DNA of 64,000 nt, taken from assembly GCA_018266835.1 (NCBI GenBank), contig JAFDZP010000004.1, positions 62,001 to 126,000 on the forward strand, given 5' to 3'. The position numbers were made by a program, and so were the translations under genes. The stretch is from Bacteroidota bacterium. Its GTDB lineage: Bacteria > Bacteroidota > Ignavibacteria > Tepidaquicellales > Tepidaquicellaceae. Of this stretch, positions 1-64,000 are shown in pieces. The number at the start of each line of letters is the position of its first letter. Positions within the stretch are counted from its first letter, which is position 1. The notes under the pieces are model-generated. The model ran no database searches. It was not told where the DNA came from and was given only the letters and a program-made list of their open reading frames with translations.

Positions 1-765
1 AACAATGCTAATGCAGTTCTTTTCAGATACAAACTGAAGAATAACAGCGGAGCTCCTATATCAAATTTATATTTCGGAATTTATTCATTCTTCTCTCCTG
101 ATAATCTTTTAGGCGGTAACACAACAGGACTTGAGCAGGATTTGAAATTAGCTTATACATTTAACAGTCCGTCATCACCTTATCTTGGAATTGCATTGTT
201 GACAGGTCAGACTTTAAGTTACAAACCGCTAAACGGAACAGATGTTATAAACGGATTTACAACTCAGGAGAAATGGGATGCTCTTTCAAACGGAATCAAC
301 ACAACAACTCTGGGACCGGGGAATGTATGTTTTGTAATTTCTGCCGGTGCGCTTACCCTTGCTGCAGGTGATACAACAACAATAGGATTTGCTTTGGTGA
401 AGGGCAGCAGTCTGGCTGATTTAAGGACAAACACTCAGAACGCGAAAGAAAAATTTTTTACATCTACAGATGTAAAAAATGTAAGCCAGATAATTCCATC
501 AAAGTATGAATTGCTTCAGAATTATCCGAATCCTTTTAACCCGACTACTAAGATTAGATTTAATCTTACAAAATCAGATTTCGTTTCTCTGAAAGTGTTT
601 GATATCACAGGAAAACAAGTTGCATCACTTGTAAACCAGATTTTACAGCCGGGAGAATTCGAGACTGAGTTTAACGGTGCGAACTTATCCAGCGGAGTAT
701 ATTATTACAGATTAGAGTCGGCCGCTTTGGGAATTCAGACCAGGACGATGATGCTTATAAAATAA
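1..765 (+). CDS. C-terminal part of a T9SS-secreted protein (5' truncated)
   Basis: The reading frame is open from the first base of the window, so this is the 3' end of a longer gene and not a gene starting at the internal TTG at 142. The visible 254 codons hold an uncharacterised beta-rich segment and then, in the last 80 or so residues, a T9SS type A sorting domain: NYPNPFNPTTKIRF, the VFDITGK turn, the SSGVYYYRL strand and a terminal MMLIK. Known for the family: this domain carries outer-membrane or extracellular cargo through T9SS and is usually cleaved. The catalytic or binding part lies outside the window, so the function cannot be named. A strong terminator follows. Confidence 0.85.
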   Translation, partial: NNANAVLFRYKLKNNSGAPISNLYFGIYSFFSPDNLLGGNTTGLEQDLKLAYTFNSPSSPYLGIALLTGQTLSYKPLNGTDVINGFTTQEKWDALSNGINTTTLGPGNVCFVISAGALTLAAGDTTTIGFALVKGSSLADLRTNTQNAKEKFFTSTDVKNVSQIIPSKYELLQNYPNPFNPTTKIRFNLTKSDFVSLKVFDITGKQVASLVNQILQPGEFETEFNGANLSSGVYYYRLESAALGIQTRTMMLIK

Positions 766-778
766 GATTAATAAATTT

Positions 779-818
779 TAGCTTACGGAATATACAATTG
801 TTCCGTAAGCTGATTTTT
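779..818 (+). terminator. Rho-independent terminator after the first T9SS cargo gene
   Basis: An 11-bp perfect stem, AGCTTACGGAA at 780-790 with TTCCGTAAGCT at 801-811, encloses a 10-nt loop and is followed by GATTTTTT. It sits 14 bases after the stop codon at 765. Confidence 0.9.
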
Positions 819-882
819 TCAAATAAAATTTTATACTTTAATTTAATAATACCACTTATTAGTTTAGGATTGATAATACTAA

Positions 883-1227
883 GTGAAAAAAATTACCCCA
901 ATCATATTATTAACCGCTCTGCTCTTTAATGTATCAGGATTCTTAATTGCATGTCATTATTTTCCTGTAGATGAAACCTCAGAGTTTACAAAAATATTTA
1001 AAACTGAAAACAGTTTAGAAAATATTATCATTGAAATAAACGAATCCGAAGACAATTCAAATAATGATTATTCTGATGTTCAGTTTCAGAATTTTTTATT
1101 CCATTCTAATAAACGGCAAAATTTAATTAAGCAGACAATTTGTCTGGCTTCAATAATAGATATTCCCCCTGTTTTACAATCTCAATGTATTTCACCTGAC
1201 GGAGTTCCTCCAAAGAGCATAATCTAA
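883..1227 (+). CDS. Small membrane-anchored hypothetical protein, possible receptor-associated leader protein
   Basis: 114 aa from a GTG start. Residues 3-23 form a hydrophobic signal peptide or membrane anchor (ITPIILLTALLFNVSGFLIA) followed by Cys-His. The rest is acidic and Asn/Ser-rich, and the C-terminus reads SPDGVPPKSII. No recognised domain. The layout (MKK start, one hydrophobic helix, charged middle, Pro-Asp-x-x-Pro-Pro plus a basic residue at the end) matches the 169-aa protein at 2526, which directly precedes a TonB-dependent receptor. Bacteroidota often carry such short exported proteins next to outer-membrane receptors; here no intact receptor follows. Coding is likely from the composition and signal peptide; function unknown. 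Confidence 0.6.
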   Translation: MKKITPIILLTALLFNVSGFLIACHYFPVDETSEFTKIFKTENSLENIIIEINESEDNSNNDYSDVQFQNFLFHSNKRQNLIKQTICLASIIDIPPVLQSQCISPDGVPPKSII

Positions 1228-1336
1228 GCTTAAAATTCCAAATTAAATTTTTTTTAAAAAAATCGAAAGGGATATTTTCTTTCGGTGACCAAATAGCATT
1301 TGACGGCTTAAAATTCCTCCAAATCAAATTAAAAAA

Positions 1337-1525
1337 ATGATTTCATTATTTAATGTAAAACCATTGTTAACAGTTTTTGTTTCAGAACAGTCCGTTCGTT
1401 CTTATTCGGAAGATAAGGGGAGTACTGAAGCAGGAGAAAGTTCAGAAGAGCAGTATATAGTATCTGCTGAAGATACAGAGAACTACGGAAAGATTTACAA
1501 AAATATCAACAGGTCAACTAAGTAA
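1337..1525 (+). CDS. Short hypothetical ORF, possibly a gene remnant
   Basis: 62 codons from ATG. The product begins with a weakly hydrophobic stretch (ISLFNVKPLLTVFV) and continues as a Ser/Glu-rich polar segment ending NRSTK. I recognise no family. It sits where a TonB-dependent receptor would be expected if the 883 gene were organised like the 2526/3249 pair, and VSAEDTE loosely recalls the VSAEKTE-type start of receptor plug domains, so a decayed receptor 5' end is possible. That is inference only. A hairpin, CGAAAG/CTTTCG at 1264-1284, lies between it and the 883 gene. Confidence 0.3.
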   Translation: MISLFNVKPLLTVFVSEQSVRSYSEDKGSTEAGESSEEQYIVSAEDTENYGKIYKNINRSTK

Positions 1526-1534
1526 AAAGATTTT

Positions 1535-1615
1535 TGTGAGCACGGGAAGGATTGCCGGATTTAGCCGGTTTTAAAACGGGAGTAGGGTACTGTCTCAATC
1601 AATACTGTGCTCACA
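1535..1615. repeat. Long-range inverted repeat enclosing a structured 63-nt segment
   Basis: TGTGAGCAC (1535-1543) and GTGCTCACA (1607-1615) form a perfect 9-bp stem. One G-U pair (1544/1606) and one G-C pair (1545/1605) extend it if read as + strand RNA. The interior contains GCCGGATTTAGCCGG. It begins 9 bases after the stop of the 1337 ORF and ends 16 bases before the stop of the convergent peroxiredoxin gene, so it could be a shared 3' structure or a small RNA. No proper U-tract follows on the + strand. Confidence 0.4.
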
Positions 1616-1631
1616 TATTTATTTACAGAAA

Positions 1632-2279
1632 TTATTTTTTATCGAGGTTCGGCTGTTTAGTCATTCTCAGATAGGGTTTAATCACATCGAATCCGCCCGG
1701 GAATTTTGCGGCAAGCTCGGCAGGATCCTGAATAGCAGGAGCTATTACAACATCATCTCCGTGTTTCCAGTCAGCCGGCGTTGCAACACTGTGATATGCA
1801 GTAAGCTGAAGCGAATCAATAACTCTTAACAACTCAAGGAAATTTCTTCCTGTTGAGGCAGGATATGTAAAGATTAATTTTATTTTTTTATCCGGTCCGA
1901 TAATAAAGACTGAACGCACAGTTGTTTTCTCGTTTGCTTCAGGGTGAATCATATCATAAAGAACAGCAACTTTTCTATCGGCATCTGCAAGGATAGGGAA
2001 GTTAACAGTCGTGTGTTGTGTTTCGTTTATATCGCTGACCCATTTTTTATGTGAATCAATATCATCTACACTGATTGCAATTACTTTAACATTCCGTTTA
2101 TCAAATTCGGCTTTCATCTTTGCAAGAGTTCCTAGTTCAGTAGTGCATACGGGAGTGAAGTCTGCCGGGTGGGAGAATAAAACTCCCCAGCTGTCTCCTA
2201 AATATTTATGAAAGTGAATTTCACCTTCCGTACTGTTTTGGGTAAAATCGGGAGCTAAGTCCCCAAGCCTAAGTGACAT
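1632..2279 (-). CDS. 1-Cys peroxiredoxin (Prx6-type AhpC/TSA family)
   Basis: Reduces hydrogen peroxide and organic hydroperoxides in the cytoplasm. I chose the ATG at 2279 (215 aa, start MSLRLGDLAPDF) because it fits the family length of about 210-220 aa. The frame is open 35 codons further upstream, but that stretch has no conserved features. The peroxidatic cysteine is in HPADFTPVCTTELG, with the family Pro-Thr/Val-Cys-Thr-Thr-Glu motif. The long C-terminal arm with PADWKHGDDVVI and the AKFPGGF segment is typical of the Prx6/1-Cys group, and I see no resolving cysteine. Transcribed alone and convergent with the small ORFs to its left. Confidence 0.92.
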   Translation of the reverse strand: MSLRLGDLAPDFTQNSTEGEIHFHKYLGDSWGVLFSHPADFTPVCTTELGTLAKMKAEFDKRNVKVIAISVDDIDSHKKWVSDINETQHTTVNFPILADADRKVAVLYDMIHPEANEKTTVRSVFIIGPDKKIKLIFTYPASTGRNFLELLRVIDSLQLTAYHSVATPADWKHGDDVVIAPAIQDPAELAAKFPGGFDVIKPYLRMTKQPNLDKK

Positions 2280-2525
2280 TTGTTTTGATGTTAAATTTGA
2301 GAAATAGGTTTGAGACAAAATAACGGAAGTGAAATTAAATTGAAATGAGAGAGAAGTTGATATTCGAAAATACTTTAAAAACAAACAAATATTGAAAAGT
2401 TTTAAGGTATTTGAAAATAATAGTTTTACGAAATCTATTTTACAGAAAAATACTTACAATTTCTTTTTTATTACTTTTTTTTTAATTTATACTTTGTTAG
2501 ATTTACCGCATACCTAATCAAGCAG

Positions 2526-3035
2526 TTGAAAAAGTTAATCGTTTTCATATTACTTTCCATTTTCTCATTCAATTTTGCAGGCTTTGCAGTCATGTTTTTT
2601 GTAGAGCAGCGCGTTATATATTTTGAGATGAATGAAAAGATTAAGGAAGAGCAAAACCTTGAAACGATTTCTTTAACTAAAGAAGAAGCTAAGCTCTATC
2701 TTATTGAAGACGAAGAAGAACTGAACATAAACGGAAAGATGTATGATATTGCGCGTCACGAAGATCACGGCGACAAGATTATTTTTTATTGTATTAACGA
2801 TGAAAAAGAAGAACACCTTTTTGCAAAACTGGAATCATTCTTTGATTACAAAGCAAAGAATACAGACGGCAAAATGGAGCTTCAGCTTGTAAAATTTTTA
2901 TCACTTGTAACACTTATTCCTGCAGCACAGCAGCACACCAAAACAGAAATATTACTTACTTCTATAAAAGATATCTCACAGAAATTCGCTTCAATAAAAT
3001 TAACACCCGATACACTTCCTCCGCGGCAAGCCTAA
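2526..3035 (+). CDS. Small membrane-anchored protein at the head of the haem/iron uptake locus
   Basis: 169 aa from a TTG start. A hydrophobic helix at residues 3-28 (LIVFILLSIFSFNFAGFAVMFF) is followed by a Glu/Lys-rich, probably helical, periplasmic region and a second moderately hydrophobic stretch near residue 120 (KFLSLVTLIPAA). The C-terminus ends TPDTLPPRQA. No catalytic motif is visible. It lies 213 bp upstream of the first TonB-dependent receptor in the same orientation. The end motif and overall plan match the 114-aa protein at 883. Bacteroidota receptors are often preceded by short exported proteins of unknown role, so a link to receptor or TonB function is plausible but inferred. 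Confidence 0.65.
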   Translation: MKKLIVFILLSIFSFNFAGFAVMFFVEQRVIYFEMNEKIKEEQNLETISLTKEEAKLYLIEDEEELNINGKMYDIARHEDHGDKIIFYCINDEKEEHLFAKLESFFDYKAKNTDGKMELQLVKFLSLVTLIPAAQQHTKTEILLTSIKDISQKFASIKLTPDTLPPRQA

Positions 3036-3248
3036 ACTTGTCTCACTTTCATTTTTAAAAAATTCGTTTTTGTAAAGTTTTAATTCTGCCAATGGCGGAG
3101 TACGCTTTTTATTGGTTCATTATGTCCTTGAAGAGTTTACATCTTATTTTCCCTGGCTTGGGCAAAAGTAAGGTTTTAATTCTTGAATGAGAAATTCATT
3201 GTGAATTTTTTTAAAGCACTAAACTAAACCAAAAACAAAAATCAAAAA

Positions 3249-5363
3249 ATGAAAAGACAAACCCTACTTCTTTTTATTCTTATGGTATTTTCTGTATCTA
3301 TTGTGAGAGCACAGGATTCAGATACTGCCAGATATCAAACCAATGAAATTGATGTCATTGGATTGATTAACGGTCTTAAGCCGATTGAAATTCCGCAATC
3401 AGTCGGAGTTTTAACAGGCAGAGACCTCAACAGATCTAACGGTATTCACTTAATGAACACAATTAATCTTATTCCCGGCGTAAGAATGGAAATGAGAACA
3501 ACAACAGCAGGAACAAGAATTGTTATCCGCGGCTATGGTAACCAAACCAACTTCAATGGTATCGGATACAAGGCTTACTATAATGATATTCCTCTTACAG
3601 ATGCTGACGGTTCAACAATTATGGATGACATCGACTTCACAACACTAGGAAGAATCGAAGTATTCAAAGGACCTTCATCAAGCGTTTACGGAACAGGTAT
3701 CGGCGGCGTTGTAAAACTTACAACTGAAAAAGCCCCTTACGGAACTTCTGTAAAACAAATGGTTGAAGCAGGCAGATACGGTTTATTCAGAACCAATACT
3801 TCTGTAAGCATGGGCGGCGCTCATTCAAACTTATGGCTTAACTACGGCCATCAGCAGGAAGACGGTTTCAGAATTCACGGTAACTCAAACAAGAACTTTG
3901 TTACATTGAACGGAACATTGTATTCTGATAACAAACAAACAGTTTCTATTTTCGGTAACTATACATACTCATTTGATTATTTATCAGGTCAGGTAGATAG
4001 CAACGGTTTCTATGCTTACCCTGATACAGCTGAAGTACCATACTTAAGAAATGATGCTCACATTAATATTGAGAGCAGCATGTTAGGTCTTTCGCACGAC
4101 TATAAATTCTCAAGTATTTTCTCAAACATGACAAGCATGTTTGCAGAAGGCTTTACATTAGATCAGCCTTTTGCAGCAGGTCTTAACAGAACCAGCAAAC
4201 AAAAATTCGGCGGAAGAACAACATTCACACTTTCTCCGATGATGGGCGATGTTAAAACACGCTTTATGTTCGGTGGTGAGTACTTAAAGAATATCAGCTT
4301 TAATAAAGGTTATGCTCTTTCAAACAGTGTGCTTGGAGCAATGACTTCGGATGTAGAAGTAAGACCTGAGCAGTCAAATGTATTCTTACAGGCTGAGTTA
4401 GGTTTCTTATCAAACACATCGCTTACTTTAGGCGGCAGCTACAACATGATCAGATATGATATCGCTGACATGAGAGTTGCAACAGGATACATCAACAAAA
4501 GCGGAAGCAAAAAATTTGACGGAGTATTCACACCAAGAGTTGCTCTTAACCAGATTATTGCAAAGAACTACTCAGTATATGCAAGCTTCTCACAAGGATA
4601 TTCAGCACCGGGAACAGGCGCAGTTGTAAATGCAATCGGTCAGGTAAATACAGCTCTTAATCCTGAAAAAGCAAACAGCTATGAAGTAGGTACAAAAGGA
4701 ACAATGGCAAACGGAAGATTCTCTTACGAACTTGCAGGTTACATGATGGATGTTACAGATAAACTTGTAAGCCAGAACGTAGCAGCAACACAAACAACAC
4801 CTGCTTACACAATTACAGTTAACGCAGGTAAAGTAAGATATCAGGGAATTGAATTAGGCCTTAATGCAGATATTACTCCTTCTAAGAGTTCATTATTCAG
4901 CTTAATCAGACCGTTCTTATCTTACACCTATACAAATGCATACAATGTTGATTTCAAATTAAATACTTCTGATACATCAGCAGCAGGTAATTTAAATGAC
5001 AAAAAAGTATCAGGCATTGCACCTCATTTATTAAATGTAGGCCTTGATGTTGAAACTAAACCCGGAATTTACCTTAATGGTACATTTATGTTTGTTGATA
5101 AAATGCCTATCTCTTTTGATAATTTCAGAAATGCAGATTCATACAGCACTATTAATGCAAAATTAGGATTCAAGAAAAATTTAGGAAAGAACTACGTTCT
5201 TGACATTTTCGGTGGAGCAGATAATCTCACAAGCGCTAAATACAGCCAGATGATATTTATCAACTTAACACCGCAGAATGCATCAACAAAATATTTTAAT
5301 CCTGCACCGCAAACACCAACATGGTACGGCGGAGCTTCTTTAAGATATATTTTTGGAAATTAA
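3249..5363 (+). CDS. TonB-dependent outer-membrane receptor (iron/haem uptake locus, receptor 1)
   Basis: 704 aa with a signal peptide ending VRAQ at about residue 21. The plug domain follows (IPQSVGVLTGRDLNRSNG, then RIVIRGYGNQTNFNGIG and RIEVFKGPSSSVYGTGIGG), and then a beta-barrel ending in the aromatic C-terminal strand LRYIFGN. Known role: energised import of a chelated metal or cofactor across the outer membrane. There is no N-terminal carboxypeptidase-like domain, unlike receptor 3. It is 50 bp upstream of hmuT and probably co-transcribed with it, so haem or an iron chelate is the likely ligand. The 213-bp leader contains an imperfect palindrome, AATGAGAAATTCATT at 3186-3200, that could be a Fur-like site; this is weak. 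Confidence 0.88.
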   Translation: MKRQTLLLFILMVFSVSIVRAQDSDTARYQTNEIDVIGLINGLKPIEIPQSVGVLTGRDLNRSNGIHLMNTINLIPGVRMEMRTTTAGTRIVIRGYGNQTNFNGIGYKAYYNDIPLTDADGSTIMDDIDFTTLGRIEVFKGPSSSVYGTGIGGVVKLTTEKAPYGTSVKQMVEAGRYGLFRTNTSVSMGGAHSNLWLNYGHQQEDGFRIHGNSNKNFVTLNGTLYSDNKQTVSIFGNYTYSFDYLSGQVDSNGFYAYPDTAEVPYLRNDAHINIESSMLGLSHDYKFSSIFSNMTSMFAEGFTLDQPFAAGLNRTSKQKFGGRTTFTLSPMMGDVKTRFMFGGEYLKNISFNKGYALSNSVLGAMTSDVEVRPEQSNVFLQAELGFLSNTSLTLGGSYNMIRYDIADMRVATGYINKSGSKKFDGVFTPRVALNQIIAKNYSVYASFSQGYSAPGTGAVVNAIGQVNTALNPEKANSYEVGTKGTMANGRFSYELAGYMMDVTDKLVSQNVAATQTTPAYTITVNAGKVRYQGIELGLNADITPSKSSLFSLIRPFLSYTYTNAYNVDFKLNTSDTSAAGNLNDKKVSGIAPHLLNVGLDVETKPGIYLNGTFMFVDKMPISFDNFRNADSYSTINAKLGFKKNLGKNYVLDIFGGADNLTSAKYSQMIFINLTPQNASTKYFNPAPQTPTWYGGASLRYIFGN

Positions 5364-5413
5364 TTTATAAACTATCAGGGCAGTTTTTATAAGCTGTCCT
5401 GAATTTAAAAAAT

Positions 5414-6289
5414 ATGAAAAAAACTCTTGGCATTTGTTTAATACTCTTAGTTACAGCTCTGATTACTTCTTGCGGCAGGTTCGCGAATAAAGAAAGCGCA
5501 ACCACCAAAAACGGAAAAGAAAGAATAGTCTGCGTATCAAAACAGCTTACTGAATTTATGTTTGCAGTCGGCGCAGGTGATAAATTAGTCGGTGTGGATT
5601 TATCAAGCACGTATCCGCCCGAAGCGCAAAAATTAGTTACAGTCGGTTATCACAGAATGCTCAGTGCTGAAGGCATTATCTCGCTCAATCCTACCTTAGT
5701 AATTCATAACGGTGGTATTGCTCCGGAAAGTGTTATAACTCAGCTTGAGAAAGTTGGTATTCCGATGAAAGTTTATATGGGTACACCTAATATAGACAGC
5801 TGTAAAGTTTTAATGATGCAGATTGCAAGAGAATATAATAACGAAGCAAAAGGAATTGAGATGTGCAACAAGCTTGATGCCGATATGAAAACAGCGGCGG
5901 AAAATTTAAAAAAATATACGGATAGACCAAAGGTTTTAATTATACATTACGGAAGACAGATGAACAATTATTTTGTAATGGGTAACAGAGGAACTGCAAA
6001 CGATATGCTAACATGGGCAGGCGGAGTGAATGCAGCTGATACATCCGGCTTCAGAAATTTAAGCGCGGAAGTAATTGTTAGAAGCCAGCCGGATGTAATA
6101 CTTGCTACTGATTTCGGTTTCGACAGAACAGGCGGTGAGGAACATTTTGTTGAGCTTCCCGGAATAAATTTAACTCCGGCAGCGAAGAATCATAGAATTT
6201 ACAGAATAGAAGAGCATGATTTAGTATATCTCGGACCAAGAACAGGTGAGAATGTTATAAAATATCAGGAACTGATTCACAAGAAATAA
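5414..6289 (+). CDS. hmuT: HmuT-like haem-binding lipoprotein of an ABC importer
   Basis: 291 aa. The N-terminus is a lipoprotein signal with lipobox LITSC, making Cys20 the lipidated residue. The rest is a class III (BtuF/FepB-like) substrate-binding fold. The block RIVCVSKQLTEFMFAVGAG, then LVGVDLSSTYPPEA and VGYHRMLSAEGIISLNPTLVI, is characteristic of HmuT/ShuT. The Tyr in VGYHR (Tyr79) corresponds to the conserved haem-ligand tyrosine of that family. It delivers ligand to the permease encoded next. Gap of 81 bp to hmuU. I prefer haem over cobalamin or a siderophore because of the GYxRxLSAEG motif and the HmuV-like ATPase; the exact ligand is still inferred. Confidence 0.85.
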   Translation: MKKTLGICLILLVTALITSCGRFANKESATTKNGKERIVCVSKQLTEFMFAVGAGDKLVGVDLSSTYPPEAQKLVTVGYHRMLSAEGIISLNPTLVIHNGGIAPESVITQLEKVGIPMKVYMGTPNIDSCKVLMMQIAREYNNEAKGIEMCNKLDADMKTAAENLKKYTDRPKVLIIHYGRQMNNYFVMGNRGTANDMLTWAGGVNAADTSGFRNLSAEVIVRSQPDVILATDFGFDRTGGEEHFVELPGINLTPAAKNHRIYRIEEHDLVYLGPRTGENVIKYQELIHKK

Positions 6290-6370
6290 GATACGTATGA
6301 TTTCAAAATATGTATTTGTAATAAGATGTAAGAAACACAAGAAAAGACTAAGAAGGAGAAAAGTCGCAAA

Positions 6371-7441
6371 TTGATTTTCAAAAAAACAAGCTACGGCACA
6401 ATTTATACTGTGCTTTCAATTATACTAGTTCTTTTAATAATAGTGTCTGCCAGAACAGGCGCCGTGAACATTCCATACGATCAGATATACGATTTCCTGT
6501 ATGAAAAGATTTTCGGCGTTGAAATCCCCGGAGTCAATAAAATTACCGAAGGATTATTCTTTTACATCAGGCTGCCAAGAACTTTTATGTGCATCATTGT
6601 CGGTGCGGGGCTATCAGTCTCTGGTTCTTTAATGCAGTCGTTGTTCAGAAATCCTATCGTAGAACCCGGAATAATCGGAACATCAGCCGGCGCGGCATTC
6701 GGCGCTGCTTTTGTTTTTGTGTTCGGCAAAATGGATTTTTTAGGAAGAATGGCTTTCTTCGGAGATTTCTTTTTGCCTCTAGCGGCTTTCGCAGGAGCCT
6801 TCCTCGCAACAATGGTTGTGTACAGATTTTCCTCTTCATTTGGAAAAGTCAACATCACAACTATGATACTTGCAGGGATGGCAGTGAATGCAATGGCTGC
6901 AGGCGGAACAGGTTTTCTTGCTTACATTGCAAGGGACCCGCAGGCGCGTTCTATCACATTCTGGAATCTCGGAACATTTTCCGGAGCTGACTGGAAGTCT
7001 GTAACAATAGTTTTTGTTGTAACTTTGTTCAGTATTCTTTTTATCAGAAGATATGCAAAGCAGTTAAATGCAATGCAGCTTGGTGAAACTGAAGCAGGTT
7101 ACCTGGGAGTAAATACAGAGAGAACAAAAATTATTCTTATTCTTGTGAATACCCTGATGGTTGCAATAGCAACTTCATTTGTAGGAGTAATTAGTTTTGT
7201 GGGATTAGTTGTTCCGCATTTACTCAGATTAATGAAGGGTTCTGATAACAGGTATTTGTTAACAGGCTCGGCATTGCTTGGAGGCATCTTAGTTGCACTG
7301 GCCGATATGCTGTGCAGAGTCATCATTGCTCCTGCGGAAATGCCGATTGGAATAATCACTGCATTCGTGGGAGCACCGTTTTTCTTGTGGCTGCTGAACA
7401 GAAACTTAAGGTCACCTAATAAAGGAGGTTTCTTTGCTTAA
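6371..7441 (+). CDS. hmuU: FecCD-family permease of the haem ABC importer
   Basis: 356 aa from a TTG start preceded by AAGGAG. About ten hydrophobic segments. The family block RLPRTFMCIIVGAGLSVSGS with MQSLFRNPIVEPGIIGTSAGA is the classic FecCD/BtuC signature, and GLVVPHLLR near the C-terminus is the segment that contacts the ATPase. Inner-membrane channel for haem (or an iron chelate) handed over by HmuT. Its last 8 bases overlap the start of hmuV, so translation of the two is probably coupled. Confidence 0.9.
   Translation: MIFKKTSYGTIYTVLSIILVLLIIVSARTGAVNIPYDQIYDFLYEKIFGVEIPGVNKITEGLFFYIRLPRTFMCIIVGAGLSVSGSLMQSLFRNPIVEPGIIGTSAGAAFGAAFVFVFGKMDFLGRMAFFGDFFLPLAAFAGAFLATMVVYRFSSSFGKVNITTMILAGMAVNAMAAGGTGFLAYIARDPQARSITFWNLGTFSGADWKSVTIVFVVTLFSILFIRRYAKQLNAMQLGETEAGYLGVNTERTKIILILVNTLMVAIATSFVGVISFVGLVVPHLLRLMKGSDNRYLLTGSALLGGILVALADMLCRVIIAPAEMPIGIITAFVGAPFFLWLLNRNLRSPNKGGFFA
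7421..7428 (+). promoter_or_regulatory. Strong Shine-Dalgarno sequence fixing the TTG start of hmuV
   Basis: AAAGGAGG lies inside the 3' end of hmuU, five bases before the TTG at 7434. It decides the hmuV start and shows that this organism does use Shine-Dalgarno pairing, at least at some genes. Confidence 0.75.
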
Positions 7442-8213
7442 AGCTTCTGATGTTTCCTTTAATATAAAGGAAAAATATTTGGTGAATGATATAAATGTGA
7501 ATTTCGGCGAAGGCCAGTTCACAGTTATCATGGGTCAGAACGGTGCAGGTAAATCGACACTGTTAAAAATTCTTGCAAACAGTCTGAAAAGCTCAACAGG
7601 TGATGTTGAATGGGATAATAAAAATATAAAAAGTTTTCATGCTTTAGAGCTTGCAAAGTTAAGAGCAGTTCTTTCGCAGCATTACGATATAACATTTCCG
7701 ATTACTGTCGATGACATAGTTATCATGGGAAGATATCCTCATTTTAAAAATGTGCCGACACATGAAGATATAAAGATCTGCGACAGCGTAATGGAAATGC
7801 TGAACATAGAAAATTTAAAAGGGAGAGAATACGATACACTTTCGGGCGGTGAAGCGCAGAAAGTCCAGATGGCAAGAGTGCTTGCACAAATTTGGGAGAA
7901 AGAAACCAGCAAGATTTTATTTTTAGATGAGCCGGTTTCAAATCTTGATATGAAATTTCAACACTCTATACTGGGGATGGCAAAAAAAATATCAAGAGAA
8001 AATTGTATTGTAATTGCAGTGCTGCACGATATAAATCTTTCGATTAATTATGCCGACAGAATAATCTTTATGAAGGACGGTTTGATAAAATATATCTTAA
8101 ATGATTTGAAAGATTTAACAGAAGAAATAATCTTTGATATTTTTAATGTTAAAGCTAAAATAATAAACAATCCGTTCACTGATAAACCATTAGTTATCTA
8201 TGAAAACGATTGA
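7434..8213 (+). CDS. hmuV: HmuV-like ABC ATPase of the haem importer
   Basis: 259 aa from a TTG start with a near-perfect ribosome binding site. Walker A is GQNGAGKST (residues about 34-42), the signature is LSGGE followed by AQKVQMARVLAQIW, Walker B is ILFLDEP, and the switch histidine is in AVLHDINL. The segments LRAVLSQH...FPITVDDIVIMGRYPH and ARVLAQIW are shared with HmuV haem-import ATPases. It powers transport through HmuU. Gap of 49 bp to the second receptor gene. Confidence 0.9.
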   Translation: MLKASDVSFNIKEKYLVNDINVNFGEGQFTVIMGQNGAGKSTLLKILANSLKSSTGDVEWDNKNIKSFHALELAKLRAVLSQHYDITFPITVDDIVIMGRYPHFKNVPTHEDIKICDSVMEMLNIENLKGREYDTLSGGEAQKVQMARVLAQIWEKETSKILFLDEPVSNLDMKFQHSILGMAKKISRENCIVIAVLHDINLSINYADRIIFMKDGLIKYILNDLKDLTEEIIFDIFNVKAKIINNPFTDKPLVIYEND

Positions 8214-8262
8214 AATTGAAAATACTAATTAATGATTTTAACTTGAGGAAACCTTAAATCAG

Positions 8263-10407
8263 ATGGACGTGAAAAAAATTCTAACATTTCTGTTCATGTT
8301 ACTTTTTGTAGTAGTTGTCAAAGCTCAGGACGACGACGAAAAAGAAGAACGTGAAATGGAAGCCAAAGACTCACTTGAGTTCAACATAAATACTGTAATG
8401 GTTACAGGTACCCGGACAAGTAAAAAAATTATCGATATCCCTTATGCTGTAGAGCGTGTGGATAAGAGCGAGTTCAAGTTCAACCGTAACGTAAGCATTA
8501 AAGATATTCTTGCTGACGTTCCCGGGTTGTTTCTTCAGAACCGTTACGGCAACCACGACGTGCGTGTATCTATCAGAGGATACGGCACGCGTTCAAACGC
8601 AGGTGTGCGCGGAATAAGAATTTTACAGGACGGAATACCTGAATCAGAACCTGACGGTTCGACAACAATCGATGCTATCGATTACAACTCTTTGGGCGGA
8701 GTTGAAATTGTAAAAGGAAATTCCTCTTCACTTTATACAAACGCTCCGGGCGGCGTTATAAATTTTATTTCGGATTTGAGCTATCCGTACAATCATGTTA
8801 CTTCTATAAATCAGGTCGGTGAATTTGGATTAAGACAAAACGGTGTTAAGATAGGATTGCTGCAAAACAATTACAGATTTTTTCTTTCTTATAATTACAG
8901 AAACTATGACGGATACAGACCGCATAGCAATGAATACATAAATACAGTTAATTCTATTTTTGATGCTTATCCTGACAGCAAAACACAAATAGAAATACTC
9001 GGAAATTTTGTAAGAGGTATAATTAAATTACCAGGTTCATTGACATTAGCTGAATATAACGCCGATCCTCTTCAGGCAAGACCTTTAGCTGTTACGCAGG
9101 ATTTCAGACGCGAAACACAAAAAGGAAGACTTGGAGTAAGATATAAAAAATTATTCGGTAAAAACGATAATCAGGAATTTGAAGTGACAGGTTTCGGCGC
9201 GATAAAAGATTATATAAATACAACTAATACACTTTACACTTTGATCAACAGATATGTTTTGGGAAGCACAGTGAGATATGTTAATAAATCAATGATAGCC
9301 GGCAGAGAAAATGAATTCTCAACAGGTCTGGATTATTTTTATCAGACAGGACCGACATCAGATTATGATAATGTCGGAGGTGTAAAGGGATTCTCTCTCT
9401 TAGCACAAAACACGGAAACATTAAATAACTTAGGTGTTTATTTTTCAAATCAGGTCAACGTTGTAAAAGGCAAAATGGATTTGTTATTAACGGGAAGATT
9501 TGACAGAATAATTTATGAAACAACTCCATTGCAATATCTTGGTTCAATTGATACAACAAAAATATATCAGCAATTTACACCGAAAATTGCACTGAATTAT
9601 AAATTAACTCCGAACATTGCAATATATACTTCGTTCGGAACAGGTTATGATACACCGGCATTAAGCGAGCTTAACAACTATCCTTTCTCATCAAACGGCG
9701 GAAGGACAGTTTTAAATCCGGACTTGACTGCACAGAAATCTTTGAATTTTGAAATAGGAATTAAAGGGACTCTTCAAAATGAAAGAAGAGAGTTATTCAA
9801 GAAAACATATTTTACTGCAACATTGTATAACAGCAGAGTAGATGATGAAATCGTTCCTTTTGTATTAAGCGATAAGGTGTTTTTCAGAAATGCCGCTAAG
9901 ACTAACAGAACAGGTGTTGAAATCGGATTGAAGAATGAACTTGTTGACGGACTGGAAGTTGTTTCAAATTACAATTATGCATTTTTCAAATACACAGATT
10001 ATGTTGCGAGAATTTATGATATAAACGGAAATATAACAGATGAAAATTACGGAGGAAATATTTTACCTTCATTCCCGAGACACATTGTAAATCTTATTCT
10101 CAGCTACAAATACAGAGTGAATAAAAAAATAACAATACTTGCACAGGCAGACGGAGATTATATAGACAAAATGTTTGTGAACGATAAAAATTCTGAAGAG
10201 ACGGGAAGTTATTCGTACTTTAATTCCTTGTTAGGGGTAACCGCTGAGTTTGATAAATTCAATTTATTATTCTCGTTGGGGTTAAATAATATCTTTGACA
10301 GACAGTATGTCGGTTTTGTAAATATAAACGACAGCAACGGAAGATATTATGAATTGGGGCAGCCAAGGAATTTTTATTCTGGACTTAACATAGAGTATAA
10401 ATTCTAG
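8263..10407 (+). CDS. TonB-dependent receptor, Fe-chelate type (receptor 2)
   Basis: 714 aa. Signal peptide ends VVKAQ at about residue 22; then an acidic linker (DDDEKEEREMEAKD), the plug (VMVTGTRTSKKIIDIPYAVERVD, VRVSIRGYGTRSNAGVRGIRILQDGIPE, GGVEIVKGNSSSLYTNAPGGVI) and a 22-strand-type barrel ending LNIEYKF. The plug motifs resemble FecA-like iron chelate receptors, in which RGxGxRSxxGVRGxRxLxDGIP is common. The acidic run after the signal peptide could be a TonB-box region or a metal-binding linker. It sits between hmuV and the HmuR-like receptor, so it is likely part of the same iron/haem regulon. Confidence 0.87.
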   Translation: MDVKKILTFLFMLLFVVVVKAQDDDEKEEREMEAKDSLEFNINTVMVTGTRTSKKIIDIPYAVERVDKSEFKFNRNVSIKDILADVPGLFLQNRYGNHDVRVSIRGYGTRSNAGVRGIRILQDGIPESEPDGSTTIDAIDYNSLGGVEIVKGNSSSLYTNAPGGVINFISDLSYPYNHVTSINQVGEFGLRQNGVKIGLLQNNYRFFLSYNYRNYDGYRPHSNEYINTVNSIFDAYPDSKTQIEILGNFVRGIIKLPGSLTLAEYNADPLQARPLAVTQDFRRETQKGRLGVRYKKLFGKNDNQEFEVTGFGAIKDYINTTNTLYTLINRYVLGSTVRYVNKSMIAGRENEFSTGLDYFYQTGPTSDYDNVGGVKGFSLLAQNTETLNNLGVYFSNQVNVVKGKMDLLLTGRFDRIIYETTPLQYLGSIDTTKIYQQFTPKIALNYKLTPNIAIYTSFGTGYDTPALSELNNYPFSSNGGRTVLNPDLTAQKSLNFEIGIKGTLQNERRELFKKTYFTATLYNSRVDDEIVPFVLSDKVFFRNAAKTNRTGVEIGLKNELVDGLEVVSNYNYAFFKYTDYVARIYDINGNITDENYGGNILPSFPRHIVNLILSYKYRVNKKITILAQADGDYIDKMFVNDKNSEETGSYSYFNSLLGVTAEFDKFNLLFSLGLNNIFDRQYVGFVNINDSNGRYYELGQPRNFYSGLNIEYKF

Positions 10408-10435
10408 AAGTACATTTATTAATTAAACCAATCCA

Positions 10436-12880
10436 ATGAGGAAAAAACACCTTCTCCATTTGTTGTTCTTGTTTTTTGCCGCACCATTTCTTGAAGCGCA
10501 GGAAATTACGGTAAACGACAAATCCACTTTGCAGCCAATCGCAAAGGTTGTAATAACCAGTCCTTCAAGTAATGAGACGGTCTGGACAAACGAGCTTGGG
10601 CAGGCAAACATTAGTAAGTTCCAGGGAGCAGAAAAAATTTCATTCTTCAGCCCTGATTATGCAAGAACTACTTTCAGCTATGATGAAATCGTAAAGAAAA
10701 ACTTTATGGTTTATCTGGCACAGAAAAGTTACTCAACAGATGAGATAGTAATTTCAGCCGATAAGTTCGGAGAGAATCTCACAGATATACCGCGTCAGAT
10801 AGAAGTAGTGAACTCGCGGGAAATAGAATTTGAAAACAAACAAACAACAGCAAGGCTGCTGGAAAATACAGGCAATGTATTTGTGCAGATGAGTCAGCAG
10901 GGCGGTGGGAGTCCGGTGCTTCGCGGATTTGAAGCTAACAGAGTTTTAATTATGATTGACGGAATCAGATTAAATAATGCCATCTTCAGGGGTGGTCACT
11001 TGCAAAATGTGATACGGATAGACCAGAGCATGCTTTCCAGGATGGAAATCATGTACGGTGCCGGTTCTACATTATATGGAAGTGACGCACTTGGTGGAGT
11101 AATGAGCTTTTATACTAAGAGCCCATTATTCAGCGGAAGCGACAATAAAACTCTGTATAAAGTAAGCACAGGCAGCAGATTTTCATCCGTAAACAACGAA
11201 GCAACAAATCATCTTGATGTGAATATCGGATTGAAGAACGTTGCATTTTTAACAAGCTTATCCTACTCAAGCTTCGGCAATCTGATGCAGGGTAAGGAAG
11301 GTTTCGATGCTTTAAGAGAAGGCTGGAAAAGAAATTACACAGTCCAAAGAACAATGGCAGGAACAGATGTGATGATAAAAAATTCAAACGCATATCTGCA
11401 ATCGCCTACGGGTTATTCTCAGTATGATATCATGCAGAAGATTTTAATAAAAGGAAGCGAAAGCGTTAGCCATTTATTTAATTTCCAGTATTCAAATACG
11501 AACGATATTCCAAGATACGACAGGCTGAATACTTTTAACGGCGCAGGTACAAACTATACAAATGCCGAATGGTATTACGGTCCTGAAAAGAGAATAATGG
11601 GTTCATATACTTTAGGGCTTAAATCAAATTCAGGAATGTTTGATAACTCAAATTTAATATTGTCATTCCAGAATGCAGGCGAGAGCAGACATAACAGAAG
11701 CTTTAACTCTTCTACTATAAAAAATCAGGTAGAAGATGTAAAAGTTTACTCTTTAAACTGGGATTTGAAAAAAGTTGTTAAGCAAACACACGATATAAGC
11801 TATGGTGTGGAGGCATCTTATAACAATGTTACTTCAACTGCAACCAGATACAACATCAATACTGCTGCAGAAACTCCTGCAGATACAAGATATCCTGTTG
11901 ACGGAAGCAACATGACTTACATTTCAGGATATGTTGTTGATAACTGGAAGCTAAGCCCGCAGGTTTATATGAACATAGGAGCGAGAGTAAATTACGTAGG
12001 ACTTAATGCTAACTTTACTGATACAACATTCTTTAAATTTCCGTTTAAAGAAGCAAAACAAAATAACATTGCTCCTACAGGAAATTTAGGTTTCACATTT
12101 AAGGTGCAGCCCGATTTCAAAATTTATGTTAACGGTTCAATGGGTTTTCGCGCTCCTAACATAGATGATGTTGCAAAAGTATTTGAATCGGTAAAAGGCA
12201 GCGGACAAACTTTAGGAAGAGTAATAGTTCCTAATGCCGACTTAAAACCGGAGACTACTATAAACGGAGAGCTTGGTCTTTCAAAAACATTCAATAATGC
12301 AGTGCAGGTTAATGCGACAGGATATTATACTTTATTGAATGATGCAATTGTTTCTGCTCCTTATACTTATAACGGAAGCAGCCAGATTATTTATGACGGA
12401 GTACTTGCAAATGTTTATGCTTATCAGAATGTTCAGAAAGCATATTTAGTCGGCGGTAATTTTTCTATCAATGCAGATTTCAGCGAAAACGTTTCTTTCA
12501 TGAGTACAATAAATTATACTTATGCCAGAGTTAAAGCCGATACTGCAAATTATCCGCTGGACCATATTCCGCCAATGTTTGGTAAAACCGGTTTTGTATT
12601 TACATTTGATAAGTTCAAAGCAGATGTAAATGCAGTTTATAATTTTAAAAAGAAATTAGAAGATTACAGTCCCTCAGGTGAAGATAATTTAGCAGATGCT
12701 ACAATAGAAGGAATGCCTGGCTGGATGACATTGAATTTGAGAACAGGATATCAGCTTACAAAAAGTCTGAATGTTCAGTTCGATCTGGAAAATATTTTAG
12801 ATCAGAATTACAGGGTGTTTGCTTCGGGAATAAGTGCTCCGGGCAGGAACTTTATTTTCTCTTTGAAAGGTAACTTCTAA
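10436..12880 (+). CDS. HmuR-like TonB-dependent haem receptor (receptor 3)
   Basis: 814 aa. Signal peptide to about residue 21 (FLEAQ), then a carboxypeptidase-regulatory-like beta domain (residues about 22-100) that Bacteroidota receptors often carry, then the plug (TDIPRQIEVVNSREIEF, SPVLRGFEANRVLIMIDGIR, MEIMYGAGSTLYGSDALGG) and barrel. Near residue 570 is FRAPNIDD and near residue 599 PNADLKPE, the FRAP/NPNL-type box of haem and haemoglobin receptors. Together with the adjacent HmuTUV-like transporter this supports haem as the ligand. The gene ends the locus and is followed directly by the tandem structured-RNA array. Confidence 0.88.
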   Translation: MRKKHLLHLLFLFFAAPFLEAQEITVNDKSTLQPIAKVVITSPSSNETVWTNELGQANISKFQGAEKISFFSPDYARTTFSYDEIVKKNFMVYLAQKSYSTDEIVISADKFGENLTDIPRQIEVVNSREIEFENKQTTARLLENTGNVFVQMSQQGGGSPVLRGFEANRVLIMIDGIRLNNAIFRGGHLQNVIRIDQSMLSRMEIMYGAGSTLYGSDALGGVMSFYTKSPLFSGSDNKTLYKVSTGSRFSSVNNEATNHLDVNIGLKNVAFLTSLSYSSFGNLMQGKEGFDALREGWKRNYTVQRTMAGTDVMIKNSNAYLQSPTGYSQYDIMQKILIKGSESVSHLFNFQYSNTNDIPRYDRLNTFNGAGTNYTNAEWYYGPEKRIMGSYTLGLKSNSGMFDNSNLILSFQNAGESRHNRSFNSSTIKNQVEDVKVYSLNWDLKKVVKQTHDISYGVEASYNNVTSTATRYNINTAAETPADTRYPVDGSNMTYISGYVVDNWKLSPQVYMNIGARVNYVGLNANFTDTTFFKFPFKEAKQNNIAPTGNLGFTFKVQPDFKIYVNGSMGFRAPNIDDVAKVFESVKGSGQTLGRVIVPNADLKPETTINGELGLSKTFNNAVQVNATGYYTLLNDAIVSAPYTYNGSSQIIYDGVLANVYAYQNVQKAYLVGGNFSINADFSENVSFMSTINYTYARVKADTANYPLDHIPPMFGKTGFVFTFDKFKADVNAVYNFKKKLEDYSPSGEDNLADATIEGMPGWMTLNLRTGYQLTKSLNVQFDLENILDQNYRVFASGISAPGRNFIFSLKGNF

Positions 12881-12892
12881 AAATTTTAGTAA

Positions 12893-12980
12893 CGTGCTGT
12901 ACTTTCGTTCTTTCTTATCACAACCAATCAACTCCTTCTGATTGAGGTTTAGTTTAATACTTATAAAAAAGCGCAGCACG
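12893..12980 (+). ncRNA. Structured RNA element 1 of the tandem array
   Basis: Outer stem CGTGCTG (12893-12899) with CAGCACG (12974-12980), extended by one U-G pair. Inside is the conserved block TTCGTTCTTTCTTATCA (12904-12920), then hairpin CAATCA (12925-12930) / TGATTG (12939-12944) with loop ACTCCTTC, then GGTTTAGTTTAATAC. A further AACC/GGTT pairing can extend the inner hairpin. The loop is complementary to a GGAG-type Shine-Dalgarno sequence. It starts 12 bases after the hmuR-like stop codon, so it could be processed from that transcript or have its own promoter. Confidence 0.55.
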
Positions 12981-13010
12981 CTTATTAATCTGACAAAAAA
13001 AATAAAAGTT

Positions 13011-13100
13011 TTAGTGTGTCGTTTCTTCGTTCTTTCTTATCAAATCAATCAACTCCTTCTGATTGAGGTTTAGTTTAATACATAAGGAGCGGCGCACTAA
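13011..13100 (+). ncRNA. Structured RNA element 2 of the tandem array
   Basis: Outer stem TTAGTGTGTCG (13011-13021) with CGGCGCACTAA (13090-13100): 11 pairs, two of them U-G if read as + strand RNA but A-C mismatches on the - strand, which fixes the orientation. The sequence of this stem is unrelated to that of element 1. The interior repeats the same block (TTCGTTCTTTCTTATCA at 13026-13042) and the same hairpin, CAATCA / ACTCCTTC / TGATTG at 13046-13065. An AAGGAG at 13084-13089 could pair with its own loop. Unit spacing from element 1 is 122 bp. Confidence 0.6.
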
Positions 13101-13122
13101 TTATTTACTGACAATTTAAAAA

Positions 13123-13194
13123 GCGGGTAATAAACTTTTAGAATTTACATGCAATCTCCGAAACTTAGCAATAAATTATAAAAGTTATTCCCGC
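13123..13194 (+). ncRNA. Structured RNA element 3 of the array (divergent)
   Basis: Long outer stem: GCGGG (13123-13127), an interior bulge, then AATAA and CTTTTA to 13140 pair with TAAAAGTTATTCCCGC (13179-13194). The interior contains CAATCTCCGAAACTTAG, a shortened version of the CTCC-bearing segment, but lacks the TTCGTTCTTTCTTATC block. TCTTTAAAAAC follows the stem, so this copy may also act as a weak terminator. Confidence 0.4.
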
Positions 13195-13227
13195 TCTTTA
13201 AAAACAAGAAAAAGCTGCGGACGTAAA

Positions 13228-13295
13228 CGCCCCGTTCTTTCTTATTGTTCAATCTCCTTCCGATTGAAATTCAGTTTAAAATATTTTTACGGGTG
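13228..13295 (+). ncRNA. Structured RNA element 4 of the tandem array
   Basis: CGCCCCGT (13228-13235) pairs with ACGGGTG (13289-13295) with one bulge and one G-U pair; alternatively CGTAAA (13222-13227) pairs with TTTACG (13286-13291). The interior has CGTTCTTTCTTATTG, then hairpin TTCAATC (13248-13254) / GATTGAA (13262-13268) with loop TCCTTCC, then ATTCAGTTTAAA. The inner stem differs from copies 1 and 2 in sequence and length but is fully paired, as expected if structure is conserved. Confidence 0.5.
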
Positions 13296-13393
13296 ACTTA
13301 AGAGCCAAACATGAAAATATTATTAATAACTGTGGTGAAGTTCGGTTTGAGCAAAATAATACTATATAAATTAAGATAAAACAAAAAAATTAA

Positions 13394-13461
13394 GTGCCGT
13401 TAGACGAAAAATAAAGACAAACTCTCCTTTCGATTAAATTTTTCAGCGGTTTTAACGGCAC
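13394..13461 (+). ncRNA. Structured RNA element 5 of the tandem array
   Basis: Perfect 9-bp outer stem GTGCCGTTA (13394-13402) / TAACGGCAC (13453-13461). The interior carries CAAACTCTCCTTTCGATT, recognisably the CTCCTT hairpin segment but with its small stem largely lost. A sixth, weaker CTCCTT-containing hairpin may lie at 13486-13501. The rest of the gap to the gene at 13632 holds nothing else I recognise. Confidence 0.4.
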
Positions 13462-13631
13462 ATTTATTTAAAATACGGATTTTCTCTCCTTCAAAGCGGA
13501 GTATGAACTTTATTTTTTAGCTGCTTTCAAATTGCTTGAATAGTTCATCTTTCGCTTTTTTTGTATATTATTATTATCCCTGCGAATTAAATATATTACT
13601 CTTATGTTATGATTAGGAGATTGCAAAGCAT

Positions 13632-15263
13632 ATGAAAACAAAAATTTTTTTGCTGATTATTTTATCGGCATTGTCTTACGGCTTTTTTAAGCAGAGTGGA
13701 ACAGTTCAACAATCATATTATTCGGACGTAAATGTTGCACCAAATTTCAGGATTTTTCCGAGCGGAGTTTCTCAAACTGAACCTGAAATTGTCCCTCACC
13801 CTACAAATCCTAATATTCTTTTCGCCAGTTCATTTACACTTAATGGAGCATTCAGAAGTGAAGGTGTGTACGTTACTACCAATGGCGGTAATTCATGGTT
13901 TGGAAGTGATACATGTAAAGGTCAGTTAATACAAAATCATGCCGGTGATCCGGGTCCGATGATAGATAAAGATGGAAGATTTTACATGACTCATTTAGGG
14001 TCACAAAGTTTATTTGTCGGGCAGTTTGCACATTACTCAACAGATTTAGGTTTGACCTGGTCAAACCAGTATCCTATACAAACAGGCGACCAATACAAAG
14101 GCGATATCAGAAGTGATATTAGCCCCGCAAGTCCTTACTATGGCAAAACACATTACTCCTGGGTACCGATTATCTCGCCAATATCTGTTTACTATTCTTC
14201 AACAACAAACGGAGGAGTAAATTGGGCAGCGCCCAGGCAGATAAATAATCCCACTCAAAGAAATAATGGAGCAATGGTAAAAATGAATCGCAACGGTGAC
14301 GTATATATTACATGGGCAGCTGTAAGCTCAATCTCTCCCTTTCCTGAAAATTATTTAGGACTTGCAAAATCTACTAACGGCGGAGCAAATTTTTCCGTCA
14401 CAGAAAATATTTACAATGTGGGCGGAGTAAGCGGATTTCTACCTCAAAAAGGAAATATTCTGGTAAATGGTTTGCCTGATATTGATATAGATATGTCAAC
14501 AGGACTGAGAAGCGGATGGATATATATAATTACAACTGAAAAAAATCTTTCTCCTGCAGGTTCAGATCTTGATGTGATTTTCAGAAGGTCTTCTGACGGA
14601 GGACAAACATGGTCTCCGAGAATAAGAGTTAATCAGGACCCTGTAAATAATGGTAAGATACAATTTTTCCCTGCAATGCGTGTTGATGATGGCGGCGGAA
14701 TAAATATTATTTATTATGATGACAGAAGATGCGCAAGTGATTCAAGCGAAGTTTTTATGTCACGCTCTACAGATGGCGGAGATACATGGAAAGATTTTCC
14801 TATCAGTGACCACAGATTTAAACCTTCCCCCATTGCCGGCACCGGAGCAGGTTACATGGGAGATAATATTGGAATTACAAATTCAGGCAATTTCTTATGG
14901 GCTCTGTGGATGGATAATTCAACAGGTATTTATCAGGTATGGGCAACTAAATTAGATGTCACAACACTTGGCATTAATCAGATAAGTAATGTTATTCCCG
15001 ATAAATTTAAGCTTGCGCAAAATTATCCGAACCCATTTAATCCGACTACAAATATTAAATTCAGCATTATGGAAAAAGGTGAAGTTAATATGAATGTATA
15101 TAATACTGAAGGAAAGCTGATACAAACCCTAGTTAATAAAGTTTTACCTGCAGGTGAGTATGAATATACTTTTGATGCAGCAGCGTTAAACTCCGGAGTT
15201 TATTTTGTTACCATTCAGGCAAATGGTTTTACAGATTCTAAAAAAATGGTGTTAGTAAAATAA
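13632..15263 (+). CDS. T9SS-secreted sialidase-like BNR/Asp-box propeller protein
   Basis: 543 aa. The N-terminus is a signal peptide (IFLLIILSALSYGFF). The body carries repeated Asp-box motifs of the S-x-D-x-G-x-x-W type (TTNGGNSWF, STDLGLTWS, SSDGGQTWS, STDGGDTWK), the hallmark of six-bladed sialidase-type propellers. A C-terminal T9SS sorting domain (NYPNPFNPTTNIKF to KKMVLVK) occupies about the last 85 residues. I do not see a convincing sialidase active-site set (FRIP, Arg triad), so a carbohydrate-binding or structural role is as likely as hydrolysis. Its stop codon abuts the next gene's ATG. Confidence 0.82.
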   Translation: MKTKIFLLIILSALSYGFFKQSGTVQQSYYSDVNVAPNFRIFPSGVSQTEPEIVPHPTNPNILFASSFTLNGAFRSEGVYVTTNGGNSWFGSDTCKGQLIQNHAGDPGPMIDKDGRFYMTHLGSQSLFVGQFAHYSTDLGLTWSNQYPIQTGDQYKGDIRSDISPASPYYGKTHYSWVPIISPISVYYSSTTNGGVNWAAPRQINNPTQRNNGAMVKMNRNGDVYITWAAVSSISPFPENYLGLAKSTNGGANFSVTENIYNVGGVSGFLPQKGNILVNGLPDIDIDMSTGLRSGWIYIITTEKNLSPAGSDLDVIFRRSSDGGQTWSPRIRVNQDPVNNGKIQFFPAMRVDDGGGINIIYYDDRRCASDSSEVFMSRSTDGGDTWKDFPISDHRFKPSPIAGTGAGYMGDNIGITNSGNFLWALWMDNSTGIYQVWATKLDVTTLGINQISNVIPDKFKLAQNYPNPFNPTTNIKFSIMEKGEVNMNVYNTEGKLIQTLVNKVLPAGEYEYTFDAAALNSGVYFVTIQANGFTDSKKMVLVK

Positions 15264-15701
15264 ATGGATTTAAAAGAAATTAGTAAAGAAGAGTACTATG
15301 TAACTACAGATATATCTAAAATGGATTTTGAAGCAATCCACAATTGGATAACAAATTCATACTGGGCATTTGGAAGAACAAAAGAAGCGATGAAGAAAGT
15401 TATGGAAAATTCTTTGAACTTTGCATTGTTCTATAAATCTAAACAAGTGGGTTTTGCCAGAGTAGTTACAGATTACCATACATTTTCATATTTATGCGAT
15501 GTAATAATAGATGAAGAATACAGAGGAAAAGGACTTGGAAAAATATTGATGAAAGAAGTAATGGAATATTCACCTTTAAAAACAATGAAGCGTTGGATGC
15601 TCTTCACAAAAGATGCACACGGTCTGTACAGACAGTTTGGCTTTGGAGAGAATGAAATGCCGGAGAGAACGATGATAAAGAAAAATTCCGAAGTGAGTTA
15701 G
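15264..15701 (+). CDS. GNAT-family N-acetyltransferase
   Basis: 145 aa; the ATG immediately follows the stop of the propeller gene, so the two are probably co-transcribed. The acetyl-CoA-binding motif A is visible as VIIDEEYRGKGLGKILMKEVM (residues about 83-103, with Arg-Gly-x-Gly-x-Gly/Lys), followed by the LYRQFGFGE segment of motif B. Substrate unknown; the family acetylates amines on small molecules or proteins in the cytoplasm. The stop codon at 15699-15701 touches the stop of the convergent gene with no gap. Confidence 0.85.
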   Translation: MDLKEISKEEYYVTTDISKMDFEAIHNWITNSYWAFGRTKEAMKKVMENSLNFALFYKSKQVGFARVVTDYHTFSYLCDVIIDEEYRGKGLGKILMKEVMEYSPLKTMKRWMLFTKDAHGLYRQFGFGENEMPERTMIKKNSEVS

Positions 15702-16988
15702 TTATTTTACCAGTACCATTTTTTTTGTTTCGGTAAAATTACTTTCTGTTTTTAAAGTATAATAATAAACGCCTGCAGGTATTTCAGCTGAGCTGAAATT
15801 TATTTTATGCTCACCCGGATTTATTACTCCGTTAATGAGTGTCTCAACTTCTTTTCCCAGCATATCATATATTTTTAAAGTAACAAATTCAGGTCTTTGT
15901 ACTGTAAAAGAAATAATTGTTGACGGATTAAACGGATTGGGATAATTTTGTTTTAAATGAATGTTTGAAGGTATAGTTGTACCGGTGTTTTCTATCCCAA
16001 CGTAATCGGTATTGAATTTTAGAATAGCTCCATGTTCACCAACCGCAATTCCGTTTCTGTTATTTGAAAATTTCACATCATAAATATATTCTCCGTTAGG
16101 AGTTTCCCATGCATTCCATGTGTTTCCGCTATTTCGAGTGTATAAAAAAGTATGCCCGAGGCTCAAAGCAATCCAGCCTTCGGAAGGAATACGGAATGAC
16201 ATTCCCAAAGCAATTCCGAATTGTTCAAACGAAGTATACACCCAGTTGATTCCTCCGTTTGTAGATTTTGCCATGCTGGCGCCATATTCAAAATCACCTC
16301 CGACTGCAATCACGTTATTATCATCAAAGAAATGAAGTGAGTATAACGGTTCAAAACCCACACCCTGTGCTGCCCAGTTCAGTCCGTTATTAGTCGTTCG
16401 CCATATTACACCCTGAATGTCATTCCAGCCCCCGCACGCTATAGATAGTTGGGAGTTACGTTTTATAAAAGATTTAATTGGGTAATCATAGAAAGTAGCA
16501 GAATCTATGTAGTCGTTTGTCCAGTTTAATCCTCCGTTTGTGGTGCGAAGAATGCCGACAGGATATCCGGTAAGCATACCATTTTGCGAATCAGTGAAAA
16601 ATATTTTGCTGAAGGTTATTCCGGTATCGACTCTGTTAGTTTGCCAGTTAATTCCTCCGTTTGTTGTTTTTAAAATTATCGAACCGATAAAATCAGGATT
16701 AGTTAAACCAAACTCCCATGAAATTGCATATCCCGTATTGACATCTAAAAAATTAATATCAGAAATTCTGCTGAGGTATCCTGTATTTTGCATTGACCAG
16801 CTTAAACCTGCATCAGTACTGTGAAAAATTTTACCTGAGTCTGCCGCTATATAAAAATTAGTTGAATCTGTATAGGTAACAGCAAACAAATTCATGTTAG
16901 GATTAAAAGAAGAGCGAAGCCAGTAATTCTGCGCCTGCAATAAATTTCCCGCAATTAATAAAGCTAATATTATAAAAATTTTTTTCAA
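15702..16988 (-). CDS. T9SS-secreted YCF48/BNR-like propeller protein A
   Basis: 428 aa with a signal peptide ending LLQAQ. Repeats of the form STDAGLSWS, TTNGGINWQ, TTNNGLNWA and STNGGINWV mark a beta-propeller of the YCF48 (HCF136-like) type. Linkers such as FLDVNTGYAISW and FFTDSQNGMLTG are the usual companion strands. The T9SS tail (NYPNPFNPSTIISF...KKMVLVK) covers about the last 80 residues. Closely related to the gene at 17065 in length, order of repeats and tail, so the pair arose by tandem duplication. Function unknown; probably an extracellular protein. Confidence 0.82.
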   Translation of the reverse strand: MKKIFIILALLIAGNLLQAQNYWLRSSFNPNMNLFAVTYTDSTNFYIAADSGKIFHSTDAGLSWSMQNTGYLSRISDINFLDVNTGYAISWEFGLTNPDFIGSIILKTTNGGINWQTNRVDTGITFSKIFFTDSQNGMLTGYPVGILRTTNGGLNWTNDYIDSATFYDYPIKSFIKRNSQLSIACGGWNDIQGVIWRTTNNGLNWAAQGVGFEPLYSLHFFDDNNVIAVGGDFEYGASMAKSTNGGINWVYTSFEQFGIALGMSFRIPSEGWIALSLGHTFLYTRNSGNTWNAWETPNGEYIYDVKFSNNRNGIAVGEHGAILKFNTDYVGIENTGTTIPSNIHLKQNYPNPFNPSTIISFTVQRPEFVTLKIYDMLGKEVETLINGVINPGEHKINFSSAEIPAGVYYYTLKTESNFTETKKMVLVK

Positions 16989-17064
16989 ATCTGTACAGTA
17001 TAAAATGACAGCTGCTTATTTACAAATTTAATGATTGAGATGTACGAAGTGTTCTTAGAGGTAA

Positions 17065-18372
17065 CTATTTTACTAATATCATTTTTTTAGTTTGGTAAAC
17101 CTTGTTATCAGTTTTCAAAGTATAGAAATAAATTCCTGCCGGAATCTCTGAGGCATCAAATCTTATCTTATGTTCTCCGGGACCGGTAACTCCTTCGACC
17201 AGTGTTTTTATTTCTTTCCCTATCATATCATAAATTTTCAGGCTTACATATTGGGGTTTATCTAATGAGAAAGAAATAATTGTTTCCGGATTAAACGGAT
17301 TAGGATAGTTTTGTTTTAATTCAATTGAAGAAGGTAGTTTAGAAGTATTATTATCAATAGCAACTAAACTTGAATTGTAAATTAATATTGCTGCATGTTG
17401 TCCTACAGCTACACCATGTCTTTTAGAAGAAAAGTGTACATCTAAAATTGTTTCCAGATTCGGAGTAGGAATAGTTCTCCAGCCAAGCCCTCCATCAAAA
17501 GTATAAAGAAATTTCTGTCCGAGACCAAGCGCCATCCAACCGTCAGATTCAGTGCGGAAGGATAAATTCAATCCGATTCCAAATTCATTCAGAGGTGTAT
17601 AATCCCAATTCGCTCCGGCATTGGTAGTTTTAACAAGACTTGCACCGTATTCAAAATCACCTCCGACAGCTATAAAGTTCTGGTTATCATAAAAGTGAAG
17701 TGCAAAAAGTGGTTCCGGAGCCACTCCCTGCGAAGTCCAGTTTACACCTGCATTGGTTGTGCGCCATATTACACCCGCTAAGTCTTGAAATCCGCCGCAT
17801 GCAATTCCGAACTGTGTGCCTATTGTCTTTATATCCCATACAGGAAAACCATGAACAAAGGTGTTGGTATCAATATAGTCTTTTATCCAGTTACTGCCGC
17901 CGTTTGTTGTTCTTACAATTCCAACAGGTTCACCCAGTAAAAAACCAAACTGGGAATTTATGAAGGAAATTTTTCTATAAAAAATTGAATCATCACGTTT
18001 GTAATGAGAATCCCATGTTTGCCCTGCATCGGTTGTTTTCAAAATTATAGAGCCGTAAAAATTGGGGTCAACCAATCCATATTCCCATGCAATTGCAAAT
18101 CCCGTATTAGCATTTATAAAATCAACATCGCGAATATCATTTGGTATGCCTGTATTAAGCACAGTCCAGTTTAGCCCGGCATTTGTACTTCGAAGGGCTC
18201 TGCCTGAATCACAAGCAACATAATAAGTTACGCTGTCTACACTGGTAACTTTATTTAATGTCATATCTGCATTGGGTATTACGGAAGGTATCCAATACTC
18301 CTGAGAAAAACATGAAGTGGAAATGGAAGTGAATACCAGAAATAATAATAATATGTAAAACCGTTTATTCAA
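17065..18372 (-). CDS. T9SS-secreted YCF48/BNR-like propeller protein B (paralogue of A)
   Basis: 435 aa from a TTG start with AAGGAG about 12 bases upstream. Signal peptide to CFSQ. The repeats match those of the 15702 protein one for one (STNAGLNWT, TTDAGQTWD, TTNGGSNWI, TTNAGVNWT, FDGGLGWR), as do the blocks FGIACGG, GGDFEYGAS and VAVGQHAAIL, and the T9SS tail (NYPNPFNPETIISF). Gap of 76 bp to its paralogue, without a clear terminator. The 272 bp upstream hold no gene that I can support. Confidence 0.82.
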   Translation of the reverse strand: MNKRFYILLLFLVFTSISTSCFSQEYWIPSVIPNADMTLNKVTSVDSVTYYVACDSGRALRSTNAGLNWTVLNTGIPNDIRDVDFINANTGFAIAWEYGLVDPNFYGSIILKTTDAGQTWDSHYKRDDSIFYRKISFINSQFGFLLGEPVGIVRTTNGGSNWIKDYIDTNTFVHGFPVWDIKTIGTQFGIACGGFQDLAGVIWRTTNAGVNWTSQGVAPEPLFALHFYDNQNFIAVGGDFEYGASLVKTTNAGANWDYTPLNEFGIGLNLSFRTESDGWMALGLGQKFLYTFDGGLGWRTIPTPNLETILDVHFSSKRHGVAVGQHAAILIYNSSLVAIDNNTSKLPSSIELKQNYPNPFNPETIISFSLDKPQYVSLKIYDMIGKEIKTLVEGVTGPGEHKIRFDASEIPAGIYFYTLKTDNKVYQTKKMILVK

Positions 18373-18644
18373 TAAAATGAAACGCTCCTTCTTTTTAAAT
18401 GTATAACACTTTTAAATAAAAATTAATTCAAATTTTTATCTTAACTGTATATTACTACATATAGGTTAATAACACTTTTGAAAATACTATTTATTTTATA
18501 TTTTTGTTGTGGATTTTTTTGTGAGCAGAAAGGAGCTATGCATTCATTCTAGTGATCAGAAATTAAAAGAACGCTTTATTATGCAGAATAGTATTAAATA
18601 AGATATTGTTATTGCGGTAAATATAAAAAAATGTTACAATAATG

Positions 18645-20918
18645 TTACTTTTTCAAAATCTTTATAATTATACTTTTTGATATCGGAGTATTGCTTTTTC
18701 GGGCAGTTTCTGAGTAAGGTATTATAGGGTTTGCTTCAGGAAAATAGGTCGCCACACATCTTTCTGTTATGTCGTATTCAACTATTCTGAAGTTTTCAAC
18801 AAGTCGTTCTTTACCATAATATGTAGCAAGGTTTACAAGTTCATTATGATGCAGTCCGGCATTTTTTATATCTGTCTTATTCATCAGGATAACACGTCTT
18901 GTATTTAATATTCCTCTGTAGCGGTCATCCATTCCGTAAATTGTTGTATTGAACTGGTCATGGCTCCGGATAGTCATCATCAGGTATTCAGCATCTGCAA
19001 GATTTAACAGCGGAATTTCTGAAATTGTAAAAATTGCCTTGCCTGTGAGTGTATTAAAATTTCCGTCACGAGCTGAGTTAGGAAGATAAAATCCTCCGTT
19101 GATTCGTACACGTGAATTATAATTTTCAAATCCCGGAATTACTTTTTCAATTTCGTTTCTTATGTTATCGTAATCTACAAGCATCTTATCCCAGTCAATT
19201 TTAGTTTTGTTTTTTAAAGCTGACTTTGCAAGCCGGCACACAATTTCAGGCTCGCTCAGTAATTTATTGGAGACAGGTTTTAATGTACCTTTTGACTGAT
19301 GTACTATTCCCATTGAGTTCTCAACAGATACAAATTGTTCTTTTCCATTTTTAAAATCTGAATCAGTTCTGGCAAGACACGGTAGTATTAGTGATTCTTC
19401 ACCTGTAAAAAAATGAGTGCGGTTCAATTTAGTTGCGACACTTACTGTCAGCTCACAATTTTCTAATCCTTCACCTGTATAATTTGTATCGGGAGTAGCT
19501 GATAAAAAATTTCCTCCCATTGCAAAAAAAACTTTTGCTTTGCCTTTATGCATAGCCTTCATTGCGTCAACGGTATCATATCCATGATCATAAGGAGGGT
19601 TAAAGCCGTAAACATTTTTCAGCTTATCAAGAAAATTATGATTCGGCTTTTCATAAATTCCCATTGTTCTATCACCCTGAACATTGCTGTGTCCGCGGAC
19701 AGGACAGGCACCTGCGCCGGGTTTTCCTATACTGCCTTTGAGAAGTAAAAGATTTACAATTTCAGAAATGTTATCTACAGCATTTTTATGCTGTGTTAAT
19801 CCCATTGCCCAGCAATAAATTATTTTTTCAGATTTAATAATTAAATCAGCGGCTTGCTGAATTTCTCTTATGGAAATTCCGCAATTTTCTGAAAGCGAAT
19901 TCAGATTTTGTTCTTTTAAATCCTTTATAAAATTATCAAACCCATGCGTATTTTTCTTAATGAATTCTGAATCAAAAATTTTTCCGGGATTTTTTTCTTC
20001 CGCCTGCAACAATAAAAACATAATTGCTTTCAGAAGCGGAACGTCGCCGTTTATTCTGACCTGCAGGTATAAATCAGTAAGTCTCGATGCAATACCGAAA
20101 ACACCTTTTACGCTTTGCGGGTCATCGAAGCCTATAAGTCCGGCTTCCTTCAGTGGATTAATTGAAATTATTTTTGCGCCGTTAGCTTTTGCTTTCTGCA
20201 AAGCCTTCATCATTCGCGGATGATTCGTTCCGGGGTTTTGACCGGCAATTATAATTAAATCTGTATTATAAAAATCTTCAAGTTTAACTGTACCTTTACC
20301 AACGCCAATGGTTTCGGTCAATGCTACTCCGCTGGATTCGTGGCACATGTTTGAGCAGTCAGGCAGATTATTCGTTCCGTACTCTCTTACAAAAAGTTGA
20401 TATAAAAATGCAGCTTCATTGCTTGTCCTGCCCGATGTATAAAATATTGCTTCATTGGGAGAATGGAGAGATTGAAGTTTATTACCTATTATGGTAAATG
20501 CAGCATCCCATGAAACTTCTTCGTAATGGTCGCTGCCTGACTTTTTATAAACAGGCTGCGCTATACGTCCTAGTTTCCCTAAATAATATTCATCCTTATT
20601 TTTTAGTTCTGAAATTCTGTTGTTCTTAAAAAAATCTGCATTAACAATTTTAGATGTTGCCTCTTCTGCAATTGCTTTTGCGCCGTTCTCGCAATATTCT
20701 CCCAGAGAAGAACGTTCGGGATCGGGGTCAGGCCATGCGCAGCCCGGGCAATCAGGTCCGTTGAACTGGTTAAGCTGAAACATAACTTTACTTGCTCTGA
20801 AAGGACTTAACTCTCTAAGCAGATGTTTAGACGCCGAAACAACTGAAGGAATTCCGCCTGCTTTTACTTTCGGCTTTGTAATTTTATGTTCTGTATTTTT
20901 GGTTTCTTTATTCTTCAT
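18645..20918 (-). CDS. FdhF-like molybdopterin oxidoreductase (YdeP type)
   Basis: 757 aa, the usual length for the FdhF-like/YdeP subfamily. The N-terminal NGPDCPGCAWPDP followed by EYCENGAKAIAEEAT is the signature of this group and replaces the classic CxxCxxxC iron-sulphur motif of formate dehydrogenase alpha. Molybdopterin-binding segments follow (SWDAAFTIIGNKL, YTSGRTSNEAAFLYQLF, CHESSGVAL, GQNPGTNHPRM, RGHSNVQGDRTMG). The C-terminal dinucleotide-binding domain includes RSHDQFNTTIYG and DRYRGI. Substrate is not established; YdeP is linked to acid resistance in E. coli. It overlaps fdhD by 11 bp, in an operon with cofactor genes. No signal peptide, so cytoplasmic. Confidence 0.88.
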   Translation of the reverse strand: MKNKETKNTEHKITKPKVKAGGIPSVVSASKHLLRELSPFRASKVMFQLNQFNGPDCPGCAWPDPDPERSSLGEYCENGAKAIAEEATSKIVNADFFKNNRISELKNKDEYYLGKLGRIAQPVYKKSGSDHYEEVSWDAAFTIIGNKLQSLHSPNEAIFYTSGRTSNEAAFLYQLFVREYGTNNLPDCSNMCHESSGVALTETIGVGKGTVKLEDFYNTDLIIIAGQNPGTNHPRMMKALQKAKANGAKIISINPLKEAGLIGFDDPQSVKGVFGIASRLTDLYLQVRINGDVPLLKAIMFLLLQAEEKNPGKIFDSEFIKKNTHGFDNFIKDLKEQNLNSLSENCGISIREIQQAADLIIKSEKIIYCWAMGLTQHKNAVDNISEIVNLLLLKGSIGKPGAGACPVRGHSNVQGDRTMGIYEKPNHNFLDKLKNVYGFNPPYDHGYDTVDAMKAMHKGKAKVFFAMGGNFLSATPDTNYTGEGLENCELTVSVATKLNRTHFFTGEESLILPCLARTDSDFKNGKEQFVSVENSMGIVHQSKGTLKPVSNKLLSEPEIVCRLAKSALKNKTKIDWDKMLVDYDNIRNEIEKVIPGFENYNSRVRINGGFYLPNSARDGNFNTLTGKAIFTISEIPLLNLADAEYLMMTIRSHDQFNTTIYGMDDRYRGILNTRRVILMNKTDIKNAGLHHNELVNLATYYGKERLVENFRIVEYDITERCVATYFPEANPIIPYSETARKSNTPISKSIIIKILKK

Positions 20919-21723
20919 TAAGCTTAATCCGTTCAGGATAAGAGTATATATTAAATCTGTTATCTCTTAAAAATCCGATAAGAGTGATATTATTTTCTTT
21001 TGCTAAATCAATTGCAAGACTCGATGGCGCACCGACAGCACAGACAACCGGAATTCCTATCATCAAAGCTTTCTGAATAAGCTCAAAACTAGCGCGTCCG
21101 CTTAATAATAAAATATTATTTGATAGCGCAAGCAAATTATTTTGTAAAGCGTAGCCGGCAAGTTTATCAAGTGCGTTGTGTCTGCCGACATCTTCTTTCA
21201 GCGCAATGAAGTTTCCGTTTAAATCGAATAACCCGCTTGCATGAAGACCGCCTGTAGAATCAAAAATACTCTGATGTTTTCGTAAAATCTCAGGCAGCTT
21301 TAAAATAGTATCTTTAGAAATAACATTTTTTGAAATTTCTATTTTGTATTTAGAATTTGTCCTGACTGAATCAATTGAGCTTTTGCCGCAAATACCGCAG
21401 CTTGAAGTCATATAAAAATTTCTATCGGAAGATTTGAGATTAATCTGAGCATTTTCTTCTATATGGACTGTAACTGTATTCATTCCTTTTGAGAACGACT
21501 TAACACAATTATCTTTAATAATTCCTTCAGTGAATAAAAATCCTGCAGCTAGTTCTTCATCGTTTCCGGGAGTTCTCATGGTAATTGAGATAACTTTTTT
21601 TTCTGCACAATTTACAATAGAAATTTCCAAAGGTTCTTCAATTGCAGCTGTATCATCAGCTTCGTTAGTAATTCCGTTTTGAACTTTTAATATTTTATAA
21701 TTCCCGTTACTCATCTTTATCAA
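20908..21723 (-). CDS. fdhD: FdhD, sulphur carrier for formate-dehydrogenase-type enzymes
   Basis: 271 aa. Transfers sulphur from a cysteine desulphurase to the molybdenum cofactor of FdhF-type enzymes. The essential Cys-x-x-Cys loop is visible in SSCGICGKSSI near residue 112. Other family blocks are TMRTPGNDEELAAGFLFTEGII, ALKEDVGRHNALDKLAGYAL and LLLSGRASFELIQKALMIGIPVV. Start: ATG at 21723, with an alternative ATG at 21714. It overlaps both neighbours (mobA 17 bp, oxidoreductase 11 bp), which points to tight co-translation. Confidence 0.95.
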   Translation of the reverse strand: MIKMSNGNYKILKVQNGITNEADDTAAIEEPLEISIVNCAEKKVISITMRTPGNDEELAAGFLFTEGIIKDNCVKSFSKGMNTVTVHIEENAQINLKSSDRNFYMTSSCGICGKSSIDSVRTNSKYKIEISKNVISKDTILKLPEILRKHQSIFDSTGGLHASGLFDLNGNFIALKEDVGRHNALDKLAGYALQNNLLALSNNILLLSGRASFELIQKALMIGIPVVCAVGAPSSLAIDLAKENNITLIGFLRDNRFNIYSYPERIKLNEE

Positions 21724-22246
21724 TTAACTCATTTTGTAATGGAATATATTTGCAGTCATGTTCTTTAAGAAATTTTATAATTGAGTATCTGCCTGAATTA
21801 TATTTTTCAAGTAAAATATGATTTGATTTGCTTTCAAAAATTACCATCGAAGGTTCAGGAAAATCTTCTTTAATAAAACACGTAGCGAATTTATTCGCAT
21901 CTCTTCCATCAATAAGAATTTTAAGCAATGTCTCATCAATATTAATTAAATCGCAATAAATTGTAATGAAGTTTTCATTGGGGAATTGTTTAATCGCAGA
22001 GATTAATCCTGTCAGCGGTCCCTGGTTTTCACTGCTTTCATCATCATAAATAATTTCGAAATTTCCTTTGGGAAAGGGAGCTTGTTCTTTGTTACGTGAG
22101 ATTAAAATTTTACTACAAAAAGGTGAGAGTAAATCTGCCAGATAAAATATATGAGGTTTTCCGGTGTAATTAATAAGCGCTTTATCTTTTCCCATTCTTT
22201 GGCTTTTACCTCCGGCGAGAATGAGAGCAGTAAGTTCATTGCTCAT
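21707..22246 (-). CDS. mobA: Molybdenum cofactor guanylyltransferase
   Basis: 179 aa. Adds GMP to molybdopterin to give the guanine dinucleotide cofactor used by the oxidoreductase encoded two genes downstream. The nucleotide-binding start ALILAGGKSQRMGKDKALI is the family signature, with GPLTGLISAIK and ITIYCDLINID (replacing the usual PCDxPF) further on. The last of these is a somewhat degenerate metal-binding segment. First gene of the mobA-fdhD-oxidoreductase operon. Confidence 0.9.
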   Translation of the reverse strand: MSNELTALILAGGKSQRMGKDKALINYTGKPHIFYLADLLSPFCSKILISRNKEQAPFPKGNFEIIYDDESSENQGPLTGLISAIKQFPNENFITIYCDLINIDETLLKILIDGRDANKFATCFIKEDFPEPSMVIFESKSNHILLEKYNSGRYSIIKFLKEHDCKYIPLQNELIDKDE

Positions 22247-22261
22247 ATTTATTTTTCATAT

Positions 22262-22291
22262 AAACAAAAAGAGCGAAACAAGTTCGCTCTT
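22262..22291 (-). terminator. Hairpin terminator between aldehyde dehydrogenase and mobA
   Basis: AAGAGCGAA (22269-22277) and TTCGCTCTT (22283-22291) form a perfect 9-bp stem with a 5-nt loop; on the - strand it is followed by TTTTTGTTT. It lies 26 bases after the aldehyde dehydrogenase stop and only 22 bases before the mobA start codon, leaving almost no room for a separate promoter downstream. Confidence 0.85.
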
Positions 22292-22317
22292 CTATATTAA
22301 TTAATTTTCAATTTTGA

Positions 22318-23826
22318 TTACAAGCTTACATATGCATCTAAACCGTGCTTGCCGCCTTCGCGTCCGAATCCGCTTTCTTTATATCCGCCGAACGGAGATG
22401 CAGGATTAAATTTATTAAATGTATTTGCCCATACAACACCGGCTCTCAGTTTGCTTAATACATTAAAAACTTTTGAGCCTTTATCTGTCCATACACCTGC
22501 TGATAAACCGTAGAAAGTATTGTTAGCTTTTTCTATAGCTTCAGCGGGAGTTCTGAATGTTAATATAGATAATACCGGTCCGAAGATTTCTTCATTTGCA
22601 ATTCTGTTGGACTGAGCAACATCAGTAAAGAATGTAGGTTTGAACCAGTATCCTTTAGATGGAAGTGTGCACTCAGGCTGATACATGGTAGCGCCTTCTT
22701 CTATTCCTGAGTTTACCATTTCGTTAATTCTATCTAACTGCATTCTTGAATTGATTGCGCCGATATCAGTATTTTTATCGAGCGGTTCACCGACTCTCAA
22801 GTTTCTCATTCTGTGTTTCAATTTTCTGATAACAATATCTTTAATACTTTCCTGTACAAGAAGTCTTGAGCCCGCGCAGCATACATGTCCCTGATTAAAA
22901 TAAATTCCGTTTATAATTCCTTCTATAGCGGCATCGATAGGTGCATCTTCAAAAATTATATTTGCAGCTTTACCGCCGAGTTCCAATGTCAATTTTTTAT
23001 CTGTTCCTGCTGCTGAACGCATTATAATTTTACCAACTTCAGTTGAGCCTGTGAATGCTATCTTCTTTACCTTCGGATGATTAACAATCCATGCGCCGGT
23101 TTCACCTGCGCCTGAAATAATATTCACAACGCCATCCGGTACTCCTGCTTCCTGAATTACTTCAGCAAGTTTATATAATGTAAGGGGAGTAGTCTCTGCT
23201 GATTTTATCACAACTGTATTTCCGCATGCAAGCGCCGGAGCGATTTTCCATGCAGCCATTAATAACGGAAAATTCCAAGGAATGATTTGCCCTACAACTC
23301 CGATAGGTTTCGGGTTTTGTCCGGGGAAAGCATACTTTAGTTTATCCGCCCATCCGGCATAATAAAAGAAGTGAGCGATAGCTAAAGGAATATCAACAGC
23401 CTTTGATTCGCGAATCGGCTTGCCGCCGTCCATTGATTCTATAACTGAAAACTCTCTTGCTTTTTCCTGTAAAATTCTTGCAATCCTGAAAATATATTTC
23501 GAACGTTCCTTGCCTGAAATTTTGCTCCACTCACCGTTGAAAGCCTTTTCAGCAGCGTTAATTGCTTTATCAACATCTTTCTTTTCAGCTGAAGCAACTT
23601 TAGCAATTATTTCTTCCGTTGCAGGATTTATAGTATTAAAATATTTAGCAGTCTTTTGCCATTTACCGTCTATGAAAAGATCATATTTCGGTTTTAGCTT
23701 TATATGTGACGGGTCTTCGATTGATTTGGAGTAATTCCATTTCGGAGCAACGTTATTTCCTTTGACGGTAATCTCTTTGCTTTGAACCTTCTTAGCTTTC
23801 GCGGGTAATTTTGAACTCATTTTCAA
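22318..23826 (-). CDS. NAD(P)-dependent aldehyde dehydrogenase
   Basis: 502 aa. Oxidises an aldehyde to the acid. Catalytic and cofactor motifs are present: IPWNFPLLMAAWKIAPALACGN, FTGSTEVGK (nucleotide loop), LELGGKAANIIFEDA (general-base Glu) and FNQGHVCCAGSR (catalytic Cys), plus EEIFGPVLSILTF near the C-terminus. The N-terminal 45 residues are a Lys-rich extension ahead of the family's usual start. It is third in a leftward operon after deoC and a 52-aa protein; DeoC releases acetaldehyde, so acetaldehyde is a reasonable, inferred substrate. Confidence 0.93.
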   Translation of the reverse strand: MKMSSKLPAKAKKVQSKEITVKGNNVAPKWNYSKSIEDPSHIKLKPKYDLFIDGKWQKTAKYFNTINPATEEIIAKVASAEKKDVDKAINAAEKAFNGEWSKISGKERSKYIFRIARILQEKAREFSVIESMDGGKPIRESKAVDIPLAIAHFFYYAGWADKLKYAFPGQNPKPIGVVGQIIPWNFPLLMAAWKIAPALACGNTVVIKSAETTPLTLYKLAEVIQEAGVPDGVVNIISGAGETGAWIVNHPKVKKIAFTGSTEVGKIIMRSAAGTDKKLTLELGGKAANIIFEDAPIDAAIEGIINGIYFNQGHVCCAGSRLLVQESIKDIVIRKLKHRMRNLRVGEPLDKNTDIGAINSRMQLDRINEMVNSGIEEGATMYQPECTLPSKGYWFKPTFFTDVAQSNRIANEEIFGPVLSILTFRTPAEAIEKANNTFYGLSAGVWTDKGSKVFNVLSKLRAGVVWANTFNKFNPASPFGGYKESGFGREGGKHGLDAYVSL

Positions 23827-23857
23827 ATTTTAAATTCTTTTTAATCTTTGTAATAAT

Positions 23858-24016
23858 TTACTCTACAGATTTTCCTTCGGACTCAACAAACTTTTTAATC
23901 GCTTCTATGTTAGCCAATATCATTTTTGCTTTTCCTAATCCGAATGAGAATGGGAATTTTTCTCCCGGGTTTAAGCAAATTAAAGCATTTCCTTTGTACT
24001 CTGTTAGTTCCGGCAT
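23858..24016 (-). CDS. 52-aa conserved-looking small protein between deoC and aldehyde dehydrogenase
   Basis: 52 codons from ATG at 24016. It starts MPELTEYKGNALICLNPGEK, has a central FPFSFGLGKAKMIL and ends ESEGKSVE. It is soluble, without a signal peptide, and reads as a beta hairpin followed by an amphipathic helix (KMILANIEAIKKFVES). It lies 18 bp after the deoC stop and 31 bp before the aldehyde dehydrogenase start in the same strand, so it is almost certainly translated as part of the operon. I do not recognise the family. A role as a small subunit or regulator of the pathway is possible but unproven. Confidence 0.7.
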   Translation of the reverse strand: MPELTEYKGNALICLNPGEKFPFSFGLGKAKMILANIEAIKKFVESEGKSVE

Positions 24017-24034
24017 GGTAGTATTATTTAATTT

Positions 24035-24985
24035 TTAATCGATTGTGAAATAATCAGCTCCCTGATAGAAGCCTGTTTTTTGTTTTCTAAGCTGCATTAA
24101 TAAATCGTTCAATAATGTGCTTGCGCCTATTCTGAACATTTTATTATTAAGCCAGTCAGGTCCGAGTGTTTCGTTTACTAACACTAAGTAAGCGATAGCA
24201 TCTTTAGCAGTTTTAATTCCGCCTGCAGGTTTCATTCCAATTTTTATTCCGGTCTCAAAATAATAATCGCGGATTGCCTCAAGCATTACAAGTGTTACAG
24301 GCAGTGTTGCAGCGGGCTGAACTTTTCCTGTAGATGTTTTTATAAAATCGGCTCCGGCCATCATCGCTAAAATACTTGCGCGTCTTACATTATCGTATGT
24401 TTCAAGTTCGCCTGTTTCAAGGATAACTTTTAAATGCACGTCAACTTTTTTGCCGAGCTTCTCGCTCATATATTTTGATTCCTGTACACAGACTTGCTTA
24501 ATCTCTTTTATTTCATCGAATACCAATTGATATTCACCCGATAAAAATTCTCCTCTGGAAATAACCATATCAATTTCATCGGCGCCATCTCTTATGCAAT
24601 CTACTACATCCTGAACTCTTAAGTCCATAGAAAATTGACCGGAAGGGAATGCAGTTGCAACTGATGCAACGTGAACACCCGAATCGCCGACAGCTTTCAC
24701 AGCTGTTTTAATCATATTAGGGTAAACGCAGACAGCACCACAACTTGGAATTGTATAATCTCCGGGCATTGGTCTTATTGCTTTCTGGCACATTGCAAGA
24801 ACTTTGCCTTCAGTATCTTTACCTTCGAGAGTTGTGAGGTCTATCATGGATATAGCAGTATTCAAAGCCCATATTTTACTTTCGGTTTTAATGCTTCTTC
24901 CTGCAAGCATAGCTGCGCGTTCCTTCGTACCTATTTCATCGACGGGCAATAGAAAATTGCTTAAAAAATTCTCTTTAAACTTCAT
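24035..24985 (-). CDS. deoC: Deoxyribose-phosphate aldolase
   Basis: 316 aa, the long bacterial form. Splits 2-deoxyribose 5-phosphate into glyceraldehyde 3-phosphate and acetaldehyde. The Schiff-base lysine lies in GADFIKTSTGK; the second conserved lysine is in GMKPAGGIK; VHLKVILETGEL carries the proton-relay residues. First gene of a three-gene leftward operon with the 52-aa protein and the aldehyde dehydrogenase. Divergent from the S9 peptidase across a 110-bp AT-rich promoter region. Confidence 0.96.
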   Translation of the reverse strand: MKFKENFLSNFLLPVDEIGTKERAAMLAGRSIKTESKIWALNTAISMIDLTTLEGKDTEGKVLAMCQKAIRPMPGDYTIPSCGAVCVYPNMIKTAVKAVGDSGVHVASVATAFPSGQFSMDLRVQDVVDCIRDGADEIDMVISRGEFLSGEYQLVFDEIKEIKQVCVQESKYMSEKLGKKVDVHLKVILETGELETYDNVRRASILAMMAGADFIKTSTGKVQPAATLPVTLVMLEAIRDYYFETGIKIGMKPAGGIKTAKDAIAYLVLVNETLGPDWLNNKMFRIGASTLLNDLLMQLRKQKTGFYQGADYFTID

Positions 24986-25095
24986 GTTCTGTAATTGTAT
25001 TGATTTATTGAAACATAACGAATATTAAAAGAGATTAAAATAGACTAAAATATATCTAAAAAAAAATATATTTTGATATTTCAATTAAACTAATA

Positions 25096-26925
25096 ATGTC
25101 CGGAACTAATTCACCTCAAGTAAGAAAACTAACAGTAGAACAGTTTTTTGCAATAAGATCCATTTCAGGATTCTCTCTATCCGAAAAAAATAACGAAGTA
25201 TTCTACATAACAAACACAACAGGCATCCCGCAGATTTGGGTAACTTCATTAAAGGGCGGCGTTACCAAACAGATTTCAATCTGGCCTGAGGCAGTAAGAG
25301 AGGTACATCACAATCCAAAAACACGCGATTTAATTTTTGTCAGCGATAACAACGGAGACGAACAGACACAGATTTATTCAATGCCGGATACAGGCGGTGA
25401 AGTAAATTATCTTTCAGAAGGATTTGAAAATTCGCAGACAATATTTATTTCCTATAATAAAAAAGGAAATAAGATCTTATTTGCATCCAATAAAAGACTA
25501 CAGTATAATTTCGATAGCTACATTAAAGATTTAAAGACAGGCGAAAATATTTTAGTAAAAGCTTTTGATGATGAGTATCCTACACATGCTTCAGAGTGGA
25601 GCAGCAACGAAAGATATATAATCTTTGAAAAAGTTTACGGCAATATGAACAAAGACCTTCTTTTGTATGATTCAAAAGACGGCTCTTTAAAAAATATTAC
25701 CGAACATGATATAAACGAAAATATTTTTTACAGCAATATTCACTTTGATAAAAATGATAAGGGCTTCTATTATTTAACAGATGAAGGAAGAGAATTTAAA
25801 GGAATAAAATACTACGATATAAAATCAGGAAAGTCCGAATGGATTGTTACCGAAAACTGGGATATCGTTACTTATAATTTTTCCAAAGATTTTAAGAATA
25901 TGAGCTGGGTTATAAATGAGAACGGCAGCCATATTCCGAGAATAAAAAACCTGAAATCAGGAAAAATAAAAAAACTTAAACTGAAGAAAGAAACATATTC
26001 AGGGATGTGTTTCTCTGATGACGGAAAGAAACTCGTGTATATGTGCAATAGTCCTTTAGTTCCCACTGAAATTTTTGTTTATGATCTGCAAAAAGATAAG
26101 AAGCATGCAATAACAGATTCCTTAATAGGAAATATAAGTGAAGATGCATTTACACAGCCTAAAGATATTTTTTATAAAAGTTTTGACGGACTTAATATTC
26201 ACGGGTTACTTTATGTACCGAAAGGTTTAAAGAAAGACGGAACAAATCCTGCAATTCTTTGGCCTCATGGCGGACCCGAAGCATCTGAAATGCATAACTT
26301 CAATAAATATCTTCAGGTATTTACTAATGCAGGTTATGTTGTTATTGCTCCTAACTTCAGAGGTAGTGTAGGTTACGGTAAAACATTCCAGCAAATGATT
26401 TACAAAGACTGGGGCGGCGCTGAATTACAAGACGTGTTGGGCGCAGTTGATTACTTAAAAGGAACAGGCTATGCAGATCCTAAAAAAATTGCAGTAGTTG
26501 GCGGAAGTTTCGGCGGATTTATGACTCTCACATGCGTAACTAAGGCGCCTGATCTATGGAAGTGTGCTATAGATATTTTCGGTCCTTCAAATTTGTTTAC
26601 GTTTTTAAAATCAGTGCCTGAGCACTGGAAGCAGGGAACAGATATTCTCGTTGGTAATGCAGAAAGAGATAAAGCAATGCTTACAGAAAGAAGCCCGATC
26701 AACTTCGTTGATAATATAAAATGTCCATTGCTTGTTATTCAGGGAAAATATGATCCGAGAGTTGTTGAAGATGAGTCTGTTCAGATTGTCGAAAAATTGA
26801 AATCAGTAAACAAGCCTGTTGAGTATATGCTTTTAGAAGATGAAGGTCACGGATTTTCAAAAGTATCTAATCAGATAAAAGTTTTTAAACTGATGTTGAA
26901 TTTCCTCGATAAATATTTAAAATAA
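25096..26925 (+). CDS. S9 family prolyl-oligopeptidase-type serine peptidase
   Basis: 609 aa, no signal peptide, so probably cytoplasmic. The first ~370 residues form a WD40-like/TolB-type propeller (SNERYIIFEK, DDGKKLVYMC repeats). The C-terminal alpha/beta hydrolase domain holds the nucleophile in VGGSFGGFMT (Ser471), the acid in GKYDPRV and the histidine in DEGHGFSK. The family cleaves short peptides, often after proline or acyl-amino acids. Single gene with its own promoter region, divergent from deoC; the SPOR lipoprotein follows after 22 bp. Confidence 0.93.
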   Translation: MSGTNSPQVRKLTVEQFFAIRSISGFSLSEKNNEVFYITNTTGIPQIWVTSLKGGVTKQISIWPEAVREVHHNPKTRDLIFVSDNNGDEQTQIYSMPDTGGEVNYLSEGFENSQTIFISYNKKGNKILFASNKRLQYNFDSYIKDLKTGENILVKAFDDEYPTHASEWSSNERYIIFEKVYGNMNKDLLLYDSKDGSLKNITEHDINENIFYSNIHFDKNDKGFYYLTDEGREFKGIKYYDIKSGKSEWIVTENWDIVTYNFSKDFKNMSWVINENGSHIPRIKNLKSGKIKKLKLKKETYSGMCFSDDGKKLVYMCNSPLVPTEIFVYDLQKDKKHAITDSLIGNISEDAFTQPKDIFYKSFDGLNIHGLLYVPKGLKKDGTNPAILWPHGGPEASEMHNFNKYLQVFTNAGYVVIAPNFRGSVGYGKTFQQMIYKDWGGAELQDVLGAVDYLKGTGYADPKKIAVVGGSFGGFMTLTCVTKAPDLWKCAIDIFGPSNLFTFLKSVPEHWKQGTDILVGNAERDKAMLTERSPINFVDNIKCPLLVIQGKYDPRVVEDESVQIVEKLKSVNKPVEYMLLEDEGHGFSKVSNQIKVFKLMLNFLDKYLK

Positions 26926-26947
26926 AGTTATCTTTACCAAACTCCTA

Positions 26948-27415
26948 TTGAAAATGAGAGATATAAAATCGTATTTTTCTCTAATACTTTTTATCATAGT
27001 AATTGCAATATCACAGACCTTCAACGGATGCGTTCCGTTTGATGAAGGCGCAAGTGATGACCCGTGCGTACTTTGTGAGCAGCAGAAGAAACAGTATGTT
27101 CCACCGACAACGTATGTTCCTCCAACGTACACACCGCCAACTACCAATAATCCTCCTCCTGTAAATTATACTCCGATTAATACAGTAATTCAAATCGGCG
27201 CATTTGTAAACAAAACTTATGCAGATAATTTTATCGCGAAGGCAAGAAATGATTTGCAGGGATACTTCATCGATATGAAATGGAATAAAAAGGGGTTTTA
27301 TCAGATAGTGACAGGTGAATATAATAACTTAGGAAAAGCTGAACAGGATCTGGCATATGTTAAGTCTAAAGGTTACGGCGACGCGTTTATTAAAGAAACT
27401 AAATACTTACAATAA
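26948..27415 (+). CDS. SPOR-domain lipoprotein
   Basis: 155 aa from TTG (an ATG two codons later is the alternative). The signal helix FSLILFIIVIAISQTFNGC ends in a lipobox-like Cys, followed by a Pro/Thr-rich linker (residues about 50-78) and a C-terminal SPOR domain: VIQIGAFVNKTYADNFIAKA with YQIVTGEYNNLGKAEQDL. SPOR domains bind peptidoglycan stripped of stem peptides, commonly at division sites, so a cell-envelope role is likely. Followed by a strong terminator. Confidence 0.85.
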   Translation: MKMRDIKSYFSLILFIIVIAISQTFNGCVPFDEGASDDPCVLCEQQKKQYVPPTTYVPPTYTPPTTNNPPPVNYTPINTVIQIGAFVNKTYADNFIAKARNDLQGYFIDMKWNKKGFYQIVTGEYNNLGKAEQDLAYVKSKGYGDAFIKETKYLQ

Positions 27416-27449
27416 AATTTTTGAAAATAATTTTATAAATTAATATATA

Positions 27450-27485
27450 AACCCTTTTGATTATTTATCAAAAGGGTTTTTTTGT
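27450..27485 (+). terminator. Rho-independent terminator after the SPOR gene
   Basis: AACCCTTTTGAT (27450-27461) pairs perfectly with ATCAAAAGGGTT (27467-27478) over a 5-nt TATTT loop and runs into TTTTTTTG. It separates the S9 peptidase/SPOR unit from the carA operon. Confidence 0.92.
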
Positions 27486-27576
27486 AGGCAGTTTGTAATG
27501 AGTTTTAATCATTCGGCTTTTTTTTTAATTTGAGATACCTCCTATCTCAAATTGCACATAATACACTACATTTATA

Positions 27577-28662
27577 TTGAAAGACGGTAAATTAATTTTA
27601 GAGAACGGCGAAATCTTCGATGGAAAAATTTTCGGATATGATTCCGAAACTTCAGGCGAAGTTGTCTTCAATACATCCCTTTGCGGCTACCAGGAAATTT
27701 TAACTGACCCATCATATTACGGACAAATTGTAATTATGACATATCCGCTTATCGGAAACTACGGAACGAACGATGATGATAAAGAGTCAGGTAAAGTCCA
27801 GGCTAAAGGATTAATAGTCGGAAGTTATGAAGATGACTGGAGTAACTTTGAAGGAATGGAATCTCTGAAAAGTTATCTTAAGAATAATAAAGTTACGGCC
27901 ATAACAGGAATAGATACACGAGCACTTACAAAAATGGTGCGCGACCAGGGTTCTATGCGCGGTTTAATTACGAGTGCAAAAATTTCAGATAAGAAGTTAT
28001 TAGAAAAAGTTTTGCAGGTACCTCAAATGAGCGGAGCAAACCTTGTCGATTATGTTACCACTGAAAAAAATTATATAGTTAGGGCAGATAATCCGAAATA
28101 TAAAATTGCAGTTTATGATTTTGGCATAAAGCAGAATATTTTAAAAGAGTTTTTGAATTTTGATGTTGAGCTGAAAGTGTTCAATGCCAAAACAGAACAT
28201 AAAGAAGTTTTGGATTACAAACCTGACGGAATATTTTTCTCCAACGGTCCGGGCGACCCTGCAGCAGTCACTTATGGAATTGAGAATGCAAAAAAGTTGG
28301 TTCCTTCCGGGGTTCCGGTATTCGGAATTTGCCTGGGGCATCAGTTAATTTCTCTTGCTCTCGGAGGAGAAACATATAAATTAAAGTTCGGACATCGCGG
28401 CGGAAATCACCCTGTAAAGAATCACGAAATAAATAAAATTGAAATTACTTCGCAAAATCACGGCTTTGCAGTGAACGAAAAATCTTTCCAAAATGATGAT
28501 ATAATTATTACTCATACAAATTTATATGACGGAACTAATGAAGGCATAAGACATAAAAAATATCCTGTGATGTGCGTGCAGTATCATCCTGAAGCATCAC
28601 CGGGCCCCAATGACAGCAAATATTTATTTACAGAATTTATGAAAACAGTTTCAAAAAATTAG
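27577..28662 (+). CDS. carA: Carbamoyl-phosphate synthase small (glutaminase) subunit
   Basis: 361 aa from a TTG start (MKDGKLILENGEIFDGK). Supplies ammonia from glutamine to CarB for pyrimidine and arginine synthesis. The N-terminal CPSase_sm domain includes VVFNTSLCGYQEILTDPSYYGQ and YPLIGNYG. The class I amidotransferase domain has FFSNGPGDP, the nucleophile Cys in FGICLGHQLI (near residue 250) and the His/Glu pair in VQYHPEASPGP. carB is not in the window. First gene of a tightly packed run with folD, prmA and ppx. Confidence 0.95.
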   Translation: MKDGKLILENGEIFDGKIFGYDSETSGEVVFNTSLCGYQEILTDPSYYGQIVIMTYPLIGNYGTNDDDKESGKVQAKGLIVGSYEDDWSNFEGMESLKSYLKNNKVTAITGIDTRALTKMVRDQGSMRGLITSAKISDKKLLEKVLQVPQMSGANLVDYVTTEKNYIVRADNPKYKIAVYDFGIKQNILKEFLNFDVELKVFNAKTEHKEVLDYKPDGIFFSNGPGDPAAVTYGIENAKKLVPSGVPVFGICLGHQLISLALGGETYKLKFGHRGGNHPVKNHEINKIEITSQNHGFAVNEKSFQNDDIIITHTNLYDGTNEGIRHKKYPVMCVQYHPEASPGPNDSKYLFTEFMKTVSKN

Positions 28663-28664
28663 AA

Positions 28665-29546
28665 ATGGAAAACTATAAAGTAATAGACGGCAAAGAAATC
28701 TCAAATCAGATTCTTGAAGAAGTAAAAGCAGAAACAAAAGTCCTTAAAGATTCTTATAATACAATTCCGGGACTTGCATTTATAATAGTGGGAGAAAATC
28801 CGGCATCAAAAGTTTATGTAAGCAGTAAAGCAAAGGCATGTGAGAAGGTAGGATTTTATTCTGTTACGGAAGAGCTTCCGGAAGATGTATCAGAATCAGA
28901 ACTGCTTGAACTTATTGACAGATTTAACAACGATAAATTAATTCACGGAATACTAGTTCAGCTTCCGCTACCAAAACACATTGATGAACAGAAAGTAATT
29001 GAATCGATTGATTATAAAAAAGATGTGGATGGTTTTCATCCGCAGAACATCGGCAGACTTGTAATAGGTACTGATTGTTTTATTCCGTGCACACCTTACG
29101 GAATTACAGAGTTACTCAGAAGAACGAATACCGAAACAAGCGGTAAAAATGTTGTAGTGCTGGGAAGAAGCAATATAGTCGGCAAACCAATTACTAACTT
29201 AATGGTGCAGAAGGAATTTAATTCAACAGTTACAATCTGCCATAGCGCAACAAAAAATCTGAATGAGATAACTGCTTCAGCAGATATTTTAATCGCTGCC
29301 ATAGGCAAAGCTGACTTTGTAAAAAAAGATATGATAAAAGAAGGCGTTGTTATTATTGATGTAGGTATTAACAGAGTAGAGGATTCCACCAAAAAATCCG
29401 GTTCAAAAATAACAGGAGACGTTGATTACAATGACTGCTTTGATAAGTGCTCTAAGATAACTCCGGTACCCGGGGGAGTAGGACCAATGACTATTGCTAT
29501 GCTTATGAAAAACACACTTAAATCTGCAAACAATACACTAAAATGA
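28665..29546 (+). CDS. folD: Bifunctional methylene-THF dehydrogenase/cyclohydrolase
   Basis: 293 aa. Interconverts 5,10-methylene-, methenyl- and 10-formyl-tetrahydrofolate with NADP. Family motifs: SKVYVSSKAKACEKVGF (with the catalytic Lys), HGILVQLPLPKHI, DVDGFHPQNIGRL, PCTPYGITELL, VLGRSNIVGKP and the C-terminal TPVPGGVGPMTIAMLM. Two bases after the carA stop and overlapping prmA by 4 bp, so part of one operon. Confidence 0.97.
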   Translation: MENYKVIDGKEISNQILEEVKAETKVLKDSYNTIPGLAFIIVGENPASKVYVSSKAKACEKVGFYSVTEELPEDVSESELLELIDRFNNDKLIHGILVQLPLPKHIDEQKVIESIDYKKDVDGFHPQNIGRLVIGTDCFIPCTPYGITELLRRTNTETSGKNVVVLGRSNIVGKPITNLMVQKEFNSTVTICHSATKNLNEITASADILIAAIGKADFVKKDMIKEGVVIIDVGINRVEDSTKKSGSKITGDVDYNDCFDKCSKITPVPGGVGPMTIAMLMKNTLKSANNTLK

Positions 29547-30388
29547 ACTCCAATTATTTTGAAATAACAATTCCGTTTAACTCTGAAAACTATGATAACA
29601 TTCAGAGCGCACTATATCAGGCGGATATTGAAAACAGTCTGGAAGAGAACGGAACAATAAAAATTTACATAGAAGAAGAGAAGAAAGACTTAATTGAAAA
29701 AGTCAAAACTGAATTAGAAAATTACGCAGGAAGTATTGATATCAAAATAGAAAAATTTGAAAACAGAAACTGGAATGATGAATGGGAGAAATCAATTCAG
29801 CCTGTTTATATAAAAGATAAAATTGTAATACACTCATCCTGGAATAAAGATTCAATTGAGAATCCCGAAGGGAAAATTTTAATTGAGATTGACCCGAAGA
29901 TGTCTTTTGGAACAGGGCATAATGAGACAACTCAGATTGTACTCGAAATGCTTTGTGAATATTTAGATGCAAATGATAAAACGATGCTTGACTACGGCGC
30001 AGGTACAGCAGTGCTTTCTATTGCAGCCATAAAGTTAGGCGTTGAACATGCAGTTGCAATAGATATCGATGTGGATTCGATTGAAAACGCAAAGGAATAT
30101 ATAAGGAATAACGGAGTTGAAAAATCTATCAAGCTTGATAATTGCAATATCTCCCACGTAGATGAAATGGATTTTGATGTGATAGCTGCAAATATAATCC
30201 GTTCGGTAATAACTGCAAATCTTAAATACATCTATTCAAAATTAAAATCCGGCGGGAAGCTATTTATTTCCGGAATTTTAATTGAAGAAGAGCAGCAGAT
30301 ATTAAACGAACTGGAAAAATTCGACATTGAAATAATTGAAGTGAGAAAAAAAGCCGAATGGCTGGGAATCTATGCAAGAAAAAAATAA
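29543..30388 (+). CDS. prmA: Ribosomal protein L11 methyltransferase
   Basis: 281 aa. SAM-dependent trimethylation of ribosomal protein L11. Diagnostic segments are DPKMSFGTGHNETTQIVLEML, the SAM loop LDYGAGTAVLSIAAIKLG with the acidic VAIDID, and the catalytic-site DFDVIAANIIRSVI (NxxPxxL-like position). Starts at an ATGA overlap with folD and its end overlaps ppx by 17 bp. Confidence 0.93.
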   Translation: MNSNYFEITIPFNSENYDNIQSALYQADIENSLEENGTIKIYIEEEKKDLIEKVKTELENYAGSIDIKIEKFENRNWNDEWEKSIQPVYIKDKIVIHSSWNKDSIENPEGKILIEIDPKMSFGTGHNETTQIVLEMLCEYLDANDKTMLDYGAGTAVLSIAAIKLGVEHAVAIDIDVDSIENAKEYIRNNGVEKSIKLDNCNISHVDEMDFDVIAANIIRSVITANLKYIYSKLKSGGKLFISGILIEEEQQILNELEKFDIEIIEVRKKAEWLGIYARKK

Positions 30389-31295
30389 AAGAGCTGCAGT
30401 AATTGATCTTGGTACAAATACCTGTCTTCTCTTAGTATCTGAGTTCTCTAATAATAAAATCAGTACTATACTTGATGTGCAGGAAGTTCCGCGCCTTGGC
30501 AAAGGAGTTGATAAAGACAGAGTGATATCAGACAGTATGTTTGAAAAAATCCGTGAGATTTTTTTGAAGTATAAAAGATTAGCAGCGGAGAACTACTGCG
30601 ATAATGTTTTTGCATTCGGTACAAGCGCATTGCGGGATGCTGCTAACAAAGATGAGTTTATTAATTACATTAATTCAGAAACAGGAATTGAAATAGATAT
30701 AATTGAGGGAAAGAAAGAAGCTAAGTTCGGATTTGAGGGCGCGCTTATAGATTTCCCCGGAAAAACAAATCAGGTAGTCATTGATATCGGAGGCGGCAGT
30801 ACGGAAGTATCTCTCTTAAACAATGGACGGTTGACATCGCTCAGTATGAACATCGGTTCAGTAAGACTTAAAGAAAAATTCTTCTCAGAATCTTACTCTG
30901 ACGAAAATCTGAATAAAGCTGAACAGTTTTTGTTGAACAGTTTTGTAAGTCTTGCATATCTTAACTTTGAACCTTATAGTTTGGTTGGTGTTGCAGGGAC
31001 GGTTACAACACTTTCAGCGCTTAGTCAGGATTTGAAAAAATTTGAATCTGATAAAGTTAACAATTCTGTTTTAAGATTAACGGATGTTGAAAGACTTTTC
31101 TGCATGCTTGTTGAAATGAAAGAAAGTGAAATATTAAAACTTGGTGAATATATGATTGGAAGAAATGATATAATAACTTCGGGAGCATTTATTCTTCTGA
31201 AATTTATGAAGCATTTTAAATTTGAAAAGATATCAGTCTCAACAAAAGGTCTTCGTTACGGCGCAGCGTTAGAAATTTTTAACAGTCTGTTATAA
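30372..31295 (+). CDS. Ppx/GppA family exopolyphosphatase
   Basis: 307 aa, the short form without the C-terminal HD domain. It acts on polyphosphate or pppGpp; the sequence alone does not separate the two. ASKHA-fold phosphate loops: AVIDLGTNTCLLLV at the start and VVIDIGGGSTEVSLL near residue 138. The catalytic-glutamate region is in KEAKFGFEGA, and AGTVTTLSALSQDL is also conserved. Overlaps prmA, so co-translated. Confidence 0.92.
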   Translation: MQEKNKRAAVIDLGTNTCLLLVSEFSNNKISTILDVQEVPRLGKGVDKDRVISDSMFEKIREIFLKYKRLAAENYCDNVFAFGTSALRDAANKDEFINYINSETGIEIDIIEGKKEAKFGFEGALIDFPGKTNQVVIDIGGGSTEVSLLNNGRLTSLSMNIGSVRLKEKFFSESYSDENLNKAEQFLLNSFVSLAYLNFEPYSLVGVAGTVTTLSALSQDLKKFESDKVNNSVLRLTDVERLFCMLVEMKESEILKLGEYMIGRNDIITSGAFILLKFMKHFKFEKISVSTKGLRYGAALEIFNSLL

Positions 31296-31301
31296 TTTGT
31301 T

Positions 31302-31616
31302 ATGAAAGATATATTCGATCTCTCCGGCATCAATGATTTTTCCAAAGAAATTTTTGAAACGCTCTTTCAAAACGAAAATGTAAAAATTGAAAGAATTGTT
31401 TCATCGGGACAGATAACTCCGGAAGGCGAATGGTACGACTCCCCTCAAAATGAATGGATAGTTCTAGTCCAGGGTGAAGCTGAGCTTACATTTGCGGACG
31501 GAGAAGTCCAAAAACTGCAAAAAGGAGCGTTTATAGCCATATCTGCGCACCGAAAACACCGCGTTACATACACTAGCACAAATCCAAAGGCCATCTGGCT
31601 TGCCGTCCATTTCTGA
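31302..31616 (+). CDS. Small cupin-domain protein
   Basis: 104 aa single-domain cupin. The first motif region is EWYDSPQNEWIVLVQGEAEL and the second is GAFIAISAHRKHRVTYTS. It keeps the His-x-x-His-like HRKHRV but the full G-x-HxH-x-E metal set is only partly present. Function unknown; similar proteins are usually called cupin domain-containing. Six bases after ppx, probably the last gene of the carA operon. Confidence 0.8.
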   Translation: MKDIFDLSGINDFSKEIFETLFQNENVKIERIVSSGQITPEGEWYDSPQNEWIVLVQGEAELTFADGEVQKLQKGAFIAISAHRKHRVTYTSTNPKAIWLAVHF

Positions 31617-31685
31617 AAAATTCTGCAAAAAAGTATTTTTTACTAGGTTGATAAATTAATTAATATCTACTTTCTTTGTGATATT

Positions 31686-32201
31686 ATGTCCTCCCGAGTG
31701 GATTTTTTAATCAGCAAATTAAACCTTAAGGCGCATCCTGAAGGCGGCTTTTTTAAAGAGACTTATAGATGTGAAGAGTCTGTTAAAAAAGAAAACCTAC
31801 CGTCAAGATTTTCAGGCGATAGAGCGCACTGCACTTCTATTTATTTTCTTCTTACTTCCGAAAACTATTCAGCACTCCATAAAATACAATCAGATGAAAT
31901 ATGGCATCATTACGAAGGCGGCACGCTTGAAATTTATTCTATAGATGAAAGCGGAAAGCTTACTGTTCATGCGCTCGGAAAGAATCTCGAAAATAATGAA
32001 GAGCAGCAGGTCGTAATAAAAGCAGGGGAGTGGTTCGGTTCAAAAGTAAAAGATAAGGATTCATATGCTCTGGTTGGATGTACTGTTTCACCGGGATTTG
32101 ATTTTGAAGATTTTGTTATAGGAGAAAAAGAAGATTTGTTGAAAAAGTTTCCACAGCACAAAGTAGTAATAGAAAAATTAGCACACAAAGGATTTAAATA
32201 A
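31686..32201 (+). CDS. DUF985/Cupin_5 family protein
   Basis: 171 aa. The start LISKLNLKAHPEGGFFKETYR, the central SIYFLLTSENYSALHKIQSDEIWHHYEGGTLEIY and the later GEWFGSKV ... ALVGCTVSPGFDFEDF follow the DUF985 pattern throughout. The conserved Glu/His residues (HKIQSDEIWHHYEG) suggest a cupin metal or sugar site. Biochemical role of the family is not established. The gene end carries a 13-bp tandem duplication that spans the stop codon. Confidence 0.9.
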   Translation: MSSRVDFLISKLNLKAHPEGGFFKETYRCEESVKKENLPSRFSGDRAHCTSIYFLLTSENYSALHKIQSDEIWHHYEGGTLEIYSIDESGKLTVHALGKNLENNEEQQVVIKAGEWFGSKVKDKDSYALVGCTVSPGFDFEDFVIGEKEDLLKKFPQHKVVIEKLAHKGFK

Positions 32202-32212
32202 AGGATTTAAAT
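32187..32212 (+). repeat. 13-bp tandem duplication across a stop codon
   Basis: Two exact copies of AAAGGATTTAAAT, at 32187-32199 and 32200-32212. The first includes the end of the DUF985 gene (stop at 32199-32201); the second supplies an AAGG ribosome-binding-like sequence about 11 bases before the ATG of the cytosine deaminase. Confidence 0.8.
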
Positions 32213-32215
32213 AAT

Positions 32216-32650
32216 ATGGACGAATTTTTTAAAGCAGCCGTAGATGAAGCAAAGCGGGGATTAGCCGAAGGCGGAATTCCTATCGGCTCAGTGTTAGTTA
32301 AAGATGGAAAAATTATCGGTCGCGGACACAATAAACGAGTTCAGGAATCCAATCCTGTTTTCCATGCTGAAATAGATTGTCTCTTCAATGCAGGAAGAAT
32401 AGGTTCATATAAAGGAACAACGTTATATTCTACATTGATGCCATGTCATCTTTGCTCCGGAGCAGTGGTTCAGTTCGGAATTAAAAAAGTTATAGTAGGG
32501 GAATCAATTACGTTTAACGGAGCAAGGGAATTTATGGAATCGCATGGAGTGGAAGTAATTGATCTTGAAGATAAAGAATGTGTAGATATGATGAATAAAT
32601 TCATAGCAGAAAACCCACAATTGTGGAGTGAAGATATTGGTGAGTTGTAA
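32216..32650 (+). CDS. Cytosine deaminase of the small, yeast FCY1-like type
   Basis: 144 aa. Zinc-dependent deaminase: HAEIDCL gives the His-x-Glu and MPCHLCSGAVVQFGI the Pro-Cys-x-x-Cys. What singles it out from tRNA adenosine or guanine deaminases is the FCY1-like pattern GGIPIGSVLVKDGKIIGRGHNKRVQ, TTLYSTLMPCHLCSGA, IVGESITFNGA and the C-terminal FIAENPQLWSEDIGEL, which corresponds to the end of yeast cytosine deaminase. It would convert cytosine to uracil for salvage, in the cytoplasm. The substrate call rests on remembered family features, not on an alignment. Confidence 0.82.
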   Translation: MDEFFKAAVDEAKRGLAEGGIPIGSVLVKDGKIIGRGHNKRVQESNPVFHAEIDCLFNAGRIGSYKGTTLYSTLMPCHLCSGAVVQFGIKKVIVGESITFNGAREFMESHGVEVIDLEDKECVDMMNKFIAENPQLWSEDIGEL

Positions 32651-32702
32651 TTAAAAAATTGAATTGAAATTTTTCGAAGAAAAATCTGATAAATAAAATT
32701 TT

Positions 32703-34016
32703 ATGGCTGCAGCATTATTCCCTAAAATTACACACACATCCGACTTTAAAAAACGGCGTGGACTTAACTGGCTAACACTTGGGCTTACGTATGCTACGAT
32801 GTATATGGCAAGATACAACTTTGGTTTTGCCAATAAGCAGTTATCGGATACATTTGGATTTTCGAAGACACAAATCGGAACCATCATTACCGTAAGTACG
32901 CTCGTGTACGGACTTGCTGCAATTTTCAACGGACCCATTGCAGACAGATGGGGAGGCAGAAAAGCAATGCTTACAGGCGCAGTAGGCGCATGTGTTTTCA
33001 ATCTTGCATTCGGTTTTGCCGCATACTTAGGATTTCTTGGAACAGGAACACTGATGCTTATGTATCTTGCAAGCACGTGGACATTAAATCAATACTTCCA
33101 GTCATACAGCGCATTAGCATTGATAAAAGTAAACGCAGGATGGTTTCACGTAAGTGAGCGCGGAGTTTTCTCTGCCATCTTTGGTTCGATAATTCAAAGC
33201 GGAAGATTTTTTGTTTACGCTTTAATGACAACAGCTTTAGTGACTGCATTACCATGGCAATGGAAATTTTTTCTTCCTGCAGTTGTTGTAGGAATTTTTG
33301 CTATACTAACTTTCTTTATAGTTAAAGATACTCCTAAAGAAGCCGGTCTCGGAGATTTCGACCCTCAGGATGCAACAAGCGGAGATACAGAAAAAATAAC
33401 TTTAGGTTACGTAGCAAAAAAAGTTTTTACAAATCCTATTGCAATAACAATTGCTGCAGCAGAGTTTTGCACTGGAGTTGTTCGCAAAGGATTTGAAGAG
33501 TGGTTTCCCCGCTACATGCAGGAAGCCCAGCATTTAACTTTAGATAATCCGATCTTCCAGCGTAATGCATTCGCAATTGTTCTTGCAGGTATTGGCGGAG
33601 CTTTTATCGCAGGATTTATGTCCGATAAAGTTTTTGGTTCACGCAGACCTCCTGTAGCTTTTATAGGTTATGTTCTTCAGGTGATTTCACTTGCAGTAGT
33701 TATAATGGCGCCGAGCGTAATGGCAGTAGCAGCAGCGTTTACATTAAACTCGCTTGCAATATCAATGGTACACTCAATGCTTTCAGGAACTGCTTCGATG
33801 GATTTCGGCGGACAAAGAGCTGCGGCAACAGCAGCAGGTATGTTCGACGGAATGCAATACATAGGCGGCTCTGTGATGGGTATAGGCGCAGGATGGCTGA
33901 TAGATACTTACGGATGGGGCTCATGGGGACCGAGTATGATAGTATTTTCTATTATAGGCGGTGTGCTTATGATTAAACTCTGGAATGCAAGACCTAAAGA
34001 AACAAGAGTACATTGA
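32703..34016 (+). CDS. MFS transporter, organophosphate:phosphate antiporter (GlpT/UhpT-like) type
   Basis: 437 aa with about 12 membrane helices. The early segment ATMYMARYNFGFANKQLSDTFGFSKTQIG and the loop GPIADRWGGRKAML are typical of the OPA subfamily that exchanges glycerol-3-phosphate or hexose phosphates for phosphate. A central cytoplasmic loop (KDTPKEAGLGDFDPQD) divides two six-helix halves. Inner membrane; substrate not determinable from the sequence. No regulatory partner is adjacent. Confidence 0.87.
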   Translation: MAAALFPKITHTSDFKKRRGLNWLTLGLTYATMYMARYNFGFANKQLSDTFGFSKTQIGTIITVSTLVYGLAAIFNGPIADRWGGRKAMLTGAVGACVFNLAFGFAAYLGFLGTGTLMLMYLASTWTLNQYFQSYSALALIKVNAGWFHVSERGVFSAIFGSIIQSGRFFVYALMTTALVTALPWQWKFFLPAVVVGIFAILTFFIVKDTPKEAGLGDFDPQDATSGDTEKITLGYVAKKVFTNPIAITIAAAEFCTGVVRKGFEEWFPRYMQEAQHLTLDNPIFQRNAFAIVLAGIGGAFIAGFMSDKVFGSRRPPVAFIGYVLQVISLAVVIMAPSVMAVAAAFTLNSLAISMVHSMLSGTASMDFGGQRAAATAAGMFDGMQYIGGSVMGIGAGWLIDTYGWGSWGPSMIVFSIIGGVLMIKLWNARPKETRVH

Positions 34017-34134
34017 TGTTAATAAATAAAGTCGATTAAATTTTTAATACGTTGATTTTTTTGCTCAGAATATTATATTACTAATAAATAACTTGCCCCA
34101 ATGATTTAAGTTTTTTAAAAGTTAAAAAATTTTC

Positions 34135-34170
34135 AGGCTCCGGCAGTTTATTTTGCCGGAGCTTTTTTAT
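34135..34170 (+). terminator. Rho-independent terminator after the MFS gene
   Basis: GCTCCGGCA (34137-34145) pairs perfectly with TGCCGGAGC (34154-34162) and is followed by TTTTTTATTTT. It lies about 120 bases after the transporter stop and 20 bases before the next start codon. Confidence 0.92.
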
Positions 34171-34189
34171 TTTAATTTAATTTTACCCT

Positions 34190-35263
34190 ATGTGGAAATC
34201 TGAAGAAGGTTCAACTGCGAGGCTCATCCAACTGTGCATCGGATATTTTATTTTTTATGTGATAACCGGTATTGCGGTAAAGTACTTTACCGAATTCCCT
34301 ACACGCGATTTAGCTCCAATGAATTCAATGGAGTATCTTGTATATAATACCCTCGGCGGAAATTTTATAGCATTATTAGTTGTGTTTGGTTTGAAGTGGT
34401 ATAGATTTCCTGCTGATAGACTTGTGAAAATCGGTCCCATCAGTATGCCTTATCAGTTTCTTTATATCATCCCTTCAGGTTTATGTACTGCAGTAGTTAT
34501 TCCTACCACTACTTTAATGTATATGCTTCCTATATCTGTTATGGTCGCAATGGTTATTATGCGGGGCAGCGTTATTGTTATAGGAAGAGTTGTTGATGCT
34601 ATTCAGATTAAACAAGGCATACTTAAAAAGAGAGTTTACTGGGAAGAGAACGTTGCAGTGCTCTTCGCTATTCTTGCAGTTGCTGTAAATCTTGTTTCAT
34701 TAAAGCCGGGAAGTTTTGATTTTGTAAAGTCACCCGCGGCAGTTGGGATTTTAACTGCTTATCTCTGCGCTTATTCTTTCAGAATTTATATAATGAACTA
34801 TTATAAAAATACAACCGGAAAAAATGTTAAACAGGATAACAGAAGCTTTTTTGCCATTGAGCAGATATCTGCTTCCATTTTCATGATTATGATTACGGCA
34901 TTTGTTTTTTATATATTGGGACATAATACACACATTCCTGAAATTGCAGCATTCAAAACAGCAATTGATACTCCTAAACCGTTATGGTACTGGGCAACTG
35001 TATCGGGACTTGCATTCGGAATGGTAGCTTTCTTTTCAGTATTCATTTTTATGTTCAAAGGAAGAACTGCAACTTTTGCAGGACTTGTAAACAGATTAAC
35101 ATCACTCGTTGCCGGAACTGCAGCAACACTAGTATTCGCATTTTCATTCGGAGGAAAATATCCGACTGATGAAGACTGGATGACGCTTGGTTTTATTTTA
35201 GTAGCAGTATATTTCTTAACTAAAGCAGAAAAGAAAAGAACTAAAGAACTTCACATTGCTTAA
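34190..35263 (+). CDS. Polytopic membrane protein, EamA/DMT-like
   Basis: 357 aa with about ten hydrophobic segments. The plan (two blocks of helices and the late VNRLTSLVAGTAATLVFAF helix) recalls drug/metabolite or nucleotide-sugar transporters of the DMT superfamily, but I see no signature strong enough to name a substrate. The N-terminal half contains IPTTTLMYMLPISVMVAMVIMR, a helix pattern common in EamA repeats. It directly follows a terminator and is 6 bp upstream of the methyltransferase, so these may share a transcript. Confidence 0.65.
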   Translation: MWKSEEGSTARLIQLCIGYFIFYVITGIAVKYFTEFPTRDLAPMNSMEYLVYNTLGGNFIALLVVFGLKWYRFPADRLVKIGPISMPYQFLYIIPSGLCTAVVIPTTTLMYMLPISVMVAMVIMRGSVIVIGRVVDAIQIKQGILKKRVYWEENVAVLFAILAVAVNLVSLKPGSFDFVKSPAAVGILTAYLCAYSFRIYIMNYYKNTTGKNVKQDNRSFFAIEQISASIFMIMITAFVFYILGHNTHIPEIAAFKTAIDTPKPLWYWATVSGLAFGMVAFFSVFIFMFKGRTATFAGLVNRLTSLVAGTAATLVFAFSFGGKYPTDEDWMTLGFILVAVYFLTKAEKKRTKELHIA

Positions 35264-35269
35264 TATAGA

Positions 35270-35878
35270 ATGAATTTTGCAGGAATAAACTTTGATAAAG
35301 AATACTGGGAAGAACGATTTGTAAAAAATGAAACGAAATGGGATATAGGTTATATATCTACTCCCCTAAAAGAGTACTTTGACCAGCTGACAAATAAAGA
35401 TTTAAAGATACTCATTCCCGGAAGCGGTAACGGATATGAAGCAGAGTACTTATACAACCTTGGCTTCAAAAATATTTTTATAGTTGAATGGTCAGATACA
35501 GCCATTCAAAATTTTATTCAGCGCTTTCCGGACTTTCCTTCAGAAAATATTTTTCAGGATGATTTCTTTAATCATACCGGAAAATATGATTTAATTATCG
35601 AGCAGACTTTCTTCTGCGCGCTTCATCCTTCACAAAGAGAAAATTATGTTAAGAAAACCTTTGAATTGCTTTCAGAGAATGGCAAGTTATCAGGGTTATT
35701 ATTTGGCACGGAATTCACAAATCCGGGTCCTCCTTTCGGCGGTACAAAAAATGAATACGTGAAACTATTTGAACCTTATTTCGATTTTAAATATTTTGAT
35801 GATTGTTACAATTCAATTCCTCCACGTGAAGGTTCTGAATTGTTCATCAATTTAATTAAAAAAGAAAATCTTGTATGA
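35270..35878 (+). CDS. TPMT/thiol methyltransferase family SAM-dependent methyltransferase
   Basis: 202 aa. The family (thiopurine, thiol or halide methyltransferases) is recognised from FDKEYWEERFVKNETKWDIG, STPLKEYFDQ, the SAM loop ILIPGSGNGYEAEYLYNLGF, IEQTFFCALHPSQRENYVKK and GPPFGGTKNEYVKLFEPYF. It methylates S, Se or halide acceptors in this family; the substrate here is unknown. It overlaps the DUF486 gene by 4 bp. Confidence 0.88.
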   Translation: MNFAGINFDKEYWEERFVKNETKWDIGYISTPLKEYFDQLTNKDLKILIPGSGNGYEAEYLYNLGFKNIFIVEWSDTAIQNFIQRFPDFPSENIFQDDFFNHTGKYDLIIEQTFFCALHPSQRENYVKKTFELLSENGKLSGLLFGTEFTNPGPPFGGTKNEYVKLFEPYFDFKYFDDCYNSIPPREGSELFINLIKKENLV

Positions 35879-36222
35879 ATGTTCTCACAACTGTACTCCT
35901 TCTCATTGCTTCAAATACATTTATGAATTTTGCATGGTACGGACATCTGAAAAAAATGGATTATCCTATATGGAAGGCAGTGCTTATCAGCTGGGGGATT
36001 GCATTCTTTGAGTATTCACTGATGGTGCCGGCAAACAGACTTGGATTTCAGACTCTCTCGCTCTTTCAATTGAAAATTCTTCAGGAGATTATTACAATTT
36101 CTGTCTTTGTACTAATTGCGGTTTTATATTTTAAAGAGGATTTTAAATGGAATTACATCGTTGCGTTCGGATTTATTATCGGTGCTGTCTTCTTCGTTTT
36201 TTATGATTTTAAAACTGCTTAA
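35875..36222 (+). CDS. DUF486 (DMT-family) small membrane protein
   Basis: 115 aa with four hydrophobic helices. The pattern SNTFMNFAWYGHLK, ISWGIAFFEYSLMVPANRLG and VLIAVLYFKEDFKWNYIVAFGFI is that of the DUF486 family of single-repeat DMT proteins. Transport function is presumed but not shown. Starts at an ATGA overlap with the methyltransferase; its stop overlaps that of the convergent VOC gene by 4 bp. Confidence 0.88.
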   Translation: MNVLTTVLLLIASNTFMNFAWYGHLKKMDYPIWKAVLISWGIAFFEYSLMVPANRLGFQTLSLFQLKILQEIITISVFVLIAVLYFKEDFKWNYIVAFGFIIGAVFFVFYDFKTA

Positions 36223-36602
36223 ATCTCATAAGTAGTAAGTTCTACTATGTAGCCGTCAGGATCTTTTGTATATATTGAATAACATATCTCATGGTCTTCA
36301 ATATTATGCTCTAAGTTTTTTTCTTTATAAATTTTCTTCGCTCTCTCAAAGTTTTCTTTATCAACTCTGAAAGCAAAGTGTTTCACGTCATATTTTTCTT
36401 TCGCAGGTCCTGAATCTTCCAGTGATTCATTCGCAGGAAATATTGCAAGTCCGCTGCCGTTAGCGACCATAAATGCCGGCACTCCGTCCCACATATCTGA
36501 ATGAACTCTCTCGAGTCCTATAATTTCGGAATACCACTGAATTGTTTTCTGCACGTCTTTAACTGTTATTGCAATGTGGTCAAGCCTCTGTGTTTTTATC
36601 AT
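36219..36602 (-). CDS. VOC-superfamily (glyoxalase-fold) protein
   Basis: 127 aa. The fold is visible as two beta-alpha-beta-beta-beta modules: RLDHIAITVKDVQKTIQWYSEIIGL at the start and VKHFAFRVDKENFERAKKIYKE in the second half, ending SIYTKDPDGYIVELTTYEI. Possible metal ligands are His9, His75-equivalent in VKHF and the Glu in YIVELT. Catalysed reaction unknown; proteins of this type include dioxygenases and resistance proteins. Single gene, convergent with DUF486. Confidence 0.85.
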   Translation of the reverse strand: MIKTQRLDHIAITVKDVQKTIQWYSEIIGLERVHSDMWDGVPAFMVANGSGLAIFPANESLEDSGPAKEKYDVKHFAFRVDKENFERAKKIYKEKNLEHNIEDHEICYSIYTKDPDGYIVELTTYEI

Positions 36603-36677
36603 AAGATGTAATTTAATTTATATTTTCTAAATTAATTTCAAAACCTATTTTAAAAAAGTCATTTTCTTAAATTTTAT

Positions 36678-37226
36678 GTGATTAAAAATAATTACTTCAT
36701 TCTTACGGGCGCAATGGGAGCAGGGAAGTCTGCCGTTTTAAATGAAATTAAAAAACAAAATTATATATGCATTGATGAACCTGCAAGGATAGTTTTAAAA
36801 GAGCAGAGGGAAATTAACGGAGAAGGAGTGCCTGAAAAAAATGCTACGGTGTTTAATCAATTGATGCTGGACAAAATGATATCTCAATACAAAACGAATA
36901 TTAATATAAATGAACCTGTAATTTTTGACAGAGGTATTGCAGATATTATTGCTTACTCTCAGTTATTAAATACAAACGAAGACGAAAGCACAAAATCTGC
37001 TAAGGAGTACAGATACAACAAAAATGTTTTTATGTTTAACGGCTGGAATGAAATTTATACAACGGATGATGAAAGAATTATCGGCTTTGACGAAGCTAAT
37101 AATTTCGGATTAACATTGAAAAGAATTTATGAAAGTTTGGATTACCAAATAATAGAAGTGCCGTTTACCACTATAGATAAACGTGGTAAATTTATTATCA
37201 GCAAAATTAATGAAATTCTAAGATAA
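36678..37226 (+). CDS. P-loop ATPase/kinase-like protein (AAA_28 type)
   Basis: 182 aa from a GTG start. Walker A is GAMGAGKSAV at residues about 11-20; ICIDEPARIVLKEQREINGEG and VIFDRGIADIIAYSQLL are the family's second and third conserved blocks (the DRG acting like a kinase Walker B). The C-terminal LDYQIIEVPFTTIDKR completes the domain. The role of this family is uncertain; an NTP-dependent small-molecule kinase is a fair guess. Confidence 0.82.
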   Translation: MIKNNYFILTGAMGAGKSAVLNEIKKQNYICIDEPARIVLKEQREINGEGVPEKNATVFNQLMLDKMISQYKTNININEPVIFDRGIADIIAYSQLLNTNEDESTKSAKEYRYNKNVFMFNGWNEIYTTDDERIIGFDEANNFGLTLKRIYESLDYQIIEVPFTTIDKRGKFIISKINEILR

Positions 37227-37242
37227 TAAGTTAACCTTGTTA

Positions 37243-39141
37243 TCAATTTTCCGGTTTGTAAATATTACCTGACGGATCAATATCAGGAATTAAGTCACTA
37301 CCCAATTTTATCTGTGAAATATCTTTTCCTGATTCATCAATTACTTCTATTTCCTTTTCGCCCTTTTTCCATATATCCATCTTTTTTATGATCTTATCAC
37401 TGCTTCCGTCAAAATAATTAATAGTGAGTTCAATCGGAAGCGGAAGTGTTCCGTTATTTTTTATAACAATAATGCTTTTTGTACTTCCTTTCTTTACTTC
37501 TTTTACAGATAAATCAGGGAAACCTTTATCGAAAAACCAGGGCTGCCAGAACCAGTTTAAATTCTCTCCCGAAGCTTCATTGAACGTGTTAAAAAAATCA
37601 TAAGGAGTGGGATGCTTTCCATTCCACCTGTTCATATATTCTTTCATCAGTGAAATATATTTTTCCTTGCCGAAATAATCTCTCAGCAGATTATATATAA
37701 CGGAAGATTTAAAATAAGCATTAGAAGAAAAGGCATCACCTTTCAATAAATATGCTGTTGTCATCATTGAAGCTTCCAGCTCGCTTCCTGCAAAAAACTG
37801 ATATCTTGCTGTATTGGATTTTCTTTTGTTTGTATTTTCAGAAAGTCTGTCCTGCAAATCTTCAGGAATCATCTGCGCCATTCCTTCTTCCATCCAGGTA
37901 TATTTCTTTTCGTTTATACCCATATAAAACGGAAAATACTGATGTGTTATTTCGTGAGTTGTAACATCTACTGCATCGTTGTACGTTCTTGATGAGCGGT
38001 CATTTACAAACATAGGAAATTCCATTCCTCCTCTTTGCTGCCCGTTGAAAATTGTAAGCGACGGGAAAGGAAAAGGAACTGCAGGGAATTCGTTTGAAAA
38101 AAATAATACTGCATCTCTGGCAATTTTATCAACTGAGTAAAAATATTTTGAATCCATATTGTAAACGGAGGAGATGAATACTCTTCTTCCCGGTTCAACT
38201 TCAGCGCTTGTTGCATCCCAAAGAGAATGGTCACTAGTAGCAAAAACAAAATCAGTTACGTTCTCTGCTTTAAATTTCCAGATGTTATATCCTGTATTCT
38301 TATTGTAATAATTTTTAGCGAGAATGTTGTTGGAATCAATTAGGTTAATAATATTATCTGATTTTTTTGCTTCGTTCATTTTATTTAAAACAGAGCTGCT
38401 TAAAACCTCTTCGGGATTTTGCAGCATGCCTGTTCCCCAGACATTAAAATCATATGGGACTTTTATTTCAACGTCATAATTATTGAAGTCATTATAAAAT
38501 TCTGTATTTCCGTTGTATAGCAGTTCATCCCAACCGCTTATATCGTCGTAAACTGCAATCTGAGGATACCAGTAAGCAATCATAAATGTTGTAGAATCCT
38601 TTGTACCCATACGAATACTTGTCCCGTTTGGAATAGTAAAGCTCCAGTCAGCATTAACCTGCACTGAACTGTACGGCAGCACAGGATTATCTAAACTTAT
38701 AACCATCAGTGTTTCAAATCTTGAAATACTTTTCTCAGGTATGGATTTGTTATCTATCTTAATTGAGTGCAGCAAAACTCCGTCCGTTAGTTCTTTTGCG
38801 GGAACTGACCTGTCCCTGCTCGTATTTGGCTTATACAAGTCCTGATACATTCTGAAATATATTCTCTTTAACGTGTCCGGCGAATTATTCTGATAATAAA
38901 TCGTCTCTTTGCCTTTTACATTTCTTGTCTTAGGTTCAACTTCTACTGAAATTTTATAATCTGATTTATTCTGCCAGTAATTTGCTCCCGGTCTGCCGTC
39001 AGATGAACGAGTGTTCTTTTCATGCGCGATAATGAATTCCTTCGGCATGTAAAGATTTGACTGAGCGTTAATTTCTCCTATGAACAGGATGATAAAGAGG
39101 GGTACAAGACCAGAGATGCAGATTGAGAAATATTTCATCAA
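37243..39141 (-). CDS. M1-family zinc metallopeptidase, exported
   Basis: 632 aa with a signal peptide (LVPLFIILFIGEINAQ). After an N-terminal beta domain, the gluzincin motif HEITHQ (His396, His400) and the downstream Glu in TWMEEGMAQ give the HExxH-x18-E zinc site; GGMEFPMFV is the exopeptidase GxMEN-like segment, here with Phe-Pro. No T9SS tail is present, so it is probably periplasmic or surface-attached by other means. Nine bases downstream of queA and likely co-transcribed with it. Confidence 0.92.
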   Translation of the reverse strand: MMKYFSICISGLVPLFIILFIGEINAQSNLYMPKEFIIAHEKNTRSSDGRPGANYWQNKSDYKISVEVEPKTRNVKGKETIYYQNNSPDTLKRIYFRMYQDLYKPNTSRDRSVPAKELTDGVLLHSIKIDNKSIPEKSISRFETLMVISLDNPVLPYSSVQVNADWSFTIPNGTSIRMGTKDSTTFMIAYWYPQIAVYDDISGWDELLYNGNTEFYNDFNNYDVEIKVPYDFNVWGTGMLQNPEEVLSSSVLNKMNEAKKSDNIINLIDSNNILAKNYYNKNTGYNIWKFKAENVTDFVFATSDHSLWDATSAEVEPGRRVFISSVYNMDSKYFYSVDKIARDAVLFFSNEFPAVPFPFPSLTIFNGQQRGGMEFPMFVNDRSSRTYNDAVDVTTHEITHQYFPFYMGINEKKYTWMEEGMAQMIPEDLQDRLSENTNKRKSNTARYQFFAGSELEASMMTTAYLLKGDAFSSNAYFKSSVIYNLLRDYFGKEKYISLMKEYMNRWNGKHPTPYDFFNTFNEASGENLNWFWQPWFFDKGFPDLSVKEVKKGSTKSIIVIKNNGTLPLPIELTINYFDGSSDKIIKKMDIWKKGEKEIEVIDESGKDISQIKLGSDLIPDIDPSGNIYKPEN

Positions 39142-39149
39142 TAAATAAA

Positions 39150-40394
39150 TTAAAAATTTAAGAGTAGTGAGCTATCGCCGTAGCTGAGAAATCTGAAATC
39201 ATTTTTCATGGCGTAATCATAAATATCTTTCCATTTTCCTTTTGTAAATGCAGCTATTAATAAAAGCAGAGTGCTTTTCGGCTGGTGGAAGTTTGTTATA
39301 AGCCCGTTGATTATTTTAAAATCATATCCCGGAGTAATGATAATTTCCGTTTCACACTCAAGCGTATCTATTTCATTGAAGTTCATATAATCTGCAAGTG
39401 AACGCATTGCATCTTCCATTGTATATTTTCTTGCATCTTTGTTTTCATAAGCTTCCCATTGAGAGATTCTCAGATTATTTATCTGCACGCTTGAGTTTTC
39501 AATCAGCTTTATTCCAAGCCAGAATAAAGATTCAATTGTTCTTGCTGATGTTGTTCCTGCAGCAATAATTTTTTTATCACCTTTATTTAATAATTTTTCT
39601 ATCAGTCCTCTGCTTACAAAGAATTTTTCTCCATGCATATTGTGCTCGCCTATTTTCTCACCCTTAACAGGCTGAAATGTCCCTGCGCCTACATGCAGTG
39701 TTACAAATTCTTCATCAACTCCTTTTGCTTTTAATTCGTCAAGTACTTCCTGTGTGAAATGAAGTCCTGCAGTAGGGGCGGCAACGGAGCCCTCCATGTT
39801 CGCATAAACCGTCTGATATCGTTCTGCATCTGACCTTTGATCTGCTCTTTTAATATAGGGAGGAAGCGGAATGTGCCCCACTCTCATTAATACTTCACTG
39901 AAAGTAAGCTCTATCGGATTCCATTCAAATTCAATTTCGTACACTCCGTTTGCGGGAGCGGATTTTTTTACGCGGAGCTCTACAACTTTTCCTTTTGTAA
40001 AAAAATTCTGAATGATTACATCTTCTTTCCATTTCTTTGCATTTCCAACCATGCAAAGCCACTTGCATTTTTTAGTTGCGGCGAATGCCATCTGGAATTC
40101 GCGCGATGGCTGCAGCGGCTCAAGACAGAAAATTTCTATCTTATGTCCTGCAGAGTCTTCAATTAATATTCTTGCCTTAACAACTTTTGAATCGTTGAAA
40201 ATTAAAATTGTATCTTCAGGAATAAATTGTGAAATATTTTTGAAAACGGATTCTTCTATTTTTTCATTTCTGTAAACTAAAAGCTTCGATTCATCTCTTT
40301 GCGGTAAAGGATAGCTTGCAATTCTTTCAACAGGTAAGTCGTAATCGTAATCTTTTATTTCAATCTCTTTTGGGTTAATCAGCTTTTTTTCCAA
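39150..40394 (-). CDS. queA: S-adenosylmethionine:tRNA ribosyltransferase-isomerase (long Bacteroidota form)
   Basis: 414 aa, longer than the ~340-aa enterobacterial enzyme but usual for the Bacteroidota variant. Transfers ribosyl from SAM to preQ1-tRNA to form epoxyqueuosine. Motifs: YDYDLPVERIASYPLPQRDESKLLVY, FNDSKVVKARI, GHIPLPPYIKR, AAPTAGLHFT, VTLHVGAGTFQPVKGE and NFHQPKSTLLLLIAAF. It overlaps the upstream membrane protein by 16 bp. Confidence 0.93.
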   Translation of the reverse strand: MEKKLINPKEIEIKDYDYDLPVERIASYPLPQRDESKLLVYRNEKIEESVFKNISQFIPEDTILIFNDSKVVKARILIEDSAGHKIEIFCLEPLQPSREFQMAFAATKKCKWLCMVGNAKKWKEDVIIQNFFTKGKVVELRVKKSAPANGVYEIEFEWNPIELTFSEVLMRVGHIPLPPYIKRADQRSDAERYQTVYANMEGSVAAPTAGLHFTQEVLDELKAKGVDEEFVTLHVGAGTFQPVKGEKIGEHNMHGEKFFVSRGLIEKLLNKGDKKIIAAGTTSARTIESLFWLGIKLIENSSVQINNLRISQWEAYENKDARKYTMEDAMRSLADYMNFNEIDTLECETEIIITPGYDFKIINGLITNFHQPKSTLLLLIAAFTKGKWKDIYDYAMKNDFRFLSYGDSSLLLNF

Positions 40395-40840
40395 TTCTCG
40401 TTAGTTCTCCTTAAAATAATTATAGTTGTTAGTGAAAGCATTAAGCCGAATAAAATTCTCATGTGAGTTGCCTCAACGCCGTAAGCGAAAAATATTTCAT
40501 CAGCCATTATAAATCCTGCAAATAAAATTAAGCCGACAGCATGCGCTTTATAAATATTGCCGTCATCTGTTGTAAGTAAAGATTTCCAGAATAATATAGA
40601 TGCAGTTAATTCCAGAAGAATCACTCCGCAGAATAGGAATGCATTGAATCCTGCCGGAACGCTCATTTTAGCAGTTGTCTGGAGAATCATTTCAAAGTTG
40701 CCGGATGAAAATTTCCAGTCCTTTGAAAGCACACCCATCGCTTTAAGTCCGTCCAGAATGTTCGTCAAAGTTACAATACTGAAATAACAGCTCCAGAATC
40801 CAAGAATAATTTTTTGAACAGTTATGCCCGTTACTTTCAT
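40379..40840 (-). CDS. Four-helix membrane protein of unknown function
   Basis: 153 aa with about four membrane helices (ILGFWSCYFSIVTLTNIL, AFLFCGVILLELTASILFW, AVGLILFAGFIMADEIFFAY, ILFGLMLSLTTIIILR). No recognised motif beyond this DoxX-like layout. First gene of a leftward unit with queA and the M1 peptidase. The 222 bp upstream up to the thioester-domain gene hold a divergent promoter region without a gene. Confidence 0.75.
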   Translation of the reverse strand: MKVTGITVQKIILGFWSCYFSIVTLTNILDGLKAMGVLSKDWKFSSGNFEMILQTTAKMSVPAGFNAFLFCGVILLELTASILFWKSLLTTDDGNIYKAHAVGLILFAGFIMADEIFFAYGVEATHMRILFGLMLSLTTIIILRRTNENWKKS

Positions 40841-41062
40841 ACTTAAATTTTATCCAAAATATGGTTTTTTAACACAACTTAATACGGAAATGAGAGGGAA
40901 AAATAAGCATAGTACCGGCGCTACAAAAGCAGTTTTGATACTAATAATGGTCTGAAATTTCTTTCTTCAAAAATCATCATAACTACTGTAAATACAGCAT
41001 ATATTCATTTGGCACAGCTATTGAATAAGAGTGCGTCACTAACTAATAATTAACCAAAAACC

Positions 41063-43633
41063 ATGACAACATTTAACTCATTTATTAAAAGAATCATTCA
41101 GATTGCTCTGATGACGCTTTTAGGAATCAACCTTGCATCCGCGCAGCCAAGAGGTATCAGCGTATGCCAGGTGCAATCAGTTGCAGATGTTCTGCCAATT
41201 CACTTTACAAGTCCTTATCCTCCGTTTTTAACACAGTATGATAATGTAGGAACATTCAATGCTACAATTGACGGACATGCAACAAAGATGTACTGTATAG
41301 ATATACAAAACAATCTGGTATTCAACGAAGTTTACAACGATTCCGGATATACTGCTAACAAAATTACTTATGTACTAAATAATTATTACCCTTATAAAAC
41401 TTTGCCTTATTCTGGTTCATTAAATACTCCATCAAAAGAAGCAGCTGCAGTGCAGTTTGCAATCTGGCATTACAGTGACGGTGTAGATGTGAACACAAGT
41501 GATAACGCAGAAGTTAAAGCACGCGCATTGCAGATTATTGCAGATGCAGATGCAAACGGCGCAAGCACGCTTCCTGTAAAAACTTTACAAATTGTCCCCG
41601 TAAGTATGTTACACAATCCTTCAGTGAAGGATACAATACAAATTAAAACTCTTAATGAACTCGGCGTTGGCGTAAGCGGAATTAACGTTACTCTTACAAC
41701 AACATCAGGAACACTCGGAAGTTTAACAACCACAACCGGCGCAGGCGGACTTTCCCCGAAGATTACCATACAAAAAGGCGCTTCATTAACAGCAACAATT
41801 ACTGCTCAGGCAAGCATAGTTATTCCGCAAGGAACAAGATACGTTCATTTAGGCAGCCCGACAACAAAACAGAAACTTGTTATCGCAACACCTACCTACG
41901 GAAATAAGAAAGACCAGTTTACATGTTCATGGGATTCAACATCATCCGGCAATTCAGGCGGTGTAGAATCTTCATATGACTTAGCTTCAGCATTATTCAC
42001 AAGACACAATAAGATTATGAACGGCGAAACAAGTGTGATGGTTTCCAATCAATCAGACTTCTTCCCGTTAACTCATACACTTGAAGAGATTACACCAACT
42101 GCAGGACCTTACACAACAGTAAGATTTACAACGACACCTTTTGATATCTTAGGAATTTCAAATGCTACATCAGCTTTCGCAGCAGATTATAAAGTAAATA
42201 GCAGCTCAACAAGAATCGCTACAATTTTTTCAACAACAACAAATGCTCCGAATATTTATTCACATACAAAATCAGTCTGCGACAGACTTGCTAACTGTAA
42301 TATTGAAAATCTTGAAAGAACATTAATTGATAACCATGAATTCTACTCAGCAAAAATTGTAAACCCAACAAAAGGATATACAGATTACTCAGTAGTATTC
42401 AGTGTATATGAAATGCCAAACGGATTTATAGTAGATAACAAATGGACAATCCCTGAATATACAGTTCCTGCCGGAGCAACAAACGTTTACAACTTCCAGG
42501 TATGGGGCGCAGATTTCGGTGCAACATCAATTTTAGTAAAAAAGATATTAGATAAATTCGCAACATTCGGAACAGTTTCTTATCAGCAGACACAATTAAA
42601 ATACCCTGACGTTTACATGAAGTCAGCAAGATATACAAATGACGGAAAGATAAAAATTAAATTCATCAACACAACAGGTGTAAACCAGACAGTACCGGTA
42701 TCTTATTTATACACACCGCAGACCGGTATGTCATCACAGACATTAAATCAAAGTGTTAACGTTCCTAACGGTGAGTTTGAATACAATACAAATATCGGAA
42801 TTATGGCAGGTGCTTCATTAAGCTTAACATGCGCCAACGGATTCAAAGATGCAGCATTCATAGGCGGCGGAGTTTACGGTTCATATGCAGGTCCTTCAAG
42901 CACAATAACACAGTTTTCAAATGTAGTAACAAGTGGTAACCCTACTGCACCGGCTAACTCATTAATATTCCCGGGCGGCGCAAGATTAAAAGGTAACCTT
43001 GGCGATAAAGTATATATCGGACGTTCATTAGACGGTTCATATGAAGGAATTAACTTAACAAATTTCTCTAAATTGAAATTCGAAGCATTCGGTTCAGGCA
43101 CAATGAGTGTTTACTTAGAAGTAAAATCAGGAAACAATGTTTACTATCCTTTTGTAAACGTTCCATTAACTTCAACAGTAACAACAAGAGAAATCGTTTT
43201 GAGCACATTCTTAGTAAACGGTCAGCCGGTGGATTTAAACAACGTATCAATGGTTTACTTCCAGTTGACAAAATCGCTTAATCCTTCTTTATCAAGCTAT
43301 GACTATACAGTTCAGAATGCAGTGATGATTTCAAACTCAGTAGGAATAAACACAAACAGCACAGATGTAAAAGATTACGCACTTGACCAGAATTATCCAA
43401 ATCCTTTCAATCCTGTAACAAAGATTGCCTTCTCTATTCCAAAACAAGGTAACGTTACTTTGAAAGTATATAACATGCTCGGTAAAGAAGTAGCATCTCT
43501 TGTAAACGGATTCAGAAACGTCGGTAACTACGAAGTAAACTTTGACGGAGCAAATATGGCAAGCGGAGTATACTTCTACAAACTTGAAGCAGAAGGCTTC
43601 TCAGATGTAAAACGAATGATGTTAGTAAAATAA
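41063..43633 (+). CDS. T9SS-secreted protein with a predicted thioester (TED/TQXA) domain
   Basis: 856 aa. Signal peptide to LASAQ (residue ~28). Residues about 60-165 match the thioester domain known from Gram-positive surface adhesins: the Cys in HATKMYCIDIQ (Cys78) and the Gln in AAAVQFAIWHYSDG (Gln131) are the expected pair for an internal Cys-Gln thioester, followed by the typical acidic helix (AEVKARALQIIADADANG). An Ig-like segment of the Big_1 kind follows (residues ~180-260), then uncharacterised beta domains and a T9SS tail (NYPNPFNPVTKIAF to KRMMLVK). Known TED proteins bond covalently to host or matrix amines; here the role is inferred. Single gene followed by a terminator. Confidence 0.75.
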   Translation: MTTFNSFIKRIIQIALMTLLGINLASAQPRGISVCQVQSVADVLPIHFTSPYPPFLTQYDNVGTFNATIDGHATKMYCIDIQNNLVFNEVYNDSGYTANKITYVLNNYYPYKTLPYSGSLNTPSKEAAAVQFAIWHYSDGVDVNTSDNAEVKARALQIIADADANGASTLPVKTLQIVPVSMLHNPSVKDTIQIKTLNELGVGVSGINVTLTTTSGTLGSLTTTTGAGGLSPKITIQKGASLTATITAQASIVIPQGTRYVHLGSPTTKQKLVIATPTYGNKKDQFTCSWDSTSSGNSGGVESSYDLASALFTRHNKIMNGETSVMVSNQSDFFPLTHTLEEITPTAGPYTTVRFTTTPFDILGISNATSAFAADYKVNSSSTRIATIFSTTTNAPNIYSHTKSVCDRLANCNIENLERTLIDNHEFYSAKIVNPTKGYTDYSVVFSVYEMPNGFIVDNKWTIPEYTVPAGATNVYNFQVWGADFGATSILVKKILDKFATFGTVSYQQTQLKYPDVYMKSARYTNDGKIKIKFINTTGVNQTVPVSYLYTPQTGMSSQTLNQSVNVPNGEFEYNTNIGIMAGASLSLTCANGFKDAAFIGGGVYGSYAGPSSTITQFSNVVTSGNPTAPANSLIFPGGARLKGNLGDKVYIGRSLDGSYEGINLTNFSKLKFEAFGSGTMSVYLEVKSGNNVYYPFVNVPLTSTVTTREIVLSTFLVNGQPVDLNNVSMVYFQLTKSLNPSLSSYDYTVQNAVMISNSVGINTNSTDVKDYALDQNYPNPFNPVTKIAFSIPKQGNVTLKVYNMLGKEVASLVNGFRNVGNYEVNFDGANMASGVYFYKLEAEGFSDVKRMMLVK

Positions 43634-43645
43634 TTTAGCAACATA

Positions 43646-43686
43646 GGAGGCGTTTGCCCTTAAGAGCAGCGCCTCCGATTTTTTAA
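43646..43686 (+). terminator. Terminator after the thioester-domain gene
   Basis: GGAGGCG (43646-43652) pairs with CGCCTCC (43670-43676), with GATTTTTT following. It is 12 bases after the stop codon. Confidence 0.85.
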
Positions 43687-43714
43687 AAGAAAACTCCAAA
43701 CCCCCTAAAACAAA

Positions 43715-43879
43715 ATGAGAAGAATTATGAAATCCCTAAACACTCTTGAAAAGCTCTCTCACAAATTAACAGAGAAGCTTTTAGCAAACACAAAAGTTGA
43801 AACACAGATTAAGTTAGCAAAAGTAGTACTCCCTCATTATTACGGTAAAGGTATAATAGGCAGGAGCAAAAACTACTGA
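43715..43879 (+). CDS. 54-aa basic small protein (candidate)
   Basis: 54 codons from ATG. After MRRIMKSLNT comes an amphipathic, Lys/Leu-rich stretch (LEKLSHKLTEKLLANTKVET), and the end is GKGIIGRSKNY. The protein would be strongly basic with two short helices and no membrane segment. It lies between two strong terminators (43646-43686 and 43959-43996), so it would have its own transcript. No family recognised; a coding role is supported by composition and by the flanking terminators only. Confidence 0.45.
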   Translation: MRRIMKSLNTLEKLSHKLTEKLLANTKVETQIKLAKVVLPHYYGKGIIGRSKNY

Positions 43880-43958
43880 AGGAAAGTCAGAAAATAAAAT
43901 TATTAATTACTCATTATTAATTATTAGTTGAAATAGAGTGGTTAATTAGTCAAACAAA

Positions 43959-43996
43959 GCGGGCAGGGGATTCATGGTTTCCCCTCCCGCTTTTTT
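43959..43996 (+). terminator. Terminator after the 54-aa ORF
   Basis: GCGGG-C-AGGGGA (43959-43970) pairs with TCCCCTCCCGC (43980-43990), with one bulged C, and is followed by TTTTTT. It implies a transcript covering the small ORF at 43715. Confidence 0.88.
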
Positions 43997-44011
43997 GATA
44001 TAGAAAAAATG

Positions 44012-44124
44012 TAACCCTCCCCTTACTAAGGGGAGGGCAGGGTGGGGTTAAAGGGAAGAGCTGACAAACTTTGCTCTTATCCTTAACCTCCCCTAAATCC
44101 CCTCCTTAGTAAGGAGGGGTTTTT
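44012..44124. repeat. Inverted pair of REP-like elements
   Basis: Forward copy: CCCTCCCCTTA-c-TAAGGGGAGGG (44015-44037) plus tail CAGGGTGGGGTTA (44038-44050). Reverse copy: TTAACCTCCCCTAAAT (from 44083) then CCCCTCCTTA-g-TAAGGAGGGG (44099-44119) and TTTTT. The two are inverted with respect to each other, as in bacterial BIMEs. The reverse copy could also terminate transcription. This repeat fills most of the gap before the fasciclin gene. Confidence 0.85.
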
Positions 44125-44213
44125 ATTAAAAATTTTTTAAATCCAATCTCCCAATCCCTCCGTATTTTATTTTGAAAATGAAAAACACTAATTAACCAAA
44201 ATAAAATACACAA

Positions 44214-44771
44214 ATGAAAAACATCTTAATCGCACTTGCACTTATGCTTACATTAAGTGCAGGATCAACATTCTCATTCGCTCAGGAAAATCCAATGGTA
44301 GGCGGAGAAATGATGTACAAATCAAAAAACATCGTTGAAAATGCAGTGAAATCCAAAGACCACACAACTTTAGTTGCTGCAGTACAGGCAGCGGGACTTG
44401 TAGAAACACTTCAAAGCGCAGGACCGTTCACAGTGTTTGCTCCCGTAAATTCTGCATTCGATATGCTTCCTGCAGGAACAGTTGAAACACTTTTAAAACC
44501 TGAAAATAAGGACATGCTTGTTAAAATTTTAACATATCATGTTATCGCAGGAAAATATGACTCAAAGAAACTAATGGATGAAATAATGGCAGGTAACGGT
44601 AAGGCTACTTTAAAAACAGTTGCAGGCGGAAACTTAATGTTCTCTATGGATAAAGATAACAAAATCTGGGTATGGGATGAAAAAGGAAACTCAGCTATGA
44701 TTACAATTGCTGATGTATATCAGTCAAACGGAGTTATAATGGTTGTCGATAAAGTCTTAATGCCAATGTAA
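44214..44771 (+). CDS. Secreted fasciclin (FAS1) domain protein
   Basis: 185 aa. Signal peptide to about SFAQ (residue 24), then one FAS1 domain: NIVENAVKSKDHTTLVAAVQAAGL, the first conserved box GPFTVFAPVNSAFDMLP and the second box YHVIAGKYDSKKLM, ending GVIMVVDKVLMPM. FAS1 domains mediate adhesion; in bacteria the protein is usually periplasmic or surface-exposed. Single gene, with a bidirectional terminator after it. Confidence 0.93.
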   Translation: MKNILIALALMLTLSAGSTFSFAQENPMVGGEMMYKSKNIVENAVKSKDHTTLVAAVQAAGLVETLQSAGPFTVFAPVNSAFDMLPAGTVETLLKPENKDMLVKILTYHVIAGKYDSKKLMDEIMAGNGKATLKTVAGGNLMFSMDKDNKIWVWDEKGNSAMITIADVYQSNGVIMVVDKVLMPM

Positions 44772-44828
44772 TTTTAGTTTTAAAAATGGGGGAGCGGTAT
44801 ATTAGTAGTAAGAAACAAGGAGAAACAA

Positions 44829-44872
44829 AAAAGCGGAATTGAGTTTTTATCTCACTTCCGCTTTTCTTTTTA
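44829..44872. terminator. Bidirectional terminator between fasciclin and the TPR lipoprotein
   Basis: AAAGCGGAATTGAG and CTCACTTCCGCTTT (44830-44863 overall) form a 14-bp stem with one mismatch around a TTTTTAT loop, with A-runs on the left and TCTTTTT on the right. It serves both convergent genes. Confidence 0.85.
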
Positions 44873-44888
44873 AAAATATTTCAAAAAT

Positions 44889-47321
44889 CTATTTTGGCGG
44901 TTCAGGTTCTTTCCCGGGGTCTTGCTTATTATTTTCCTGTTGTTTTTTAAATTCCTCTTCCTGACTTTTCTTTGCATCATCTTGCAGTATTTTCAAAATT
45001 TCATCAGGTGTTTTATCTTTTAACAAATCATCAAGTTCCTGTTCTTTTGTATCGGTACCGGTTGGATTTTCTATTTTTTGGTTTAAAGTATCAGCAGGCA
45101 TTCTTACTGATAAGGAATCCATTGCTATAGGATTACCATTGGAATCAAGCAACGTTTTCGTCTTTAGTGAATCTTCCGGTTTGTAGTCAAGTATTGCAAG
45201 CTTTTCGGTTATCTTCTGCGAATATTCTGAATTCGGATATTTTTCTTTTAGCGCTCTGTAATAATAAATCACGCTGTCCTTGTTCCTGTAAACATTTTCA
45301 TATATCCAGCCTAATGTATAGTATGTCTTAGGAAGTAACTCGCTGCCGGGATATTTATCTTTTAAATTTGTGAGTATTGTTACGGCATCTCTGCTTGAAC
45401 CCGCCAGAAGTCTTTTCTCTGCATCTTTGTACAGCTCTTTTACGGTTTCCTCTTCAAGCTCGATAGTTGTAACACCTAAAATCTTTCTAGATTCATTTGC
45501 GAAAATTGTATTCGGATATTTTTGTATTATTTCCCTGTAGAGTTCGTTCGCTTTATCCGGCTGATTATTGTTTGCGTAAATAGTAGCGAGCGTGTACATA
45601 GTTCTTGATGTTTTATCTTCCTCCTGAAATTTATCCAGTATTACATTCAGGTAATGAACGGAAGAATCTACGCTTTTTAAATCATATAAAAATAATTCGG
45701 CAAGCTCATAGTAATTATTAAATTTTTCATCGTTAGCTCTTCTTATTCCGGCTGTATCTATAGCTGAAGTTATAAGAGTATCCTGTACCTTTACAGAATC
45801 TTCCGATTTTATATTGGGTACATTGGTTTCCTTTTTCTTCTTCTTACGTTCTTCTTTTTCCTTAATTGTATCAGATACATTATTGAAATCAGATTCATAG
45901 CTGCGCATACCTGAACCCTTTCCGTTCTCTCTGCCGTTGGGATTATTAGGGTCATTTCCGGGGTTATTAGGCAGGTTGGTTTTTATACCTTTCTCCTCAT
46001 TTCGGATAACCCTTCTTTTTTCAAGCTCCTTGTTTTCAGTCGGTATGACAACTTTATTCGCAGTATCAATTTTTTCCTGCAATGCAAAGTACCGTGTATA
46101 AACATCATATTTTTTTTTGCTCAATGCAGAATAATCCGATGAAGCGTTTTCTTCCGTAGATTTTTTATAATTTACAAGTGCCTTAAGATAATTATTCTCC
46201 ACAGTTTCATAATGTCTTGCAAGATAGTAATAAGCATCACTTGCAGCTAAAGATGAAGGATAATCAATTATAACATCGAAGTAACCGGATATAGCATCTT
46301 TATATTTTTTCTGGTCGTATAAATTATTGGCAAGTTCAAGTTCAGCAAGCTGTTTGTATTCAGGAACTTCTCTGTATTTTCTTCTTAGATTATCAAGCTC
46401 ATCGTTGGCTTTGGAGTATTGTTTTTCAATATCGAGCGATTTGGCATAATTAAGCCTTGCATAAAATGATAAATCAAAATCAGAAGAGTAATCAAGAACA
46501 TTCTGAAATTCTTTTGCGGCTTTTGTTGGCTGGTATAGTGAAAATATTCTTGCAAGTATAAACTGATTAACTGCTTTATTATCTTTATCACCCGAGAGTT
46601 CTATTGACTGTCTGAAATAATCTACTGCATCTTTATAATTTTTCTTTACAAAGGCATTGATGCCCAGCTCGCCGGCAGCGCCTGAACGGACTTCTTTATC
46701 TTTAGCATTTTTAACAAGGTTCTTTAATATTATTGATGCTTCATCGGTTTTTCCAAGCTTCATCTTTGTTACGCCAAGATAATACATTGCTTCATCATAC
46801 AGCTTGCTTGCAGAAAGATTTGTAAGGAACTCGTTGAATTTTCTTTCTGCCTGCAGATAATCTCCCAGATAAAAATATGATTTACCTATGAGAAGCACTG
46901 CATCATCCAAGTATTTACTGTTCTTATGAATCTGGATAACTTTTGATGCCCTTTCAATAACTTTAGTCAGCTTTTCTTTTATTTCATTGCTGATTGCAGG
47001 AGTTATGTTCAGTGAGTCAAGTCTTTTATTGAATGATGCTACTGTTGATGTCCTGTAAAGATTATATGCATCTTCAAAATCTGCAGATGCCATAAAGTAT
47101 GTATTGAAGTATGTGGAAAAGTTTTCATTCCTGTTCCCCATGAACATAAACGAAACGTAATCCTGATAATCCTCATCTAAAGAAATATCGTAATTCGGTT
47201 GAGGGTCTTCTTCGTCTGCAGTAGGAGTTTTTTCGAAAGTACGCTGAGTTGTATAGTTACATCCGCCGATAAATATTCCTGCGAACATAAAAATTATTAT
47301 CGATAGCTTAAAGTATCTCAA
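44889..47321 (-). CDS. Long TPR-repeat lipoprotein, possibly SprE/PorW-related
   Basis: 810 aa. Lipoprotein signal ending GIFIGGC (Cys about residue 21). The N-terminal part has NYDISLDEDYQDYVSFM and NRNENFSTYFNTYFMA, then many tetratricopeptide repeats (YLDDAVLLIGKSYFYLGDYLQAERKF, LYDEAMYYLGVTKMKLGKTDEA, SYARL-type helices). A Glu/Lys-rich low-complexity linker (residues ~430-500) precedes a second TPR block (TMYTLATIYANNNQPDKANELYREI). The Pro/Gln/Glu-rich end is QDPGKEPEPPK. Size, lipidation and TPR plan resemble the T9SS-associated lipoprotein SprE/PorW, but I cannot confirm homology. Single gene. Confidence 0.75.
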   Translation of the reverse strand: MRYFKLSIIIFMFAGIFIGGCNYTTQRTFEKTPTADEEDPQPNYDISLDEDYQDYVSFMFMGNRNENFSTYFNTYFMASADFEDAYNLYRTSTVASFNKRLDSLNITPAISNEIKEKLTKVIERASKVIQIHKNSKYLDDAVLLIGKSYFYLGDYLQAERKFNEFLTNLSASKLYDEAMYYLGVTKMKLGKTDEASIILKNLVKNAKDKEVRSGAAGELGINAFVKKNYKDAVDYFRQSIELSGDKDNKAVNQFILARIFSLYQPTKAAKEFQNVLDYSSDFDLSFYARLNYAKSLDIEKQYSKANDELDNLRRKYREVPEYKQLAELELANNLYDQKKYKDAISGYFDVIIDYPSSLAASDAYYYLARHYETVENNYLKALVNYKKSTEENASSDYSALSKKKYDVYTRYFALQEKIDTANKVVIPTENKELEKRRVIRNEEKGIKTNLPNNPGNDPNNPNGRENGKGSGMRSYESDFNNVSDTIKEKEERKKKKKETNVPNIKSEDSVKVQDTLITSAIDTAGIRRANDEKFNNYYELAELFLYDLKSVDSSVHYLNVILDKFQEEDKTSRTMYTLATIYANNNQPDKANELYREIIQKYPNTIFANESRKILGVTTIELEEETVKELYKDAEKRLLAGSSRDAVTILTNLKDKYPGSELLPKTYYTLGWIYENVYRNKDSVIYYYRALKEKYPNSEYSQKITEKLAILDYKPEDSLKTKTLLDSNGNPIAMDSLSVRMPADTLNQKIENPTGTDTKEQELDDLLKDKTPDEILKILQDDAKKSQEEEFKKQQENNKQDPGKEPEPPK

Positions 47322-47569
47322 AATGTAAAATAATTTATAGAAAAGGTATAGTATCTCCGATATGATATATTATTATATATTTAATGTAAGAAAGTGCCTA
47401 AAGGTTCCTTTTAAAATATTTGTAAAATGAGTTTTATTCAAGGCATTTGAAAGTAGAAAGAGGAATATTTGGAATACTTTCGTTCTTAATTAATTAAATA
47501 AGTAATATTTGGAACTTTATTTATTTTAAAAGATATAATCACTATTATAATCAACTAAAATATTTATAT

Positions 47570-50002
47570 ATGAAATCAAGTATTCTCTGGCGATTTTTTC
47601 TTTGTGCAGCAATATTATTATCAGTTAATTTTTCTTTGAATGCTCAATGGATAAAACAGCAGGTTCAGGGTGTAGATTCATCGGGCTTCGGGCAGGAATC
47701 TTTCTCTGCCTATACTTTAAAATTTGCTGATGCAAATACAGGTTATATCGGAGGAACTAACTATAATTATCAAAATTCGGGCTCTATATATAAAACCATA
47801 AACGGTGGGGTCAACTGGAACCGGCTCACACTTAATACTGCTTTTAATGTGCAGCAGTTAGAAGTTATCAATCCTCTTATAGTATATGCTGCATGCGACT
47901 CAGGGCAGGTAATCAGAACAATAACCGGAGGACTTTCCTGGACGACTCTTAATACACCTCCATTGCCGAGTACACTCATTCGGTGGAGAATAAGTTTTAT
48001 CAATTCTCTTACAGGATGGATTACTACAGATAATCCTGCAGCTACTAATAAAACGTATCAGACCACAAACGGCGGTACATCTTGGGCAATCGTAAATTCT
48101 TCCACTGGTTTTACGAAAATAAATTTTCAATCCGCAACAAAAGGAGTGGGAATTAACAGCAACGGATTTTTTGTGACGACTAATTCAGGCACTAATTGGA
48201 CTAACACATTGACTGATTCGCTTCTTTCTGAATTTTATTTTTTAAATAGTAATACAGGATGGTTGTTTAGTAGAAAATCTGCAGCATCATCAATAAAAGG
48301 TAAAAGCTGGAAGACTACAAACAGCGGACAGAACTGGACTCTATTATACTCTAATGATTCGGGCAGCCGCGCTCCTAAAGATGTGATATTTTTTGATGAG
48401 CAAACAGGTTATGCAAATTATTATATCAATAAATCAGGAATTATAAAAACAACTAATGGAGGAGTAAACTGGTTTAACCCTACAGATTTCAGATTAGTAA
48501 CTTCCGCCAATTATTACGCCGGTCCTATGACTTTTATCAATAATTCTACAGGATGGTATGGAACAGCAGACGATTTTTTATATAAAACAACCACCGGTCC
48601 GGGTAATCTTGTAAATCCTTTTTTTGCCGATTACATAAAGATTCAAAACTCTAACAATATTAGCAGCTATACAGATTCGCGTGGCAGTCTTACGGCGCCA
48701 TCGCCGCTGGGATCAAATCTTCCCGGATTTGAATATCCAAAGGGAAGCAATAATTATTGTTTGTTCAATTCAACATTTGCTTTAAGTGCTGTTGTCAACG
48801 GAGATACTTTAGTAAGCCAAAGTTACAATGGCTCTGATTTCCGTGCCGGTCAATTTATAGGAGGAAATGAGGTAGGAAGCAGACTTGGTGAATACGGACT
48901 TTACCAGATAAAAACCGGAGATGGAAGCGGTGTACCTGACTATGACCATTGGCCTGTATCTCAGGGTGCTCCTGTATCGGGAAGTCTACCTCAGCTGACA
49001 GGCAATCAATCATCATTTGTAACTCTTACAGATATGACAAGAACAGGACTTACCGGTGAAACTGCGCCTTTGAAAGCTGAAGTAAAAATATATCAATATT
49101 CTTTTAATGATGATTTAAGAAAAGATGCAATCTATTACAAAATTAGTATCACAAATAAAAACACTGCAGATTGGAACAACGCATATTTTTCATTTCTTGT
49201 TGATACTGATATTGGCACAGCAACTGATGATAGAATGGGCTGCGATAGTGCATTAGGTCTGGGTTATGGCTACAACGGAGTTGCTACAGACCCGGGTTAC
49301 GGTTCAACGCCGCCAGCGGTAGGATATAAATTTGTTTCAAGTACCAACGGATTTATTTTAAACTCATGTGTACCTTTCTATAATGTAGGCAGCGCTCCGC
49401 CTCCATGTTTGGGAGATCCATACACACCTCATGATTTCAGAAATTATCAGAAAGCTTTAGATAAATGCGGAGAACCTTTTACGTATAACGGCTTACCCAG
49501 AAATTTTATTTTTAACGGCGACCCGCAAACAGGAACCGGCTGGCTTTCAAATGTAAATGCTGACGCAAGATTTTTTATGACTCTGGGCCCCGCCAATTTA
49601 GCTGCGGGAGAAACCGCAACAATCATAGTTGCAGCAATAGCAGCTCGCGGAACGGGATATCTTAACAGCGTGACAAAATTAAAACAATACGCAGCAACAT
49701 TACCATTGGATGTGCAGACAGTGAGTTCAGTTGTACCAAAGGAATTTAAGCTGAATCAGAACTATCCGAACCCGTTTAATCCCGTTACAAAAATTTCTTA
49801 CTCAGTCCCGAAAGCTTCATTCATGGAACTGAATGTATATGATATAAGCGGAAGACTTGTGAAGAATTTATTTTCAGGAAATAGTCAGGCAGGAAATTAC
49901 GAAGTTCATTTCAACGGCGAGTCACTTGCCTCAGGAATTTATATATGTAGAATGAATTCAGAAAACTATACCAATGCAATAAAAATGATTTTGGTTAAGT
50001 AA
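47570..50002 (+). CDS. T9SS-secreted YCF48/BNR propeller protein with added C-terminal domain
   Basis: 810 aa. Signal peptide (FFLCAAILLSVNFSLNAQ). Residues ~20-340 carry propeller motifs (TINGGVNWN, TTNGGTSWA, TTNSGTNWT, TTNSGQNWT, TTNGGVNWF). Residues ~345-720 form a separate beta-rich region with DKCGEPFTYNGLP and TLGPANLAAGETATIIVAA; related sequences recur in Ignavibacteria secreted proteins. The T9SS tail is NYPNPFNPVTKISY. Same family as the 15702 and 17065 proteins but nearly twice as long. A REP-like element follows the stop codon. Confidence 0.82.
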   Translation: MKSSILWRFFLCAAILLSVNFSLNAQWIKQQVQGVDSSGFGQESFSAYTLKFADANTGYIGGTNYNYQNSGSIYKTINGGVNWNRLTLNTAFNVQQLEVINPLIVYAACDSGQVIRTITGGLSWTTLNTPPLPSTLIRWRISFINSLTGWITTDNPAATNKTYQTTNGGTSWAIVNSSTGFTKINFQSATKGVGINSNGFFVTTNSGTNWTNTLTDSLLSEFYFLNSNTGWLFSRKSAASSIKGKSWKTTNSGQNWTLLYSNDSGSRAPKDVIFFDEQTGYANYYINKSGIIKTTNGGVNWFNPTDFRLVTSANYYAGPMTFINNSTGWYGTADDFLYKTTTGPGNLVNPFFADYIKIQNSNNISSYTDSRGSLTAPSPLGSNLPGFEYPKGSNNYCLFNSTFALSAVVNGDTLVSQSYNGSDFRAGQFIGGNEVGSRLGEYGLYQIKTGDGSGVPDYDHWPVSQGAPVSGSLPQLTGNQSSFVTLTDMTRTGLTGETAPLKAEVKIYQYSFNDDLRKDAIYYKISITNKNTADWNNAYFSFLVDTDIGTATDDRMGCDSALGLGYGYNGVATDPGYGSTPPAVGYKFVSSTNGFILNSCVPFYNVGSAPPPCLGDPYTPHDFRNYQKALDKCGEPFTYNGLPRNFIFNGDPQTGTGWLSNVNADARFFMTLGPANLAAGETATIIVAAIAARGTGYLNSVTKLKQYAATLPLDVQTVSSVVPKEFKLNQNYPNPFNPVTKISYSVPKASFMELNVYDISGRLVKNLFSGNSQAGNYEVHFNGESLASGIYICRMNSENYTNAIKMILVK

Positions 50003-50010
50003 GCACACAG

Positions 50011-50048
50011 TACCCCCTCCTTTATAAGGAGGGGGCAGGGGGAGGTAA
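50011..50048. repeat. REP-like element
   Basis: CCCCCTCCTT-tat-AAGGAGGGGG (50013-50035) with tail CAGGGGGAGGTAA. Same family as the copies at 44012, 56091, 56538, 56863 and 57239. Confidence 0.85.
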
Positions 50049-50096
50049 ATTATTACCCTTCTTTTTTTTGTAAGTTTAATCAAAACAATTTTTCAG

Positions 50097-50139
50097 AAAT
50101 CTCCCTCGATTTAAAATCGACGGAGATTTTTTTTTTATA
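50097..50139 (+). terminator. Rho-independent terminator
   Basis: AAATCTCC (50097-50104) pairs with GGAGATTT (50122-50129); an inner TCGAT/ATCGA extends the stem, and a run of nine T follows. It ends the transcript of the long propeller gene. Confidence 0.88.
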
Positions 50140-50230
50140 CAAAAAATTCCCTGCTCAAAAAACGGTTGTCTTCCAAATTCAATTGAAGTAATTTTTACAA
50201 CTTTAGTTAATCACAACCGTAATATTCCGT

Positions 50231-50707
50231 ATGGAAACAGAAAACAAATCAGTTCAAATAATAGATTACAATCCCTCGCATCATGAAGCATTCCGGAAAA
50301 TAAACATCGACTGGATTAAAGATAAATTTGTAGTTGAAGATGTGGATGAAGAAGTTTTAGGAAATCCTGATAAATACATCCTGAGCGGCGGCGGACGTAT
50401 ACTAATGGCAGAGTGTGAAGGAAAACTTGTAGGCACATGCGCATTGATTAACGAGGGAGATAATGTATATGAACTTACGAAAATGGGAGTTGATAAGACC
50501 TGCCGCGGATTGAAAATAGGCCAGCTGCTTGGTGAAGCAACCTTGCAGAAAGCAAAAGAACTCGGAGCAGTAAAAGTAATTTTGTTTTCTAATACCAAAG
50601 GCTCTGAAAATGCAATCAGTCTTTACAGAAAACTCGGCTTCAAAGAAATTCCATTAGATCACGCTGCATATGCGCGGGCAGATATAAAAATGGAGATAGT
50701 GTTTTAG
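50231..50707 (+). CDS. GNAT-family N-acetyltransferase
   Basis: 158 aa. The acetyl-CoA motif is visible in LTKMGVDKTCRGLKIGQLLGEATLQKAKELG, followed by VILFSNTKGSENAISLYRKLGFKEIP, the typical motif B. It acetylates an unknown small-molecule or peptide amine in the cytoplasm. Start MET at 50231 fits the family length. Followed by a palindromic element rather than a classical terminator. Confidence 0.9.
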   Translation: METENKSVQIIDYNPSHHEAFRKINIDWIKDKFVVEDVDEEVLGNPDKYILSGGGRILMAECEGKLVGTCALINEGDNVYELTKMGVDKTCRGLKIGQLLGEATLQKAKELGAVKVILFSNTKGSENAISLYRKLGFKEIPLDHAAYARADIKMEIVF

Positions 50708-50711
50708 AAAT

Positions 50712-50751
50712 AACCTGACAGTTCGCCGCGGCGAATTAATCCTGTCAGGTT
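50712..50751. repeat. Nested inverted repeat, AACCTGACAG family
   Basis: AACCTGACAG (50712-50721) and CTGTCAGGTT (50742-50751) enclose the perfect palindrome TTCGCCGCGGCGAA (50722-50735). The outer arms are identical to those of the hairpin at 56427-56456, so this is a second intergenic repeat family with two copies in the window. Confidence 0.8.
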
Positions 50752-50794
50752 AAAAGCGTTTGAAACTCTGTTTTTATATAATTAATTTTATGCT

Positions 50795-50989
50795 ATGGAA
50801 AACAGATTAAGTCAGATAAAAAACAGAATAGACCTATATTCTAAAAAGTACAACTCTACCTTTGAAGAATTCGAACAGAAGATTAAGAAATCAGCAAAAG
50901 AAAATTTTGAAGAATGGGATGATTATATGGAATGGAATGCACTACAAAAATTCTTTCAAGATATAGAAAAGAGTTTTAAAAATAGCTAA
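50795..50989 (+). CDS. Small charged protein, antitoxin-like appearance
   Basis: 64 aa, highly charged and probably all-helical: MENRLSQIKNRIDLYSKKY then FEEFEQKIKKSAKENFEEWDDYMEWNALQKFF. The EEWDDYMEWNAL segment resembles short proteins that accompany toxin genes in archaea and bacteria. The following gene, an exported 225-aa protein, does not look like their usual partner, so the antitoxin idea is weak. Its stop abuts the next gene's GTG, which indicates co-translation. Confidence 0.6.
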   Translation: MENRLSQIKNRIDLYSKKYNSTFEEFEQKIKKSAKENFEEWDDYMEWNALQKFFQDIEKSFKNS

Positions 50990-51667
50990 GTGAATAAAAT
51001 GAATGAAAAATTAATTTACATATTCACTTTTTTTATTTTGATTCTATTTCAAAATGGTTTTTCACAGGACTCAATAGTTCCTAAAAGTTTTTATTACACA
51101 CAATTCAACTCAGAGCAAGATATTAAGATTTTACAAGACTCGTTAAACTTTAAAGGATATATAGTTTTCAAACTTTCTCAATCTTCTAAAGACACAAATA
51201 CAATCGTTGTTTCAATTTATTTTATTAATGAAATATCTCAGATTGAAAATTTAGGTAATGGTTTTTACTTCTCAAGCTTTAATTATTACGTTTATTCGGA
51301 TTCATATTGGTCAGTAAATCCAAAAGAGAAGTATTTTGAACTAGTTAACAGTGGACGCGAAAATAGTTTAGAAGATAGCGTAAAATATTTTGATAGAATT
51401 GATAAAATGAAAATTAACTGTAGTCTATTTGAAGGTGCAACGCCATGGAGATTTAGAAGTAATTTGAGCAATAATTATTTTATCTTTAAAACGAATCTTG
51501 ATGGTATTTTAATTAAGGATAAAATAAAATATAAACATCACGGTAAGGTTAAAAAAGTAAAAGTACTAATACCATTTATTAGATACTTACCTCTTTTTAA
51601 AGTCCGAGATTCCGAAATTAGTAATTATCATTTTCTGGGCAAAAGTAAATTTACTCTGTGTAAGTAA
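50990..51667 (+). CDS. Exported hypothetical protein
   Basis: 225 aa from GTG (an ATG three codons on is an alternative). Signal peptide LIYIFTFFILILFQNGFSQ, then an Asn/Ser/Tyr-rich mature region without a recognised motif (for example GNGFYFSSFNYYVYSDSYW) and a basic C-terminal part (KYKHHGKVKKVKVLIPF). Starts directly after the 64-aa protein. The AT-rich, Lys/Asn-rich composition is slightly more extreme than that of neighbouring genes, which could indicate acquisition. Function unknown. Confidence 0.65.
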   Translation: MNKMNEKLIYIFTFFILILFQNGFSQDSIVPKSFYYTQFNSEQDIKILQDSLNFKGYIVFKLSQSSKDTNTIVVSIYFINEISQIENLGNGFYFSSFNYYVYSDSYWSVNPKEKYFELVNSGRENSLEDSVKYFDRIDKMKINCSLFEGATPWRFRSNLSNNYFIFKTNLDGILIKDKIKYKHHGKVKKVKVLIPFIRYLPLFKVRDSEISNYHFLGKSKFTLCK

Positions 51668-51702
51668 TCATCATTTATAGATAATACAATTTCTCCAATA
51701 AA

Positions 51703-51736
51703 AAAATCCCTTCAAGATTTCACCTGAAGGGATTTT
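51703..51736. terminator. Bidirectional terminator between the 225-aa gene and rpsA
   Basis: AAAATCCCTTCA (51703-51714) and TGAAGGGATTTT (51725-51736) form a perfect 12-bp stem with a 10-nt loop; A-run on the left and T-run on the right let it work for both convergent genes. Confidence 0.9.
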
Positions 51737-51771
51737 GTATTTATTAAAGCGAATTAATTTTTTGAATTTGA

Positions 51772-53673
51772 TTATGCCTTTGGCGCTTCAGCCGGAACTT
51801 CCGGTGCAGCTGGGGCAGTCGGGTCAATTATTACCGGAGGATGATTTGCTTCCGGAACGTCTTCACCGATTATATCTTCAATCTTGAAATCAATTTGTTC
51901 TGCTTCATATGTTCTTGTCTTATCTGCAATATCTTTCGCTGCAAATTTCTTCGGAATGTTGAACTTTGTAACGTATGCATCAATTTCGTCCTGCTCTTTA
52001 TCTTTTAAGTAATCGATTACCGAAAGAACGATTTTTTTATTGTTCTTATCTACATCGATAACTTTTGCTTTAAGAGTTTCGCCTGCTTTGAAAAGCTCTG
52101 CAAAGTTTCTGATATTATTTGCAGCTAACTGTGATGCAGGGATGAATGAATCAACTTCGTTCGGAAGCTCAACAATCAATCCTTTATCGATAGCTTTAAT
52201 AATTTTTGCATCTGCTTCTGTACCTACTTTATAAGTATCGGCAAGTGTTTCCCATGGATTTTCAAACAACTGTTTTCTTCCAAGAGAAATTCTCTGGTTA
52301 GCAACATCAACACCTAAGATAACAACTTCTATTTCATCGCCCACTTTGTAGTGTTCGTTTATATCGAATATTTTCTTTGTCCATGATAAGTCAGAGATGT
52401 GAACTAATCCGTCAACGCCTTCTTCAAGCTCAACAAATACGCCGAAGCCTGTGATGTTGCAGATCTTTCCTTTGTGCTTTGTGCCGACAGGGAATCTTTC
52501 AAGCAATGACTGCCATGGATTAGGTGTTAATTGTTTAATACCTAATGAAAGTTTTCTGTTCTCTGAATCTATTGTTAAGATTTGCGCTTCAACAACCTGT
52601 CCCATGTTTACACATTGGGTTGGGTTAGTTACGTGCTGTGTCCAGCTCATTTCACTGATGTGGATTAAGCCTTCGATACCTTTTTCAATTTCAATAAAGG
52701 CGCCGTAGTCAGTCAATGATACAACTTTACCTGATACTTTATCGCCGATCTTGTATTTATCTTTTACAGAGTCCCATGGATGAGCCATTAACTGTTTCAG
52801 GCCAAGGTATACTCTTTGTTTTTCTTTATCGAACTCAAGTACATATACTTCGATATCCTGGTCAAGTTTGACAACATCTGTAGGATGTGTGATTCTTCCC
52901 CATGATAAGTCTGTGATATGAATCAAACCGTCAAGACCGCCTAAGTCAACGAATACACCGAAGTCTGTAATAGCTTTTACAGTTGCTTTCAGCTTCATTC
53001 CTTTTTCGATTGTCTTCAACAGTTCTTCTCTTTGTCCGGCCATACCTTCTTCGATAATGACCTTATGAGAGATGATAATATTTTCGTTAAGGTTGTTAAC
53101 TTTGATAACTTTGAATTCCATTATTTTACCAATGTATTCATCGTAATCTCTGATTGGCTTTGTATCGATTTGTGAACCAGGCAAGAATGCTGAAAGTCCG
53201 CTAAGATCTACTACGAAACCACCTTTAATTCTTCTTACGCATCTTCCCTTAACAATTGTACCGTTCTTCCATGAGTCAACAATTCTATCCCACATCTTAA
53301 TGGAATCAGCTTTCTTTTTGGAAAGCACTAATTGACCTTCTTTATCTTCAATCTTCTCTAAGAAAACTTCAATATCGTTACCGACAATGATTTCGCTCGG
53401 GTCAGAGAATTCATTTACAGAAACTCTTCCGTCTGATTTTGAACCGATGTCGATAAGAACGTCGTCGCCGCTAACAGATACAATTTTACCTGTAACAACT
53501 TCGTTTTCTTTAATTACACTGAAGGTTCTTTCGTAAAGCTTAAGCATATTTTCATACTCGGCTTCATCATAAAGATTACCTTTAATTCTTTTAACTTTAA
53601 CAATCTTCGGTTTCGCTTCGAGCTCATCGGTAGCTGCGCCGTTTTTCTTGTCCTGTGTTAGTGTTTCACTCAT
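51772..53673 (-). CDS. rpsA: 30S ribosomal protein S1
   Basis: 633 aa, six S1 RNA-binding domains, each seen as a repeat of the GFGVFVELEEGVDGLVHISDLSW type: two N-terminal ribosome-binding copies (residues ~50-200), then four more canonical ones at about 210, 295, 380 and 465. The C-terminus is Pro/Ala-rich (PTAPAAPEVPAEAPKA). It binds mRNA and helps initiation, and is usual in this phylum where strong Shine-Dalgarno sequences are uncommon. Downstream of cmk in the same strand (the conserved cmk-rpsA pairing), separated by 246 bp. Confidence 0.96.
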   Translation of the reverse strand: MSETLTQDKKNGAATDELEAKPKIVKVKRIKGNLYDEAEYENMLKLYERTFSVIKENEVVTGKIVSVSGDDVLIDIGSKSDGRVSVNEFSDPSEIIVGNDIEVFLEKIEDKEGQLVLSKKKADSIKMWDRIVDSWKNGTIVKGRCVRRIKGGFVVDLSGLSAFLPGSQIDTKPIRDYDEYIGKIMEFKVIKVNNLNENIIISHKVIIEEGMAGQREELLKTIEKGMKLKATVKAITDFGVFVDLGGLDGLIHITDLSWGRITHPTDVVKLDQDIEVYVLEFDKEKQRVYLGLKQLMAHPWDSVKDKYKIGDKVSGKVVSLTDYGAFIEIEKGIEGLIHISEMSWTQHVTNPTQCVNMGQVVEAQILTIDSENRKLSLGIKQLTPNPWQSLLERFPVGTKHKGKICNITGFGVFVELEEGVDGLVHISDLSWTKKIFDINEHYKVGDEIEVVILGVDVANQRISLGRKQLFENPWETLADTYKVGTEADAKIIKAIDKGLIVELPNEVDSFIPASQLAANNIRNFAELFKAGETLKAKVIDVDKNNKKIVLSVIDYLKDKEQDEIDAYVTKFNIPKKFAAKDIADKTRTYEAEQIDFKIEDIIGEDVPEANHPPVIIDPTAPAAPEVPAEAPKA

Positions 53674-53919
53674 TTAATTTTGTGTCCTTTGTTTTTTCCT
53701 TCTTGAGCTTTCGCAGAAATATTCTGCAATCCTTGTTATGGATTTTTTAAAAAGTCTCTTAAGGCTTTAGTTAATAAATCCCCGCTCTTATCCCGGGCTT
53801 TTTTTAGTATTGGGTAGTGAGTAATGTGTATTGAGTACAACACTAAAACCAATTTCTAAAACTCTTTATGTTTCTATATATGTTTCTTTTTTTGAAACTT
53901 GAAACTCGTAATTTGAAAC

Positions 53920-54924
53920 TTACTTCGGTACTATCTTCCTGTATATACACTCAACCTGCTCTTCGATAATCATATTAGTCGTATCGACCTCTATTGCATC
54001 ATCTGCTTTTCTAAGAGGGGATTCCTCTCTCTTTGTATCAATGTCATCTCGCTTGCGGAGCTCCATTACAATCTTATTCGTGGCAATTTCTAATCCTAGA
54101 TCTCTGAAGTCCTGCTGCCTTCTTGCTGCTCTTGTTTTCAGGTCGCATACAAGAAAATATTTGTACTGAGCGTAAGGGAAAACAACTGTGCCGATATCTC
54201 TGCCGTCCATAACAACGCTGTTAGTCATTGCGTATTCTCTTTGCTTGGCAACGAGCATTTCTCTTACTTCCTTTATCGCGCTTATCGTGCTTACGTTCGA
54301 TGTAACTTGTACGCCTCTTACCGGAGCGGAAATATCTTCTCCGTTAAGCAAAACTTTTTCATCTTCTAAAACTATATCTAATCCCTTCGTGTGCTCTATT
54401 ATCGCAGCAGTATCAGTAACAGGAATTTTATTCTGAAGAACGCTGTACGTAACGGCTCTGTACATTGCGCCGCTATCTATGTATAAGTAGTTCAGTCTTT
54501 TTGCAAGAAGCTTTGCAGTTGTGCTTTTGCCTGTTCCTGAAGGACCGTCGATAGCAACAACTGTGTTTCCGTTGTAATGATTTACCGGAGGCTCGGGAGC
54601 TTTAATTTCTTCAACCTGCTCGGCTTCAGCTTCTGCGGTTGATTCATTAAAAGATTCACGAATCTCGTTTTGAATCTCTTCTTTTGGTACCTCTTTAGCT
54701 GCTTCCTGTGTATTATTATTCTGAACTTCTTTTATGGAAGTTTCTTTCGTATCCTTTTGTGTGCTCTCAGGGGTTGTAACTTTTTCAGTTACGGTTTCGC
54801 TTTTAGTCTCAGTTGGGGGTGTTACAGATTCACCTGCAGGCCGGATTTCAGTCGCGTTTTCTGCACTTTTAACCTCGTTTGCATTCAAAGTATTTTCGGT
54901 ACTTTCACCAGTATTTTCGCTCAC
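53920..54924 (-). CDS. cmk: Cytidylate kinase with a long acidic N-terminal extension
   Basis: 334 aa. The kinase proper is about residues 120-334: P-loop VVAIDGPSGTGKSTTAKLLA, YIDSGAMYRAVTY, DGRDIGTVVFPYAQYKYFLV and RDDIDTKREESPL. It phosphorylates CMP and dCMP. The first ~115 residues are low-complexity Glu/Thr/Ser/Asn (for example TETKSETVTEKVTTPES, AEAEAEQVEEIKAPEPP), absent from ordinary Cmk of ~225 aa. The extension is in frame and has no signal peptide; an internal start nearer the kinase is possible, but I see no good one. Upstream partner of rpsA. Confidence 0.88.
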   Translation of the reverse strand: MSENTGESTENTLNANEVKSAENATEIRPAGESVTPPTETKSETVTEKVTTPESTQKDTKETSIKEVQNNNTQEAAKEVPKEEIQNEIRESFNESTAEAEAEQVEEIKAPEPPVNHYNGNTVVAIDGPSGTGKSTTAKLLAKRLNYLYIDSGAMYRAVTYSVLQNKIPVTDTAAIIEHTKGLDIVLEDEKVLLNGEDISAPVRGVQVTSNVSTISAIKEVREMLVAKQREYAMTNSVVMDGRDIGTVVFPYAQYKYFLVCDLKTRAARRQQDFRDLGLEIATNKIVMELRKRDDIDTKREESPLRKADDAIEVDTTNMIIEEQVECIYRKIVPK

Positions 54925-55059
54925 AAATAAAAATCGTCTTCTTTATTGGAAACCTTAAATTTAACAATTATTTATGAATTTTTCAAGGGAGAGGAGGAGG
55001 GCGGGAAGTTGTTGTATTTCTTAAATAAAACAAATTATTTATGAAGAAAAATTCTCTGA

Positions 55060-55956
55060 CTACTTTTTAATTGTTGCAGGCTCGCTGAGAATTACTTTTT
55101 CTACCAATTTTTGCATTAAATTGGAAATTCCCCTTATTTCTCTCTTCTCATACTTAGATCGCGGATAATGAATTGAATCACTTGTGATTTCAAAATCCTT
55201 TTCCAGAGAATATATATCATAAGTTTTTTTATCAGGGTAAGATTGTGGAACTGGCCTTCCAAAATTAAGTGCATTACCTGTGCTCATTAGAACTACATAT
55301 TTATATTTCCCTTTTTCTTGAACCGCATAATCTTCACCGATATAATCCGCTACCTTAGAAATTATTGTATCACCCGGTTTAAAAGGTGGGCCGTCGCTTC
55401 TTGTACCACATATTCCGCCAATGCTTTCTAAAACCCATTCATTTTTCTCTAGTTTATAAGTGCTGCCCCAAAATTCATTAAATAAGCTAAAAAAAGTAAA
55501 TGATGAATTATTAATTATCTTAAATGCAGGTTCGCTTCCTATTAACTCATCCCAATTTGAAAATATTTTTATCTCTTTAGGAGCTTTATAATAGCGATAA
55601 ATATCAATATTTTCTAAAATAATTCTGTTGTATTCGGCCTCAATTATTACTTCTTTTTCATCTCCATATAAATGAAAATTATATTTTGATTCTTTCCAAT
55701 TTGTATCGTTCTTACTGTAAAGTATAGTTATCTCGTTTTCAGAATATAGATTTAAACTGTCTTTGAAAAGTACTTTTTCATTCAGGCTGAAAGCTGATTG
55801 AATATTTGCAACTGTGTCTTTACCTGATATAAAAACAACTTTATAAGAGCTTAAATTTATGTAACTGTCTCTTATGAATTGTTTAATTGTAAGGGATGTT
55901 TTTGCGAAGGTAATATTTGCGAGGGCTAATAAAAAAAATAAAATTAGCTTTTTCAT
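55060..55956 (-). CDS. Exported hypothetical protein
   Basis: 298 aa with a signal peptide (LILFFLLALANITFA). The mature part is beta-rich with no recognised domain; it includes GGICGTRSDGPPFKPGDTIISKVAD and KYKYVVLMSTGNALNFGRPVPQ, the former with a Cys and Gly-rich loop. No T9SS tail or lipobox. Stands alone between cmk and the repeat island. Function unknown. Confidence 0.7.
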   Translation of the reverse strand: MKKLILFFLLALANITFAKTSLTIKQFIRDSYINLSSYKVVFISGKDTVANIQSAFSLNEKVLFKDSLNLYSENEITILYSKNDTNWKESKYNFHLYGDEKEVIIEAEYNRIILENIDIYRYYKAPKEIKIFSNWDELIGSEPAFKIINNSSFTFFSLFNEFWGSTYKLEKNEWVLESIGGICGTRSDGPPFKPGDTIISKVADYIGEDYAVQEKGKYKYVVLMSTGNALNFGRPVPQSYPDKKTYDIYSLEKDFEITSDSIHYPRSKYEKREIRGISNLMQKLVEKVILSEPATIKK

Positions 55957-56090
55957 GGCGGTGCTTTATCTATGAATATATAAATAAAAAAATTAATATA
56001 GAAGTTTTTTCTGGTATTCATTTCAATTTTATGCAGTCATGTTTTGTTGTCAGTTTATTAATTGTTTCTGAGCTATTCTTATAATTGATA

Positions 56091-56126
56091 CCGCCCCCTC
56101 AGTCCCACTCCTTCAAAAAGGAGGGG
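56091..56126. repeat. REP-like element, reversed copy
   Basis: CCGCCCCCTCAGTCCCA tail followed by CTCCTT (56108-56113) / AAGGAG (56118-56123) and GGGG. The tail precedes the palindrome, so this copy is inverted with respect to those at 50011 and 57239. Confidence 0.7.
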
Positions 56127-56153
56127 GAAGCTTGTGTAAAAATATAAACCTCT

Positions 56154-56179
56154 CGTTCCGATGCTTCAGCGTCGGAACG
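56154..56179. repeat. Perfect hairpin of the CGTTCC..GGAACG family
   Basis: CGTTCCGA (56154-56161) and TCGGAACG (56172-56179), with inner GCT/AGC pairs. The outer arms recur at 57173/57229 around a different centre. Confidence 0.75.
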
Positions 56180-56195
56180 GAAGAACACAAAGCTA

Positions 56196-56322
56196 GCCGG
56201 CCTTATAAATTTTCCGTAAAGAAAATCACGAGAACAATCGCAGGCGAGAAGCATGTCTGAGCGAAGCGAGTTTACTTCGAGCGCGATTTTCGGAGTGATT
56301 TTTAGGGAAATTTATAGAGCCT
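56196..56322. mobile_element. MITE-like imperfect inverted-repeat element
   Basis: Two arms of about 42 bases, left 56199-56241 (GGCCTTATAAATTTTCC...AAATCAC...AATCGC) and right 56281-56322, are imperfect reverse complements (right arm read backwards: GGCTCTATAAATTTCCC...AAATCAC). They flank a ~40-base core with GAGCGAAGCGAG. There is no coding capacity, and a short non-autonomous element is the best fit. No target-site duplication is obvious. Confidence 0.55.
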
Positions 56323-56333
56323 TGATTTTTTTG

Positions 56334-56417
56334 GTTCTTTTTGTATCAAGACAAAAAGAACAATCAAACGAAGTTTGATGATTGGATTCCCGCTTTCGCG
56401 GGAATGACATAGCGGGT
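56334..56417. repeat. Chain of three perfect hairpins
   Basis: GTTCTTTTTGT/ACAAAAAGAAC (56334-56361, 11 bp), CAAAC/GTTTG within CAATCAAACGAAGTTTG, then CCCGC-tttc-GCGGG. These follow the MITE-like element without a gap and may belong to it. Confidence 0.6.
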
Positions 56418-56426
56418 CCTGATAAC

Positions 56427-56461
56427 AACCTGACAGGATTGAAAACCTGTCAGGTTTTTCT
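56427..56461. repeat. AACCTGACAGG inverted repeat with T-run
   Basis: AACCTGACAGG (56427-56437) and CCTGTCAGGTT (56446-56456), followed by TTTTC. The same arms occur at 50712. It could also act as a + strand terminator. Confidence 0.75.
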
Positions 56462-56537
56462 TCCCATTCCTACTAATAGGGAACATCTTCTTTACTTCCA
56501 AATCTATTCTTGTTAAATTTATTGCGCGGGAAAAGTT

Positions 56538-56577
56538 CCCCTCTCCTTACAAAGGAGAGGGGTTAGGGGTGAGGTCA
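56538..56577. repeat. REP-like element
   Basis: CCCCTCTCCTT (56538-56548) / AAGGAGAGGGG (56552-56562) with tail TTAGGGGTGAGGTC. A degenerate further copy may lie at 56610-56640 (CAGCCCCTCTGTCCTCCTT). Confidence 0.8.
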
Positions 56578-56784
56578 AAATTGATACCGCTCCGCCTCGG
56601 CGGACTTTCAGCCCCTCTGTCCTCCTTGTAAAGTAGAGGATGCATAATTGGATAATTCGTATTCTTATTTTGCAGAAAAATTCATCAAAAACCCGTCAAA
56701 ATTTGAAAATAAAAAATGGTAGTATTGAAAAAACAACAACGGAGTTTTAAAAATCCGACTATTTTACTACATTCTTTAAAATAA

Positions 56785-56831
56785 ACTTCCCAACGAGGAT
56801 CCCGCTAAAGCGGGACAGGCTGTTGGGAAGT
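56785..56831. repeat. Nested palindrome
   Basis: ACTTCCCAAC (56785-56794) and GTTGGGAAGT (56822-56831) enclose TCCCGC-taaa-GCGGGA (56800-56815). The CCCGCTAAAGCGGG core recurs at 57190-57203 within a different outer stem. Confidence 0.75.
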
Positions 56832-56862
56832 AGTGAACTTAGGTTTAGAAGGGAGCAAGGGA

Positions 56863-56900
56863 AGCCCCTCATTTTCTAAGGAGGGGGAAAGGGGGTGGTC
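56863..56900. repeat. REP-like element
   Basis: GCCCCTCATTTTCTAAGGAGGGG followed by the tail GAAAGGGGGTGGTC. The left arm has one deletion with respect to the 57239 copy. Confidence 0.75.
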
Positions 56901-57034
56901 GCATAAGCAGAATATGATTGGATCCCTCGGGTCCCCGCTAAAGCTAGGCAAGCAAGCACGGGATGACAAGCTGTAAAATCATACCCGACTTTTTATCTGT
57001 GTCATCTTAGTCATCATAAAAATCTGTGTTAAAC

Positions 57035-57068
57035 AAAAAGCCTTCGGCATTGGAGTTCCGAAGGCTTT
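57035..57068 (-). terminator. Leftward terminator downstream of the propeller gene
   Basis: AAAGCCTTCGG (57037-57047) and CCGAAGGCTTT (57058-57068) form an 11-bp stem; on the - strand it is followed by TTGTTT after the TTTTT of the arm. It lies about 270 bases after the stop of the gene at 57339, so that mRNA would have a long 3' end containing a nested palindrome and a REP copy. Confidence 0.7.
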
Positions 57069-57172
57069 CGTTCATAAATGACCTGACTTTATTTTGAAAA
57101 AGAATCAGGCCAATTTTTAAATAATCAAAAAGTTAAAATGTTATTGTGACATAATGCGGCTTTAGAAATATA

Positions 57173-57277
57173 CGTTCCAACGCAGAAGCCCCGCTAAAGC
57201 GGGATTCGATAATTGATAACATCGGAACGAGGAGAACAAGCCCCCTCCTTTTTCTAAGGAGGGGGAAGGGGGTGGTC
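57173..57277. repeat. Nested palindrome followed by a REP-like element
   Basis: CGTTCC (57173-57178) and GGAACG (57224-57229) enclose CCCGC-taaa-GCGGG (57190-57203). Directly after comes the REP-like copy CCCCCTCCTT-ttct-AAGGAGGGGG (57241-57265 overall) with tail AAGGGGGTGGTC. Confidence 0.75.
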
Positions 57278-57338
57278 AAAGAACAAATGTGACAATAATG
57301 CGACTTTGAATCCTATATCTTAAATCTTAATTCTTAAA

Positions 57339-59192
57339 TCACTTCACCAGCATCATCTTCTTCACATCGCTGAATCCGTTTGCTTCAAGCTTGTAATAAT
57401 AAACTCCGCTTGGTAAAGCCGATGCATTAAAATCAACACTGTGCACTCCGGCATTTAGCTGCCCGTCAACAAGCTTTGTGATTTCTCTTCCCATGATATC
57501 ATATATAGTCAGTTTTGCAAAAGAGTTCTGCTGAATCGTAAATGAAATTTTAGTTGTTGGGTTGAACGGATTAGGGTAGTTCTGCCCCAATGAAAAATTA
57601 TCAGGAGTTGTTGAGTTATTTCCTGTGCCTGTCATTGTTCCGCTTTGTCCGCCTGTAACGTTATAGCCCATGCCGGAGGCATACTGCCAGCCAATGATAC
57701 ATGAATCGTTGTTGACGTTTCGGAATCCCGCAACGGGGGCGGCAAAGTTACCTGTACCAAAATTACCCGTAGGATTTGCAACATATACAGATTGAAAAAC
57801 TCCTGCTTTGAATGGTAATCCCAGAACATAAGCTTTGCTGTCATAGCTCTGTACTTTATTTGCAATAGCAAAAAGGAAGTTATCGGTTGAACGTGGTCTT
57901 GCTTTTACATCTACGGTATAGCAGGTATCGGCTGTATTATCAAGATAACCGCTTTGCAAAAAGTTAGATGTATTATGCGAGTAGTTCTTTGAATAATAGT
58001 AGTATGGGTCCCAGTCGCCGTTTGCATATAATCTGTTAGCGGCAACCATCAGGTTTCTGCTTCTGTATCCCGGCGAAGAAATTCTTGGAGCTTTCAGATA
58101 TCTGGTATCCATAATATTGTAGCTGTAGTCAACAGCGGCTCCGTAATTAGAAGAAGTTGTAAAGTAGATTGATTGCCCTGCGAATGCAAAGTTGCCTCTT
58201 ACAACAGTAGCGGTAACTACAAGGTCTGAATCTCCCGGAGTGTTTACGTAAGCAATATCATTCTGCATATAGCAGCTATCACCTGCAGCCGATGATGTAT
58301 AATAAAAGTACGCTCCGTTAGGGGAGTTTCCAAGCTCGTGTATGTTTGGTTCAGTATCAAACGGATTTGAGATGTACAGGTATTTTGATTTCAGATACTT
58401 GTTATTACCTGCACCGAGGGAATCCTGAGTGTACATAAAGTAAACAAATGCTCCGGTAGTATAGCGTGATGCATCGCTTGTCATTCTTGGGAAGCGGTAG
58501 TTGATGCTCAATTCTTCAGTATTAAGAACTCCGGAATTAAATCCTGCTCCGTCAGCTCTCATTCTGAAAATTAAAGCAGAGCTGAACGTGCCTGTTACGC
58601 TTACTCCTGCAGTTCCCCAGATGAAAGCAGAGTCGCCTCGGTTTATTACCTCTATATCCAGCTCATTAGGATTATAATCAAGCTCAGTATATTCGGGGAA
58701 TGAAAAGTGATAGAAGCTGTTCCATGTCAATCCGTTGTTAGTGGATTTGTAAAACCACATTTCATCGCTTTCACCTACCATGTAACGTGTATAAGCTGCG
58801 TAGATATATCCGGTTATTCTATCGGTAGCAATTGCGCCTGAGTTAACCGGATGAGTTGAGTTGATCGCTGTGAAATTAAAATTATCTCCTTCACTTGATT
58901 GTGATGAAGCAACATTTGTAATGTGTGTAATATTCGGCTGCGCAGAACCTGAGAGATTATTGATTTGGTTCTGAATTAGTTTGATGTTGGAAAGATTGCC
59001 TTCGTTCTTTGCCTGTTTTAATTCCTTATATAAATTCTGCAGCTCGGGCGAGATAGATTGCGCTGAGTAATTGTTTGTTCCATCGGGAGCGATGTTTTGT
59101 GTCTGTGTGATTGTTCCAACGGATTTACTTTGGGAGAAAGTAATTCCTGCTGTTAAGATAAAGAGTAGAACTGCGAGTGTAATGTTTTTCAT
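57339..59192 (-). CDS. T9SS-secreted protein with one Asp-box, propeller-like
   Basis: 617 aa. Signal peptide (LAVLLFILTAGITFSQ). A coiled N-terminal stretch (LQNLYKELKQAKNEGNLSNIK) precedes a beta-rich body of about 380 residues with one clear Asp-box-like motif (KSTNNGLTWNSFY) and repeated YISNP/YTSSAAGDS strands. The tail NYPNPFNPTTKISF to KKMMLVK is a T9SS sorting domain. No catalytic residues recognised; exo-sialidase-type annotation would be unsafe. Single gene; 183 bp separates it from the SRPBCC operon. Confidence 0.8.
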   Translation of the reverse strand: MKNITLAVLLFILTAGITFSQSKSVGTITQTQNIAPDGTNNYSAQSISPELQNLYKELKQAKNEGNLSNIKLIQNQINNLSGSAQPNITHITNVASSQSSEGDNFNFTAINSTHPVNSGAIATDRITGYIYAAYTRYMVGESDEMWFYKSTNNGLTWNSFYHFSFPEYTELDYNPNELDIEVINRGDSAFIWGTAGVSVTGTFSSALIFRMRADGAGFNSGVLNTEELSINYRFPRMTSDASRYTTGAFVYFMYTQDSLGAGNNKYLKSKYLYISNPFDTEPNIHELGNSPNGAYFYYTSSAAGDSCYMQNDIAYVNTPGDSDLVVTATVVRGNFAFAGQSIYFTTSSNYGAAVDYSYNIMDTRYLKAPRISSPGYRSRNLMVAANRLYANGDWDPYYYYSKNYSHNTSNFLQSGYLDNTADTCYTVDVKARPRSTDNFLFAIANKVQSYDSKAYVLGLPFKAGVFQSVYVANPTGNFGTGNFAAPVAGFRNVNNDSCIIGWQYASGMGYNVTGGQSGTMTGTGNNSTTPDNFSLGQNYPNPFNPTTKISFTIQQNSFAKLTIYDIMGREITKLVDGQLNAGVHSVDFNASALPSGVYYYKLEANGFSDVKKMMLVK

Positions 59193-59375
59193 TTTTTAAT
59201 TTAGTTTTATGAACTGCTGTAAAACTAAAAGGAAATGAACGGCTTATCAATCGTAAGTTTTTAAGGAGTGTGAAAGGGAATTTTTAAAAAACATTGTTTT
59301 TAGCGTAAAAACGAACAAAAATTTGTAAAATGTGAAAGACCTGTCCCTGCAAAACAAGGAACTGGTCTTAAAATT

Positions 59376-59795
59376 TTAATTCTCTACAAATTCTTTAAGC
59401 AATTTATTAAGCACATGGTCCCATCCGCCGTTGTATCCGCTGCGGGTTTCAGCACCTGCTTCTCCGTATTTATCAAAACCTGAGTGCGTAACTTTTACTT
59501 TTGTTTTACAGCCTTCTGGTTCAAGTTCATATTCAACATGGGTTATACCGGGGTCTCCGTTTATGAACCAGTCAAGCGCGAGCTTTTGCTCAGGAATGAT
59601 TTCAGTTATTGTTAATGTATGCTTGTAATCTTTTCCTTCATGCTGAACATCCATGTGAAATGTATGTCCTGCTTCGAGTTCAAAATCGCCGGAGGCATGA
59701 AACCATTTTGCAAGGTCTTCCTTAGTAGATAACGCCTTCCATACTTTTGCTATGGGAGCGTTAACCATGATTTCTTTTATAATAGGTTCTGTCAT
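59376..59795 (-). CDS. SRPBCC (AHSA1/CalC-like) protein 3
   Basis: 139 aa. START-like helix-grip domain: EIMVNAPIAKVWKALSTKEDLAKWF at the start, a long cavity-forming sheet (FELEAGHTFHMDVQHEG, TLTITEIIPEQKLALDWF) and C-terminal helix GWDHVLNKLLKEF. This family binds hydrophobic ligands; its members include immunity and stress proteins. Last of three tandem paralogues after arsR; 20 bp from the second. A weak hairpin AAGACC/GGTCTT (59336-59369) follows its stop. Confidence 0.9.
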   Translation of the reverse strand: MTEPIIKEIMVNAPIAKVWKALSTKEDLAKWFHASGDFELEAGHTFHMDVQHEGKDYKHTLTITEIIPEQKLALDWFINGDPGITHVEYELEPEGCKTKVKVTHSGFDKYGEAGAETRSGYNGGWDHVLNKLLKEFVEN

Positions 59796-59815
59796 TGTTG
59801 TAAGTTTTAACTGAA

Positions 59816-60244
59816 TTAATTCGCTTCAACATATTTCTGTAGACCTGGAAGAACATGATTCCATCCGTTGTTGTAATCTTCTCTTGTCGCTCCGACAGTG
59901 TTAAGTGTAACTTTATCCCATCCGGAATGTGTAAGAGTAACTTTTGTTTTTCCGTCTTGCTCTTCAAGTTCATATGTAACAAGAGTATCGCTGAGCTTAT
60001 CTTTCACTGCCCAGGTATATGAGAGTTTCTTTTCAGGAACTATCTCTGTTATGGTACAGATGTGCGGATATTCCACACCTTTGCTTGACCCGGTCATATG
60101 GAATGTTGTTCCGGCTTTCAGTTCAAAATCATTTGATGGCATAAGCCATTCTGCTATCTGCTCTTTTTCTGTTATAGCTTTCCAGACTTTTGAGACAGGA
60201 GCATCTATAGTAACTTCTTTTATTACAGGTTCTGTGTTATTCAT
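59816..60244 (-). CDS. SRPBCC (AHSA1/CalC-like) protein 2
   Basis: 142 aa, same architecture as its neighbours (EVTIDAPVSKVWKAITEKEQIAEWL, TTFHMTGSSKGVEYPHICTITEIVPEKKLSYTW, GWNHVLPGLQKYV). More similar to the 60252 protein than to the 59376 one (EYPHxCTITEIVPEK and EKEQIxxWxMPxxxF blocks), which suggests two successive duplications. Confidence 0.9.
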   Translation of the reverse strand: MNNTEPVIKEVTIDAPVSKVWKAITEKEQIAEWLMPSNDFELKAGTTFHMTGSSKGVEYPHICTITEIVPEKKLSYTWAVKDKLSDTLVTYELEEQDGKTKVTLTHSGWDKVTLNTVGATREDYNNGWNHVLPGLQKYVEAN

Positions 60245-60251
60245 TTTTGTT

Positions 60252-60698
60252 TTATAATGTTTCTGAATATTCTTTTAATTTGTTTGTAAAGTGATTCCAG
60301 CCGTTGATATAATCATTGGTAGATATTGCAGTTGTGTTGAACTTAACCTTATCCCAGTTTGAATGTGTAAGTGTAAGTTTAGTGCCCGAATTCATTTCCT
60401 GCAGTTCCCATGTTACGAGAGTTTCTCCGTCGATTGCAGATATGCTCCATGTATATGCTAATATTTTTTCGGGAATGATTTCTGTGATTGTGCAGGTGTG
60501 AGGATAACTTACTCCGTCTTTAGAGCCTGTCATTTTAAATGTATTACCGATTTCAGGCTTAAAATTTTCCGGCGGCATAAACCATTGGTCTATTTGTTCT
60601 TTTTCAGTTAATGCCTTCCATACTTTCGATACAGGCGCATTTATTATTACTTCTTTACAGAGTGTTCCTTCTATTACGGCTGATTCAGTTGAGTTCAT
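60252..60698 (-). CDS. SRPBCC (AHSA1/CalC-like) protein 1
   Basis: 148 aa; starts with a short extension (MNSTESAVIEGTLCK) ahead of the domain VIINAPVSKVWKALTEKEQIDQWF. The ligand-cavity strand and helix are conserved (HTCTITEIIPEKILAYTW, GWNHFTNKLKEY). First of three paralogues; 19 bp after the arsR stop, so in the same operon. Confidence 0.9.
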   Translation of the reverse strand: MNSTESAVIEGTLCKEVIINAPVSKVWKALTEKEQIDQWFMPPENFKPEIGNTFKMTGSKDGVSYPHTCTITEIIPEKILAYTWSISAIDGETLVTWELQEMNSGTKLTLTHSNWDKVKFNTTAISTNDYINGWNHFTNKLKEYSETL

Positions 60699-60717
60699 TT
60701 TATTGTTTTAAGATTTA

Positions 60718-61032
60718 TTAATTATTTTCAATAAAGTTTTTTAAGGAGTTAAGCTTGTCGTCCCAGAATTTATTATAGAACTCAAGCCATTTGTAAACTT
60801 CGTTCAGCGGTTCCGGATTTAATCTGTAATATCTTTCTCTTCCGTCTTTGCGCGCTTTAACAAGCTTGCTGGTCTCAAGGATTTTTAAATGTTTCGATAC
60901 TGCAGGACGGCTGAACTTAAAATTTTTTGCGATGTTGTTCACATGCATTTCTTTTTCGGTAAGCATCATAAGCATCTGCCTTCTGCTTCCGTCTGCCAGC
61001 GCAGAAAATATACCGTCGATTCTTTTGCTCAT
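60718..61032 (-). CDS. ArsR-family winged-helix repressor
   Basis: 104 aa. FSALADGSRRQMLMMLTEKEMHV, then the recognition helix segment FKFSRPAVSKHLKILETSKLVKARKDGRERYYRLNPEPL. No metal-binding cysteines (no ELCVCDL), so the inducer is probably not arsenic or cadmium. ArsR genes of this type are commonly paired with SRPBCC genes. It heads the operon and has two palindromic operators upstream. Confidence 0.93.
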   Translation of the reverse strand: MSKRIDGIFSALADGSRRQMLMMLTEKEMHVNNIAKNFKFSRPAVSKHLKILETSKLVKARKDGRERYYRLNPEPLNEVYKWLEFYNKFWDDKLNSLKNFIENN

Positions 61033-61069
61033 TTAATTTATGATGTTAATAAACTTTAAAAATAAAAAT

Positions 61070-61115
61070 GTGTAACTTTTTAGTTACACAAAAATACGTA
61101 ACTTTATGGTTACGT
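61070..61115. promoter_or_regulatory. Two palindromic operators upstream of arsR
   Basis: Operator 1: GTGTAACT (61070-61077) and AGTTACAC (61082-61089), a perfect 8-bp inverted repeat with a 4-base spacer. Operator 2: ACGTAAC (61096-61102) and GTTACGT (61109-61115), spacer 6. Both share the GTAAC...GTTAC half-sites and their centres are 26 bp apart, roughly two and a half helical turns. They lie 38-83 bases upstream of the arsR start, as expected for autoregulation. Confidence 0.8.
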
Positions 61116-61161
61116 GTCAAGTGGAAAGTTTCTTCCCTAAATAAAAAAATTATAATTAAGA

Positions 61162-63561
61162 TTATTTCAGAAGTATCATTTTTTTTGTATCTGAAAATCC
61201 GTTGGATTCAATTGTGTAATAATAAATTCCCGATGACAATTTTAAATTGTCTGTATTCAGTTCTACTTCATATGTTCCGGCAGTTCTATGGTTATTTACT
61301 AAAGTCGCAATTTCTTTTCCGAGAATATTGTATAGCTTTATTGTTACAAACCCTTCCTTTGCAAGAGAATATGAAATTTGTGTTGAAGGATTGAACGGGT
61401 TCGGGAAATTCTGTGAAAGACTATAAGAAATAATCTGCATGTTCGTATTGCCTGTACCGGTAACTGAACCGAATGGAAAATTTGTACCTGCTGCAGTTGT
61501 ATTGTAATATGCTTTAACCTGATTGGTATCAGTTAGCCCGATATTCACAGTCTGTGAACCTGATGCAGAAGCGGTAGTTCTTGCAACAAGCAGTAATGTT
61601 CTTGCTGTATCAAGAAATTTAAATTTTATTGAATCAAATGTGATTGGTCCTGAAGCGAAGGCCCTGCTCTTCAACTTTACATCACCTGTACTCACAAATC
61701 CGTTCTTATCCTTATCAAAATATAAATCGAAGCTTGTAATGTTCGAAGCAGTTGCAGTTGTTGTCATACCGAACTTCAGAGTTCTTAAAGAGCCTACTTG
61801 CGGATTTAAACTTGTCGATATTTTTATTCCTACTAATTCGCGTGCCGTATCAGATGCTGCCAGAGTGGAATTAATAAGCATATTACTTCCTCCGTTTATT
61901 CCCGCTACTACAAATTTAGGAGAGTTAGTCGAAGCGTATGCATCAATTTTTCCTGCTCCGTACCGTTCATCTTTACCGGGAGTACCCATATCAATTGCAG
62001 TCATCTGAATTATTTTCGCAATATCCTGCGGAAGCAATTCGGGATTTATAGAGAGCATCAAAGCAACTACGCCGGCAGTGTGTGGAGTAGCTGAAGATGT
62101 TCCAAGAAAAGGAGAGCCATAACCGGTTCCTGATAATACATAGCATGCAAGGGTACCGTCCCCCGGAGCAGCAACATCAGGTTTTAATAAACCCATCGAG
62201 TCCGGAACTTCAATAGGCGCTACTCTGCTGTAAGGATAATCTTTGTGAGCGCTGTCTATTGGGAAAGTATAGCTTCCCCATAGGCTCCAGTTTCCCCATG
62301 TAGTTGGACCGTAAGGTGATGTTGAATGTATCAGTCCCGTACTCACATCTATGTTGGCAGTTCCAATTACTCCTCCTATTCCTCCTCTTTTTAACTGGTC
62401 TGGATGAAGCCATGGCGGAGGACAATTTCCTGCAGTGGAAATATTATTTGGTATACCACGAATATTTGCGTCGTTGCTTGTTGAGTTTGTATGCATCACA
62501 CCTGCTGCAAGAGATATATCTGTTACAAGTCTGAATTGAGAATAATTTGGCGGGTCAGTTGGCGAACCCCACTTCCAGCTCAATGAGCTGGTGATAACAT
62601 CTGCGCCCATTAATAAAGCGTATTGAAATCCGAGCCATTGATTTGCCTGTGTGCCTCCGTTAGTTCCGTCGTTTCTCATTATAATACATTTTGCCTCAGG
62701 CGCTACACCAGTTTGTGTTCCCATTGTACCATCACCAATTATCTGGCTTAATGTTGCTGTGCCATGGTCATTAGTTGCAGGGTTGTTTGTATTGGTAGCA
62801 AAGTTCCATCCGATAAAATCATCAACTTTTCCGTTTCCGTCATCATCGATGCCGTTTACATCTCCCGCATCAAACGCAGAAGTTGTTCCCGTTCCCCAGA
62901 TAACAGTCATACCATTATGATTTGCGTCTTCACCTAGATTCTGATAAACACCTTTTACGAGGTCGGGGTGCCTCCACCAGAATCCGTTATCAACATTTCC
63001 GACAAGAACACCCTTCCCTTTATTTCCTTCAGCCCAGCATAAATCAGCTTTCAAAAAAGGAATCCCCGGGTTAATTGTCATTGGATTTGCATTATTAGTA
63101 TTAAAAGGAATTCGCGGAGTGACTACATCAGTTAACTCTTCAGTCGGAGTAGGGTAATCATAATAAATCATGCTCACTTCGTTAAACTTTGTCAGCTCAA
63201 GAATAGCGTCTCGATTTGATGTTGTCACTATAGCATTGCTAACCCATAATACTTCATAATTCTGAACAGCATTCATTGACTTTTGCATGTTCAGGAAAGA
63301 TTTAACATTTGCCTGATGATGCTCAGCATATTGCTGCAGTCTTTCGATTACAATTTTTCTTCTCTCATTTCGGGGAGTATCATAAGGTATATCTGCAAAA
63401 TCCTGTAAAGTAAGATGGCTGTCAAACAAAACATAAACCGGAATAAATTCAGATTCCGTCGATTGATTCATTTTTTGCTGAAGCGAAGGGGAGATTTTGG
63501 GATTTGCCCAAAGAGGGCAGAAAAATCCTGTAAGTAAAATTAATACAATTAATTTACTCAT
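61162..63561 (-). CDS. T9SS-secreted S8 (subtilisin-like) serine peptidase
   Basis: 799 aa. Signal peptide (LIVLILLTGFFCPLWA), an N-terminal inhibitor-like propeptide (residues ~20-170), then the catalytic domain: Asp in VGNVDNGFWW, His in TNDHGTATLSQIIG and Ser in LGTSSATPHTAGV (Ser489). A beta domain at ~555-700 and a T9SS tail (NFPNPFNPSTQISY to KKMILLK) complete it. Extracellular protein degradation, probably for nutrition. Single gene. Confidence 0.95.
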   Translation of the reverse strand: MSKLIVLILLTGFFCPLWANPKISPSLQQKMNQSTESEFIPVYVLFDSHLTLQDFADIPYDTPRNERRKIVIERLQQYAEHHQANVKSFLNMQKSMNAVQNYEVLWVSNAIVTTSNRDAILELTKFNEVSMIYYDYPTPTEELTDVVTPRIPFNTNNANPMTINPGIPFLKADLCWAEGNKGKGVLVGNVDNGFWWRHPDLVKGVYQNLGEDANHNGMTVIWGTGTTSAFDAGDVNGIDDDGNGKVDDFIGWNFATNTNNPATNDHGTATLSQIIGDGTMGTQTGVAPEAKCIIMRNDGTNGGTQANQWLGFQYALLMGADVITSSLSWKWGSPTDPPNYSQFRLVTDISLAAGVMHTNSTSNDANIRGIPNNISTAGNCPPPWLHPDQLKRGGIGGVIGTANIDVSTGLIHSTSPYGPTTWGNWSLWGSYTFPIDSAHKDYPYSRVAPIEVPDSMGLLKPDVAAPGDGTLACYVLSGTGYGSPFLGTSSATPHTAGVVALMLSINPELLPQDIAKIIQMTAIDMGTPGKDERYGAGKIDAYASTNSPKFVVAGINGGSNMLINSTLAASDTARELVGIKISTSLNPQVGSLRTLKFGMTTTATASNITSFDLYFDKDKNGFVSTGDVKLKSRAFASGPITFDSIKFKFLDTARTLLLVARTTASASGSQTVNIGLTDTNQVKAYYNTTAAGTNFPFGSVTGTGNTNMQIISYSLSQNFPNPFNPSTQISYSLAKEGFVTIKLYNILGKEIATLVNNHRTAGTYEVELNTDNLKLSSGIYYYTIESNGFSDTKKMILLK

Positions 63562-63731
63562 ACTTGAAAAATTTAAGTTGAGTGGATTAATTAAACATAC
63601 AGGTATTTATTTTTTTAAGCAATATCCTTAAAAATTTCATAGGTAAATGTGCTATTTTGCGGTGTATTCAAATTATAGTATAATAATAATTTTTTAAAAG
63701 GAGTATATTTTATTATTCTTTTTAATATAGA

Positions 63732-64000
63732 ATGTACGGCATGTATAATCTTTCAATAAAAAATATGGTCTGCGCGCGCTGCGTAAAAGTTGTCAGGGAT
63801 GAGTTAACAGGTCTGGGTTTAAATATTACTGAAGTCAATCTTGGAAATGTTACACTTGATAAAAAACCTTCAGCTTCACAGTTAACAAAAATTTCCAATG
63901 TATTAGAGCAAAACGGATTTGAACTTCTTGACGAAAAAGGCGCAAAGACTATTGAGCAGATCAAAAATTTAATTATTGAATCTGTTCATTACAATAAAGG
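63732..64000 (+). CDS. N-terminal part of an AraC-type regulator with a CxxC domain (3' truncated)
   Basis: 89 codons from ATG at 63732, still open at the window end. It reads SIKNMVCARCVKVVRDELTGL, then ISNVLEQNGFELLDEKGAK and IEQIKNLIIESVHYNK. The MVCARC CxxC in an HMA-like ferredoxin fold at the N-terminus, followed by the IEQIK...H helix, is the arrangement I remember from a Bacteroidota group of AraC-family regulators. The DNA-binding domain itself lies beyond the window, so the AraC call is inferred. A stand-alone copper-chaperone-like domain is the alternative. Confidence 0.65.
   Translation, partial: MYGMYNLSIKNMVCARCVKVVRDELTGLGLNITEVNLGNVTLDKKPSASQLTKISNVLEQNGFELLDEKGAKTIEQIKNLIIESVHYNK

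Follow-up and report, generated by a model that had tools for sequence, protein, structure and literature searches.

Tandem copies of a probable structured RNA element between a TonB-receptor gene and a BNR-protein gene in a Bacteroidota bacterium

The repeat and its neighbors

We analyzed a 64,000-nucleotide stretch of the genome of a Bacteroidota bacterium of the family Tepidaquicellaceae (G000), hereafter called the window. It carries an operon that encodes a TonB receptor, a periplasmic binding protein, a FecCD permease, and an ATPase, the last of which passed the threshold set for NCBIfam's "heme ABC transporter ATP-binding protein" model. Judging from these assignments, the operon plausibly serves haem uptake. 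Between the stop codon of a haem/haemoglobin-type TonB receptor gene and the gene for a secreted BNR-repeat protein lie 751 noncoding bases (Table 1). The T9SS sorting domains encoded here are consistent with Bacteroidota, broadly defined. A direct-repeat search of this intergenic region revealed a shared core of about 56 nt in three tandem copies, c1, c2, and c4, the first of which starts 5 to 6 nt past the receptor stop codon (12880).

Table 1. Features of the locus, in window coordinates (G001 is a genome of the same genus)
Feature	Position	Strand	Description
Possible target site	3218-3230	+	TAAACTAAACC, within the TonB gene 3249 leader; complementary without mismatch to GGUUUAGUUUA from the core
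TonB receptor 8263	8263-10407	+	Homologue lies directly upstream of the element in G001
Haem/haemoglobin-type TonB receptor 10436	10436-12880	+	Directly precedes c1; G001 has no match
c1	12886-12990	+	Core 12904-12960, closed by a 15-bp stem; loop ACUCCUUC on the inner hairpin; 71.5 bits
c2	13011-13100	+	Core 13026-13081, closed by a stem of at most 17 bp; loop ACUCCUUC; z = -4.6; 115 bits (training member)
c3	13122-13195		17-bp hairpin, z = -5.2; without the core
c4	13219-13300	+	Core 13232-13282 conserved; shortened loop UCCUUCC; weak closing stem; 24.3 bits
c5	13394-13461	+	Doubtful relative; perfect 9-bp closing stem; only CTCCTTTCGATTAAATT is like c4
c6	13484-13494	+	TCTCCTTCAAA; only an 8-mer in common with the reference copies
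T9SS-tailed BNR-repeat secreted protein	13632-15263	+	Downstream of the array or element in both genomes

In local alignments to c2, c1 and c4 scored 103 and 45, respectively, against maxima of 30 and 27 among shuffles. The core's sequence profile (R2) gave 69 bits for c2, 66.7 bits for c1, and 50.6 bits for c4, as opposed to about 15 bits at most elsewhere in G000 and G001; these scores are inflated, since the three copies are training members of the profile, but the gap to the background is still large. c1, c2, and c4 are true paralogues, and the array holds these three secure copies and a doubtful one, c5. The latter's sole match was to c4, 18 nt long (p = 0.006); it gave p = 0.66 against c2 and 5.4 bits in the R2 profile.

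Pairwise tests found no core similarity in c3 (p = 0.99 against c2 and 0.46 against c4), and the longest words that c3 and c6 share with the reference copies c2 and c4 are at most 8-mers, which is the chance level. An earlier note on this DNA, which counted at least four and probably five or six elements, therefore overcounted them. The 11-mer of c6 is also found upstream of the same BNR gene in G001 (p = 0.018). The c3 hairpin, whose run of five T's lies on the minus strand only, is possibly a terminator or boundary hairpin. A coding repeat was ruled out: the reading frame is broken between copies by a 1-nt insertion in c1 and a deletion in c4.

Fold, strand, and distribution

Relative to dinucleotide shuffles, the folds of c1, c2, and the G001 copy had z values of -3.2, -4.6, and -6.0, respectively; c5 was intermediate (-2.6), and c4 was at -0.2. 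In the consensus fold shared by c1, c2, and the copy from G001, about 15 pairs make up the closing stem, the conserved interior occupies a large internal loop, and the ACUCCUUC loop caps a 7-bp hairpin. Loops of the CTCCTT type, described previously for this array, are indeed present, as ACUCCUUC in c1, c2, and the G001 copy and as UCCUUCC in c4.

In c1, c2, and the G001 copy, the closing stem differs in sequence from copy to copy and yet stays paired. Four pairs are changed on both sides, and 93% of cells are paired versus 32 to 46% when the register is slid. A folded RNA is therefore likely, and the covariation, coming from three well-paired sequences of two genomes, amounts to support rather than proof. 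The proposal that each copy has its own closing stem of unrelated sequence holds for c1 and c2, where these stems are strong; the closing stem of c4 is weak. The inner stem of c4, which was said to have changed while staying paired, is in fact identical (TCAATC/GATTGA) once a loop deletion is allowed for, and it adds no covariation.

Of the earlier note's interpretation, this much is supported: the RNA element is multicopy, structured, and under selection, and its loop is CU-rich. Rfam holds no described counterpart: Rfam 15 had no match in the window at the gathering score, and a permissive search of positions 12860 to 13640 returned only chance-level scores.

The plus strand is favored, but not proven, as the functional one. 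Both flanking genes lie on it, and in the consensus fold there, changes that keep G-U pairing occur at four pairs and 5 of 72 cells are broken, as opposed to two pairs and 7 of 90 cells on the minus strand. The fold energy of c2 was -29.3 on the plus strand versus -14.2 on the minus strand. c1, c3, and the G001 copy, on the other hand, fold slightly more stably on the minus strand. Thus, the argument for rightward reading from G-U pairs survives in the consensus and loses force in these individual folds.

One further full copy was found in G001, the only genome of the same genus that was examined (L161:3006-3095). It sits between the homologue of receptor 8263 and the same BNR gene, and its core is that of c2 apart from a TT/AA difference within the 5' segment and changes at the final positions. 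The BNR proteins of the two genomes are 68% identical, against a near-identical RNA core, and the intergenic DNA outside the element gave no alignment of comparable strength. In both genomes, the units are confined to one locus, where they are tandem in G000.

The covariance-model search of relatives that the earlier note had proposed yielded the element in the genus-mate alone, with no other member in 99 relatives by this method or in 40 relatives by profile search. Weak covariance-model matches in other genomes and BLAST matches in two of them (G004 and G005; L009 and L010) lacked both the core and synteny and were set aside as chance. The exact core was not found in viral contigs. In public genomes, the matches listed for a loose gapped pattern were scattered and apparently unrelated, a search in which further members may have been missed. 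The family, its structure as supported by compensatory change, and its distribution were obtained directly in these analyses.

The array had been described as lying beside a haem operon. In G001, which retains the RNA, neither receptor 3249 (searched at 1e-80) nor receptor 10436 (at 1e-60), both of the haem/siderophore type, has a match. Haem is therefore not a conserved association of the RNA; the neighbors conserved in both genomes are receptor 8263 and the BNR gene.

Two observations concern these neighbors themselves. The haem-type receptor genes (window 3249-7441 and 10436-12880) have no close match in G001, so they were gained or lost within the genus. The adjacency of the TonB receptor and the T9SS-tailed BNR protein (8263-10407 and 13632-15263) recurs across many of the family's genera and in a member of the sister family (L162-L167 and L173-L179), a gene order that suggests a functional pair.

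Possible functions

The conserved unpaired interior, the drifting paired stems, the tandem copies, and the lack of a coding frame together fit paralogous small RNAs. The marks of multicopy sibling sRNAs, namely, paralogous copies, a shared core, and a conserved structure, were found in the three secure units and in the one from G001. The explanation that we prefer, tentatively and with somewhat less than an even chance of being right, is a family of paralogous structured RNAs confined to this genus, which probably arise in the 3' region of the TonB-receptor operon and work as sRNAs by base pairing.

The units would be read rightward from this region. Each would be pinched off by its own closing stem, the sequence of which would be free to drift, and would display a constant interior made up of the pyrimidine-rich 5' segment UUCGUUCUUUC, the hairpin with the CU-rich loop, and the 3' segment GGUUUAGUUUAA. 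Most likely, the units would be freed from the transcript of the operon or have transcripts of their own. They would then act as base-pairing sRNAs on the leaders of outer-membrane and secreted-protein genes, with contacts made by the GGUUUAGUUU segment and, in the few genes that have one, at the Shine-Dalgarno (SD) sequence. Transcription, strand, release, base pairing, and targets are parts of the model that we infer from sequence.

No plus-strand promoters above chance, no TAnnTTTG Bacteroidota promoter box upstream of the units, and no U-run after the closing stems were found. The lack of terminators after the units and of promoters, together with the start of c1 just behind the stop codon, fits release from the operon transcript. 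These facts also fit a cis-acting structured 3'-UTR or intercistronic element that would act on the TonB-receptor mRNA, by protecting, processing, or terminating it, and would uncouple it from the BNR gene, without trans targets. We consider this a serious rival and place it close behind the sRNA reading, as possible though rather unlikely.

Most of the relatives that lack the array keep the receptor and BNR genes adjacent with short gaps, several of which hold ordinary hairpins, a point in favor of a cis role. The same role is favored by a perfect A/T-rich hairpin of about 19 bp with a T run, terminator-like, that follows the element in G001 (L161, 3101-3160), and by the strong, unrelated c3 hairpin that follows c2 in G000. 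The loop of the G001 hairpin has TTCTGATTG in common with the core (p = 0.2). However, it is the unpaired interior, besides the stems, that is near-identical between the genomes, whereas simple stabilizers need no fixed loop and termination needs no multiple copies.

To return to base-pairing sRNAs, the conserved 3' interior segment, GGUUUAGUUUAA, has a leader match, AACUAAACC. Four core segments were tried in a comparison of pairing with shuffles. For the GAGGUUUAGUUUAAUAC segment, the mean of the 15 best sites among 617 start regions was -13.4, versus -11.4 ± 0.5 for 40 shuffles. Several of the best sites have AACTAAACC near the start codon, and the leader of TonB gene 3249 contains an 11-nt perfect complement to the 3' segment (Table 1). 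Genome-wide, about half of the pattern matches lie in true leaders, many of them of secreted or outer-membrane proteins, and three orthologous pairs of G000 and G001 keep the leader motif. Leaders may hypothetically be targeted via the 3' segment.

The match of AACTAAACC to the RNA may nevertheless be a coincidence, because relatives without the RNA have the motif at a similar density (13 matches in G000 versus 9 in G003, 8 in G023, and 8 in G014, whose genomes are smaller). For the same reason, the motif was ruled out as proof of coevolution. A predicted pairing of -23.4 kcal/mol with the leader of TonB gene 8263 ranked 11th of 644 and is not decisive. A new sRNA class, with stem-closed tandem units whose GGUUUAGUUUAA segment pairs with a recurrent AACUAAACC motif just upstream of the AUG of outer-membrane and secreted-protein genes, is in our view improbable. 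If true, it would mean a regulon based on a leader motif instead of on SD sequences, in an organism that hardly uses the latter.

The leader motif also deserves mention apart from the RNA. In the form AAAAACTAAACC, followed by ATG 5 to 8 nt on, it recurs before genes for secreted proteins, at window positions 3222-3230, at G000:C2:1226423, C2:1333891, and C5:47643, and at G001:C3:155592, C3:102083, and C2:19116. It may act in leaders as a signal in its own right.

We assessed how often start sites in this organism carry an SD sequence. AGGAG occurs at -17 to -4 in 2.4% of 617 G000 starts, against a background of 1.3% and control values of 37.8% for Firmicutes, processed the same way, and 1.1% for Bacteroidota. 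Bacteroidia are generally without SD sequences, and the tail of their 16S rRNA is occluded (PMC8710568, PMC6847099, PMC9976891). The 16S gene was not found in the G000 assembly, which leaves its anti-SD sequence unreadable.

AAGGAG is the most overrepresented leader 6-mer in G000 (20 of 644 leaders versus about 3.8 expected). As an observation on the group, this hexamer is strongly overrepresented in some 3 to 4% of leaders, in the 644 genes of G000 and in the relatives G040, G014, and G025. SD use is thus rare yet present, which is neither a general SD system nor a total lack of one.

These numbers bear on the reading originally proposed, in which LhrC-like sRNAs with CU-rich loops would mask SD sequences and be aimed at haem uptake. 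The ACUCCUUC loop is complementary to AAGGAG, and the minority of leaders enriched in this hexamer includes SD-like sites before the TTG starts of the operon transporter genes 6371 and 7434. However, AGGAG precedes so few starts that masking is not supported as a general mode, and target prediction with the CU loop against the 617 start regions gave matches no better than those of shuffled loops. The occurrence of the RNA in G001, where receptors 3249 and 10436 have no match, argues against haem genes as its object. We regard this reading as quite improbable, although a few SD targets among the AAGGAG-bearing genes are possible. A CU-rich loop alone is no evidence for SD masking, and the SD usage of the host should be measured first.

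We give as little credence to a protein-binding decoy, in which the conserved pyrimidine-rich interior would recruit or titrate an RNA-binding protein. The unpaired positions of the 5' segment and the loop are strikingly rich in U and C and invariant, but no candidate protein emerged: profile searches of the genome found neither CsrA (PF02599), which was found in controls, nor an RRM protein (PF00076). An RNA dependent on RbpB or another RRM protein and a CsrB-type GGA-loop decoy on the minus strand were ruled out on these grounds.

A functional RNA on the minus strand, with the GAAGGAGU loop mimicking a ribosome-binding site or a GGA loop, is the least probable reading and a very remote one, given that the slightly more stable minus-strand folds of three hairpins are set against the far poorer fold of c2, the slightly better consensus fit on the plus strand, the orientation of both flanking genes, and the absence of CsrA.

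Post-transcriptional control has been little studied in this Bacteroidota-like branch, where start sites rarely carry an SD sequence. Because of this rarity, the usual logic of sRNAs, the blocking of SD sequences, cannot be the general rule there. A multicopy RNA that is compact, has clear boundaries, and is specific to one genus gives a tractable system in which to ask how sRNAs might locate their targets without SD sites.

Comparison with known small RNAs

A close parallel is LhrC1-5 of Listeria monocytogenes, multicopy sRNAs with CU-rich loops able to pair with AG-rich SD regions, whose targets include haem genes (PMC5880928). Listeria targets are SD regions, whereas SD sequences occur in about 3% of G000 genes. 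Each G000 unit has a single CU loop and no terminator behind it, compared with the three CU-rich regions and the terminator of LhrC, and the units match no Rfam sequence family.

The csRNAs of streptococci (PMC3091779) are likewise a set of several closely similar sRNAs, whose stem-loops flank a conserved, unpaired anti-SD segment. They have CiaR promoters and terminators and belong to SD-using bacteria, whereas neither a CiaR-type promoter nor a terminator feature was found at the G000 units.

Within the phylum, the earlier statement that no counterpart had been described was too strong. FopS is a 14-member paralogous sRNA family in Bacteroides, although a different RNA; it acts near the start codons of outer-membrane transporter mRNAs (PMC11697453). 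The FopS/GibS sRNAs resemble the G000 units as a paralogous family in Bacteroidota with a seed common to the copies (PMC11697453). FopS differs in having a 5' single-stranded stretch and a terminator hairpin and in being bound by the RRM protein RbpB. The G000 units are stem-closed and lie in one tandem cluster, in a genome in which no RRM protein was found, and they have no Rfam match. Since at least one defining feature each of LhrC and of FopS was tested and found wanting, the units are filed under neither and probably form a new family of multicopy structured RNA.
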